This document shows positions 1-64,000 of a stretch of 64,000 nt of DNA, piece by piece. Under the pieces are notes generated by a model that saw nothing but the letters and a program-made list of their open reading frames with translations, had not been told where the DNA came from and ran no database searches. Position 1 is the stretch's first letter; every line of letters starts with the position of its first letter. The stretch comes from Lutjanus erythropterus. Taxonomy: Eukaryota; Chordata; Actinopteri; Lutjaniformes; Lutjanidae. Both the position numbers and the translations under genes were made by a program. Where the stretch lies: positions 17,599,221 through 17,663,220 of the forward strand of contig CM034607.1 of NCBI GenBank assembly GCA_020091685.1, read 5' to 3'.

Positions 1-9
1 TGTGAGTCC

Positions 10-59
10 TCAGACGATTTTGTTCTCCAGCAAGGCGATTCTCTTCGACATACTCTCTA
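10..59 (-). CDS. matn1: matn1 exon 10: end of coiled coil and stop codon
   Basis: Completes the Leu codon and then reads [15 protein letters not shown] and TGA (12-10), aligning residue for residue with the end of mammalian MATN1 (LEAVSKRLAILENTVV). The exon is only 50 bases and its intron ends in AC, so an ordinary GT-AG gene finder would miss it. Confidence 0.93.
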
Positions 60-3000
60 GTAAGATTTTGTCAAGGACCACAGCAATTAAGATAAACAAC
101 AAGACAGATTATAAGATCATAACATTAAAGGGATAGTTCACATTATTTGATGTGGGGTTATCAATAGTCAGGCGCTGTATTACTTACAGTAGTTCCAGTA
201 AGCACACCGACAGTTTAGAGAAGCAGAAAGGAGTATCAGCATGGAAGCTGAGCTGAGCAACTTACTTCAGTGGACAGAAAGTGCATGCTATATATAAAAT
301 TCTTTCACTGCTCTACCTTTCGTCCAGATAGCCTTTACTGATGGGAAATCACTGTTTTCCTTGCCAAATATTGCTCTCTTCAAACCAACCAAACTCCATA
401 GCAAAAATCAGTAATTTCATCTGCAGAACGCAGAGTTGCTGGTCTACCACTGCCTCTATCTATTAGTTTGTAACATTGTGTGATTTCACTGTTTTAAAAG
501 GATAGTTTGGATTCACTGAAATCACGCAATAACACAAACTAATAGATCGAGGTTTTCTCTGAGGTAAAATGACTGATTTTGACAATGGAGATATCCGGCT
601 TATATAACGGAGGTTTCCAGTCAGAAAAGGCTGTCTGACGGCAAAGTATAGTATTACAAATATTCTAAATATAGCAAATACATAAACTGATATGTATTTT
701 TTAGGTGGAACTTTGTTAAGTGGCTAAAATACCTTTTTGCTGCTGACCCTGTCCACAGCAGGACATTACTTAGCTTCTGTGTCCAGCTCCTCTCAGCTTC
801 TCCAAACTGGGGGCGTGCCGACCTCCATCTACTGTAGGTAATGCACTGATTATGGATAAGTATCTCATACAACCTAACATCAAATAATCAGGATTATCCC
901 TTTACAACCATCCTTCCCACATCATATTCTCAGACTGTTTCACCTGAAGTAAAGGATATATTTTTTTGTTAGTGCCTGTAGGGCATCTTCTACTTTCTTT
1001 TGGAACTTTACGAGGGAGTCGCATTCACAGGGGTCCTCCTCTGTGGGAACAGAAAGCACAAGTTCAAGTTCTGAGTTACTGTACCAGTATGTAGTGAAAT
1101 AACTGGTAATCATGCACGTATTTTTAATGTATTTAATCATATTGTGTGACCTTGACAGATGTTAATCTGCAGCTTCTTGGCGATCTGGGTCATAGCCCTG
1201 AAGTCAGCGGTGTAGAAGTAGTGCTCTGCAGTCGGCTCAGAGGCAATCTCCTTCAGCTCATCCTCCACTGCATTGCCCACTCCAACAGCGTACATCTTGA
1301 AACCTAAGATATAAACACAAACAAGTTTAATTTAACTGGTAAAAATATGGTTTGTGGTTTGGTGGTGGACAAGCAAGTCCCATGTTGTGCAAGGTTAAAT
1401 TACTGTTTTTGCCAGAGGAGTCTGGTTAAGTGAGAGAAAGAGAAATATTTGGCTTATTTAATGGCGGTTTCTGGTCAGAAAAGGCTATCTGATGGCAAGT
1501 TGAGGTGGTGAAAATATTCTAAAAACAGCAAACACTTAAGCTGATACTGATTTTTTAGGTGGCTAAAATATGTTTTGCTGCTGAGCCTGTCCACAGCATT
1601 ACATTGCTTAGCTTCTGTGCTGGTATCTTGCTGGCTCTTAGAAATGGGGGTGTGTTGACCACCATCTACTGTCGCTTAAACACTGACTATCGATAAGTAC
1701 CTCAGACAACCCCTTTTCAAATATGCAGAACTGTCCCTTTAAGAATCCTCTCCCTCTCACCATGCTCCTTGGCCTTCTTGGCAGCATCTCCGATGTAGTC
1801 CTGGCTGCGTCCGTCGGTGAAGACGATGCCCACCTTGGTGACCCCAGGTCGGGCACCCTGACCAGGGCCGAAGCTGTTGTCTGTCAGATAGCGGAGAGCT
1901 TGGCCTGTCATGGTTCCCCTCTCCATGTAGGCCATCCTCTTCACAGCATCCTTCAGGTCCTTCTTGTTGTTGTAGCGGCCCAAGGGGAACTCCTGCAGGA
2001 GGGAGATTTAACATTCCTTTGATATGCAAGAGAAGGATGCTAGTATGGAAACTTGTCCTCTGTGCTCCTATATTGTCTATTTGATGTTGTAATATTTAAT
2101 GTATTCAATAAGGCTGCATCCTTCATACTTACTTTTTTGTGACTGTTCTGTGTGATATTTACATGGAGATGTTTTTTCGATAAATTCAATAACCAACTGA
2201 ACTGCTTTGTCCTTCAATACCCTGAAGCAGACTGTGATGTTGAAACATGTAAAATATGAAAATATTATTTTTTACACTGTGGCTATAAGTATGCGATTAT
2301 TTTCTCCCACAACATGCACTTTTGTCATGGTTATAAAAATATCTTAAAAAAAAAAAAAAGAGAAGGAAGTTGATTATTAGGTGACACTGAATGGCAGACA
2401 CAGACCAGTACCTGTCTGACTGAGCTGGAGTACTGCACCAGTCCAACATGAGCCTTGCTCTCAGAAACATCCAGTTTGTCGACGATCTGGTTAATCCACT
2501 TTTTGACCAGCTCAAAGTTCTCAGGACGCACGCTCTTAGAACCATCAATCAGGAAGACAACATCTGTCGCCGAATTGCTGCAAGCTGGTGACATCAGACA
2601 CACAACAGGGCATGTTACTCTGGGAGCACAGTGTCCGTACTTGGACATATACCTTCATACATACACGCACACACTCACCACTGCAGCTGCGACCATCATC
2701 CATGAGGGTAAAGCCATCTTTGCAGGCACACTTGTATGATCCAGGGCTGCTGATGCATACCTGCTCACAGTCATGATCCCCAGTGGCACACAGGTCCGAT
2801 ACTGTATGTGTGTGCATGCAGAACACGCACGTACACACAGTAGAATATATGTTGTGGGTGAGGTGGGTGATTGGGGTTAGGAGGAGAGAATGAAACTATG
2901 TCAGTTTGAAAATCTAGCATTGATTTTTTTTAATGATCCACTGTGACCTGCAGTTGATCTTAACAGTTTTTAATAGGTGTCTATTAATGTGCATGAATCC

Positions 3001-4181
3001 AGTGGATCCTTAAAACAAACAGGTGGAAAAGATTGGAGAAGCCTCAAATGAACAAGATCAATTTAATCTGTTTGTGAGTGTGAGGCACAGGCTCATCCAA
3101 TAACAATCCAACACTGCGACCATGCAGCTCTGCCCTTGGACGAAAATATCTGCAGTGAGATTGGCTGCTGCAAACTGAGTGGCAGACAGACAGCAGTCAA
3201 AACCGCTGCAAATTGGGAGAGCCAAAGGGCATTACTAATTAGAAGTTTAATGATTGTCACTAATGGATCGGTAATTACAGGGAGATCAGTCTCGCCTCTC
3301 AGTTATGTGAGAGCTGACTGAAGAACAGGAGCGGATTTCGTTTCCAAAGGTTGTTCCTGCCCTGATGCCCTCCTGTGCTGGGAGTATTTAATGAGTCTGA
3401 ATGAATATACTATATTCTTGTTGAGGGAGGGAGATGACAAAAGGGAGGGAACAATGTATTGGAATGAAAAGATGACAGTCCTGACACCTTACCCTCAGTA
3501 TAGGGGGGCCAGCAGACAGCTCTCTCCGCAGGCATGAAGGCAGTGGGTAAACATGACAACCCACCCTGACAGTAACTCTTTTCAACCATCACTGTCTATT
3601 CCCATCCCTGTTCTCTGCATCTGTCCCTCTGACCTTAAACAACAGACCTTTTTCATGGCAGCCATGTTGATATGAAATAGTAGAGTAAACACAGGTGTTA
3701 CTAGAGATACTAGTTAAGGTTCTGCTCCATTTAGACTGGTGCTGCGTGAAAATGAAACTCATGAACTTGTAATTACAACAGGAAAGTAGTGAAGAGAACG
3801 CCGTGAACTCCAAGCTAACAGAAAACCTCCAGTTCACGATGTCATAAGCATGACATAAGGGGGGCACTCAGGTGGGCTCATCTCATAAATGGATTGTACA
3901 AACAAAGATTAATTTATTTTAAGATTAGTGATGATGATGAAGCAGAACTCTGTTGTACAATTAAAAACTTAACTTAAACTTTAGTAAATCCAAATTTAGT
4001 GATGTAAACTGAAATTAAATAGTTTAATCCACATGTAAATGTTTGCTTATTCAATTAAAAGTAAATAAATACATTTGAGACTTGTTAGGACCTGGTAAAC
4101 ATAAAAGGGGAAGGAAATCATTAACTTTCTTACTGTATTCCTTCACAAAACATTACACTCTTTGCTAGCTAGCTGTAAAAT

Positions 4182-4228
<47 letters not shown>

Positions 4229-7200
4229 ACTAGCTAGCTAAAAAGTTTGCTCATAAAAGTTAAACCTCCTGAAATTTAAGATTAATACTGGATCATAATT
4301 TAAATTTGAGTTTATAGTTTTGGTGCAACATAATTAAATTGAATCTAGGTTTAGAGTAAAAATTAAACTGAGTTTTAAATTGAATATTTCTTCGTTTTAA
4401 GATAGCTTAAAAGTTGCCACATAAATTTAAGTTAAACCATCATTTATCTGGTTTAAAAAATAATCCTGGTTGGTGCAACCCAGCCTTATTAGTTCCTTCC
4501 CAGTGAGCAAACATGCACCTGAATGGAACAGAACTTTAATTAGTATCACTGGTAACACCTGTGTTCACCCTACTAAAATGGCTGCAATGACAAAGGTCTA
4601 TAAATCCTTCATGTGTCCTTCACCCACTCTACCTCCTCCCATCTTACCACAGAAGGCCTCCTGGAACTTCTTGGTGAGCTTCTCAATGACGCTGTAGCTC
4701 TCCACATAGTCCACGTGGTCATCCAGGGGATCGCTGGCCATCTGTTTCAGGGTGCTCATGTCCACACGTCCCACACCAATGGCAAAAATCTCGATACCAG
4801 CATCGCGTGCACGCTGAGCCACATCCTTCACATTGTCCTGGGGACGCCCATCTGTCACAATAATGGCTACCTGTGAAGCAAGAGAAGCAAAATTGAATTA
4901 AAAATCATGAACTTAATTGTTGAATTCCATGTGTGATGGGGATGTGGGAGTTGGAGGGTATATAAATGTGTGTATTTAGTATGTTTTTTCAATATAATAC
5001 TTGCAATCTTTTCAGTGTGTGTGTGTGTGTGTGTGTGTATGTTTTATTCGTCTTTTTAAAATCTTTTTTTAGATGTTGTTTGTTCTATTATCTTTTTTAG
5101 TGTTTATTCCATTCTGTGCTATTTTCCTAGATTATGTGTCAGTTATGGTGCTTCACATCTTGACAAAAAGAACTGCATGTGAGAATGCATGTAAATGAGT
5201 GTGACCTTAGTGATGTCAGGAGATTTGACACGAGCTCCCTCGCCCTCACTGAACGCCACATTCAAAGCAAACTGGATGGCCAGACCAGTCATTGTTCCAG
5301 TGGACAGGGGCTCAATTTTGGTCACAGCCTTGATCAGTCCTGCTTTGGTGCGGTGCGTCTTCAGAGACACCTGCAGTTGCATAAAAGGAAAATCAGTGAT
5401 ATTAAATAGTTTGACAAATAAAAACATTGCTCAGTGGTTAGTGAAGCCTATCTTAACCACATACCTCGTTCTTCACACGGCTAGCATAGTTGACAACTCC
5501 CACACGAGTGGCGTTGGGTCCAACATCCAGCCCCTCAATGACCTTCGCCAGGAAGACTTTGACCTGCTCAAACTCTGAAGGGCGAACGCTGCGACTGCTG
5601 TCGATGATAAACACGATGTCTGTGGGGCGAGTTTTGCACAAACCTGCCGCTACACATGAAGGACAGAAAGGAGGTTATTATGTATCCATATCCTCATAGT
5701 TTGCATAACAACTCTATATCCATAAAGTCAAAGTTAATCAGAAATGCAAATGGATAAAGACATTAAGCTGATGGAGAAGGGGGGTAAAGGGGTAAGGTGG
5801 GAGGAGCATGGGGAGAACGGAGGTATTGAGAGGAAAAAGCGAGGGTGGAGGGGATGGAGGCTGGTGAGAAAGTGGAAGGAAACAGAAAAACAGGATGCAG
5901 GGAGGCAACAGGGGTGGAGAAAGGAGAGGGTTGAGAGAGAGAGATGGAGAAATGCTTGGCCAGAAAAACAAAGATGAAGATCATAGAAAGATAAATGAGA
6001 GGCCACTTAAATATATTGAATAATATTTCATAAATTAATATATAATAATAAAAGTAAACTATTTATCATTATATTTATTAGAGGATTTCAGCAGGTTTCA
6101 ACCAGTTAAGTCTTTTTAAGACCATTATGAATGCAATTTAATGGCTACTTCACATCCATACTGGAAAGAAGTACAAGCACAGTTTGCATTAGTGGTTATG
6201 GGGTCAATGTTGATCTTATTTTGTAGTTGTTACAGTGTGATCAATACAAATTTTCCCCAACACACATCTAAGAGTGAGATGTAAATCAATCTGACTTTCT
6301 AAAAGAAATGTTAACTTTAAAATTCAATACATTTTTAAGAGCTGTCAAAATTGTATTTATGACATTTTAAGGCCTAAAATTCAGATTATTGGACTTTTTA
6401 AAACTTTTTATGGACCTACAGAAAGCCTGTATTAGTATGACAACTGAAGGCCATGAGATATGGTTGAAAGCTCAGAAAAAGTGAAGATGTGCAGATTTTT
6501 TGTCAAAATTATTCTTATATTGATGCAAACATTTTAGCTTTAACTGATCAATCTACTTTATGTCTATTAAAGACAGAAAACTGATTTCGTGATAATAAAG
6601 CCAGACTGTTCACAACCGGGAGGATGTGTTGTGTTTTCAGCCGTTAGTGGCCTTGTTAAATTACCTGTTGCTAAAACTTCCCATGCCTGTTAAACATCAC
6701 TGATCTCCCTTCTCACCCTTCACCTCTCTCCCTCCCTCCCGTTTTTCCTCCTACCAACTTCTCCATCACTTACACCACACACACACTCATACACACAGTG
6801 TGCTAACTGCAGCTCTCATCCAAACTGAGAATGTACACCATCCAATTACCAGCAAAACACAAAAAAAACAACTCTGTCTTCAACACTGGCTGACTAATCA
6901 CTCCAAACCAGTAACCTGTGATTAATGAATGTCCAAAGACACTGAAATTATACAAATCAATATATTTTGGCCTTTAACAAAGTAATCTAAGTATTCAAAC
7001 AACTACCCAATCAAATTTAAATGTAAAAGTTAAACTTGACTTGTTAATACTTGACTTTTTCCATTCTTCTTCAGTTCTGTTTCCTCTGGGAATCACATTC
7101 AACTAGTTCACACATCGTACCAGCATGGATATGTGGAAATGCGGTACTCAGACCAGAGGAATAATGGGTATAGGGCTGCACCAAAGTATTATTTTCATCA

Positions 7201-7781
7201 TCGATTAATCTGCCAACTATTTTCACCATTGATTTGTAGTTTTGTCTATAAAATATAAAACAAATTTGAAAAATGCTCCTATCCCACAATTTTCAATTGC
7301 TTCCTTTGTCCAACTAACATTCCAAAACCCCAAGACTCCTCATTTATTATGATAAATGATAAAGACCAGCAATAAATCATCACATTTGAGAAGCTGAAAC
7401 CAGCTAATTATTGGCATTTTTGCTTGGAAAATGACTAAAGCAACCAATCAATCAAAAGAGTCTACAATTAATTTTCCTTCAATCAACAAATCAATTGATC
7501 ATTGCTGCTCTATGCTAGAAGAATTAGCATTACTAACAAGACAATTTTTATGTTTTAATATATGTCTGTTCTATTCTATTTTTACAGTTCTCAGAATAAG
7601 CAGTGAAAAAACAGCATTAGACGTCAGGTGAGTCCTCCACTGGAGTTAAGCTCAGCTCTAAGGGTTAAAGGTCATCATTCTTACCCATGGCGGCAGCCGT
7701 GCGGACGTCCACGGCAGCGGTGGTGGCTTGCGCCCCTATGAGGCCGAGCAGCAGCAGGAGCAACGGTGGGGTAGGAGTCAT
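10..7781 (-). CDS. matn1: matrilin-1 (cartilage matrix protein), complete 10-exon coding region
   Basis: Secreted cartilage matrix protein that forms disulfide-linked trimers and bridges collagen and proteoglycan. Coding exons in transcript order: 7685-7781, 5465-5649, 5206-5370, 4648-4870, 2679-2801, 2412-2584, 1761-1992, 1151-1303, 960-1040, 10-59. They total 1482 nt and encode 493 residues, close to the roughly 496 of mammalian MATN1. Order: signal peptide, vWA1 (about 37-222), one six-Cys EGF (about 226-262), vWA2 (about 268-450), then a Cys pair and C-terminal coiled coil. Both vWA domains keep the MIDAS motif (DSSRS and DGSKS), the Thr in GTMTG and the Asp in TDGR. Two vWA around a single EGF is the matrilin-1 layout; matrilin-2 and -4 have more EGFs and matrilin-3 has one vWA. 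The stop lies 10 bases from the left edge, so the 3' UTR is outside. Exon limits were read by hand from splice signals and phase. Confidence 0.96.
60..959 (-). other. matn1: U12-type AT-AC intron of matn1
   Basis: The intron begins ATATCCTTT (959-951) and ends CTTAC (64-60). TCCTTGAC at 77-70 matches the U12 branch-site consensus TCCTTRAC, with the branch A 11 bases from the end. Matrilin genes are the classical example of an AT-AC intron at this position, between the two coiled-coil exons. About 780 of its 900 bases (125-904) are a foldback transposon. Confidence 0.93.
125..904. mobile_element. palindromic foldback DNA element, family A, complete copy
   Basis: Two arms of about 370-410 bp meet head to head at TTTTAAAAGGATAG near 493-506. 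Both outer ends read TTAAAGGGATAG or its complement. There is no internal gene. The same structure recurs at 8641, 32430, 33903 and 56148, and right-arm fragments lie at about 1362 and 9888. It is probably a non-autonomous DNA transposon; the superfamily was not determined. Confidence 0.8.
960..1040 (-). CDS. matn1: matn1 exon 9: start of the trimerising coiled coil
   Basis: Encodes residues 451-477, [20 protein letters not shown] and onward, with the two Cys that form interchain disulfides and the first heptads. The acceptor is CCCACAG. The exon does not end at a GT donor: the intron starts with ATATCCTTT at 959, a U12-type AT-AC donor. The last base T completes a Leu codon with exon 10. Confidence 0.92.
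1151..1303 (-). CDS. matn1: matn1 exon 8: end of vWA domain 2
   Basis: Encodes residues 400-450, [20 protein letters not shown] through KKLQINIC, the standard end of matrilin vWA2. The donor is CAAG|GTCACAC, the same weak seven-base donor start seen at exon 3. Phase 1-1. Confidence 0.92.
1362..1743. mobile_element. family A foldback, right arm only
   Basis: Matches the second arm of the copy at 125-904, from the GTGGTAGACCAGCAACTCC-like part to the outer end GTCCCTTTAA. It sits in matn1 intron 7, 17 bases from the exon 7 donor. Confidence 0.72.
1761..1992 (-). CDS. matn1: matn1 exon 7: middle of vWA domain 2
   Basis: Encodes residues 323-399 with [13 protein letters not shown] and [14 protein letters not shown], giving the remaining MIDAS residues. 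The donor is GTGAGA from 1760. A foldback-element arm (about 1362-1743) begins only 17 bases into the following intron. Phase 0 to 1. Confidence 0.95.
2412..2584 (-). CDS. matn1: matn1 exon 6: first half of vWA domain 2
   Basis: Encodes residues 265-322 with [20 protein letters not shown], which carries the MIDAS motif DGSKS, and [12 protein letters not shown] at the end. It is the counterpart of exon 2. The acceptor is CCAG, the donor GTACTG, and the phase runs from 1 to 0. Confidence 0.95.
2679..2801 (-). CDS. matn1: matn1 exon 5: the single EGF-like domain
   Basis: Encodes residues 224-264. The six cysteines follow EGF spacing from [20 protein letters not shown] to DGRSC. A single symmetric phase 1-1 exon for one EGF module is the usual matrilin arrangement. 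The acceptor is TACAG and the donor GTGAGT. Confidence 0.95.
3060..3330. promoter_or_regulatory. candidate intronic enhancer in matn1
   Basis: A repeat-free, mixed-composition stretch unlike the AT-rich sequence around it. It carries a SOX-type core AACAAT, perfect homeodomain palindromes CTAATTAG (3235-3242) and GTAATTAC (3271-3278), and TTTAATG between them. Cartilage genes often have SOX9-dependent intronic enhancers. This is inference from motif density and composition only. Confidence 0.3.
3645..4610. repeat. inverted pair of about 110-bp repeats
   Basis: 3645-3745 reads AGACCTTTTTCATGGCAGCC through ACACAGGTGTTACTAG and GGTTCTGCTCCATTTA. The complement of 4490-4610 reads almost the same, for example AGACCTTTGTCATTGCAGCC and ACACAGGTGTTACCAG. 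About 740 bp of repeat and CA microsatellite separate the arms. It is probably two copies of a small dispersed element in opposite orientation. Confidence 0.6.
4186..4224. repeat. CA microsatellite
   Basis: About 19 CA units inside matn1 intron 4, with CTAGCTAGCT palindromes within 20 bases on each side. Confidence 0.95.
4648..4870 (-). CDS. matn1: matn1 exon 4: end of vWA domain 1
   Basis: Encodes residues 150-223. It opens with [12 protein letters not shown], containing the third MIDAS Asp, and ends with [20 protein letters not shown], nearly identical to the mammalian protein here. The acceptor is CACAG and the donor GTAAG. Phase 0 to 1. Confidence 0.95.
5011..5039. repeat. GT microsatellite in matn1 intron 3
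   Basis: About 14 GT units between exons 4 and 3 of matn1. Confidence 0.9.
5206..5370 (-). CDS. matn1: matn1 exon 3: middle of vWA domain 1
   Basis: Encodes residues 95-149, including the MIDAS Thr in [10 protein letters not shown] and ending SPDITK. The acceptor is TGCAG. The donor reads AAG|GTCACA, weak at intron positions +3 to +6, but it is the only one that joins in frame to exon 4 at VAIIVTDG. Phase 0 at both ends. Confidence 0.92.
5465..5649 (-). CDS. matn1: matn1 exon 2: first half of vWA domain 1
   Basis: Encodes residues 33-94, with the first strand DIVFIID and the MIDAS motif DSSRS, then an N-glycosylation sequon NAT in GPNATRVG. The acceptor is TGTAG just before 5649 and the donor is GTATG from 5464. 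The exon runs from phase 1 to phase 0. Confidence 0.94.
5760..5975 (+). repeat. polypurine tract
   Basis: About 215 bases almost wholly A and G on the plus strand, without a fixed repeat unit. The open frames it gives in several registers are low-complexity artefacts. Confidence 0.8.
7172..7518. mobile_element. family D dispersed repeat (ATTAATCG-type small DNA element)
   Basis: Starts GGGCTGCACCAAAGTATTAT, followed by a CGATTAATCTGCC motif and TGTCTATAAAATAT, and ends CAATTGATCATTGCTGCTC. The ends are roughly inverted. It is a very common percomorph non-autonomous family; other copies lie at 15868, 26512, 26695, 34250, 41605 and 61768. Confidence 0.7.
7685..7781 (-). CDS. matn1: matn1 exon 1: start codon and signal peptide
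   Basis: ATG at 7781-7779 opens [18 protein letters not shown], a typical cleavable signal peptide, followed by a short Ala/Thr-rich linker to residue 32. The donor is GTAAG from 7684 and the exon ends in phase 1. No other ATG in this frame gives a hydrophobic leader. An overlapping plus-strand frame over the same bases is only a shadow. Confidence 0.93.
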
Positions 7782-8640
7782 GGTTTACAGCGACAGAGGG
7801 GTGACGAGTAAACGTGGGGGTCCGAGCACGTCCGCAGACGGTCCTAGAGTGAGAAGCCAGAAAGGAGACAGCAGACAGAGCAGGGACGAAGGGAGTTCCA
7901 GGCGAGGAGGGGGACGGCCACAAAGTGAGACTGACTGACTCTGAGCTGCAGGTTATCAATGCAAGTGCTTCACGCAGTCGGCCCACAGACAGCCCCCCTG
8001 TATAGCTGCAGTGTGTGTGTATGTGTGTGTATGTGTGTGTGTGTCTGTGGGAAAGAGAGGGAAATACCTGCTCTGGGAGGACCTAAAATGGTGGGCAGGG
8101 AAAGACAAACACACCTTGATATGGCTAGGATGGACAGGTATGCATGTGTGTGTGTGTGAGGGAGTAGTAAAATTTGTGTTGTGTGTGCGTTCAGTACCTG
8201 TGTGGGTACAGTATGTGTGTGTGTGGCTGGCTGGGGGTACAGGAGCGGCTGGGGTTTGGTGCGGAGTGTGCGCCAACACAGCCGCCCCAGGTTGGATTTG
8301 GCCAAAGCTCAAATAAACACCAACATGAATTCCTCTTTTCTCCCCGTGTTCCCTCGTATAGCAAACACACATCTATGGTGCGGAAGTGAAGGAGAGCCAC
8401 GGTACACAGCCTACAGTGTTCCCGCTGCTCTGCACGTTGTGTGTGTGCGTTTTTGCATAAGCATGCATTTCTGTATAACCTGAAGTGTACGAGCCAATGC
8501 CTGAATTTTTAAGTTCAGCTCAGTTCAGTTCAATACTCCTGAATCATGCGTAACATTTTGTGCTTTTCTGTTACTTGTTTGTTCATTTTCTCTCTCTCTA
8601 CACTGCATTTTTGTAGATTTTTAAAGCCTAAGACTTTACT

Positions 8641-9112
8641 TTAAAAGGATAAATTGGATTATTCAATGTGGGGTTGTATGAGGTCGTTACTGATCATGTA
8701 CTACCTATAATTGGTGTCCAGCACAGAAGCTAAGCAATGAACTGCTGCGGACAGGTTCATCAACAAAAAGTATTTTGGCCACTTACAAAAGTCCCATCTA
8801 AAAATCAATATCAGTTTAAGTGTATGCTATATTTAGAATATTTCCAATATTTTACCTTGCTGTCAGACAGCCTTATCTGATGGAAAACAGCCAAAACATG
8901 AGCCATATATCACTCTCCCTATAGCAACCCAACTCCATATCAAATCAGTAATTTCATCTCCTTTTACCTCTACCTTAAAAGGACAATTTGTATTCACTTA
9001 AGTCAGTCAATAACAAGAACATATTGAGGCAGTGGTAGACCAGCAACTCCAGTGGTGTGCAAGGTAAAATAACAGATTTCAGCAATGGAGTTTGGTTGGT
9101 TTGGAGAGAGTG
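8641..9112. mobile_element. family A foldback, right arm truncated
   Basis: The left arm is full (8641-8978). The centre TTAAAAGGACAA lies near 8975. The right arm stops at about 9112 within the GTTTGGTTGGTTTGG part. It has the same head-to-head structure as the copy at 125-904. Confidence 0.78.
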
Positions 9113-9887
9113 GTACTAGTCCTAGGAGGGACTAGTGGCAGCTACAGGTGTGGCTTTAAGTGTGACAACAGTGAGAAGCATCCATGGAAGCGTTGATCTG
9201 AATGGTTTAAGTTAACCCACGTTAGACAGTATATAGACAGATGGTTCATCTAATCTCCTGCCAAGTGTTTTTTTGAAAGTGCTAACCCTTTTCCAAACAG
9301 TTTCTAAGGACAACTTCGCAGCTGGTTCTGTGTAACAAACCATATGGCGTGTGGTTCATTTAGAAGCGACAAAAGTATTGAGAGTGGAACATACAGAGAA
9401 GTTTTAAAATGAGCAAATGCTCCACTGCGTTCATTGGTGAAGCACACTGAGGAGGAGAGAGAAATACAACCAATCACTCTCAATGAGCTGAAATAAAATT
9501 AATGCACATAAATGTAGTAATAATAAAATATTTTGTATTCGGTCAAGAGGGGCACAATGGCTGAAGGAAACACTGAACATCTCGTGAGTCAGGTTTGTCA
9601 GTTGCCATTTAAATGCCCTACTAGTTCACCAGTCACCAAAACAAGAAGAGAACCAATAAAACAACACATACAGTGGTCTGCTTCCTGTGATTGCTTATAC
9701 TGGAAATGAACCGCTCCAGAATTCAATGAATAGTGGTCCAGGACCACCCCGAGGTGGACCAGAGCGCAGCTGTTTGGTCCACACCAGAGTTCAAGTCCAG
9801 CATTCAAACCAAACCAAACGAACAAGGGGGTACACGCTCCAGGGTTTGTTTCAATTTAACTAATCAAAGTTGGTGTGAACCCACTCT

Positions 9888-10050
9888 TAAATTCATATTG
9901 ATTTTTTAGGCGGCTAAAATGCCTTTTGTTTCTGACACTGCCCTCAGCAGCACATTGCTTAGCTTCCATTCAGTGTCCTGGTGCTTCTTCAACCCAACCC
10001 AAAGCACCTCATACAGACCCACATTAGATCATGCGAACTATCAATTTAAG
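9888..10050. mobile_element. family A foldback fragment (right arm)
   Basis: Contains TATTGATTTTTTAGGCGGCTAAAAT and the following GACACTGCCCTCAGCAG-type segment of the family A right arm, degraded toward its end. Confidence 0.6.
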
Positions 10051-10533
10051 ATCAGATTTACAACAAAACAGATAACACAGACATACAGATAGAAGGTTAA
10101 GATTCCCTGCTTGCAACCAGATCAAAAAATAAACCGATTTCCTCCTTCACCCTGACTCTACTTCCCGCCTGTTTCTCCATTCCTCTGCTCTCCACTGTCA
10201 GGTAGGCAGGAGGCCCCAGTGGAGTAAACACAGTAGGAAAACAGACTTTCATCAATGCACTCACATACACATCTTTAATCTCTCTATAGAGTCCACATAC
10301 AGGCCCACATAGAGAGCCCTCTTTTCCCTCCAACATCCCGCTCCACCCGACCCAACCCTGCATTCCTCTACACCTCCCCTTCCTCCTCCTCCTCACACAC
10401 ACCTCCATCCACACACGACCTGAACAAGCCGCAATTCAGGGGGTAAGTCTGGGAGGGGAGGAGGAGCTGGGGCTCAGGCTGTACAGTAACTGGCCAGACA
10501 TATTTCCTACTGAACTGAACAAGCTGTAAAATC

Positions 10534-10535
<2 letters not shown>

Positions 10536-10578
<43 letters not shown>

Positions 10579-10592
10579 CGTGTGTGTGTGTT
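10536..10592. repeat. GT microsatellite
   Basis: About 28 near-perfect GT units with a few GC interruptions. Open frames reading Cys-Val or His-Thr over it are artefacts. Confidence 0.95.
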
Positions 10593-11248
10593 TGCGTGTG
10601 TGTTATGGTGATGATGGGCTGCAGATGAAAGGTTTGAGGTGTTATTCCTGGACAGCAGGTCATCTCTGGGAAGGGGGTATTTGGTTTATAAGAGAAGACA
10701 CAACATACACATATTTGTGCAAACACACAAACGTATACAGTCGATTCACACACACACGTACACAGGTTATGTAACCCGGTCTGCTTGGCAGGCAGTACAA
10801 ACACAAACATAAGCAGGTAGCTGCTGGATGAGCTTTACCTGCCTCCATCAGCATTTGTAGACTATTTCACGACGCCATGAAGCTCATTTTTCATCGTGTG
10901 TTTGCAAATGATTAGTTACACACTAATAGAGAAGGACTGTGACACGTGGGCCTGAAATTTGCCTAAACTAATAAAACTTTGCTGTGTGTATTCAGCAAGC
11001 TATTATGATGCTAGAACTTTCCAATATAACCTTTATAATTCAATATTTCTACTCTTCTTAGTAGAGAGTTAAAGCAAATTGGTTTATACAGCTGGCTAGA
11101 GAAAACAATCAATTTAAAGACATCACCATGGGTTCTGGGAAATGACAACAAGCATTTTAAAACCCTTATTCCCACATTTTATAGTTCAAACAATTAATCA
11201 ATGAATCAAAATAAATACATGTCGTATTACTCAATAATGAAAAAACCC

Positions 11249-11632
11249 TTAAACGACCAATGTGTGGGATTTAGTGGCATTTAGCAATGAACTTGCAGAA
11301 TACACCTTGTTTCTTTCTCCCCCTCTTAACCTGTAGGAGACAGACAACCTACAGTGGCCATGAAATTTGCAAAAACTGTAAAAGGTCATATCTAGAGCCA
11401 GTGTTTGGTTTGTCTGTTCTGGGCTACTGCCGAAACATGGCGGTGCACCATGATGGCCTCCATGGACCTGCGATCTCTGCAGATAAAAACATCCCATTCT
11501 ATAATAGCAAAAAGAAAGATTCTTATTTTCAGGTGATTGTACACTGATGAAAATATACTTATGAATATTATATTTCATTACTGACATATTCTGTCGATAA
11601 ATCCCCTTAAATCTTACACACTGGACCTCTAA
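11249..11632. mobile_element. family C small DNA element, complete
   Basis: Starts TTAAACGACCAATGTGTGGG and ends CTTACACACTGGACCTCT, which are imperfect terminal inverted repeats. The interior carries ACCTGTAGGAGACAGACAAC and GTTCTGGGCTACTGC, matching the other copies at 13180 and 35925. No transposase; it is a MITE-like family common in percomorph fish. Confidence 0.7.
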
Positions 11633-13179
11633 CTGCAGTCTAAGGTTCACTGCCAATTAAAACTGTTAAGCAATATCATCATTTCCAGTACTAATTCAAT
11701 AGTTTTCTCAAAGTCAGCAGCCCTCACAGTTGACTGACATTTGCAAATCAGAGTAGCCTATTTACCATAACCCCAGCAGCTCAGTTATTTTCCTTTTCCC
11801 CATTTCTCCTCATCCATTTCCTCTCCAGTAGCAAAATAGAAATGTAATATAAAGACACGGCATATTTGTTTTTCTACTGAAAAAGGAAATGTTCCTGTAA
11901 GTTCTCTTTCAGTGCCAACAGCCAAGCCACCTCAGGGAGCTTAGTTTAGAGAATATTCATCACAATAGTACTGCCAGACCCATAGAGTAAATGAAACCAG
12001 TCTAAAACAAACAAATTCCTCCATCTCAGCCACGCTGCATACCATTAGGCACTTTTATACAAAGCCACATTCAAATAAAACTCCTCCCGATGAATGTGTT
12101 TACTATCAACATGGTGAGGTGAGATATTTTATCTCCGTCAAATCTGGACCTTCCACTATTTGTCTTCATTTTTAACATAGGTAAATCTTTTAATTTTACC
12201 AAATAAGTTGTTTTCCCCAGCCACTCTCCCTCGTGTTCCCCGTTTTTCCAAACCCAACACAAGTCTATTTGTTATATCTTTTCAAAACAAACCAAAAATC
12301 AACAACCTAATGGCCTCTGAACCAGAGAGGGACTGGAGGATCTCCAAACCATGTTCTAGCTTTGTTCCACAACAAACATTATCACTTTCAATCAGTTATA
12401 TCAATAAACTTTAGCCACTAATATCAATAAACTCTATTACTTCACAACAACTTGACTTGTGAGGTTTTCTTTCACTTTTTTCCCCGTCAGTGTGTGTGTG
12501 TGTGCACGCACGCACATAGTCACAGGGTTCGGAAAGACTGTGAGGATTTCGTGTTCGACCACATCCATAAATATTGAAACAAGTTCCCTTTCTTCAAATC
12601 TCAGAATACTGAGTCAATATTGACACAGTGGAATCGGGCTGGACTGAAGCATCCCATACCTGTACTTTATAGACGCTCACATATGCACATACATGCACAC
12701 ACACACACATGCTCACACACACACACGTGCCCTGCAGTTGTGCTCTGAGAGCTCTCTGTTCACATCAGGGAAGTCCTGGAAAAATTAACGGCAGTTAAAC
12801 CAACATGAAGCCCTCCTCAGTCATACATGCAAGATCACTGACACATTAATATAAAGAAATCTGACACTATGCAGACTGACTGACGGACAACACTACAAGA
12901 CAAAATACAAAATGAGAGGCTTTATCTACACACAAATAATTAATGGCTGATTGATATTGCCGAAATTTTGGATGGCAGGGCAGCTAATAGCTGTAACAAC
13001 TGATACCAAATGAATATGTCATGTTTCAGCCCATTATTTTATGGACATGTTATCCAATATACAGGATACATGTTGATTGTTGTTGGATTTTTTTTTTTAT
13101 GAATTAATGAAACAGAAAGATATGTTGGGTTATGTTGTAGATTTCAGAATGTGACTGGTATTTATTAAATCGTTTAGCA

Positions 13180-13350
13180 TTCAGCATTCAGTTGCCCAGA
13201 ACAGACAATCCAAACAGTGGCTCAAGACACTTTTTATACGAGTGTCATGGCCATCATAGTTTCTTCTAACCCGCTCGGCAGGCAAGTTGGTTGAAATCTG
13301 CTATTTCACCCCTAGACACTACTAAACCATACATACTGGTCCTGGAACTG
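13180..13350. mobile_element. family C element fragment
   Basis: Carries the segment CCCAGAACAGACAATCCAAAC and ends near ACTACTAAACCATACATACT, matching the inner and outer parts of the element at 11249-11632 in the opposite orientation. Confidence 0.55.
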
Positions 13351-13631
13351 GAGCCAGGTACAGTATACCAGAAGTGTCATTCAACTACATTATTATATAA
13401 ATTATAACATAATATATATTTATCACATGACTTGGTTGAATATTCTATTCTGATTGGTCAATTATGCCATCTTACAGTCTGTCACTTCTGAATAGCAGAA
13501 TGTTGCTATGAATAACAAACCGTTGCTATGGACTCAGTTCTGACTATAGATTCTGGAGGACTTAGCAGAAACAGTAAAATAGATCTTATATGAATAAAAT
13601 CATATTTAAATGAATATTTTGAACCAAATTA

Positions 13632-14060
13632 TTGATTTATTTAATAAGTGGCCAAGTTATGTTCTACTGTGAGCTTTTGCCAAAATGTTACATTTCCACA
13701 AATCTCCAGATTCCTTCACATTTTTTAGCTCAACATTCTACGAAAACTGCGGATAGTACTCACTCTCACCGGCTAGCTACCAATATATCGGTGCTACTGA
13801 GGTACGGGTTCACGCCTTCTCAAACTGCTAAAGTGTTCCTTACAGAAAAACCAGAAACGGTGAATCTCAAACAGCAACAAACATTTAGGAGTGAATGTAA
13901 GCGGAAGTTTAAGTGGCTGGAATATGACACATCTAAGGACGTCATGTACTGCGGTGCGTGCTGCCAGTGTCCTCAACTAGCCAAGAAGTCGAGCTCATTT
14001 TTCATCGGAAACAATGCCTTCAGGAAACACCTAAGTGGACAACACAAGTGTCATAGTTAA
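13632..14060 (+). CDS. 142-codon ORF with TTF-type zinc finger, hAT transposase-like fragment
   Basis: The last 50 residues (KRKFKWLEYDTSKDVMYCGA, then CCQCP, SSFFIGNNAF and RKHLSGQHKCH) match the pattern of the TTF-type zinc finger at the N-terminus of hAT-like transposases and their domesticated relatives (ZNF862/KIAA1586-like proteins): aromatic WLxYD, CxxC, then a F/H..H pair. The catalytic dimerisation region is absent. The ORF stops soon after the finger, and downstream sequence near 14060-14160 does not continue the protein. It is most likely a remnant of a DNA transposon or a 5' exon of one; no promoter or neighbouring exon was seen. The start codon is not certain; an in-frame start nearer the finger would also work. 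Confidence 0.45.
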   Translation: MIYLISGQVMFYCELLPKCYISTNLQIPSHFLAQHSTKTADSTHSHRLATNISVLLRYGFTPSQTAKVFLTEKPETVNLKQQQTFRSECKRKFKWLEYDTSKDVMYCGACCQCPQLAKKSSSFFIGNNAFRKHLSGQHKCHS

Positions 14061-14609
14061 GGAAGGCTGGGCAAATAACGTAAAATTGGCCACCAAAAAT
14101 GTATTATAGCCACCAAATCTCGGATGGCGTGGGGCCAGTGCTTGAAAATATTAGTGTCTACTCCTCCAATAAGCACCAGGGTCCTGCATCACCATGTTGG
14201 GCTTAATTAGGATTAGGATGGGAGAATTGTGTTTATTTGTATATTTAGAAAAGATGATGGTGACTAGCTAACTTTTTCGCCACATTCCCAAAACTCACAA
14301 GGGGGAGAGCTAACATCGTTCCACAGCAACCGCACTGACAAGACTGCCTGCAGATGTGTCTGCAGACATTTTTTAAGTTTCAGTCTCAAGTGCGTAGGCA
14401 TAGGCCACTGTCTATTATGTGAAAAAGCCAGATAATTATGCTGATTAATCGGTCTGTTATTACAAATACTAAACTAAAATCCAGCATAGAAATTTTGCTA
14501 CACTGAGTTTGAATAGAGCTCTCACACTTGGGGTTTCATGCCTGTAATGAATGTGTTGTGTGTTTCTGTAAGAGAGTTTGAGAAAATTCTGCACTGCAAA
14601 AGAAGTTTT

Positions 14610-14672
14610 TATGTGTGTGTGTGTGTGTGTGCGCGCGCGCGTCTGTGTGTGCATGTGTGTGTTTATGCTGCA
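14610..14672. repeat. GT/GC microsatellite
   Basis: Alternating GT with a GCGCGCGCGC core, a purine-pyrimidine alternation compatible with Z-DNA. Confidence 0.85.
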
Positions 14673-15867
14673 CTTCTCCTGCCAACAGTAACAACTCAGT
14701 AGCCAGTGAGCAGGAAGAGAGAGGTTCATTAAAAACCCAAATACAGCAGTTACATAACCAACAGTTCTGTTCATCCCAGAACCCCCCGTGCTATGAACAC
14801 ACTCCTCCCTCATCCCCATCTCCTTCTCCCTCCCACGCCTGCTGGCAGAGCCCACCCATCATCCTCTTCTCCTCCCATAGCAACAGCTCATCTCAGCTCT
14901 CCTCCCTTGTTCCCAGACCAACACACTGCCTCACTCCTCCTTTATCTGCTCCCCTGGTCCCTGCCACCTCCTCCTTGCTCTCATCAAACACTTCCTTCTC
15001 TTACTCCCACATCATCATCCAGGCTTCACTTCAAACTTTACTTTACATAGAACAGGACTATGAACCAGGAATATTAACTAGACTTAAAACAAGAAACTTT
15101 TTGTTTTACTTTCACTACTGAGGGCAAAAAAAATGACACGCTGCTCCCAAATGTCTTTTCTAGTCTCAGGAAAATGCCTTCAGCTCTTTCAGGGGCGGAG
15201 TTTCATACAGGGATTTGGTTTCCTCAAGCCCCTCACGACTGACTTGCATACTAAGAACAAACAGAGCGGAAAGTGCAGTAAGTGTGTGAACACAGCAGAT
15301 GGCAACACAGATTAAGGATTTGGGCTGTATCAGTGATTGTCTGGGATACCTCTACCCTAGAAACCACTCTGTGCTGTTTCTCCACCACCGGATTAGCGAT
15401 TGTCACACATCCCCCCTGATGGAGGGATGTCTGAGAAGCAACATGCTGTTAAATAAATCCCAGCATGTGGTTGTCTCATGTGAAGGAACAGCGCCCTCTA
15501 ATGGCCTTAAGACAGACATGAAATAAGCCCTGCAAATAGTGTATCTAGTCTGAATCTAGTTTGGTAACCAACCCCACGGCTGTGGCCCTGAGGCATTTGC
15601 AACAACCAAAACAAAGTTTCCAATGGGATTAATAAAGTATCTGTCACATCTATTTGAGTAACAATAACAATACAGTGATTTTTAACTGCACCTGATCATA
15701 TGCGCAGAATGTTACTGGTCCGTCACCGCTACCATTCTTTAGTATACAGCAATGTATTAGTTATTTATTTATTTATCTATTTATTGAGTAACCACATTAG
15801 GTTTCTGACTAACACTTCACTTTAGGTTCCTCTGCTTAGCCATTACTATATAAGCAGTTTAAGAACT

Positions 15868-16105
15868 AAAGCTGTAATTATTAATAAGTTAACTGGTCGA
15901 GTCAAATGAAAGAAAATTGGGTGCAACAAAAAAAAAAAAAAACATTTGCTGGTTCCTGCTTCTTAAATGTAGGAATTTGCTGCTTTTCTGTGTCATTTAT
16001 GATAGTAAATCAAGGGAAGCCCATTTAAGATGTCATCTGGGCTCTGGGAAACTGTGATGAGCATTTTTACAACTTTTTGACATTTTATAGACTAAACACC
16101 TAATA
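15868..16105. mobile_element. family D dispersed repeat, degraded copy
   Basis: Contains GGTTCCTGCTTCTTAAATGT, GATGTCATCTGGGCTCTGGG and GACATTTTATAGACTAAACA, the complement-orientation body of the family seen at 7172 and 26695. Confidence 0.6.
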
Positions 16106-17120
16106 ATTTGTTTATAACACACTATAATGCAGTTGATTTTTTTAAATGTTAATTGATATACAGTGTTCATCAACAATTATAACCTATCCTATGAAAGCAT
16201 ATTTTAAATTATTACAGCTGCGTTTTACTATATTCGTCGTTCATTATCTGTTTATACATCTGAGAAATAGCTGTAGACATATACATGAATAAACACTCAT
16301 ATGTACTTCCAACTACATATAGAGTTTTATAAACTATTTACTAAATGTGTGTATACTGCTCCTATCATTCTAAATAATAAGGTCTAAATAATTTAAAGGT
16401 CACAATTCAATTTAAACATTTTTTTTAACACTGACAGCTATGCCATTGTTAGACTATCGGCTTGAGATTTGTAAAGATCAGCAGGTCACTGGTTTTATGC
16501 CCTGACAATACTTTCAAGTTCTTCTTTAAAGAGAATTTTTTAGGATCAAATGTGATACAATGGCCAGTAAGCTACACTGCGTTCTCTTTGAAGTGTTGTT
16601 TTTTCCTTCAGACACAAGTCCGACACCACAAGTCGGCACGATGGAGAGAAAAAAACATACCGATTCTAGCTTTGATTTTGATTCTAGAAATTAAAAGTTC
16701 ATTTTGACAAATTTCCGATTTAATATTGAAATTGAGACACTCCTACTAAAAAAGGCAATTTCAAGAATAAAGTGTTACTATTTCCCTTTTTTTAAGCTTG
16801 CCCACTCTCTCGTGCACTCTTGTTTTTCCTTCTCTGTCATTGTCTAACTTGTAATCAAGGTTTATTTGTGTGTTGGGAGGTGGTCACGCCTAAGTCAAAA
16901 TGATCATGATTTCTAAATTTGCACGCTTATACTGGAGGGGATGTGGTAAACAATTATGCTTGGCAATTCACCCACCTCCCACACCCCACTACGTCCCATA
17001 TGCCAGCCCGCAACAGAACTGTCTCAATAAAAACATTCGGCAGAGCAAAAATATGTCAGAAACCCCTGATTTAAATTACTGCAAAGCAAACTAAATAAAG
17101 GATTAACAGTGCAATGAACA

Positions 17121-17126
17121 TTTATT
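17121..17126 (-). terminator. nobox: nobox polyadenylation signal AATAAA
   Basis: TTTATT on the plus strand, 125 bases downstream of the nobox stop codon. It is the first canonical signal after the stop and would give a short 3' UTR. Confidence 0.5.
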
Positions 17127-17250
17127 GCAGCCAAGCTAAATGCAACCCGTCCAAGCATGCCGACATTAATATGTCTACTGAGAACATCTTAACTGTAACA
17201 CATTAACACAGAGAAACTTCAAACACACACTATCTTACACAAACATGCAG

Positions 17251-17708
17251 TCAAAATTGTATGGGGGAGAAGTCGCAGTGGAAGTGGCTGTGAATCTCTC
17301 GAGGGCTGTCGTACTCAATTTTGACACAAGGGGGCACTGGAGGGCTTTCTGGAGAGGCAGGGCTGACCTGAGAAGGCAGCAGGGATGCAGCCTTGGTTGG
17401 AGTGATCTCTGCTCTGAGGCGAGAGGGCCGCAGGCTGGACACGGGAGGGAGGACGGTGGTGCTGCTGGTGGAGGAAGTGGTGGTGAGAGTGTTGGTGTGT
17501 GATGAGCGCTGGGAGTTGGCATGTGAGGGCCCGTGGTCCCCCCGGGTGAAGTATGAAGCGGGAGGCAGGGTGGTGGAGGAGGGCGGCTGGTGATCTCGAG
17601 CACCTCCCAGACTGGCGGGGTAATTTGGAGGGCACTGTGCACGCTGGTGGAGGGTTGGCTGACTGTACATGCTGCCCCACGGATACGACTGGTACGCCGT
17701 GATCCCTC
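17251..17708 (-). CDS. nobox: nobox exon 9 and stop codon
   Basis: Encodes residues 644-795, from [20 protein letters not shown] through a Ser/Thr-rich region to [20 protein letters not shown] and the stop TGA at 17253-17251. The motif VKIEYDSP resembles a SUMO site (psi-K-x-E). The acceptor is TTTGCAG. Confidence 0.9.
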
Positions 17709-20700
17709 CTGCAAAGAAACACACACATTCAAACAGAGTGGTGACAGCTGAGCTTTATTGGAGGTAATTAAGCTCATGAGTGGGATGACACCTAAAATGT
17801 CCTTCTTCCTGTCTGCTGTCCATAAATGCCTGTAATTCTGCCCTCCCTGCCTGTTTGTTCTCTTCTTCTGTGCTCCAACATAACCCCCTTTTTCCTTCAT
17901 CTCTTATTGGTCCCTCGGCATCTGCTGAGCCCAGGAGCTGTGGTGGCTCTTCCCCAAAGCCATCTCTGTCATGCTTCATCATTCTCATCTGTCAGTTTTT
18001 ACCTATACATAGTCATACATAATACTCATAATCAAATCAACACTTATAGTGGTGTGTCCTGGTCTCCAAGTGGTTGAGACAAATACCATGTAATTTGTGT
18101 TTTCCAGGTTTGATTTCTGCCAGAGACCTTTGTTGCATGTCTTCCATCTCTCATGCAAAAATGCCAGAATAAATTTAAAAAACACTTATACTTGCATTAC
18201 GGTTGGGTGATCACATCTAATTTCCTATCATCCAGTCGTGGTTATTGCTGATCGCTGAAGACAATCTGAACACCAGAAGGCAGTGGGAGCGGGGGAGACT
18301 ATAACGCAACTCGCTAATGAAATGTCTGCAGGGTCAAGAAATGTAACAACCACCTCACTTACAGTTAAAACTATAAACCAGCATAACAATGACAATTACC
18401 GACATAAACCACCATGTTTTGAACATACACATTACAAATACTAGCAAAAAAGTAATATTTGCATTTTGGAACATAAAACAGCAAGTTTAACTTGGGCCAT
18501 CACTTATCATTTGGTGATTAGACTAAACACCCTAAATCCTATAGGGTCTGATAAAGTTTGAGAGGAGAAAAGATAAGAGGAATCAAGAGGACTGAGGAAC
18601 ACACTCATGTCTGTCTATAACCAAAAAATTATAAATGTAGATTATGCCTATTCTTGCAGGCCAACAGATGCTGAGAGGCTGTGGGATTACACCAAACAGG
18701 CTCTGTCTCTAGCACTGTCCAAAGAGACCTAGGCTGTGCCTTGTTTGCAAATTGTTGATAAACATATTTGTTCAGTGCTTTGTTTTTTTACTGAGCATCA
18801 ACCTCAGGCTTACATGTGCATTGTTGGGGGGAAAAAAAAAACCTCCAGGTCATGGTTGCCTGTGAGATACAAGCCTTACGATGTGAGCTTGCAAACAGCG
18901 ACATAATATTAAAATAAGTAAGTGAAGTTAAAGTCTGTGTGTCTGTGCTTAGAGCAACAATCTCAAAGCATTGTGTTCCATTTAACATTATTACCTTATC
19001 TTTAATATCACAATCCAAATCATATCCATAATGTAACTACTCTTATGGCACACAGAGCAAGTTTAGGTGAGCAGGCATACGGTGTCAGATCCATGGAAAA
19101 GAGACAGCAAACTAGTTTGTAATTAAGGAATCAAAATTCACTCATCACTGGCGCTGATGATCGGTGCTCAGCGGGTGGACATGCCACTCCACCAGAAGCA
19201 TCTCTAAATGCACAGTAGGGCGCAGATTCAAGAGATTATATAATATCTTAGTTATGATTCTAAGTTTGTTTGAAATCACTCTGATATTGGCTTTGGATAG
19301 AAACAATCATATAAGATCTGATCGCCAATCGGTGCAAGCCTAATTTGTATGTCAGTTAATGATGTGATTTTAATATTAAATGAATATCCATGTTCATTAG
19401 CCATGTAAACAGCTCAGTAGGAATGTTATCTTTTTCAGAATTAGAGCAAAAACTGGAATATTGCGTGCATGTAAATGTAGTCAGTGTTAGATGACTAAAC
19501 AGTTGGTGCACTTCCAACACTTGGATGGACTCTTCCAGTTGAATCACCAGTATGAAAAATGAACAATAATGTAAATATGAAAATATCTGGTTCTTTGGTT
19601 TAAAAAAGTCAAGAGGTACAAGCCAGTGTCTATACAAACTTCAGGAGAGAAGTTAACTACAACTCTTGGAAGGCATTTCTGTAAGAGAAATTACTGAGCT
19701 TAAAACTTCTCTCGCATGCATCAATATTGACAATACGAACCTTAAAACGATTATTCGTTGAAACCTAACAATATATTTAGCACATCAAGCCTCTGACCAG
19801 CTTCTCCTCTGCTGTCCTGGCAGTTATGGCTCAAAGGTTATTATGGTGTAGAACACTATACAGAACAACAAGTGTGTAAGCTGAAATATTGTCATTGTTT
19901 TGTTAAATTATCCATGAGACTCCTGTGTCTCTACTTGAGGAACATTGTGATTATTATTATTTTTTTTTATTATTTTACAATGGCAACTTGCAGTGGCAAA
20001 AATAATTTTACAGCTCTATCACTGCGCAGCTAAATAACTAACCTTTGTATTTATGGATATTTATTTTGTGGTTCATTTTGTTCTAACATAAAGTTATACT
20101 GTTTAATTTTATGTTTCATGTTTTTGGTGCACAATTTGGGACCATGTCCTGACTTTTACATGTAAACCCCTTGACTGGCATATTTTTGTGGCTCAAAAAA
20201 TAAATAATATCATCCCAGTGACTCACCATGATGACCAGTTGACTGCAGCAGGATCTGTCCAGCACTCTGGGACTGGAAGTAGGCGTGGCCCCCACTGGAG
20301 TAGGTCATCATGCCAGTAGAGTTTCCTCTGGGGCCAAAGGTCAGGTAGGAGGTAGGGTTGGAATCTGGATGGTTAGGGGTGAGGTAGGGGGACGGCGTGA
20401 GGTAGGCCATTCGGGGCAGAGATGCTTGAGGTTGGTGCTGGGGCTGGCTGGTGGGGTAGGAGGTCTGGAGCTGGTAGGGGAGGGTGTTATTCTGCTGGGT
20501 TGAGGTCAGGTAGTCAAGCTTGTCCCCAAAGTCAAACAGAGAACTGAGGACAACATAAAGAAGAATTTACAAACACATGAATATAGAGTGTGTTACTACA
20601 GAGATACCTATATGGTCATAAACTCCTAACCTGCTCTCATACGTCCATATATCTCTGACCCCATGCATTTGTCTTTTTAACACTCTCATCCAAGACTAGA

Positions 20701-23700
20701 ACACCAGGAGTTACACAAAGAGGTGTCCTGTGAAGGCCACGTACTGTGACAGGATTGTCAAGAATGACTGACAATATCTTTATCCGCAAAAAGAGAGGCC
20801 TGAGGGAAACCTCTGATATTTACAATGATTACTGCATATATCACTCACGACAGCTAGCTGTCATCACAGCACCTTCTTACAAATTACAACAAGACTTATG
20901 GGGCTGTTCACACATACGGACTCAAGAGCTGGGACAGTGATAGGTTGCTTATTAAATCGGATTGGAACCTAGTATCGCAGCCCACCACTGCCTGCTGAGA
21001 TAAAGAGTTTTTAAAGGCGCCCAGGAACAATACAGGGAATGGTTGAGAAAAGTAATTAATGCAAAGCTTTTCTGATCCAATTCAAGTCACAACCAGGTGG
21101 GAGCCAATTGCACTTGCACCGCTCCGCTGGTAAAGAGGGGACTGTTTCCAGCAACAGCACTGCAATCTATGGCCTTCTCAGCACGGGCACCATTGTTGTA
21201 TTAAAACAGCTTCAACAATTCATACAGTAATAAAAGAGAAGAGTGCAAAAAATGTATTTTGTACTTTGGAAACAAACTGTACAACAATAAATGGAAAACT
21301 TCCCTGTGTGTGGAAAACAATCAAAACAGAAAACAATCCACTCAGACCAGACTGTTTAAATTACATGCTAACTTAATTACTGTCTACAACTTTGTATCTA
21401 TATGTGTGAATACAACAAAGGGTTAATTCAAATAGAATCAGGTGTTGGGTGAAAACAGTATCTCATTCATTCAGGCTGCGGGGGATGCAAAAAACAAAAC
21501 AAACAAACAAACAAAAAATGTAACAGCTTGCAATGAATAGTTGAAACAATCACCCTTGGGAGAAACACTCTGATGATTGGACCGCAGTGTTGTGGTCCAA
21601 TCATGTAAGCAGGTGATCAGACGGCTTCACAGTGAGCCTGAAATATCACTGTGGATATGGAGTTCATGGAGCAAAGCAAGATGATCTCCTAGCTGTGTTC
21701 ACTGCGTTTCTTTCATCTGGGTCTGGCTCACAGTTTCCGCTGCAAAACAGCAATACCAAGAAGCTTATGTTGGTTTGTGTTCATTTGTTTGAGAGCGAGC
21801 ACGCAGCTGTGGTCATGTAAGGCAAAGACTGAATGAGGAGAGGGAGTGCTGGTACCAAAAACGCTGGTGAATCAAAGAAATAAAACATTATTTGTGTTTT
21901 ACACATGCAAGTGACTGTGAGGCTGTACTTATGCGCAGCGGTCAGCATGCTAATATGCTGACGTTCAACAGATCATGTTCAATATCCTAATTTAGCATGT
22001 CAGCATGAGGCTGATAGAGATGTCATTAGTGTTCCATGTGTACCAAATTTCATGCCAATCCATTAAATAGTTGTCATAATGTTTCACTTAAAACCTAACG
22101 GTGATGCTAGAGGTAAATCAAGGGGATCGCAAAAATCTTTAGTATTCATCCTCTGGGAGTCCTGAATGTTTGTGCAAAAATTTTGTGCCGCTCTATGCAG
22201 TAGGTGATGAGATATTTCACATTCAATTCACATTTTCTCATTTACCTCACATCATATCTAGCTTTTCAGGTAGTTATGAGGTTAGTTTAAAATGCCTGAG
22301 ATTTGCTGCTGCCACTCCAATACATAAATAAAATGACATTTCAAAAATTTAAGAGCAACATTGTTTTCGAGACAGAATGTCCCAGTTACGTTACAGAACA
22401 CACTGTCAACCAATTTAAAACAAACTATTATTTTGTTCAAAGTAGTTCCAGTGACAATATGTTCTTTTGCAATTTAGGTGAAGTGACCCTTTAACTCTTC
22501 GAACAGCAGGATTGGAAAATCCATTTTTTAGTGTGGTGAAACATAATTGTAGTCTAACAAACAAACATAAATTTTGTACAAAGCTATTATGAAGTGAGAC
22601 GTCTCCCAGCATGATTTCAGAAATATTTCAGAACACCAGCGGAAAGTGACTCCCCACTATTACTGTCGCTGTCTGAGGCATCATTATATCAGTATTTCAC
22701 AGGATCCCTGCTCGTGTCTGCAGACTGCCAACCCTCTGTCCTCCTGTCATCTCTTGTACTCGTTGTCCCTGTTCAGATCATCTTCTCGTATTCATGTCAC
22801 AGTTGGCTGTGAGCTGAGCTGACCTGGTGTCCGACTGCAGGGACTGGGTGTCACGATGGGCCAAGGAGGAGCCCCCCTCCACAGCATCCAGGAACAGGGG
22901 TGGGGTGTGAGCCAGGGTGTTCAGGAGGGGTGGAGCGGGGTTGGCGTGGTTGTAGGTCGTTGTGAAAAGGGGGAGACTTGCTCGGCGCAGTGGGGGAGGG
23001 CTGTGCATGGGGCGGGGGTGGTACTCTGCCAACCCCCCCTGAGATGAAAGCTGGTTCTGGCTCCCATCTCTCACTCTGGGTTGATCTTAGAAATGATACA
23101 TAGAGATTAAACAGTCAGATTAAAGCAATACTGTAGTTTGGCTTCTGGGGAATGTTCCTATCTCAACATGTAGGGTGAAGGTTCACTGAGCATGCAGTTT
23201 AAACTTAGCTGAACTTAAGTTATGGATTCCAAAAACAGATAAGATAACGTTTCTCTTCAAGGGGCAGTTCCTAAATCAAAAGTAGATATTTTCCCTTTAA
23301 CCTATGGTGCCCATATAGAGGTGTATTAAATGAGGCAAAAAAACCTTCTTTACTTTTTTTTACATTTTGTAATAATTTCCACAGATTTGTCTATTCATTT
23401 GCTTTTGTAATAAATTTGTTAAATTGTAAAGAGACTTTAAGGATACCCTGTATATCCATCTCAATTGTTTTGCTGCAACTGGCCATTTTTTGAAAATATC
23501 AGTTATAGAGATGTTTGACTTTTCTGGAATATAAATGAACTAGATTGCTCTTGGCTCGTTGTCTCACAAAGTGCCAAGAAGAGTTTACACGTCAGCCAAG
23601 GAGGACGTGCTGTCACCAGCACAGGCCTCACATCCATGACAGGATGCACACTTCCTTATGTCTGGTGATACAGTTGGCAGGTCCAGCTTGATAAAATGGT

Positions 23701-26700
23701 TCCTACATAAAACTGCTCACTACAAGGTCTGTGGATTATCTTGACCAACTGAGGCATGATTTCAGGAAAGAGGCATTGCTGTTGAGTTTTTCAAATGCAT
23801 TTTTTAATGCATTATATTCTAGAGAAGGCAGACATCTCCAAAACTCTGCAATTCTCACTTAAACAACCTAGATGGATAAATAGCATTATAAGTAAGAGAA
23901 AAAATATGTATTTCTGATTTGTGGGTGAACTGTCCCCTTTAAAGATGGAAAACACACCAAAACTGATGGCTGGTCCTACTAGAAACTGCTTTGGTTTCAT
24001 TGTGCAAAAAGAGAGATGGTAAATATTTAGGACTTCAAAAGGACCTCTCAGCCATCCTTAGTTTGCTTTCAGACCAAAAGAACCCTTGCATTTAGCAAAA
24101 AGCTATAACTGTACAAAAAGACAGGATTTTACAATTCCTGAAAAAGAAAACTCAAACCATGTCAAATCCTTGCTAGGCAACCCTGTATTTTTTGCTGAAG
24201 CCCTCTGCCAACACAGTCCTCTCATTGAAATGAATCGGGAAGCTGCATTTTTTGGTCTGAACATGACTTTAGGGTGTGCACAAAACAACGAGGCCTTTCA
24301 CCCCAGCGCAGTCATTATCCATCTTACACCCAGGATACGCCGCCCACTTCTACGTATGTGTGATGGCTACCTCAACTGAACTACTGCAGATCACATGCGT
24401 GTGGTGTTCACACAGACAGCCACGATGCTGGTTTTGCTTGCCCTATCTTTCTACACTGAGTTTTCCAGAAGAATTGAGAAGAAAAGTGATTAGTTGTAAC
24501 CAGAAACCAATCAGTGATTTTTGGGCTGTGTGGCTGCTCTAACCAGTGAAAGGAGACACATCATCCCCATATATGATTATTTGGAGGTCTTATAGAATAG
24601 GTTTACATGTTTTAATGTTCAGAAAACCATGTTTTTTTTATTTGCAGCATTTACTCATGACATCATAAGAGGAGGCAAACCTGAGTGGTGTTTTGGAAGA
24701 GTTATTTTCTGAAAGGTGGTGCCAGCGAAGACAGGATGGTCTTTTCTTAAATTTGAGATACAACTGAGATTTTTTGACTTAGGTGCCAAAATGAAAAGCA
24801 AGAGATGCAAGATGCACGCATTGCTCAGGCAAGCAGAGTGTCCCAGGCGTAATTTGTAATGTAAATATATTTATTAATGAAAAATTGTTAACTGTTGCTA
24901 GGCTTCTGAGCAAAGACTATTAAATCCTCAGCTGTGGAAAAGACTCAATTTGCCCACTGTTTGATTACATAGGCATTTGTCAATTATACAAATGTAGTTT
25001 GATTTCACCATTTAGCAAATCTTCTAGTTTCACACAAGAAAATAACCAGCACATCCAGACTCTAGTTAAGCCGTAGAAGAAGCATAGTTCCCCTGACACC
25101 ATACATCTTTTGAATACTAATTACAGAGCACAATAATCTAATGCATCAAGAGTAGTATGTTTTGAATAATTGTGTAAATGTATGTGGATCTGAACACCTG
25201 GGCTGTTGAGGCTGGCCAGCAGGTTGCTGTAGGAGGACACAGTCTGGCTGGACAAGGTCGAGAAAGAAGGTGCAGAGGTGAGCTGGGGCTGCTTGGTGGC
25301 AAAATGACCAGAAAAAGAGGGAGCCACCTTACTGAAAAAGAGAGAAGACATAACTAACACCAAGTCGTACATCATATTAAATAGAAGTAATTCTTACCAC
25401 GTGAGAACAAAAAAAAAAAAACTTAAGGACAATACTTGTTGGGTGCCGGTGTGGGCAGGGTGTGATTGATTTGTTGATGGGGGCTGCTGCTGCATCCAGC
25501 TCTACTCTGTCTGTGTTCGACTTTTGATGTGATGGAGCGCTCCACCTTCCTCCACTTAGCCCTGCGGTTCTGAAACCAGACCTGTGACACAGAAACATGC
25601 AGGGGCAGACAATAAAATGGATACTGGGAGAAAATGAGAGAGGGTCAGGGTGAGCAAATTGCAGGTGACGATGCGTGAGTGGGAAGGTGAAAGAAAAGAA
25701 TCAACACAAATACACCATGTAAGTAATGTAAAGGAGCCATAAGGGACATTTCTCAGGGGATCAAAAGAGGAAGATGGCTGTCTAACCATAATTCTTTGAG
25801 GTGTGACACCAACTGACGCAGCAATGACTTTCCTCTTTTCTGCATCGGGATAGTGGTCCTCCTGGAACAAGGCCTCCAAATGCTCCAACTGATCTGCTCA
25901 CACATGCACACAAACACAAAACACAGGTCAGTTAGTAAAATGTGAACACATCTGGACAAACTGAAATTTCAGTTACCAGTGCTGTAGAGCGTTCGTGTTT
26001 TCTTCTTCGGTGCAGGCGGCAACAGGCAGGGGTCCACAGTCTCTAACCCCGGCAGCAGAGAGAAGCTCAGGGCCCGGCCTCGACCCCTGGTGCTGTAGCA
26101 GATGGAACGTCGAGTAGAATAGACCTGGGTTATTTCCATCTGCCATGAAGCGGAAAAACATTACCTTAACCTTACCTTAACATTACCACTCATCACTCAG
26201 TCACATTCAGTTAAATACTGTCTGATTTACTGTGTTTTTCTCATACTAATAATCACATTTCTTTAAAGCTGAACACAACTTTGGACGATTTAAAAAAAAA
26301 CAACTGAGGTGCAGATGCCAGCAGGGATCTTTATCTGCCAAAACACTGCTGAGGTGCACAAAGTGTACAGTTGAATGTTTCAGTCCACAAAAACCAATGC
26401 AACAATGATTTTTCTGGAAATAAAAGTTGGTTCTGGAGCAGTAGTTCAGGAGAGAAGTAATTATTTTTCAGTTTTTTCTATATACTTTTTTCCTGATATT
26501 GCTTTACTTCAGGGGTGTAAGTAATTAATTTTTTTGATTGAGCTGACATTATTTTCTTAATCAACCAATTGTTGTTTGGTCTACTGAATGCCAGAAACTA
26601 TAGAAAAATGCCAATTGCTGTTTCCTAGAGCCCAAGGTCATGTCTTCAAATTGCTCCGTTAGTCTGGCTGCCTACAATCCAAAGTTATTCAATTTAGGAT

Positions 26701-29700
26701 TGCAATTCATGATTATTTTCATTTCTGCTTCATCTGTCAATCCTTTTCTCGATTAACCGATTAGTTGTGTAGTCTAGAAAATGTCTGAAAATGGTGAAAA
26801 ACGTTGACTGATGTTTCCCAAACTCCAAGATTATGTCCTCAAATGTCTTGTTTTGTCCACAACCCAAAGATATTCAGTTTTCTGTCATAAATGAGTAAAG
26901 GAACAAGAAAATATTTACAATATTTACAATATTTTTATTTTGAGAGGCTGCATTCAGAGAATTTGGACATGTTTTTCTTAAAAAAAAAAAAAAAAGACTC
27001 AAAACAATTAATTATCAAAACAGCAGGTGACAACTAATCAGTTCACTGACTAATCATTGCATCTCTAATTCAATTTACCATAAATTAAAACAAGAAAAAT
27101 CAGCAAATCTGCACATTTGGTAAAACTAAAATTTGCTTTAAAAAAAAGCTAAAAAGGCTCACAGAAGTAATTAATTATCAAAACAATTAAGTTCCTGTTA
27201 ATCAATTAAGTGACTAATAGCTTGATCTGTGAGTGCAACATGTTGGATGTGCAGTGAGGGATAGAAGCTTCCTACAGTATAGAGAGTGCTGATGAGAAAA
27301 ATGTGAGTATAGTAGAGTTGAAACTGTGGCGAAACAGGTATTTTCTGATTTTAAGGTTTAAGCTTGCTTCCTGTTTACTTTTATTTTGTCATGAGAGCAG
27401 CTGAAGTCTGAAATCAGGGGAATTCAAATTTCTTGCTGTTGCTCAACCCGTGACTCCATGATTATCTATAAATCCAGGTGGTGAACAGAGCCTTCATACA
27501 AAGACTCCCTACAGATTACTGACAAATGTCACGGTGTTGGTGCAGTAAATCATACTGGCAAATAATGATAAAATATAATCAATTTCACCATTTCATGATT
27601 TGACACAGGTTGACATGATCACATTCTGCATTTGCTTGTTCCAGTGCATCAATGATCTTTCACCTACTGTTATCGCACTACATCACATGTTGAGCCAAAT
27701 ATTCAAATCCAGGATGCTATTTTCACAGCTGCATCATTATTGTTGCAGTAGGCTGTAGGTGTGAAACATGTCATACACATTAAACTATAATTATATGTGA
27801 TAAATGAGTTACCTGGCGAGCTTCATCTAGACACAAGAGTCTGTTGAGCTGAAGAGATTATAAAACTGCTCGCTCTATAGCCAAACATTATTCAAACCCA
27901 CAGACGTTTATTGCAAACATCCAAGATATTCTAAAGATCTCAAATCTGTCAGGCCAAATTTAGGGTAAATGTGAACTGAAGCAAAATGAAACGGCAATCA
28001 TGCAGAATATTCCCTGAAGCCATACAAAACATGGAGACGTTTAACTCGAATATTTCACTCAGTGTAACCACTGTAGAGCTTAAATGAAGAGCTGCTACAA
28101 GGTGACATACACTCAGGGGCCACTTTATTTGGTACACCTGTACAACCTAATGTGATCTGACATGATCCAATACAACCACTCTGCTATAAAGTCTACTTTT
28201 ATGATGCCTATAATATTCCATTTTCTTAACACTGCCATATGTTTTAGTATTGAGGCCATAGTTAGCGGTGGTGTTGTACTGCATTACATTCAGAGGTGTT
28301 TCTAATATTCTGCCGGCCTCATCTACGTAAAGAAAAATTAAAAACACCTCTCAATATAGTGTAGTCAAGTATGATACCACCTTTAACTACCTCAATGACT
28401 TCAAAAATAAATATAAAAATTTAATTTATGCATGTCAGACAATGTCTCCAAAAAATGAACATCTTCTATTTAACTATGGAGCTAGAACAGTGCTAAAATC
28501 TGGCATCTAAAACAGACTCTGAACTGAAAAAGCTGTACTGGCACTGAAACAAGTCTTGGCACTGAAAAAAAAATCCACTGGATTTTTCATTTTAATTTTT
28601 TTTTCTCAATTAATTAGTTGTTTGGTACAGAAAATGTCAGAAAAAGGCAAATAATGTTGATCACTGTTTTCCAAAAGCAGTGAATAATGGGAAACATCCT
28701 GTACTCACTTAGACTATTTTAACAGAGGAGTACAGAGAACTGATAGAGAGCTGAATGTTATGATGTCACAGTAAAGTTGACCTTTGACCTCCCTGACATG
28801 TCATCACCTCATCATTTTATCCTATTAGACATTTGTGTGAAATGTTGTCATGGCATAGGAATTCTGGAGTTATGACCAAGATGTTTTTGTGAGGTCACAG
28901 TGACCTTGACCTTTGACCCCCACAATCAAATGAATTCATCCTTGAGTCCAAGTGGACAAGTCCCAAGTGTGTTGAGACTGTTTCTCTCTCCTGTTGTTTT
29001 TTGTTTTTTTGTTTCTTTTTTTACATGGAACTGCACTGGGTTAAAATGAACTTTTAACTGACGTTGTGCTGGTCTGGCAGAGGTCTGCTAGAACAAGCGC
29101 TAAAGTTCGAGTGGGAGCTGCATTGAACTGCAGTAGATTGTACATGTGTATTTAAAAAACTGGCCACTGAGGATATAATATACTGTCACACAGTCTGTAA
29201 TAAGATGATTTTTCCAACTTTAAAACCACTTAATGGGAAACTCCAGCGATTTTACACATCAAAGTCTGTTTACAGGTCTTGGGGAGTACTGCCGCATATG
29301 TGAAAAAGGATTTATAAAGACTTTTGTGGTTCCAGAGGGAGCTGCCTGAAGTCTGATCAATTGCGTCAGCTGGGTCTGAAAACTACACGTCTGAAAGTGA
29401 AAAAAGTCTGGGGGTCTGGAGTTAGAATGAAGTGGGTTTAGCAGACCTCTGCACTGCGCTCCTCATCCCTGCTTTAGACATGGGTGAAATGAAAAGACTA
29501 AATAGGAAAGCCACCCATGTCTCTGGTTTTTTGCCATTAATTTTTATGCTTTTTTGAAATTGTTCACTGTGTCATAATATCCCAAGGAATCATTTTTTTT
29601 TAAATACCTGCAACTGAGTTTTGACATTAATCTCTTCTATGAAAAATCAATTACTGGCATTCTTGTACTTTTATCCTTAGTAGAAATTATTACCAGGAAT

Positions 29701-32700
29701 TGTAATAGTAATGGTTTGATTTCACTAATACACAACTGCCTTGCATCTGGTTCTAATGAGACTAAAGAATCCAAACTTGATGAGCATGAATGGAAGACTT
29801 AAGAGAGGACCGGCTCAGGCACAAACAGCCAACACTAATTTAAAGCTACTTCAACACAACTAGTTGATGCTGAATTATGTAAAGCCTGTCAAATTAAATA
29901 TACATAACGGCAATATACCCCACACTTGTTTTTAACTGTAACAGGGCTGGAGGAACATGTATACATGGCACATGGGAGTGTGACAAAATGGAAGAAATTC
30001 TGGAGGGAGGTGATCAACAAAATTATGATGTGTTTACAGTCTGTGAATGATATCCTGTTAGACTCCAAGATGATATAACCACACCTGTATCCAACAGATC
30101 TCAGTCTGATAACAATATACAGTTTTTGATTTTGCTATACTGCATGCAAAGAGAAATACAGCCTCTAACTGGAAGAAAGGTGTTGCGCCTATGTATGTCA
30201 TGGAGAGAATCTGGAAACTATTTGATGACTTTATACAAAAACAAAAAGATCTAAAATAGGCTAACTCAAGTCAGGGTAAAAAGTAAAGTAATAGCAGACC
30301 CCAGAAAAGGACCGAGGCATGTTTTGATATTTTGTATTATGTATTGATATTGTCATATGCTTTATATTGATTGATTTTTGGCTCTCAATGCAACAAAGAC
30401 CTTAAGGGAGAGAATAATGCTGCATTCAAAAATTCTCAGAACTCTCCAAAATTTACAAAACCTACTAGAAAAAGCACAGTGGAACATATTCTTCCCTACT
30501 TGTGAACAAAGGACAAATCCATCTACCCCAAAGGAGTTGTCTAAATTCAGAGAAAATTAGTAGCAAGCAAAATAATATGTAGTATCATATAGCAAACCTG
30601 TTCTGCATGTAAACTGATGTCAAAATATCTCGCCAGTGATATGATGAAGTGCCATAAAATAAAATAAATGATGGCATCTGTTACCTCACGTGTTGTTTTG
30701 GTAGAGTACAATTTTAAATCTTGTCAGCAAACAACTACTTGGAAGGTAAAGATATAACGGAGCAATTCCTTCCTGAGCAGAGAATTTTAGGCAAGAAATA
30801 GGTGATGCAGTAACAGAATATTAAGTCATTTCTGATCAACACTGCTTAGTTTAACACTTTGAGTCTCAAGAGTCTCTGCTGGAAACAGCTGTGTTTAGAA
30901 AGGAGCCATAGATTTGTTCAACTTGTGAGATTTGAATGAATTGTTTGTTTATTATGCGCATTGTACAACTCGTGTTTCATAATGTGACAATACTTTGTTT
31001 ACAATCTGGGCAGGCTTAGGGAACAAAACGTGGTTAGCATTCAGGAAAGATCATAGTTTGGGGTAAAGTTATAACTCTTGTAAAATCTTTTGTGGGTCTG
31101 GCATTTCCCTCTAGACAGGAGAGCCAAAATGGTGGATGTCTGGTTGCAATCTTTCTCATTTTACAACTAACGACTCACTAAAAATGTGTTTCTGACAACA
31201 TTTTAAGCGAGAAACAGGCATCAGCACTTCTTGATCTGAGTTTTGTGGTAAGTGTCTGCACAGATGACGTTTTTACCCTCAACTTTATTGAAAACAAGGC
31301 TGCATTTGTTTTGGTCTGAGATGTTGGGCCTTTACAGCAACCTCTAGTGTAAATGTCATATAGGCTACAGCACCTTTAAGGAGTTGGATGCTGCGAATGT
31401 TGTTCAACATATATGTTCACAGATCACCAAGTGTGAGCACGTGGTTTTCAAACACTGACTGTCTATTCTCACCTCGAGAGGCTGTGGGCCCTGCTGGGGG
31501 AGACTGTGAGGTAGAAGGTGGGGGCTGTGAGGCCTTTTTGTCCCGTGGGGCTGAGGAGGTGCAGGTTGGATTGGGACAGGCGGTTGTGAGGAGTACAACA
31601 AGGGAACAGGAACCGGTGGGCAAAACAGCCCTGTCCCCCCACTGCCCAGGTAGATAGGATCAGACAGGTCGCAGCTGTTCATCAGTCCAAGGGGAGGCTC
31701 TGACAGAGCCAAAATCTCCTCTGAGCTCATCGCCGTCACCTCCTGTATATGACTCCTGCTTTCCTCCTCAAACGGCTCAGTGACATCCTTAAAGCCTCTC
31801 CTGTTTCTCACTCGCTCACTCTGCTTCTTTCCTCGCCTCTTCCTACTCTTTTTCTTCTCATCTCGCTCTTCCAAACATTTTGATTCTTCATCCTCTTGCT
31901 TATCAGCAATTGTTTCCTTGTTGTTCTCAAACTCGCTGTCTTCCATCTGCACCTCCTGTGCCTCCCCCGCTCCCAGCCCACTCTCTGCCTTCACCTGCTC
32001 CTCCTCTTCTCCCTCTGTCACCATCAGTTCCTTTTCGGACTCAACAACTTTCCTTTCTTTCTCCTTCCCCTCTCTCTCTTCTCGCCCTGTCTCCTCTCCT
32101 GCCTCTTCATCCTCCCTCTGATTAAACACTTCCTCCTCTCCCTCCCTCCTCCTCCTCCTTGTAATCCCTTGGTCATTCTTTGTTTCAAAGACCTCCAGTT
32201 CCTCACACAGAAGGCTTGGACAGTCTGCAACACAGTGAAGTGAGAGGTTTTTTTAAATTCTCTAAAGTCTCGACCACTTTAACTGACATAATGTGTTGTA
32301 GTTATCTGCACTTTGTCTCTGACCATTAATCAAAACCCAGACCTGAAGAAACTTTCACAAGATTTTATACTGTGTACCAGAATGCTGCAGCCAGATGTTT
32401 TATGTGGATACCTGTAGAACTGTCCTGAAGGGGATAGTCTGGATTATCTGAAGTGGGGTTGCATGAGGTTCTTATCTATAGTCAGTGTGTTAGTTACAGT
32501 AGATGCCGGTTAACAACCCCCCAGTTTGGAGAGGCAGACAGGAGTAACGGCACAGAAGCTGAGCAATGCACTGCAGTGGACGGGGTCAGGAACAAAATGT
32601 ACTTCAGCCACTTAATTAAAAAGTCCACCAATATGAGTTTAAATTGCACGCTATATTTACAATATTTTGCTGCTTTATTTGCCGTCAAACAACCATTTCC

Positions 32701-35446
32701 AAAAGCCAAATATTGTTCTCTCTAAACCAACCAGAATCCTTAAGGAAAGACAGTAATTTTGCCTCGCTAAATAAATGCATTTGTGTTCGACTGCTGCCTC
32801 GATCTTTTAGTTTGTTTGCGTTATTTTGTGATTTCAGTGTTAAAAGGATCAGTTCAGATTCACCAAAGTCACTCACTAACAAAACCAAACTAACAGATCG
32901 AGGCAGCGGTACGAGCAGCAGCTCTCAATTTCTGCAAGTTGGTTTGGAGAGAGCAATATTTGGATTATATAACAGCAGATTCGTGTCTGTCTGATGGTAA
33001 AGTAAAGCGGTGGAAATATTCTAAATATAGTGTACACTTCAAATGATATTGATTTTTTTAGGTGAACCTTTTTAAGTGGCTAAAATACATTTTGTTGCTG
33101 ACCCTGTCCACTCTGCTTCTCTTAACCGGGGGAATATCGACCTCCATCTACTGTTGCTAATACACTGACTGATCGATAAGTACCTTACACAGCAACACTT
33201 CAAATAATCCAAACTATCCCTTTAAATTACCAAATCAGCTTCCAGTACACACTAGAATTGACTTTAAGGTTCTTGATCTGCCTTGGCCTTACTCCACCAT
33301 AAGTAAGAAATGCTTAAAAGATATTCCACTCAGACCCCTCAGGTCATCTGACTCTTGTATTCCTGCTGAGGTTCAATTCAGGACTGAGTACTGAGGATGT
33401 GCTCAGACTCTCATTACTTGTAAAAGCAGCCTCAAAACATTTCTTTTTCTTTTGCCTTTTCAATGATGTGTATCACATCTTCTTGTCTAATAGAATTATC
33501 TGCATGACTTCCTGTGTGCTTGTTGTAAATGTCTATTATCCACACTATTATTTTTATTAGTAGTAGTATTTTAATGCTTTCTTTCTCACCATCTTTCTGT
33601 CTTAATCCTCGCATCCCCGTGTGTGTAATTTAATATACACATTTACACAGAAAATAAAACTGGGAGGCTGTGAGTCAAGTCTCTGTTTTCTCTTAAATAT
33701 ATTATCTATATCTTTTCATATAATGGCACTGCAGACACACCCCAGTTCATAATTCCCTGTTGCCATATGTTGATTTCTTTAAAATAATAAAATTATAAAT
33801 ATAGCTGGCCCCTCTGACACAGCAGAATTCACAATTAGGGCTGTAGCTACGTCTGAGGCCATGTCTTCTGTACTTTCTGGGAGGTTGGGGCAATTTGGGG
33901 GAGTTAAAGGGATCGTTTGGATTATCTGAATTGGGGTTGTATAAGGTATTTTACTTTGCTGTCACACGGCCTTATCTGACAGGAAAACACTGGTATATAA
34001 GCCAATTATTGTTCTCTCCAAAGCAAACACAGTCCTTAAGGAAAAACAGAAATTCTCCCTCACAGAACACGGGAGCTGCTGGTCTACCGCTGCCTTGATC
34101 TGTTAGTTATTAGTTTGTGTTATTGTGTGACTTTGGTGAATCCAAACTAAGCTTTAAAACACAGAAGCCACAAAATAACTCAAACAAACTAAAAGACTGA
34201 AGCAGTGGTAGATCAGTTGTCTAATAGGATTTGGAGACTAGACGAATATATAGCTTATTAGTTTGTCAATTAACTGATCAATCTTTGGGTCTATAAAATG
34301 TCACATGGTCACATTTCAATTTTCCACAGCCAAAGCTGACCATCTGAAATAGCTTGTTTTACCCAACTACCTGTCCAAAACTAAAATATATACAGCTTAC
34401 TATGATACAATACCAAGATATCCAGCAAATACTCCCAATTAAGAATCTGGAACAGGAGAGTTTGTGGCACTTTGTTTAAAAAATGGTTTAAGTTTTGATT
34501 TTATTTATATGGAAGTAGCAATGTCCCATATAAATAGTGCTAAAGCAGTGAATCTGAATACATGCCTCATTGTAGCTGAATCATTGAAGGGTCCTTTTTG
34601 ATTTTTAAAACTACTATGAGAACACCTCTGCTGTGTTATACTGTATTTCTCTGACAGTTATGCCACAATGTGCTCAGTGCCTGTATACTGTCTTGGGTTT
34701 GTATGTGTTTTTGTCAGCTGACTAATCATTTATTCAACTGATTGTTTCAGCTGTAATTGTGACTGACTTTGAAACAGCATTCGGACCATGTTGTGTCTAA
34801 AAAAAATGTAACAATTAACTGAATAAATAAAATGTGACAAATCTAATATTAATGCTATTAATATGTGTTTTTATATAATTTTATATCAGTGAATTTAATG
34901 TGGTCAGTTATAGACCTGTAGGATATAAATATTGATTATTTCAGCTGAAAACCATCTCTACTGTAAGAAATAACTTGATGATGTTGCAGCAGTTATGTGT
35001 CTTTCATATTTCGTGAGTCACGCAGTGACCTGATAACATCATCCTCAGGAGGAGCTGCAGTGGCTTAATTAGTGTCCCAGGTGTGCAGCGCCTCGTGCCA
35101 CCTCACCTGACCGTTAATTAACTCTGAGCAGCTAGCTGCAGCTAAACCAGCTAACCTGTCCCCATCTAGAAACACCGGGTCGTGAATGTTAATAACAATG
35201 AGCTTTAAATTCTTAATTTGTCTCTGTGGGGCTGAGCAGCGCCGGGAGCTGCACCTCACAGCAAAGACTGTCAGCTTTAAACGCAGCCAGGAAATTTCGA
35301 AAGTCCTTCAAAGTTTACTAAATGACACGCAGAGAGGTGGAGTCTAGCGTGGTGGAAATGATCAGACAGAGCCAATAAAACAATTAAAAGTCCTTACCAA
35401 AGTCTTCGGCTAAATCACAGTCTTCATCCATTGCCACTCTCGTCAT
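17251..35446 (-). CDS. nobox: NOBOX oogenesis homeobox protein, complete 9-exon coding region
   Basis: Oocyte transcription factor needed in mammals for early folliculogenesis and for oocyte genes such as Gdf9 and Pou5f1. Exons in transcript order: 35398-35446, 31473-32224, 25977-26139, 25787-25893, 25436-25581, 25198-25331, 22824-23085, 20227-20543, 17251-17708. They total 2388 nt and encode 795 residues; all phases close. The homeodomain at 312-371 runs [60 protein letters not shown], very close to mammalian NOBOX, with Gln50 and Asn51. The N-terminal third is charged and low-complexity, and the C-terminal 420 residues are Pro/Ser/Thr/Tyr-rich. The C-terminal motif [14 protein letters not shown] corresponds to SSGQILMQ in human NOBOX, which supports orthology rather than another paired-like gene. 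Exon limits are hand-read. Confidence 0.93.
18190..20200 (-). other. nobox: nobox intron 8, main part
   Basis: AT-rich. Near 19190-19345 a degraded small element ends in ATCTGATCGCCAATCGGTGCAAGCCTA, similar to the terminus of the element at 60593-61198. The rest shows nothing recognisable. Confidence 0.45.
20227..20543 (-). CDS. nobox: nobox exon 8
   Basis: Encodes residues 538-643 with [19 protein letters not shown], repeated YLTP motifs and [14 protein letters not shown], which resembles the C-terminal region of human NOBOX. The acceptor is CCTCAG and the donor GTGAGT. Phase 2 to 1. Confidence 0.9.
20544..22823 (-). other. nobox: nobox intron 7
   Basis: Holds a family H dispersed repeat (21940-22215) and a small terminus ending GGTGAAGTGACCCTTTAA near 22493. 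The rest is unremarkable AT-rich sequence. Confidence 0.5.
21940..22215. repeat. family H dispersed repeat
   Basis: Carries TTTAGCATGTCAGCATG, GAGGCTGATAGAGATGTCAT, TACCAAATTTCATGCCAATC and GATATTTCAC in the order shared with 62255-62700. It is a common percomorph interspersed repeat of unknown class. Confidence 0.6.
22824..23085 (-). CDS. nobox: nobox exon 7
   Basis: Encodes residues 451-537, a Pro/His/Leu-rich segment ([20 protein letters not shown]). The acceptor is TCTAAG, with a weak pyrimidine tract, and the donor is ACCAG|GTCAGC. Phase 1 to 2 fits exons 6 and 8. Confidence 0.85.
23255..23942. mobile_element. family B long foldback element, degraded copy
   Basis: Left end CAAGGGGCAGTTCCTAAATC and right end GGGTGAACTGTCCCCTTTA are inverted. 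The interior right arm has GCATTGCTGTTGAGTTTTTC and GAAGGCAGACATCTCC as in the copy at 57505-58833. It lies in nobox intron 6. The left arm is interrupted by unrelated AT-rich sequence at about 23310-23445. Confidence 0.65.
23943..25197 (-). other. nobox: rest of nobox intron 6
   Basis: AT-rich with scattered repeat-like pieces. A 97-codon plus-strand open frame at 24086-24379 has no recognised domain and no splice context. Nothing else is supported. Confidence 0.4.
25198..25331 (-). CDS. nobox: nobox exon 6
   Basis: Encodes residues 406-450, [20 protein letters not shown] and onward, a Ser-rich segment ending SLNSPG. The acceptor is TTTTTCAG and the donor GTGTTC. Phase 2 to 1. Confidence 0.85.
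25436..25581 (-). CDS. nobox: nobox exon 5: recognition helix
   Basis: Opens [18 protein letters not shown], the DNA-recognition helix with Trp48, Phe49, Gln50 and Asn51, then a Ser/His-rich linker. The acceptor is CACAG and the donor GTATTG, ending in phase 2. Confidence 0.92.
25787..25893 (-). CDS. nobox: nobox exon 4: homeodomain helices 1-2 and start of helix 3
   Basis: Encodes residues 322-357, [20 protein letters not shown] through TPQRIM. The acceptor is GAGCAG. The donor is ATG|GTTAGA, splitting helix 3 just before VWFQNRR. Phase 1 to 0. Confidence 0.92.
25977..26139 (-). CDS. nobox: nobox exon 3: start of homeodomain
   Basis: Encodes residues 268-321, including [20 protein letters not shown] and the homeodomain N-terminal arm [10 protein letters not shown]. 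The acceptor is GGCAG and the donor GTAACT. Phase 0 to 1. A longer open frame over the same bases in another register is a shadow. Confidence 0.9.
26512..27066. mobile_element. two adjacent family D repeats
   Basis: A partial copy (26512-26690) has TTTTCTTAATCAACCAATTG. It is followed by a fuller copy (26695-27066) with GATTATTTTCATTTCTGCTT, AATGTCTTGTTTTGTCCACA and an inverted end GTTCACTGACTAATCATTGC. Confidence 0.65.
28098..28335. mobile_element. small DNA element (CAGGGGCCACTTTATT family)
   Basis: Starts TCAGGGGCCACTTTATTTGG then TACACCTGTACAACCTAATG, and carries TTAGCGGTGGTGTTGTACTG and GTGTTTCTAATATTCTGCC. This is a recognisable fish MITE-like family with no coding content. The right boundary is approximate. 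Confidence 0.6.
28741..28960. repeat. dispersed repeat carrying nuclear-receptor half-sites
   Basis: A common fish repeat with GGTCACAGTGACCTTGACCT in it. AGGTCACAGTGACCT (28892-28906) is a perfect estrogen-response palindrome. TGACCTTTGACCT at 28778-28790 is a perfect DR1, and a further DR1-like pair follows at 28907-28919. It lies in nobox intron 2. Confidence 0.6.
29218..29525. mobile_element. small dispersed element (GGGAAACTCCAGCGATTTTA family)
   Basis: Recognised from the string TTACACATCAAAGTCTGTTT, then AGGTCTTGGGGAGTACTGCC and GTCTGGGGGTCTGGAGTTAG. It is a frequent percomorph repeat with no ORF. Confidence 0.5.
29930..30260 (+). mobile_element. LINE-1-type retrotransposon 3' fragment
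   Basis: A plus-strand reading with [20 protein letters not shown] matches the C-terminal end of fish L1 ORF2 (H..W.C..v..FW..v...i), followed by [17 protein letters not shown]. Only the end of ORF2 remains, in more than one frame, with probable 3' UTR to about 30560. Dead copy. Confidence 0.55.
31473..32224 (-). CDS. nobox: nobox exon 2: large charged N-terminal exon
   Basis: Encodes residues 17-267. An acidic Glu-rich run is followed by a Lys/Arg-rich cluster ([20 protein letters not shown], a likely nuclear localisation signal), then a conserved-looking segment [20 protein letters not shown] and a Pro-rich end. The acceptor is TTGCAG and the donor CTCGAG|GTGAGA. Phase 1 to 0. The C-terminal half is less repetitive and probably the functional part. 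Confidence 0.88.
32335..33450 (+). mobile_element. LINE (L2/Rex-like) 3' remnant, split by a foldback insertion
   Basis: The left piece reads [11 protein letters not shown], as in the LVQNAAARLL motif near the end of fish LINE reverse transcriptases. The right piece resumes [20 protein letters not shown], matching the LHWLPVxxRIDFK motif that follows. A later segment, KSSLKTFLF, fits the end of the ORF. The two parts become adjacent when 32430-33226 is removed. Heavily decayed. Confidence 0.6.
32430..33226. mobile_element. family A foldback, complete, in nobox intron 1
   Basis: Starts GGGGATAGTCTGGATTATCT and ends ATAATCCAAACTATCCCTTT. The arms of about 400 bp meet at GTGTTAAAAGGATCAGTTC near 32840. 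It is inserted in a LINE remnant. Its arms are the longest and most complete in the window. Confidence 0.82.
33903..34235. mobile_element. family A foldback with internal deletion
   Basis: The outer left end GTTAAAGGGATCGTTTGGAT jumps after about 50 bases directly to the TTTTACTTTGCTGTCACACG part. The centre and a short right-arm piece follow, ending near 34235. Confidence 0.7.
34250..34440. mobile_element. family D repeat fragment
   Basis: Contains TTAACTGATCAATCTTTGGGTCTATAAAATGTC and a TTTTCCACAGCC-type segment typical of the family; the second half is missing. Confidence 0.5.
35398..35446 (-). CDS. nobox: nobox exon 1
   Basis: Two in-frame ATGs: 35446 ([16 protein letters not shown]) and 35431 ([11 protein letters not shown]). 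The first is chosen as the upstream one; the second has better context (GGCAATGG). The donor is GTAAGG and the exon ends in phase 1. The short acidic start is unlike the long mammalian N-terminus. Confidence 0.78.
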
Positions 35447-35640
35447 TCAAAACCAATAAACTTGTACTAATAATCAATTAAGCCACACTGGATCACAGCG
35501 AGAATTGCTCCTGCTCTGGAGGTAATGAGGTTGATTGATTGATTACCTCCCTCAGTGGGGTGTGACGGAGAATTATCGCGTGAGGGGTGAGACTGAACCA
35601 GCCAATCAGAGGACAGAACAGGCCCAATCAAATGGATACA
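35447..35640 (-). promoter_or_regulatory. nobox: nobox proximal promoter region
   Basis: Immediately upstream of the first ATG. Three inverted CCAAT boxes (35453-35457, 35602-35606, 35624-35628) and no clear TATA box. CAATTA at 35475-35480 reads TAATTG on the gene strand, the reported NOBOX-binding element. The transcription start was not determined. Confidence 0.4.
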
Positions 35641-35924
35641 ATGTGGATACAAACTGTCACCCTCAATTTACAGTTTTTATTTACTGAATATGACAGGAAT
35701 TATGACTCTAAGCTTTACTTAATTGATTACTTTGTTACTTTCTTTTCATAAATCAGCATTTACAAGTTCAATGAGCTGATTATATATCAAACAACACATT
35801 TAATCTATAATTAAATGTACCCACGAAAATCTGTTAAAACATACAAAGATTTATAAGGTTTTTTCTTTATCACCTCTTATCAGAGTTCCCACCTCTTTTA
35901 AATGGCTCTATTAGCAGAATATGA

Positions 35925-36218
35925 CAGAATATATTATTCATAGGTAAGTTTTTATTATATTATAATCACCTGAAAACAAGAATTGTGGCACTTTCATTTC
36001 CATAGAATTAGCCATTTATATCTACAGAGAGTGCAGATCATCTTCCATGGAGTCCGTTATGTTGCACCACCCATTCTTGCAGCGTCTTTGCATTTTTCAA
36101 GAGTATCATTGCGACTGTAGGTTATCCCACACACTTGGAAGGGAAGGGTGAGACAAGATGTTTGGGATCTCCAAGCTCACTGCGAGTTGCCACTAAATCT
36201 TACACACTAGTCTTTCAA
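35925..36218. mobile_element. family C small DNA element
   Basis: Contains TATAATCACCTGAAAACAAG, TTTATATCTACAGAGAGTG, CATGGAGTCCG and the outer end ACTAAATCTTACACACTAGT, in the same order as other copies of this fish family. The left end is missing. Confidence 0.65.
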
Positions 36219-37774
36219 AGATTGGTTCTCTGCCTTTTTTCAGAGTAAGAAAATAAAAAAGCAGAATCTATTATATGTTAGCAGTTCCACCGAAGAAAAA
36301 AATATCCTCACGGTTTTATGTAAATAACAGTCCAAGGCTTAAAGGGGTCAAGTTATCTAACACTCAATAAAAAAGCAAAAATTTAAGAAATGTCCAGTTT
36401 AGCTGAATTTAGATTTTATTTCTTTCTCCTCCAATTACTCGATGGTCTTAACCCACATGTTAAGAACCACTGAACTAAACTAACTGTATATAAAGTTGTT
36501 AAACGTGAAACTACCTCCATCTGAACCAACTAAAAATGCTTGTGTATTGAAGTGTCAGTATTAGCAATCTAATAATTTTACTTTTTGATTTTAAATGCAG
36601 GACCTTTTCTTGTAATGTAGTGTTTTTACATTGTGGTATTGGCAGTTTACTGAAATAATGGATCTGAGTTCTGCTCCCTTCACCGATATTCATATTGGCT
36701 CACATCCCTGTACTCAGGAGTTAATTTCGAAGATTTTTCTGTAAATTCCCTAGTATTACTATAATGTGCAATAATGATGATTATTATGTTGGGACTGATG
36801 CGTATATCTCAATAAAACTGACTATTTGATTATTGCAGTTTTTAAAGATTGGGTATAGAAAATAAAAATCCATTGAGCCTATAATTAAAAATAATCATAC
36901 CCCTGTGAATCATATCACCCATAAAATTATACTGTAGCTTAATAAAAGACTATTATAACACCTGAGTCCTCCAGCGCATTATAATGTGTTTTGGGATTTC
37001 AGTGCAGGTATTCAACTGTTAAATACTGATGGGCTGCAGTTCTTTTAGATAATCTATTCAGACATTAATTTGTCCTAAAAACAAACCTAAAAACACTAGG
37101 ACTAAAGGACTTGTGGCTGAAAAGTATCAAGATTTTTTGGCTTGTGACCCCATAAAACAAATAATAATAACAAACAAAACAATAACCCTTGTCACAAATA
37201 TGAACCCAATAAATCCCAAGCATACCACCCAACAACAAGAAACAAGCAGAAATGTGAATTATCATACTTTCGTTGTTATTATTTAATTTATTTGATGAAC
37301 AGATTTGAACCTAGACGTTCTCTTTTGATTTTTTTGGTGCATTTTATTTTGAAGCTTGTATGTTACCTTCCCACGAGTAATTGATTTTGTTGCATGCAGT
37401 TAAATATTTGGAATTGTCTTTTGTAATACAAAAATGAAAACAACAGTTGTTGTGTATCCATTGTAACTGGTTCAATCAAAAACTGATTTTCCTCACTTTC
37501 TTTGGAAAGATGAAAAACTGCTGTCACTTATGAGAAACAAAACAGAAGATTAAGCATTAAAATTCATAAATGTGTGTTTTTCTCTGTTTTCCTCTTCAGT
37601 TATAATCTTGTGACCTCTCAGATTTATCCTGTGAGTCCTTGTGGGTGTCCAGTGCCCCAGGTTGGGAACCTCTGTTGTAAACTTGAGGATAAATAATGCT
37701 GATCCCTTGAGCTAGGCCTAAAACAGGCCAACTCAAAGTCTATGTTGAATAAAGTGCACATATCACGGCACTGT

Positions 37775-37807
<33 letters not shown>

Positions 37808-38825
37808 CAAAACTCATCACCTCACATTTTTGAGTTTTGAATCAAATCTTTGAGTTTTAGAAACCCCAAAACATCTGTACTTCAAAAATTGTACACGGTG
37901 AATCTGATTTGTCATTATTTGGGTGCTTGAAAATTAAATGTTGCAATTGAAAACTTTCAAGTTCACTGAGTCGATTAATCAATTATGTCTGCTCCCAATC
38001 AAAACTATTATATGTCAGTTGTGAAAATGGTTAAAATCAGGTTCTTGTCTTGCTGCAGTTGTTCCTCTGTTACCCACCAGATGGGGTACTGACTGGACCC
38101 CAGGCTTATTTTATACCCCAACTCTCCTGCTCAGCTTCTCTTCCCCTGTTCTACCCCCTCCCACCCAGACGAAGGCTCTCATAAACACCCCCCCATCCTC
38201 TGTGTGAGGTACATTTCCATATCAGCGGCCCACCACCCAAGGCCAGGACAGCTTGTTGTCTCCTCTGTGTCCAGGGACGGACCATCTGCACGCTCCCTCC
38301 CACATCAGGTGACCTTGGTTTCATCTGGTGTGATGCAAAGAATGTAAACCGGAGCTGCATTTAGAATAATTTCCATTCTTGTGTGCTCACAAATCCCCAC
38401 TGACAGTTTATCTAATCACTTCATAAGTACATTTTTATGTGATGACTTAAGAATAATAACATCTCTGGCTGTTCCTCCCCAGAGGGTCTACTGAGTTCAG
38501 TAAGTGTAAATGGGCTGTTAAGAGGCCGTGATCATACATACATACACAAATATACAGTAGCTCTGCATGGATACAGGGCTGCCTGTAATGTCTCTGTGTC
38601 AGAAACAGTATGAAGGCCGGGCTAATGCTGGTGTGGGATAACACCAGAGCGAGACTTTGTGTCTGCATGTAAGCTCTTTTGAATCTATGTCACTAAAATA
38701 TATGAGCAGCCTTTTTTTATCCACTGAACCAATGAACAAATCCTGGGCCTCAAGTCTGAGTTCAACCAGCACCAGGGGGGAGTTGAATCATAGTCAAGAC
38801 CACGAGATCAAATGGGTCAGTTCAA

Positions 38826-39088
38826 CCCAATTACAAACCCCAGTTCCAAAAAAACTTTGGGTGCTGTGTAAAACGTAAATAAAAACAGAATGCAATGATT
38901 TACAAGTAACATTGAAACTGATAAACTTTATTGTTTCTTGTAAATACAAATTTATTTCTTAAACAGACTGTAAAGCAACAATAAATGTGTGTTATGAGTT
39001 TGTCACACCACAGAAACATGTTATTAAGCACTCAGCTACACCTGAATGATTTTAAAAAATGCTAGGTGTATAAAATTAGGTCTAAAAA

Positions 39089-39122
<34 letters not shown>

Positions 39123-39440
39123 TAATAATAATAATGATAAACATTTTCTGCTCTGAAACACAATTGTCAGACCATAGCACACTTTTCTACTTTGCATCAG
39201 TCCATCTCAAATGAGCTCAGGCCCCAGAGAAGTTGGCAGTATGTCTGGATGTTTTTGAAATATGGCTTTTGTTTTGCATGGTAGAGTCTTAACTTGCAAT
39301 TGTAGATAGCATGAAAACATATATTTCCACCCACGTCTAGTGGTATGTAGCAATGCAAACTGTTTTGTTTTCTGTCTGAGATCTCTTCCTCCATGCAGCC
39401 CAGTGAAGTGGAGACAAATTGAATTTCATTTGTAATGCTC
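38826..39440. mobile_element. Tc1/mariner-like DNA transposon fragment
   Basis: The left end AAACCCCAGTTCCAAAAAAA then GTGTAAAACGTAAATAAAAA is a widespread fish transposon terminus. The right part on the minus strand gives a frame with YHAKQKPYFKN and YCQLLWGLSSFEMD, similar to the antisense of the transposase region in that family. An AAT microsatellite (39090-39144) interrupts it. The superfamily is from memory and less certain than the presence of an element. Confidence 0.5.
39090..39144. repeat. AAT microsatellite
   Basis: About 18 AAT units with two GAT variants. Confidence 0.9.
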
Positions 39441-39783
39441 ACAGCAGAGAAAAATTACATTTAAATAATTCAACAGTCGAGTGTCTTTCCAGCAACAATG
39501 TCCTGGTTACTTTGGATAATCTAAAGCCCACACTGACAACAGCCAGTTCTCTGAATTAGCAAGAGTAACCAGGACACTGTTATATCTAGAAAGAGATGTT
39601 GATGCTTTGGAGATTGTTATAATTACTGTGAGTATCAAATTGTATTAAGCTAGAGGCAAAGATGTCAGGGAAGGATATCTCAGACACCAATCCTGTATGC
39701 ACAGCTACATACGAACTAGCTGTTTAGTGAGAAAACGTTTTGTAATTTGGGTGAACTGACCCCCTTAGTCAGTGCAGCTTCTT

Positions 39784-39955
39784 TTTTTTAAGGTTATTCT
39801 CTTTATTTGATAGGGCAGGTGAAGATAGACAGGAAGAGTGGGAGAGATACAGGACAATATGCAGCAAAGGGCCACAGGCTGGAATGAAACCCAGGCCGGT
39901 GTGATAAGGACCCAACCTTAGTACACAGGACATGAGCTGCCAGGGCGCCCGAAGT
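39784..39955. repeat. SINE-like or MITE-like repeat with a B-box-like segment
   Basis: A common fish repeat beginning AAGGTTATTCTCTTTATTTG and containing GGCTGGAATGAAACCCAGGC, which resembles a tRNA-type B box, then GAGCTGCCAGGGCGCCCG at its end. It does not fold as a tRNA and is not called as one. Confidence 0.5.
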
Positions 39956-41224
39956 CACATTAATCTATGTGGATATTTTACAAACTGCAGCCTTAATTAG
40001 GGGCTGGAGAGGGTACTATTTTAATGAAGTCAAAGCAATGGTACTTACCTTAATTATTACTCAAGAAAAATCAGAATGAATATTAATGAACTCCACCTTA
40101 AAGTACTTAAGCAGCTCTTCTGAAAATTACTCCAAGTAGCAGGTGTATTTGGTGATAGTGAAAAGGCCAACAGGGCATTTTGACATTTTAATTTCATTTT
40201 CATTCCTCTCAAATTCTCCAACATAGCGACACTCTTTTTATCTTACAGAAGAGCTTATTTCCTCCTTTCCACATGTTGTTTTATGAATGAAAAGAGCCTT
40301 TGACAGGGCAACTTATTCATTCATTATCTATACCTGCTTACCCTTTACCAGGGTTAAAGGGGGCTCTGAATTCAAACTCGGGACCTTCGTGCTGTGAGGT
40401 GCATTTCAGAGGTTTGATTACAATACTTCATTAAATATCTGCTGAAATGAAAGTAGAAGTGCTGATTTTGGAATAAACGAAAAAGTGATTTTAAATGAAA
40501 AAAGCATAATTATATTAACAATTGGAGTGGGATTACCTTGACTGCAGAGGTTGCATGTTAATTGGTTTTGGTAATTAGAATAACAGTGCACAAAGACTTC
40601 ACACAACTAAAGTACATTGTCACCTAAAGTGGGTCTGGTGTTGTTGCCTGATCTTTTAGCTCAGTTTTGGGAAATCCTGTGTCAAAATCAATATTTTAGT
40701 TTATACTGTCTTCACATGGGGCACATTCCAAAATCAATTTATGCTTAATCAAAGTCCAGAAAGTGACCCCAAGAAAATCTGGAACATGGTATTTTTCCAG
40801 GGGTAGAGTACTGGTTGTTTTCTAGGCCTCTGGGCAAACACTGAAGCTGCACTGTGTGTGCACTGTGTTTAAAGGAGCAGTTGGACTCTTATTTGCTTTC
40901 TTGCCAAGAGTGAAATGAGATTGATAGTAGACACAAATCAGTTTCTAAATGCTTTGCTCAATAGAGACCAAGGACGTTTGTTGCTAAAACTGGGTAGAAG
41001 CAATTAGAGAGTTTTAAAAAGACTCCATTGCAGAACCAATCCAAAGTCTTTAGGGTGGCCTTTCATATGGGGGCTCTGACACCATGTGCTTACTACAGAA
41101 GAGAACCAGGGGAGCATTGTCTCTTGTAAGGCATGTCCTTGAAAACTATAAGGCCTGCAGGTTTGTTAGCAGCGACTCTTGTGCATTTAGAAATCTCCAG
41201 ATGATCTGTAGGCAGCGATTGTCT

Positions 41225-41600
41225 TTGTAAGACATCAGCACAGCCAGTAGTCAGTCAGTTAGCTTAGCTTATGTTATAAAGTGTGCCAACCACAACCTCA
41301 AAAGATCACTCCACCCAGCCGAGAAATACTCCAGCACATAACTGTTTAAAACCACACCTTGCCATTTCTATACTTTTTGGTACATATTAAACAAACCAGA
41401 CATAATTTGTTAATTAGTGAACATTAATGGTTCTGATAGGCAGATCATTTTTTACAGACTGGCTATGCTAAGCTAACCACCCGCCGGCTGTAGCTCCATA
41501 TTCAGTTGGTGGTTATGAGAGCAATATCAATCATCTCATCTAACTTTGGGCAAGAAAAATATTGAATTATTCTTTTAATGGGAAAATGTAGGTGATAGGG
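41225..41600. mobile_element. family E small DNA element
   Basis: Contains GTTAGCTTAGCTTATG at one end and TGGCTATGCTAAGCTAACCA then GGCTGTAGCTCCATATTCAG, the complement of the unit repeated at 52250-52600. Confidence 0.55.
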
Positions 41601-41604
41601 TATA

Positions 41605-41905
41605 CTAGAGCTGCAACTAATGACAGTTTTCATTATAATTAATCTGTCCATTCATTTCACAATTAATAGTTTAGAAAATGAAAAAAAGGTGAAAAACCAT
41701 GTCACAGTTTCCTATAGTTTAAAGTGACATCTAATTGTTTCTTTTGTCCAACCAACAGTCCGAAACCCAAAGACTCTTCATGTAATGTCTTACATTTAAG
41801 CTGGAGCCAGCAAATGTTTGAATTTTGACTGAAAAATAACTGAAGCAATTAAGCCATTAGCAAACTTGTCAATAGTGATTAAATGACTGATTTTTGCAGC
41901 TCGAG
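41605..41905. mobile_element. family D repeat
   Basis: Begins CTAGAGCTGCAACTAATGAC and ends TTTTTGCAGCTCGAG, inverted ends typical of the family. The interior has TTGTCCAACCAACAGTCCGA. Confidence 0.65.
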
Positions 41906-42391
41906 GGTACACACACATTGCACAGAAAGCAAAATAGCGAATTTTGCCCCATGCCAGGATTAATCAGGTTAATCGGGCTGCAATAAGTTGTAAATCAATA
42001 TTTTCCACTGCTGATAAAAGTGATACAAAGAAGTGTTGAGCAAGTGCATTTTGGGATTTTCATGCGATTGTTCTTTTTGAGTTTATTAGTCTGACCTAGT
42101 TATGTATTATGTATTATTGAGAGCAGACTGAACACTACGACAGCAGAATGGGAAAGTACACATGCATTGATTTATCCACTTAAATTAAAACAGACAAGAG
42201 TGGACAGATTTACCCAATCAGGTTTTTTATTTGGAACAGAGTGGCAGATTAGTGACAGGGCGGTGGCGTGGAGGATCCGCCTCCTCTCGCTCACTCAGCC
42301 AATGACAGAAACTCAGCCTTAAAAAAATGCAAATGTATAAAAACAGGAATGGGAACAGCAAACATAGAGTAGTGTAGCCTCCATTGGGCTT

Positions 42392-42872
42392 CACACACAC
42401 GCAGACACACACATACGTAAACTCACACATATACAAATTCACCCTCCCTCTCTCACTCTCACATGCACACACACACACGTCTTATTTGGCTACGCAGGCT
42501 TAGATGGGTACAAACACACATGTTTACACTTCGACAGTCACTTTAGAAAAGACAGTACGTGTTAAGATCATTCCTGCCTGTGAGAAAGTGGCGTGTTGTC
42601 TGTCCGTCTGTCCTGCGGCACAGAGACAGACAGGCAGGCAGACAGACAGACAGTGAAAAGACAGTCAGTGTGTGTGAAAGCCACTGTGAGGGACCAGCTG
42701 CCCCTCATTCAGCAGTGAACAGACTAAACACACGCATACACACACACGTCGACAGGCTAGTCAGTGTACACAAGAGTCTGCTGTGAAATACCAAGGTGAA
42801 GCACTCACACACACATACACACACACACACACACACTCACACACACAGGTGGCGGGTTTAGATGAGGTGCAG

Positions 42873-42908
<36 letters not shown>

Positions 42909-43148
42909 GCACACACACAACGCACATTCTCAGACTGGCGAGGGGGCAGGCCACGTACACACACAGGAGTGGAGAGGTGTGTTACCTGTCTGTGGAAGAG
43001 CGTGAGAACTGCTGGAGTAGGTAAACACACACTCAAACCACAGTACATTCCAACTTTAAACTCACCCCTCTTTTTTCTTTGCACACACACACAAAGACAC
43101 ACACACACACACACAGACACACACGCGCATTCACACACACCCAGACTA
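42392..43148. repeat. CA-rich microsatellite cluster
   Basis: At least six separate CA arrays, plus a CAGA array at 42620-42655, are packed in about 750 bp. The long His-Thr or Cys-Val frames across it are artefacts. Confidence 0.9.
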
Positions 43149-44199
43149 GTATAGTTTTGACTCCCATGCATTTTTGTTCTACAGTACTGAGTATAATAGA
43201 AGCTACTAGCCCAGTCGCACTGGTGTGGTTATTGTTACAATCTCTTAGATAGAAGCACAGCCCTCCTGTCTCCTCACATTCCCAGAACACCAAATCCTAA
43301 CCTCCTCCCCGTTGTCCCCTCCCCCGAGAAAAAGAGTCAACAGCAGGCCCAAGTTGACCCAAAATTGCTAATTCAAAGTCTGTTTCTTCTCATAACCAAA
43401 GCTTCAATGACAAATGTTGTGATTTTGACTGAATTAGCGCACATGGGAGCAACTTCCTGCATGGATTCACACTTAACATAGACATATAAAACATAGACGC
43501 CACACTGACCGCTTCAGCCTGTTGCAGTGATACGTCAATGCCACCGCAATTTTAGTCCGGTCAAGACTGGCTTGTGAACAAGTACATGTAAACGGGGGAG
43601 TGTCGGTTTTGTAATCAGAATGGTCAGTGTTGTGCATGAACATGCTAAAAAAAAGCTTAAAAAAAAAAAAAAGCGGCATGCATTGAACATGCTCATATTT
43701 TTGGTGAACGGTGATTTGCGATTAATGAGAGAACAGCACTCACATCATTAGCTGATTAAGAAAAAGTGACTGCAGCAGAGAGAGACAGAGTGTGTGTGAA
43801 AAGGGACCAAAGCGTTCATATGATATAAAAATTTTGGTTGCTCTGGCAGTTCAAGTGTTTGAATTACACTGCAGACTGGAGTCTCTGTTAACAGTGAGAA
43901 ACAGACAGATAGATGCACTCTTCTCTATCTCATCTCCCTCTTCATCTAATCGCTGTGGTGTAAAACTTTTTCAATTTGTTGTAAATGGTTGTTAATAACT
44001 ACATATAATTTATCCTGGCCATTTAAATACAAAAACAAAAACATGAATATCACACACCATTCAATATGACATCATTATATAGACTCCAGCATCACTGGTT
44101 AAAAGAGGTTCTATTTAAAATTAAATTAAAAAAAATGGAAGAAATTAATGTGAACTAGTCCAATTTAAGCTCTTTTTAAGTGTGAACTTACACAACACT

Positions 44200-45010
44200 G
44201 GGAATGGTAAAGTACCCGATGGAATTTAGCTGCTTCATTAATAGGGAAACCCTCGCTTTTACTGATATTTAACTTTTAGCCCGAATATGTCCCAAAGGTT
44301 GTCATGATTTGTAAGATATTTTCTCCACGATTCCCGGGGTCTGTGATATACAGAAACATGTCATCAGCATAAAGAGAGACTCGATGTTCCAGTTCAGCTC
44401 TTTAATACCAGTGAAGAGTAGGGAGGATGTGAGAGCAATGGAAAGAGGTTCTATAGATACAGTTCCTCTTGTTAGCAGGATTCTCAGTCAGTGAGAATTT
44501 GTCATAACACAAACAGCGGGGGAAGAGAATAAAAGTGAAATCCAAGAAATAAATTTAGACCCAAAACAAAATTTCCCCAGAACAGAAAACAAATAATCCC
44601 ACTCAACTTGATCAAAGGCTTTCTCCTCATCTAACGATATAATGATTTCAGCAGTTTGAGAGGTGCACAATATTTAAAAGCCTTCTAATATTAGACGATA
44701 ATTGCTGTCCTCTGACAAATCCTGTTTGATCTTTAGAAATTATATCTAGCAGGCAAAGATCCAAATGGCATGCCAAGACCTTGACTAGAAGCTTTACATC
44801 TGATTTAATAAACGTGTTGGTCTCCAGCTACTGCAATCTTTGGGGTTCTTGTCTGTCTTCGGCAAGCTTGATTCAAAGTTGGGGAAAGGAAGCCCTGCTT
44901 TGATGAATCATTAAACATGTCTGATAATTAAGGGGCAAGTAGGTGAGAAAACCTTTTTTAAAAGTCAACTGGAAATCTGTCTGGACATGGCACTTTGTTA
45001 TTTTGCATTA
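44200..45010 (-). mobile_element. LINE-1-type reverse transcriptase fragment
   Basis: A minus-strand frame at 44488-44670 has IISLDEEKAFDQVEWDYLFS then SKFISWISLLF, the fish L1 RT core that contains the first catalytic Asp. The catalytic YADD box is at 44371-44360 (LYADDMFLYI) in a different frame, and an upstream piece, NKMPCPDRFPVDF, resembles the PGPDGFP motif. 5' truncated and frame-broken; no 3' end identified. Confidence 0.8.
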
Positions 45011-45608
45011 ATTTAAGACAAGTGGCTATTTTGAATCAAAAAGTTTATCCAAATTCTTCTTATTAGAATCTAGCTGATATTTTTCTGGATAAAAACACAA
45101 TAACATTTATACAGTGACTCACTGAGGGGATTTATGATAAATGCGGAGTGGGAAAAAAGTTTTTCTTCTACCTTACTCCATATCATGAACCCTTGAGTAT
45201 AAAAGTGGCTTTTTCCAGAAAAACTACAGCTTTCCTGTTTACTTGCTTTTTTTTGTCAGGCCAATCTTGACTGAACCAAAATGGTGGCAATTCTGACGTA
45301 CAATCCAAAGACCAATGTGGCATCTACTTATATATGTCTATGTATTAAAGCCCCTCTCGCTTCCCAGAGGCCCCTCCCATCCCCTTAACAGAGAGCCAAT
45401 GGTGGAAGAAAAACAAAGTGAGGCATGCAAAAGAAGGTGTGTGTGTGTAGGGGGGGGGGATATTGGATGATGTGATGTGATTGGACACGTAGTTGTGCTT
45501 TTACACAAACAGACCAAACTCTAAACCAACCAGCAACTGATCCATAACTAATCAATAACATATTGAAACCACCTGATCTCGCTCGTATCACGAGTGATGA
45601 CTATCACA

Positions 45609-45643
45609 ATGATGATGATGATGACGATGATGATGATGAGGAT
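45609..45643. repeat. GAT microsatellite
   Basis: About eleven GAT units with one GAC. Confidence 0.9.
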
Positions 45644-46321
45644 AGGTTTGATATGTGTTTGAATGATATGATTTACAGTATATTTAAAGTCTGTATGGTG
45701 TGTATTTAAATGCACAGCAAGTTATATGTCTGCACCATTGACATATATAGAGATGGACATTGAAATGAAGCCAAAACATCTCGAGCAGTATTGGTCATAA
45801 ACCCCGCCCCCTCCATGTTAGCAAACAGGACATGGGCCAAACTAAAACATCAAAGTACTCACCAAATATTTTTTTTTCCCAAAGATGGTTTAGGTAGTTC
45901 TTATCACGCTGATGTATGTTCAAGTGTTCTGTGTTTTCTGATCACTTTGGTTTTAAATAGGTATTTGATGCTATAAAAACGGGGTTTCGGACTCAGGTTC
46001 CAAATGACTTAACCAGCGCAAGATGGCAGCACTCGTATCCAGGATATTTTGGCTTCAGTTGGAGGAAGTGGAGAAGCGTCGTCCATCTTTATTTATGTAA
46101 ATGGTCTGTACTTGTGTGTGTGTGTGTGTGTGTTTAAGTGTGTGCGTGAATGTGCGTGTGCATGTGGCTGACGAGAGCACAGCTCATCTAACGTGATGAC
46201 GGATGTGATGAATAAAAACTCTTCATGATCATGCAGATGGTTAGTGATGCCAGAAAGGATACGCTGATATTTACATATAAACTTTTTTTAAACTGCTAGA
46301 TACACATCCTCCTGTTTAAGA

Positions 46322-46378
46322 ATTATTATTATTATTATTATCATTATTATTATTATGGTATTATTATTATTATTATTC
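46322..46378. repeat. TTA microsatellite
   Basis: Interrupted TTA array of about 57 bases. Confidence 0.9.
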
Positions 46379-47338
46379 ACCATCCAGCCCAAAACATTGA
46401 TATATTATTGGTTATTATTACTATCCGTAACTAGTCTTTGTACAGCTTAGAGGAGCAGACGGACCAGCCTATGTTTCACAGCGACTCCTCTCGACGTTGG
46501 GAAACACGTCGAGAGTTGATCACCGTTTTCTGGTTGGCCGAGCACAGAGAGAGAGGTCAGAGCCACCATCAAGCAGATACGAGTCTGTGTGTATATGTGT
46601 GCGGGCGTGTAAGCGTGTTTATGTGGCTGTATGTGTGTGCGTATGCATCTTTGAGCACCAGAGGGATGGAAGGCACAAAAGAGACCTTTCCTCTCACCTT
46701 TTGACCCTGGGCTCTGTGCGGCCAACCAGACGCTCTGTGTGTTTTTGTGGGGGGGGCGGCGAGGGGCAGAGTCGAGGCCACCCCTCTCTTTTTCTTTTGT
46801 GTCTCGCTCCACTCGCTCTGCTCCACCCCTCTCCTCCTCTCCTCTTTCTTTTCAGCCTTTTCATTCGCTCCATACAAACAGAGGAGGAACTTTTTTGTGC
46901 TCGAAAACACAGGTTAAGAGCTTGTGTTTTGTTTTGTTGTTTGTTTGTTTTTTTTTTACAAAATAATCATATCATTACATACAGAACAAGAGAATCTGTA
47001 GAATATTAATAACAACATTTACTTTAAAAACATCTCGTGTGTATGTGTTATTTTTTCAGAATATATTTGGATTTTTTTGTTCTTTTTTCTTTTTTTTTCC
47101 TCTTTTTCATTTTCATTGAAAAGAAAAGTTCCAAAGTCCGCAGAGAGAAAGGCGCTCTCAAGTGTTTTGGAGACGAGAGGAGAGAGGGATGAGGAGAGGC
47201 GAGCAGATGAGGGGGAAGCGACGAAGAAAAAGAGGAGGACGAGGACAGGAGGGGGTTAGAGTATCTTTCTCTCTTCTCTCTCTCGTTTCTTCTCTCTCCC
47301 TCGGTGTGCGGTGCGTCTCTCTGGCACTCTGATGAGTG

Positions 47339-47505
47339 TTATGCGTAAAATTCCTCCTGCTTGTCTGGTTTCTGGTAGGTGACGGTGGCCTGTTTGGGCT
47401 CCTCCAGCGTGTAGCTGCCCTCGTCCTTCTTCTTCATCCTGTACACCAGCAACATCACCAGGAAGGCTGCGAACAAGGCGCCCACTACTCCTCCCACTAT
47501 CACCG
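47339..47505 (-). CDS. sdc3: sdc3 exon 5: transmembrane and cytoplasmic domains, stop
   Basis: Encodes [20 protein letters not shown], then [30 protein letters not shown] and EEFYA, with TAA at 47341-47339. The GGVVG sequence supplies the GxxxG dimerisation motif. It is nearly identical to mammalian SDC3. The acceptor is CTCTGCAG. Confidence 0.97.
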
Positions 47506-48029
47506 CTGCAGAGAGACAGAAAGACAGGGTGAATATCTTAAGCAACAGAACATTATCCCCCAAAACAGTCAGAAATACACATAAACAAACTATTAACAAA
47601 ACACAAGAGCCACTGTGACATCCTGCAGCAGACAACATCACAACAAACACAGAGCTTCAGACAGTCTGAAAGTTATGGAAGCCCGTTTCCTCCAGTAAAA
47701 AAAAAAAATCCCCATAGTAGAAGTCATAACTGTGAGATAAAAAGTCATAATGTGGTTATATCATGGTGGTTTTTAATGCAATGCTGCCTGAGGGGTCAAA
47801 GGTCACAGATCAATTATTATCCAGATATCTAAATCTTTTAATGATATTATGGATTGTAGATGCAGATGATGAAATCCTGAAGTTGTCATTGTACTCTGTT
47901 AGATGTCTATGTCTGTACATATGCTCTTCTTTTACGGGCAGAAATGGGCTTCCATAGAAAGCAGAGCAAAGCTACCACAGAATCACTATCAGTTAGCTGC
48001 TAAGTGAAGACTGATGAGCCTGAATGTGC

Positions 48030-48063
<34 letters not shown>

Positions 48064-51000
48064 ATCACTTTGTGCTAAACTGCAGCCCTGCAGCGCTACA
48101 TAGTAGTTCAGCCTGATGGGGTTGGTGTAACCAGTCCGCAGCAGCTGCACCTTCTCCTACACACATCACTAATGAACTCTTGCTGTGTGAGATAGATTAA
48201 TGTGTGGTCATCAAATGGAAAAGAAAAACTTTCCCTCATTAAACTAATTGGTATTGACGCCAACACAGAGCACAGTTTATTTTCCAAAAATTCTTGAGGA
48301 ACACTTTGTTTCCGTTCACTGAGTGGGAGGTGTTTACTTTGTTTATTCCATTACTGCCAATATCAGAGTGCATCGGCTGGGGTATTAAAAAAAAAAGTAA
48401 AACTTTTTACCAAGCACTGTCACAACAAAACTATTCACCACTCTTGACTTCTCACACCATTTCTTGTAATTAAATCTTATAAAAAAAAAAAATTAGTTAG
48501 ACTTTTACGTCAGATCATGCCAGTTTTGTGTTATACTGTGCATAAATGTGTACTTTTACCATACCTGATTTTACTGCGAAAGACAATTGTGATTTTGGAC
48601 TGAAGAAATATTAATTGAATCCTTTCAAGCGCAGCATTTGCAGCTTCTCATAAAAAAGACATGATGAACTACTTTTCCTTGAATTCATAATATCAGTTCT
48701 TTTTTTACTCACTAAGACGAAGATTTTTAGGCAATGTGGGTGCACCACATTGGTCCAGCTATTGGACTCACTATTTTTTTATCTAGCGTCACTAACAAAT
48801 CTAAAAGTTTCAATTCGTCAACACAAAAGTAATGACGTTGAAATGAGCCTCAGCTGTACAACTGTATGCTGAATATCTTGGAAATACTCTGTGTATATAC
48901 ACACAGATCCATTTACAGTATTCCTAATTTATCTCATTTATTCTTATTTTATTTTACTATATTTACCCTTGAGTTGCTACTTTTTCCCCTTGTGCTGCTG
49001 TGTCAAATTGAATTGCCAGTACAGGGGATCAACAGAGGTACAATTTATCTTATCTGTGCTTTGTGTTCAGCACTAGCTATATGCAAATATTAACATGGTA
49101 AACATGATTAACATTATATCTGCTAAACATCAGCATGTGGTTGTGTTTAGCCTTCTAATATTAGCATTTAGCTCAAAGTGCAGCCTCACAGAACTGTTAG
49201 GATGGCTGTAGACTCTTTGTCTTGTTAAAATATTAAAGCAACATCCACAGTACTGTAAAACCTTGTATAGATTTGGGGGTAAAACAGGTAAAATTGCAAT
49301 AAATTTTAAGGGAAAAACAATTTGAAGAAAAGACAACTGTAACTAAGTACTGCTCCTGTTTAATGGTGGCTGGCAACCAACGTATTAAGTGCATTACTGC
49401 CACCTTCTGCTCTGGAGTATGGACCAGAGATTAAATCCAACTCATTAATCCTGTCTCTCTACGTTAAATAAAGCTCTACTGTTCAACCCACTTGGCAGGT
49501 TCATTAAAGTTTTAATGCTGAGCTCCTGAACTCCTGCCTTCCTAAGTTCTTCCTTCATTTTCCTTTGTCTTTCTTGATCATACTTAGTACAATCTAAACA
49601 ATCTAAGCCTGATCGAAATTAATGTTGTTGTTTATTCATTAAAACTTAAAACAAAATTACAGAATTTCCAACTCTCAAAGTCTTTTAAATCAGTGTGAAA
49701 AGTCAAAGGAGAAATATGTAAAACTTGTTTGTACTAAATCATAAAATGGCCATGATATATGAAACTTATACTGCCAAATACTGGCTTCTTCGACAACAAC
49801 ACTACAGTCAGCATGTTCTCCTTTGAGATGTCCGTTCTGGTCTGGAACGTCTGTATTTGTTTACCTGTTTCACATTTATTTGCGTTAAAATTAATGCTGA
49901 ATGTTCGCCAAATACATAAATGTATGTTTATGAGTTGTAACTTATCATTAATAATCTTTTAGAAGGAGTTTATAATGGTTAAATTAGGCAAAATCGTAAT
50001 GGAGTCTGGCAGGCAGTAAGACCGGCAGTCACTGAACTCCAACTCGTGTATTTTCAGAACAGTGGGCTTTTGTTTCCGGGATAATGGGCTTAACTTTACA
50101 AAAACAGACAATTGACAGTTATATAGCACTCGAACTCACTTAATATATTGTCTATGGCTCTATGGCTAGATTAAAGTGACAACACCAGCACAGCTCTGCG
50201 TGTATGTGTGTGCTTGACTTGTACAGTTGTAACTTGGTTCTAGTCTAAAATCTGTTGCCTCCTGCTCTTTACCAATGACCAGGAAATCAGCGAAAACCAC
50301 CGCCAGCAGTCCACCAATCAGAACAGCTGAAGGAAAGACAGAGAGCCAGTCAGGTCAGGCAAGTTGGCTGCTCGCTCACTTTCTACAACAGCTCTTTGGG
50401 ATAAGGAGAGGGGGGGCACTTGAAAAGAAATTGGATTTGCCCAGAGGGAAAATGATGAGAAAAAGAGGGGAGAAAGGAGGGGTTGGACAACCCAAGAAAG
50501 AAGAGGATTGCTTGTTCTCAATGGGTCAAACGGGGCTAAGCAGCACATTCACTTATCGTGATGAATCTGCACTACGTGAACGCGAGTTACTGCCAGTTTA
50601 TCTTAGCAGCTCCCAGTAAGCAGGGAAAGAATACAGGAGGCAACGGGGAAGTGTCATCTGTTGATCTATGAGGTAACTATCAAGTGGTTTATGTGGCAGA
50701 AAGGCAGACAAGATCAGACACACAAGCAGTGAGACAAAGACAGGGACAAAAACATACAAAAAAACCCAAACATTATTAACATTAACATTACAGACAGATA
50801 CCAACCTATCAAGACCTCTTTTCTCTCCAGGATGTTCTTCTGTGGCAGCTGGGCAGCAGAGCTTCCTCCGTCCACCGTGTTGCCGATCAGATCGGGATCC
50901 ACCGGCATGATACCTCGACCAAGATCATTACGGCGATCATCACGGATCTCAAAATCTCCACTTGGCCCTGCAGCGCCCACGTCGTTGTTACCCTCCTGAG

Positions 51001-54000
51001 ACAGAGAGAAAAAAGTGAGTCTAATGACAGGAAATTTACATTCAATGTAATCACATTTGTTCCGCTGAAACTTATCCAAACCAATGCAAACAGAGAACTT
51101 TCCATGGCATCGTTGTTCCATGGAACCGCTGTTCGCTGTTGAAACAATGAGTCTCTGTATGTTCTGATTGGCGGAAAGTTGCATATTGTCCAACACATAT
51201 ACACACTTCATAAAATCTGGCAGCTTAATTACAATGTGGAAAACCAGACAAATCTAAATGCATCATGCTTTAATGCAGCTCTGCTGCAAATAAACAGAAG
51301 CACACCAATCAGAGAAATGGTTCTGGTCTGTAAATAATTAAGCTGTCAGTGTTAAAGAGGCAGTTAGGAGTGGGGTTGGATATCAGACCTCAATAGTTTA
51401 TTGGTGCAGACTAAAATGAGTCCATTAGTGCAGCACATTGAAAAACCCAGTATGTGAATCCTTATTCACTTAGTCTTTGATCAGATAGTTCCTGATTTAA
51501 ATCATCATTTTACCCAGTTAGACTCTATTTTATTTAGCCAAAGTTCATGTATGGCTGCTTGTGTTTATGCACCATTTAAAGAGTGCGGCTGGAAATATTC
51601 CTTATTTTGTATTGCCAACAAATCTCATAAAAATGACCAGAACCAACAATGAATTGATCGCTTAAGTACTGTCTATGTAGCCAAACCCTGATATAGCGCA
51701 TATTCTTCTGTGTCATCGAGCTCCAAAAACTAAGCCATATATGGCTGACAAAACGATTTCATAAACCTATTAAACTGAGATCAGCATCTGCAAGATTTAT
51801 GTCTTCACTGGGAATAAATGGACTTGGGGTTCAGTGACAGGGTAGGGAAGTCTGAAAGAATTACGTAGTCAAAGTATTCAGCTGGCCTCTGCATTGTTGG
51901 TTTTGGTCTTTTCATGGGATTTGTTGATAATACGCACAATATAGAATAACACCAGGCTCATCATTAAACATTTGAGAATTTTGGCCTCTTTTGTTAAGGG
52001 ATTTGTTTTGAAATATATACTGAGTTGCTTACTTTCTGGGAGTGAGATAAGATATCACTCCCATGTCTGTACATTAATGTTCAGTAGTTAGTTTTCTCCT
52101 ATTTTGTTCCTAACCTGAACAAAATCAACTAATCAGAGTCGGGAGGAGTTTCTAACACAGGTTGCTTGGACCGAGCAAACATGTTGGTATTTGACAACCT
52201 GTAAATCAGATTCAACAATGAACTATCTTTCTCTAGCTTAGCTAGCTAGCTAGCTAGCTTAACATAAAGACCGTAAACAAAGGGAAACAGCCAGCCTCGT
52301 ACTGACCACATGCTTCACTTTGTTTCTGAGAGTGAGATAAGACAATTGATACTACTCCTATTTCTATATGTTAAGTACAGAGCTGGAGACTGGATGCGAT
52401 TAGCCTAGCTTAGCATAAAGACTGTGAACAAAGGGAAACAGCTAGCCCAGTACTGACCATATACTTCACTTTCTTTCTGAGAATGAGATAAGGTGATTGC
52501 TACTACTCCCCTGTTTATACGTTAAATACAGAGCTGGAGACCATGATTAGCTTAGCTTAGCATAAAGTCTGTGAACAAAGGGAAGCAGCTAGCCTGGATC
52601 TGCCCAAACTTCAAAAATACACTTAACTGCATCTCTAAAGCTCACCAGTTACGATGCTGTATGTTGTTGTTTGTGCATAAACAGTCATATAAAAACAACA
52701 GTTTGTGGTTTTGAGGGGGAGTTATGTGCTACAAATAATTCTTGGCAAACAAAGCTCGGTGAAGTGACTTTCCAGAATCTTGTCATCACTGTGACTTCGC
52801 CAGGCAAGTTGCTTGGGTGAATGTGTAACTGTTGTTCATCAGGAAAGTTACACCATGTAACTCCCTCTAAAAAATGGACATTTTTCCATGGGAGGATGTT
52901 ATTATTATCACTTCCCACTCCTTGCTGTGTTGAGTTTCTTCTTTTCCTGTGGGGGTGATGAGGTCAGATGTGGACAACAAATATAAACGCTATATAAAAA
53001 TAATAATGTGCGTTTGCTGACTGAACTTACTGGTGAAGTTGTGGGCTGCTGTGGGCGGGTCGTTCTCTCCCTTGGCACCGCCTGAGTGGCTGTCGTCATG
53101 GGAACCCTGGGCCTGAATGGCACCCTGGTCTTGACAGTGGTGGTGGCAGGAGTAGTAGTGGTGGGCGCAGCTGTGGTGGGCTCAGGGGTGGTCTCTGCTG
53201 TGGTGGTGGGCGTGTCTTCTTCTGTGGTGGTCTCCATGTCGAAGCCTGGGAAATACGACGTAGGCTCAGGTGACAGGTACACGTCCTCTTCTTCTTCAGT
53301 GGTGCTCAGGTCATCCGAGCCAGCAGAGGGTGCTGCACTCTCTGCAGTGCTGATTGCTGGGTTGGTGGTCACCACAGGGACGGCAGCAGGGGATCGTGGA
53401 GCGGCAGTGGTCTGGGCGGCAGCAGCAGCCCTGATTCGCTCCAGCTCTCTCTCTCTCTCCAGCTCACGCTCTCTCTGTCTCTCTCTCTCTTTCTCTCGCT
53501 CTCTTTCTCGTTCCCTCTCTCGCTCACGCTCTCTCTCCCTCTCCCGCTCTCTCTCCATCTCCCTCACCCGCTCCCTCTCTCGTTCTCTCTCTCTCTCCCT
53601 CTCCAGCTGTTTCTCCCTCTCCCTCTCTCTCTCCAGTTCCTTCTGCCTCTCTTGCTCTCTCTCCCTCTCTCTCTCTTCCTCCCTCTCTCTCTCCTTCTCC
53701 AGCTCTCTGTCCCTCTCCCAGAAAACGCCGCTCTCTCCATCGGCCTCGGTGGGCAGCGGGGTGGCGATGGGGTCCTCTGGGTTAGGGCTCGGCTCAGCCG
53801 CAGGTGAGGCGGATGGGGCGGGGCTGGTGGCCTGCGTGGTGGAGAGGAGGAGGGGCTCTTCTGTGGTGAAGGATGCACCTGCCGATGTCGGCCTCATTCT
53901 GATCTCAGGAACTGGAGATGAGAGAAAAGAGGAGAGTTTTAAATATAAAACTTAATTAAAGTGTAACTGCACTCCAGATCTGAGCCTGACTCCACCCACT

Positions 54001-54266
54001 GCATAATTATGAAAAATAATAAAAACTGGCAAGGTATTAAGGAGGGTGGCAGGCTGGGGACACACATGACTACCATTGTAGGAGGTGTGGCCTCATGGCT
54101 ACATATGACACATCAGACCAGAGATACAGACTGAACACTGCTAATGAAGTGCTGCAGGAATGATACTTAGCCCAGAAATGAGTTAGCATGTGAGCACTTC
54201 CAGTTCCCTTGTCTTGAAGTCAGTGTTTTATTTTTTTTATTTTTTGCCCGAAATAAGGCCTGTGGC

Positions 54267-54336
<70 letters not shown>

Positions 54337-57300
54337 TTTCACAATTTGTTCTATGGCATAAAATACCCCACTCGTGAAGTTTTTACATGTCTTTAGAAAA
54401 GCAGGTTTCTAACAAGTGTCTAAAAGAGACCATAGTGTTTGTTGCAGACATTAAACATCATCACACTGCTGATATTCTGGCAATCCTCCACCCATATGTA
54501 TCTGTTCTTTATTTTTCTCTATTTTTTCATTCATACCTTTGACTTTCCTGCTTGAAGGGTCTCCCGTTTAGCAAGTATTGTACTGGACTGGCATTTTTGG
54601 ACTAATCCTGGGAGCTCTGCAAATCCCGTCTTTTTTTTCATTGCTTTATATAAATGTATTGGGTGCTTTATGTCTAATGTGTGTGTACTTGACATACTGT
54701 GAAAAACTTAAAATTAATTACTTAAAAAAAAGCCTTAAAAAAGCATCATCACACCAAACACTGGTCACTTGTGAATATTATCTTGCTGAACAAAATGTGT
54801 CAATATCACAAACTTTTGTTCACCGCAGAGCTGATTTCCTGCACTAATCCAAAATCCAATGGAAAAATCCCATCGGCATGCTAACTTCCAGGCTGCAAAT
54901 GTAGCATCACGCTATAGTCAAAGCTAACCAACCATGGGCAGTAGCTGTCAGATTATTTGCATCTATAGTGAAACTATAAATACCGAGAGTCCGCTGTAGC
55001 TTTGACAGTCACTAGAAGCACATTTCGGCTCTTTTTTAAAAAGTTTTGTGTTGTAGTTAGCTGAGCTGATGCTAGCGGCTCAGAGAGGAGAGGTGTGTGA
55101 TTGTGTGTGTCAGGTGTCAGTACCTAGCCATAGCCCTGCTGTCTAGTAGTGCTTCTACAGCCATCAAAAGCACCAAAACTTAAAAATATTAAGTAGAGGG
55201 TCAGCAAAAAATAGCGTAAACTCCTGTGAAGGATCTTGATCACCATATATCTGAATATGAGCACAGAGACTGTCACTCAGTAGCGACGGTGGGGGGAGGT
55301 GAGCCACCCAAATCAGATTAGGAGGCGTTAACCTCCTTTTTTAAAAATATAAATTTAATGATGTGGAGCAGTTCCAAACAGTCAGCTTGCAAAGTTCAGG
55401 ATAATGTAAAACAGTGGGTGGCATTTTGAGCTATTTTCAACCCATGAAAAGCAGATATTTATAAATTAGTCAAGAACTGTTGATATTAACACCAGTATTG
55501 ATGCCTTCCACCACAATACAGTAATATAATTTAGAGTACAGCTCAATAAGCGTGTTTAATTGTGCATTGTGTCTTAAAACACCACCAAGTAGAGGAGTCA
55601 AAAAATGAAAGCATTTGCACATCTTTCTCAATCACACATCCCGTTCATCACAACCCAGTCACCCACACACTCACACACCCACACGAACAGTAAATCAGAA
55701 ACTGAAGACTGGCTGTGCTCGAAATCAATCCCTTGGTCACTCATTCACTACTCCCTAAACAATAAACACTCAATAATTTACTCTCTATTGAGCAGTAAAT
55801 TGAGATTTCAGACACTTTTAAGTCATCGTCATTTGGTATCATTACTAACAGGTAGTGCTTTATTTTTTGGATCTATAAAATGTGACGCACTGCACTGTGG
55901 GACTGTTTACAGAAAGTAGGGTACACGCCATGGGCACTACTTATTTTGTTTCATCGTGGGGATTTTTGAGGACACAGTATTGTGCATAAATTTCACACTT
56001 CATACTATAAATTTCATTTTATATTGGTATATTAAATACGTCTCTCATTTGGTGCTTTTTATGATGTCCTTTTTTAGGATGTATCATGTTGCTTTGCCTA
56101 CCCTCTCTATATTTAGCACTTTAAAAACAAGTTTTTAGATGTGCGTTTAAAGGGATAGTCTGGATTATTTGATGTGGGGTTGTATGAGGTATGTCGCTCC
56201 CTTATTATACTCGTGTTTCTAAACCAACCAAACTCCATAGACAAAATCAGTAATTTTACTTCATAGAACACAGGAGTTGTTGGTCTCCCACTGAAACTAT
56301 CACTTACTTTGTTTGTGTGATTCTGTGACTTTGGCGAATCCAAACTAACATTTCAAAACTCAAAAGTCACACAATAACACAAACAAACTAACAGACTGAG
56401 ATAGTGGGAGACCAGCAACTCCCATGTTCTGTGAGGTAAAATGATCAATTTCACTATGAGTGCTCCTTTCTACTTCTCCTTTGGGTTAAAACGTCTTCTG
56501 TTCAAGCTTAATAACCCTCAGTTGCATTTATACAATTTAAAATGTCACCCATGTCCCTTAATGGACACTCCCCTTGCCTCTCTGCTTGGTTTGAAGCCAG
56601 CGATCGTATATACAACCCATCTTTCTAGGTGCCCCCATTGGCTGATATGTATGTAGATGCATATGATTGGTTTTCTTTCTTATAAATATATATATATATA
56701 TTTACATTTTTTTCAGCTTCATACTTCCCCTATTTTATTTAAGTCATTTGTAATGGGTTTCATGATGACCCTGATGAGGCCAAAAGATGAAGAGTGCTAG
56801 CCTCAAAATAAAGTTGTTACATACTACAAGTGTTGCTGGAGTTTTTACGTCCACAGTTGAGAATCAGACAGGGGATTTAAGGGCAGAGGGACGGGGACAC
56901 ACAAGTTCCTTCCATGGTGGCCTTAAGCCGGCTTAATGTGGAAACTCTTCACTCTGGTTTGGACTTCAATCAACACTAAGCTGGCATTTTCTCACCAGAA
57001 AATGAAGCTTGTCAAAATACCTCTCCATAGTGGATAAATCTGAAAACACCTGCCTCAAGTTTTAGTGTGGGCAGAGAAAACTGAGCCTTGATGTAAACCT
57101 GTTCGAGGGCAGTGCAGCAGTGAAGGTAAAGGGGTAGTCAAGCACTTCAGTATTGCACATCTATAACATTGGATGACTCATGATGCACAAAAAAGACACA
57201 ATCTGTAAAGCAGAGGAGTTTCTGTTTATTTCTGTCCGCTTGCCACGATCACTCATTTTAAATTTCAATATAGCCAATCATACAGCGCAGCTATGTTTGT

Positions 57301-60300
57301 TTTGTCAAATGGCTTCAGGGTCATAAAGTAATGATTTTATTGATGACTCAGCACAGCAATCAGAGCTGCAATCAAATCGCTATTTTCTGCTCATTTAACT
57401 GTCTGACAACAGAAACGGAAAAATATGTAAATGAGAATAACAAGAGTAAATTGTGATTTCAGCTGTATGAAAACATCAACAGCAGGAGCAGACGGAAAGG
57501 ATGCTTAAAGGAACAGTTCACCCCAAAATCAAAAACAACATATTTTTCCTCTTACCTGTAGTGCTATTTATCCATCGAGATTGTTTTGGTGTTAGTTGCT
57601 GAGTGTTGGTGATATCAGCTGTAGAGATGTCTGTCTTCTCTACAATATAATGGAACTAAAAATTTAATTTGAAAAACCCAACAGCAATGTCGCTTTCCAA
57701 AAATCACAACCCAGTTTCTCAAGATAATTCCCACAACTTGCTGTGAGCAGTTTCATGTTGGAATTGGTTTCTTTCTACCAAACAACACCCACCAACCATA
57801 TCAGTGTGCAGAAGAAAGCGTGCATCTGCTCTTGAACAAAAGGCTACAGCTCAGCTGAGGAGGATGCCATTAATTTTTACATAATGCACTGCCACAAACA
57901 TAAGCCTCTCTTCCATGAGTAGATGCACACTTCCTTCTGCGCAGTTGGTGGCAGTGTTGGGTGTCCACTACTTTTGGCAGTAACAGCTAATTACTTTTTC
58001 AAATTAATGACACAATTGTAATAACTGACATTTAAATGGGCTTTTTACTCGTTACGTTTGTCTTACCTGTAAATACTGGACAGCTGCAGAGGATAGCAGA
58101 CGTAGCAAACAAACACAACCTCTCCCCCGATCTATGATCTAATGACACCGGTGGCATTAGACAAGTCAGGCAATGTGAGCTTGCTTTTCATTATGGTGTA
58201 ACATAGACCATTCATCATATAATTATTTATTAACTACTGTAAGAACCCTTATTAACATTCAGCACTGTTTGTGGGTCTTCCTCTGTTAAATACTACTGTT
58301 ATGTTAGGCAATAAAAGTGTAGCTTACATGTATGAACACTGGTCATTGCTGTCCTCTAGTGGTCGGGAGTATTAATAACTCCTATTAGTGATAATAGCTA
58401 CAATGACAGATAAAAATGTGACAGCACTAAAATAAAAATAGTTACGTGTTCGTTAATTAGAGAGTTAGAGCAGACATTTAAAAGTAACACAAAAGTTACT
58501 TTCCATAGTAATTAATTACTTTTATAGTAATTGGTAAAGTTATTCAATTACTTTTGAGAGGAGTGACCAGCAACAGTAACTAACTAATTACTGAATTTTA
58601 GTAACTTGCACAACACTGGTTGGCTGACAATAGAAAGAAAGTAGCTCCTACAAGAAACTGCTCACAACAGGGCCTGTGGATTATCCTGATAAACAGGGTC
58701 TTGATTTCTGGTCATGATGATTTATCTTCGGGAGAAGGCAGACATCTCTACGGCTGATATCTCCAAAATGAAGCAACTTTTATCAAAGATGGATAAATGT
58801 GTATTTTTGATTTTGGGGTGAACTGTTCCTTTGACCAACTGAGTGCATATGTTGGCTGTGATGTGCAGTTCTGTTGTTGGCTGACTGAGGATGGAGAAGA
58901 AAGAGATTTAAATGCTAAACGAACTGAAAAATGACGGATGCAGGCAAACAGTGATTAGCAGGTTTAGTATGGACATAGTCTGAAAGAGAGGAGAAGAAAG
59001 GGAAAGAGACGACGGTGCTGACTGATTCATTTTCTTCTTAAATCTCATAATAGTATTATACCACCTTTCATTTTGTTATAGCAGTGAAGCTCCCTGGGTT
59101 GAAAGAGAAACAAATTGAATTTACAGGCACAAAGAACATGAAGGCTGACAGAGGAGCTGGAGAGGATATCGAAATGTGGACTCGAACAATGCAGCTTCTG
59201 TTGAACTTATCAGACGCCTCAAAATGCCACATTCGGAAGCGACGACAACGTAAAAATGCACATCCGTCTGTTGAAAATGAGCTTCTTTTTTGGAATCAGA
59301 CAGCTCTGTATCACGGTTTGAGATAAAGCAATTTGCCGGGCTGCTGTTTCAACCACAGGAGGTGCCTGTGCTGCACTCTCCTGTTCTGAATTGTAATTTA
59401 TTTTGAGTGTGCTCTCCACTAGCGCAGAACTGAACTGAGGGCAGCCCTCAATGAGTCATGCTTAATAAGGAGAGCCACACACAAGCTTCAACAGCCAGAT
59501 CAGAAAATCAGCCTGAATTACACCAACGTGATTTACGTTAAGTAGGTAATTCCTACACACGCAGACAGCCAGAGCTCACTCAAACGCAGACAGACGCTCA
59601 CAGATAGGTGCACACACAACTGCTGCTGTGTGCGTGTGATGGCCTAATCTGTGTGGACTGTAATCTCATTAGAGTAAATAAGATCTGGTGGGAATCGAGC
59701 CCTGGTTGTTGCTTGTTTGCGAAGGTGTGTCTGTGTTTAAAGGTGTTTTCAATAAATCTGTATCATAACCTGTCTGTCAAGCCAAGCGGCATGTTTGCAT
59801 TGTGTGGTTGTGTGCCTTTGTGCACATGAGTCTGGTGAACGGAGCGACCATAACTCCAGGACAGAGAGGGGACGACGGGGCAGGGGGGAGGAGGGTGGGG
59901 TCTTTAGGGTCAGCAGATTGAAACCCAGCAGCTGTCGCATTTAAAAGAACCAGGGCGTGAGTGTTTCACCTCACACCATACTCGCCAACCCTCCCAATTT
60001 TCCCAGGAGACCCCCGTTTTTCATTGTCCTCTCTCTCCCAGGGTCACATTCTCACATATTTTTCTCCCAATTTATGGCAATTTTTTTTTACACCTACTCT
60101 TCTTATCACAACCTGATTCTGGCTCTACCACTCCAAAGTCAACTGTTTCCACCTCAGCAACAATACAGCTACATGTGACATGGAAATTAGCTGCTTGTGC
60201 ACACTGTATCCACTTCTCCTTTAACGCATTCATGATCATGCCTCGTCCTCAGTGAATGAGACACAGAGAGAGGGAGAGAAAAAGAAAAATATAATATAAT

Positions 60301-61335
60301 TTCCAATGTCTGGAAAGGAAGAATTCACATTTTTTATGGAAGTTTTAAAGAAATGAGCACATTTTTTGAGTACAGCCTAACTACAGTTATATCTTGTGGT
60401 TGAACTGTTATAGGTTGAAGTTAAGGGTCATCTGTTATAGGTCATCTGCAGGCATCTGTCTACTAAAAGAATGGGAACTTACTTTGTCATTTACATTCTC
60501 TATAAAAGTCTATAAAAATTAAATGTTGTCTGGGGAAAACCCTCAGACACCCCACTTTGGTTCCAAAATCTTCCCTGTTTTTGAGGTTTCGAGTAGAGAT
60601 ATACTAATCCACTTTTTTCAGTTCCGATCCAAACTCAGAGATTCAACTGAACTTCAGTCTGTAAAGCTTGTGTAGTTTGTATAGCGTAACTTGTGCAACG
60701 GTGTCCTTAAACCGTAGTGGTAGGATGATAGGATGAGAGACACCCTTCATTTGCATAATTGCCCACAATACATTACTGAGAGTTTAAGCGTGCTTTTTTG
60801 GGGTTCCAAAATGCAAATGTTACTATTTGTTAGTGTTTGTAATGTGTTTGTAATGTGTTTGTTCAGAACATGGTGGTTTATGTGGGTAATTGTCCTTTTT
60901 GTGCTGGTTTATTGTTACACCATGAGTGAGGTGGCTTGCACATTTCTTCCCTCCAGCTATGTGATGAAAACACAGCTGTCGAAATGTGTTTTCTTATATT
61001 ACATTCAAATGTAGAGTAGACATGAAAAGTTTCTCTCAGTTTGTGCAACTGAGTGTAGTATTTACAAATAGAAAACATGTGGCATCGTGGAACTTAGATC
61101 AAAACGCAGACTGGTGATGCGAGTCCAATACTTGATGAATGCCTTTCGTCATCATCGATCCTGATACCCATACAGGATCAGATCGGTCCCATCTCTAGTT
61201 CCAAGGTTGGCACACACACCCTGAAACACACAAAAACTTACAGCCAGAGCCGGAGCCTGAGTAGAGGTCCTCATCGTCATAGAAATCGTCTCTCGTCGAC
61301 CCTTCATCATCGATAGACGGTGACCAAGTCTGTCC
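47339..61335 (-). CDS. sdc3: syndecan-3, exons 2-5 (5' exon outside window)
   Basis: Single-pass cell-surface heparan-sulfate proteoglycan of neural and cartilage tissue. Exons in transcript order: 61242-61335, 53031-53911, 50806-50995, 47339-47505, totalling 1332 nt (443 residues and stop). Features: GAG-attachment motif DLYSGSGSG, a long Thr/Pro/Ser ectodomain, juxtamembrane [14 protein letters not shown], transmembrane [20 protein letters not shown], constant region [10 protein letters not shown], variable region [18 protein letters not shown] and PDZ ligand EEFYA. The variable region is syndecan-3 specific. The signal-peptide exon is not found up to 64000. Unusual for the family: a 97-codon Arg/Glu tract in the ectodomain, and a possible extra transmembrane exon at 50273-50326. 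Confidence 0.95.
47506..50272 (-). other. sdc3: sdc3 intron between the alternative exon and exon 5
   Basis: Holds a GT microsatellite (48033-48063), a family H fragment (49085-49210), and AT-rich sequence near 49670-50010 that may be a degraded small element. No other exon-like frame was seen. Confidence 0.45.
50273..50326 (-). CDS. sdc3: candidate alternative transmembrane exon of sdc3
   Basis: A 54-bp exon with a strong acceptor (CTCTGTCTTTCCTTCAG) and donor (GTAAAG), phase 1 at both ends, lying between exons 4 and 5. It encodes [18 protein letters not shown], aligned over its whole length with the canonical [18 protein letters not shown] (9 of 18 identical, most others conservative). Inclusion is in frame and would double the hydrophobic segment. 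Reading through its donor instead gives about 35 codons of new tail before a TAG. It carries Asp in the middle of the segment. Not known to me in other syndecans; expression unproven. Confidence 0.6.
50806..50995 (-). CDS. sdc3: sdc3 exon 4: juxtamembrane ectodomain
   Basis: Encodes [20 protein letters not shown] through [27 protein letters not shown] and SSAAQLPQK are conserved with mammalian SDC3. The membrane-proximal Ser-Gly pair of mammals (DSGSS) is GGSS here. The acceptor is TCTCAG and the donor ATAG|GTTGG. Phase 0 to 1. Confidence 0.95.
51000..53030 (-). other. sdc3: sdc3 intron 3
   Basis: 51000-52000 shows nothing recognised. 52020-52760 holds a family E element with a three-copy tandem unit. 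Confidence 0.5.
52250..52600. repeat. three-copy tandem repeat of about 150 bp (family E)
   Basis: CATAAAGACCGTAAACAAAG and close variants start at 52263, 52414 and 52561, each followed by GGGAAACAGC(C/T)AGCC. The first two copies continue with TTTCTGAG and a GAGATAAG motif. A TAGC tetranucleotide run lies just before at 52236-52260. Confidence 0.8.
53031..53911 (-). CDS. sdc3: sdc3 exon 3: mucin-like ectodomain with Arg-Glu tract
   Basis: Encodes about 293 residues: [20 protein letters not shown], a Pro/Ala/Thr segment, an ESG site, the Arg/Glu tract (53430-53720), then Thr-rich sequence ending PTTSP. The acceptor is CTCCAG and the donor CCA|GTAAGT. Phase 1 to 0. The tract is on the same continuous frame as the flanking mucin-like sequence, so it is translated if the exon is used. 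A 289-codon open frame on the opposite strand is its Ser/Leu shadow. Confidence 0.93.
53430..53720 (-). repeat. sdc3: coding Arg-Glu tract (interrupted GA repeat) in sdc3
   Basis: 97 codons from WERDREL to LERIR, made almost only of Glu and Arg with a few Lys, Gln, Leu, Asp and Met. The DNA is a GA dinucleotide repeat (CT on the plus strand) interrupted at synonymous places: Arg is written AGA, AGG, CGA, CGT and CGG, and Glu is GAG or GAA. Confidence 0.95.
54269..54335. repeat. AC microsatellite
   Basis: About 33 perfect AC units, the longest uninterrupted array in the window. Confidence 0.97.
56148..56458. mobile_element. family A foldback, short internally deleted copy
   Basis: Left end AAAGGGATAGTCTGGATTAT. 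The arms are cut to about 200 and 100 bp and meet at GAATCCAAACTAACATTTC near 56336. The right arm ends within GTGAGGTAAAATGATC. Confidence 0.72.
57505..58833. mobile_element. family B long foldback element interrupted by a hAT element
   Basis: Ends TTAAAGGAACAGTTCACCCC and GGGGTGAACTGTTCCTTTGA are inverted. Arms share AGAGATGTCTGTCTTCTC against GAGAAGGCAGACATCTCTAC. Without the insertion at 57952-58618 it would be about 650 bp. No coding content. Confidence 0.8.
57952..58618. mobile_element. non-autonomous hAT element nested in family B
   Basis: Begins CAGTGTTGGGTG and ends GCACAACACTG, terminal inverted repeats of the fish hAT type. It is flanked by eight-base target duplications GTTGGTGG (57944-57951) and GTTGGCTG (58619-58626), seven of eight matching. 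667 bp with no transposase; the interior is rich in TAATTACT-like strings. Confidence 0.82.
60593..61198. mobile_element. small DNA element (GATCGGTGCATC-type ends)
   Basis: Left end TAGAGATATACTAATCCACT then TTTTTTCAGTTCCGATCC. Right end GATCAGATCGGTCCCATCTC then TAG, imperfectly inverted. It ends just upstream (plus-strand sense) of sdc3 exon 2. No transposase frame was recognised. Confidence 0.5.
61242..61335 (-). CDS. sdc3: sdc3 exon 2: acidic N-terminus and GAG-attachment cluster
   Basis: Encodes [20 protein letters not shown] then [11 protein letters not shown]. The clustered Ser-Gly pairs behind acidic residues are the main heparan-sulfate attachment site. The acceptor is CTCTCTCAG and the donor GTAAGT, ending in phase 1. 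Confidence 0.93.
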
Positions 61336-61460
61336 CTGAGAGAGAGAGACACAGAAGGGGGGGGAGGGTATACAGATGACAGAGATTAGAGTTATCCATC
61401 ATGAATGACTGAGCTGTTCGTCATTTCATTTAACAGAGAAACCACTTTGGCAGATTACAT

Positions 61461-61471
61461 GCACACACACA

Positions 61472-61511
<40 letters not shown>
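61461..61511. repeat. AC microsatellite
   Basis: About 25 AC units with one AG interruption. Confidence 0.95.
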
Positions 61512-61512
<1 letters not shown>

Positions 61513-62254
61513 CTGTCTGAGAGGGGGTGCAGGCAGCAGCATCATGGTGGACGGGGTAACATCTGTCCGTCTGGGAGGCCATGGAGGAGCATAGTTAATG
61601 AGTTGATCTAAAGCTAGGATTTTGGCAGAGGAACATCAAAGCCTTTAAGGAGAGAGGGGCTTCATTCAGCCTCTGCTTACGTGTCAGTTACAAGTGATGC
61701 TCAGCCTGTAAAGTAGTTTGGAGAGGGCAGTTAAGTTGTGAACTCAGGCTGTCACTCACAGTCATTCCCATTGTTAGTTAATCTGTAAATTATTTTCCTT
61801 TTAGTTTATCAATTAAGTGTTGGACTATAAAAGCCAAGGCGATGTCAAAATGTCTTATTTTGTTGAGCCAACAGTAAAAAACCAAAGGAAAAACACCAAA
61901 TGTTGTTTATGTCTTTGATACACAGTTAATCAGTCAACTAATTGTTTCAGCACTAAATTATTTTTAAATGTCAGAAAACAGTGAATACACCACTGTGGTT
62001 CTGAAATAGGAGTCTGTGGCACTCTCACTTTATTCATTTAAATGATCATAGTATAAAAAAAAAATCATTACTTTATTTTTGACTAAAGGCTTCATAGTTC
62101 AACAAATAGCGTTTGAACTTTTTAAATCTAAAATAGTTCAAAGATTATGTTCTAATCTAACCATGTATAATTTTAATAAATATATAAAAATATTCCCCCG
62201 TCAGTCAAGCATGTGTCACCCATTAATGGTGGAAATCATCTCTCATTAAGGGGT

Positions 62255-62700
62255 CTTTGCCGATAATGTTAAACATCTTAATTTAGCATATCAGTATTAG
62301 CAAATTGGCTAATTAGCAGTTAAAGGTATTATGTGCTTGTCTGTTGCTTCACATATTACCTTTAACACAAAGCACAGCTGAGGCTGATAGACGATTTGAA
62401 GATAATTGGTCACAAATCAAAGTATTGGACAAATAAAAATTTAACCTGATGATACTGAGTGCTAGGTCAAAAGTTAAGGGATCAAGCTTTTACAATTTAT
62501 CCTGAATGTGTGAAGCAAATTTCACAGCAGTTCATCTAACAGTTGTTGAGACATTTCACTCAAAACCACAAATGTGAATCTCATGATGGAGCTAGATTTA
62601 AAATCAGGGGATCAGCACAGTCATTAAGGTTTAATCCCTTTGAGCACCATGGAAATCTGTACCAAATTTCATGGCAAAACATCCAATGGTTGGAGGTAGT
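62255..62700. repeat. family H dispersed repeat
   Basis: Carries TTAACACAAAGCACAGCTGAGGC, ATTGGACAAATAAAAATTTAACCTGATGAT-type segments and CCAAATTTCATGGCAAAACA, typical of this percomorph repeat. It shares order with 21940-22215. Confidence 0.6.
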
Positions 62701-64000
62701 GTGGCCAAAACTGTCTGTCACAATTTCCCAAAGTACAAGGTACATCTTGAAATTGTTTGTTTTGTCTGGCCAGTAGTCCAAAACCCAAATGTGTTCAGTT
62801 TACTGAGATAAAACAAAGATAAGCAGCAAATCCGCACATTTGAGAAGCTGTAACAAATAAATATGTTGCTTTAAAAAGACTTAAATAATCTATCATCAGA
62901 ACTGTTTTGAGCTCCTCGTGTGGGCTGTGAGTAGGGTAAAATTGCCAAGTCATCTGAACAGCCGCCGCTGTTCATCTGAGTTTAACGGCTGCTTTCCGAA
63001 GGCTTTCTGTCTGTAATATGCCTGTAACTGTCTCTCTCATGGATCATTTCACAGCATCCTCTCCACTCATCACTTCACCTTAATCCAGGCCTATTTCATC
63101 TATCTCTGCGATGGGAAAGTGCGAGCTTGCCTGCCGACCTCTGTCAGGGTCAGGTAAGTGAGATTAGTCGTGGATCGTTTGGGGGGGTTGAACCTCCGAG
63201 GAGAGTGACCTCAGCCTCCGGTCACTTTGAGGCTGATCCCTCCTCCTCTCTGTTCATTCATCTCTCTGTCGTTCTCTTGACCTCAATCCCACATCCCTGC
63301 GATGTTTAAACACACACTAAAGCACTCACCCATCACACAGGGTCAGCTAATACTGCTATCAAATGCATGCACTTAAGAGACACCGCCCATACTGCAGCAC
63401 AAAGATACATTTCAAACTACAGTACACATATCACGCTATATTTCAACCCCGGTTACTATTACTACAATAGCCTTCTTTGACTTTTCAAATTCATATTTTC
63501 AAAGACCCACAAATACAGTTAACATGTTAAAAAAATACTGTCTATTGATTTCAACCAATATTTTAAATGTGTTTTTTTCTTTTTTTATATATATTTTGGC
63601 ATTGGTAAAACATAATTAAATTCATTTATTCTGTTCTACATTTTTATTTATTCAAGTATTGTTAAGGTTAATTTTGCAGTACTTTATTTGTGTGTTATCC
63701 TTTTATTGTACAGCTGTAATTTCTGTTACTTTGCAGATTAAGACTTTACATGCAAAACATACAAAATATTAATTATTGTAAGAGATTAAAGTACCAAACT
63801 CTATATGAAGTAGCTTAAATTATCCCCACTTCAACAAGTTTCAACAATAAAATGTTTTGCGCACACGGTAGCATCAGTAATAATTAAAGATTAAAATATA
63901 TAACATTATAACACTCTGAAAGGGGCTGTTCTGCATAATGAGAACTTTTACTGTAATTTTGATTTTTGACAGCTGCATTTGGTCACATGAGGGCAGCAGA

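Follow-up and report, generated by a model that had tools for sequence, protein, structure and literature searches.

The membrane helix drives dimerisation and is one of the best conserved portions of syndecans. Tandemly duplicated alternative exons are adjacent and homologous exons that have an equal entry phase and in which the similarity is limited to the exon. Cleavage of syndecan-3 is, going by its title, reportedly the subject of a study by Schulz from 2003. Two papers describe GxxxG as common to syndecan transmembrane domains (PMC8347082, PMC8593224). In the former, dimerisation and signalling were weaker when the glycine or phenylalanine residues of the syndecan-2 helix were mutated, and the glycine mutant also showed defects in fly and worm (PMC8347082). 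The part available of a study on horse CEACAM1-related splicing at transmembrane exons (PMC5856374) likewise concerns a surface receptor gene, splicing and a transmembrane exon. Among the matches listed, open-access titles and abstract starts held no description of a second syndecan transmembrane exon, and a text search of open-access papers found no occurrence of the peptide strings. Word searches in the text available of a comparative syndecan paper (PMC1464127) returned no mention of "exon" or "splice" and one of "intron", and in that of a review (PMC8061687) no mention of "exon" and one of "splic", which concerned CD44.

Here, we describe a 54-nt duplicate of the transmembrane start in sdc3 of Lutjanus erythropterus, identified in a window, i.e. 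the whole stretch of DNA analysed, of 64 kb. With tandemly duplicated alternative exons, the sdc3 case shares adjacency, homology, entry phase and exon-confined similarity; it differs from them in that the copy is a partial exon and in that its source is the last coding exon of the gene, so that strict mutual exclusion would be impossible without another acceptor or polyA site. With the canonical syndecan transmembrane exon (PF01034), the duplicate shares the entry phase, the start residue and the pattern AV..GG.....FA.FLV; by contrast, it is only 54 nt long, has its own donor, lacks the cytoplasmic domain, has GxxxA in place of GxxxG, and carries an Asp at position 14. Unlike the horse CEACAM1 case, as far as the text available of PMC5856374 goes, the sdc3 segment is an extra in-frame copy and a putative exon. 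The features of the locus are as follows (a slash marks an exon border):

50806..50995, minus strand: juxtamembrane exon 4 of sdc3; 3' end LERKEVLI plus G, donor TAG/GTTGGT; 5' border CTCAG/GAGGG placed by eye only
47506..50805, minus strand: intron 4 of sdc3, 3300 nt, which houses the duplicate
50327..50360, minus strand: acceptor region of the duplicate, with two CTGAC branch-like sites, the tract CTCTCTGTCTTTCCTTC and AG
50273..50326, minus strand: duplicated transmembrane exon, 54 nt, phase 1-1, 18 residues
50267..50275, minus strand: donor of the duplicate, TTG/GTAAAG, 4.41 bits
50166..50272, minus strand: read-through frame past the duplicate's donor, 35 residues (GKEQ...VTLI), then the stop TAG at 50168-50166
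49970..50123, minus strand: part of a high-copy dispersed repeat, starting ~150 nt 3' of the duplicate's donor
47465..47473, minus strand: possible internal exon-5 acceptor TTCGCAG/CC, frame-compatible with the duplicate, exonic from 47466; speculative
47339..47505, minus strand: coding part of the canonical terminal exon 5, with transmembrane start, cytoplasmic domain and stop TAA

We take the gene to be syndecan-3 from the sequence of the cytoplasmic variable region. In a profile search, exon 5 together with the end of exon 4 matched Pfam Syndecan (PF01034) with 114.6 bits against a cut-off of 25.2. Upstream of exon 4, a long open frame at 52908-53897 (minus strand) is possibly part of the sdc3 ectodomain; it contains an extended Glu-Arg repeat (ERERERE...) in a Thr/Pro-rich context and had no Pfam match. 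Downstream of sdc3, a partial homeodomain frame is present at 25556-25885 (minus strand; Pfam Homeodomain 24.9 bits, cut-off 22.9).

The initial annotation had proposed that a 54-bp segment in phase 1-1 lies between the juxtamembrane and transmembrane exons and that it encodes a paralogue of the canonical transmembrane start. Coordinates, borders and phase were borne out by the sequence: the minus-strand borders read ...CTCTCTGTCTTTCCTTCAG/CTGTTC...GTCATTG/GTAAAG with no stop in between, the final G of exon 4 (50806) supplies the missing base of the first codon, and the last G of the duplicate forms a codon with the start of exon 5 (47505). The paralogy also held, i.e. the duplicate is colinear with the canonical start, 9 of the 18 amino acids are identical, and a match of this quality has an expectation of 1e-7 to 4e-10. 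Between the two segments, 32 of 54 nucleotides are identical and the BLOSUM62 score is 51, compared to a canonical self-score of 83. The translation is a hydrophobic helix colinear with AVIxGGxxGxxFAxFLxx. The proposed change from GGVVG to GGLLA is likewise present, and the GxxxG dimer motif is absent from the duplicate; the loss is less complete than first described, as the small-xxx-small spacing is kept as GxxxA together with both Phe residues (positions 12 and 15).

The likeness is confined to the exon. At the DNA level, the alignment of the duplicate to the canonical segment was equalled by 1 of 300 shuffles, while no similarity was detected between the 200-nt flanks of the two (upstream P 0.24, downstream P 0.62; 300 shuffles). 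Similarity ends at the donor, GKEQ being unlike LLVY. By eye, the read-through tail was suspected to be a homologue of the syndecan cytoplasmic domain; shuffling gave no support for this (local P 0.50, global P 0.67), and the idea was rejected. Exon 4 end, duplicate and read-through tail together reached 19.0 bits with Pfam Syndecan (E 0.0014), which is below the cut-off of 25.2 and includes part of exon 4 in the match.

We compared all 127,884 54-nt windows of the 64 kb, 63,942 on each strand and read in the phase of the duplicate, with the canonical start. Only the canonical exon outscores the duplicate (83 vs 51), and the best unrelated window scores 25. Among the 517 windows bounded by AG and GT (259 and 258 on the two strands), the next best after the duplicate scores 9. 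Using an exact Markov calculation with the dinucleotide statistics of the intron, the number of such matches expected in intron 4 is 1.1e-7, or 4.2e-10 if AG and GT are required; with the base statistics of the whole window, these values are 1.4e-7 and 5.4e-10. The calculation predicts 1.2 windows scoring at least 25 per 128,000, and one unrelated window was observed. Judged by these comparisons, the duplicate is almost certainly homologous to the canonical transmembrane start. An ATG open frame of 114 aa runs antisense to the duplicate (50275-50619, plus strand) and is probably due to chance.

The claim of good splice signals stood for the acceptor and less so for the donor. On a crude home-made score covering intron 4 and the first part of exon 5, the duplicate's acceptor ranks first of 232 AGs and the canonical acceptor third, and the branch-like CTGAC sites have their A at 50350 and 50355, i.e. 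24 and 29 nt 5' of the exon. The donor has 4.41 of a possible 12.95 bits on a Shapiro-Senapathy table and ranks 14th of 210 intron GTs, with 13 others higher; it has A at +5 and equals the exon 4 donor (4.45 bits) in strength. The segment has the features of a tandem exon, i.e. similarity beyond chance to the neighbouring exon, the same entry phase, its own acceptor and donor, and a length of 54 nt that is a multiple of 3. Within 300 nt of the duplicate, GCATG (RBFOX) and ACTAAY (QKI) motifs are absent, and raw counts gave one CTCTCT and several TCTT.

We searched the 937.6-Mb assembly with the 121-nt duplicate locus, and its sole match was itself. Intron 4 from ~50123 to at least 49970 is a dispersed repeat; of 3168 first-look candidates for other copies, 39 were scored, spread over many contigs and 81-86% identical; a repeat origin of the duplicate exon is unsupported, as the 121-nt query matches only itself although this repeat starts ~150 nt downstream. 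Two weak genome matches were dropped, one on C15 (E 0.68) and one on C7 (E 0.55), the latter with frames that looked unrelated. The canonical 63-aa peptide had no relative in plasmids, prokaryotic contigs or viral contigs, and a search of solved structures gave one match, a syndecan-2 chain (6ith).

The genome contains four further syndecan-like membrane exons, i.e. sdc2-type on C17 and C5, sdc4-type on C2 and a divergent one on C14. The last belongs to a fifth, divergent syndecan-like gene of the same assembly (C14:23328254-23328382, minus strand) with 41.7 bits to Pfam Syndecan (cut-off 25.2) and a tail, KDGYTLGQQRASDDYYHNHSRGEVVV, without the EFYA end. The duplicate is most similar to its own gene, with BLOSUM scores of 51 for sdc3, 46 for the C17 sdc2-type gene, 36 for the sdc4-type gene, 26 for the C5 gene and 17 for the C14 gene. 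We scanned the sense strand of the paralogues over 9.2, 9.5, 9.7 and 9.8 kb (C17, C5, C2 and C14, respectively), ending just past the membrane exons, so that intron 4 was covered and exon 4 reached in each. No comparable exon was detected in these scans, the best AG-GT windows scoring -8, 1, 4 and -4 against the sdc3 segment (n=38, 30, 42 and 33) and -10, 3, 4 and -6 against each gene's own segment. Against the gene's own segment, and besides each paralogue's own exon, the best window with or without splice sites scored 20 to 25. Intron 4 is ~5.8 kb long in the C17 gene and far shorter than the sdc3 intron 4 in the other three.

Identity between duplicate and canonical exon by codon position 1, 2 and 3 is 13, 15 and 5 of 18. 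For comparison, the corresponding values within the same genome are 12, 15 and 5 for sdc3 and the C17 sdc2-type gene, and 11, 14 and 7 for sdc3 and the sdc4-type gene. By this measure, the duplicate is as far from its source as syndecan paralogues are from each other, a comparison that measures divergence and gives no date. The duplicate was spotted via protein similarity, and a chance match found in this way also shows random third positions; therefore, the codon-position pattern speaks for age only after chance is excluded, which the size of the match alone does. With that provision, the codon positions mark the duplicate as old, with the protein pattern retained and the silent sites randomised.

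Several modest tests suggest long selection on the protein sequence encoded by the copy. In a model in which the copy drifts freely and the source changes at third positions only, a never-coding copy fits worse (likelihood-ratio P 0.022, best distance 0.42). In neutral simulations at a distance of 0.4, 5.1% of the copies hold the score and 1.3% hold the score as well as AG-GT. The open frame alone means little because 70% of these neutral copies are free of stops. Of the nine amino-acid replacements, eight remain hydrophobic or small (P 0.036). With a fish codon table, codon choice resembles that of coding sequence (lnLR 3.82, P 0.0026 under the intron model); it does so weakly with 532 local codons (lnLR 1.32), of which a repetitive open frame taken as coding supplies 290. 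The selection tests draw on 18 codons, give P values of 0.02 to 0.04, overlap in part and are compatible with a recent loss of use. In total, we conclude that the duplicate is real, homologous and splice-ready, that its long conservation as coding sequence has moderate support and that it probably has been long conserved.

The duplicate is a putative exon that is probably used at present in some form. For the form of this use, we give about an even chance on the sequence data to the best reading, an in-frame sdc3 cassette. In this reading, the opening 54 nt of the terminal transmembrane exon would have been copied in tandem long ago and the copy kept as an option between exons 4 and 5; skipping of the duplicate would give normal syndecan-3, and inclusion would place 18 residues between KEVLI and AVIVGG and extend the hydrophobic stretch from 25 to 43 residues. 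The cassette is the most economical reading because the donor, which is in phase, marks the end of the similarity and because the read-through tail is unlike a syndecan tail. By translation, we confirmed the ~43 hydrophobic residues in a row that the initial annotation had predicted on inclusion.

Against the cassette stand the mediocre donor, the Pfam score below the cut-off and two unusual features, namely an Asp within a membrane helix and a hydrophobic run of 43 residues. At 3.6 residues per turn, 18 residues amount by arithmetic to five helical turns, and because the insert would be five full turns, the rotational register of the dimer face and of the cytoplasmic domain would be kept; the helix would be ~27 angstroms longer with the cytoplasmic domain and the canonical GxxxG face unrotated. 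The canonical half, backed by RMKKK, would probably stay the membrane anchor; the other, added half, which contains the Asp, might lie in the outer leaflet or just outside. For the included form, the best 18-25-residue insertion window lies over the canonical half (-3.16 kcal/mol, compared to -2.70 for the canonical protein), and a window of the added half plus AVIV is compatible with insertion too (-2.46 kcal/mol); these energies alone do not decide between a single anchor and the hairpin that the initial annotation thought conceivable. Since RMKKK would end up on the wrong side in a hairpin, we prefer a single anchor that is extended outwards by a hydrophobic part. Inclusion would be expected to change dimerisation, shedding or intramembrane cleavage.

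Alternatively, the duplicate might be an old exon that was formerly used and whose splicing has since been lost. The frame and its hydrophobicity are intact, as are both splice sites, and the codon-position pattern and the conservative replacements also argue against such a loss; however, the donor is only moderate, 9 of the 18 residues differ, the Asp included, and, in simulations that start from the present canonical exon, 0.1 or 0.2 neutral substitutions per site leave the score in a fraction of 0.92 or 0.51 of cases and the score with both dinucleotides in 0.63 or 0.24. Altogether, we consider a dead exon unlikely but deserving of serious weight.

Less probable still is an alternative last exon, in which exon 4 would be joined to 50326, the donor left unused and the transcript ended by intronic polyadenylation, so that a 21-22-residue helix is followed by an unrelated 35-residue tail in place of the cytoplasmic domain. 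The 35 new residues predicted earlier for read-through past the donor are indeed encoded up to the TAG, the first G codon of this frame starting with the last base of the duplicate exon, and the duplicate alone is predicted to insert (-1.48 kcal/mol vs -2.70 for the canonical helix). Moreover, AATAAA is present at 49880 and 49636, and intron 4 contains 10 AATAAA/ATTAAA hexamers compared to 5.2 expected from base composition, but the sequence from ~50123 to at least 49970 is the high-copy repeat, and the hexamers beyond that stretch may be repeat-derived. The tail has no syndecan similarity, and the likeness ends at a usable, in-phase donor.

We regard as quite improbable an exchange in which the duplicate is spliced to the internal exon-5 acceptor (47466) and takes the place of 13 residues at the canonical start, with the normal tail kept. 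The junction would be in frame, the predicted helix has an insertion energy of -3.08 kcal/mol, and the hydrophobic stretch of 30 residues is closer to the 25 of the canonical protein than are the 43 that inclusion would give; nevertheless, the acceptor ranks 31st of 232 on the crude score, lies within conserved coding sequence and may be accidental. Finally, although T-rich introns contain membrane-like frames and the duplicate has 18 codons only, a chance hydrophobic frame that happens to sit between AG and GT is all but excluded by the expectation of 1e-7, or 4e-10 with the splice dinucleotides, and by the next AG-GT window scoring 9 vs 51.

Returning to the in-frame cassette and its possible exchange variant, we tentatively propose, at somewhat less than even confidence, that a fish lineage has for very long kept a second transmembrane exon in syndecan-3, one that carries a buried Asp, and that its regulated inclusion, adding five turns, or its swap via the internal exon-5 acceptor alters dimerisation, partner choice and intramembrane cleavage. 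If true, this natural alternative syndecan-3 helix would be an evolutionary experiment on the dimerisation code of the membrane helix, and it would offer a direct test of whether splicing tunes syndecan signalling or gamma-secretase cleavage.
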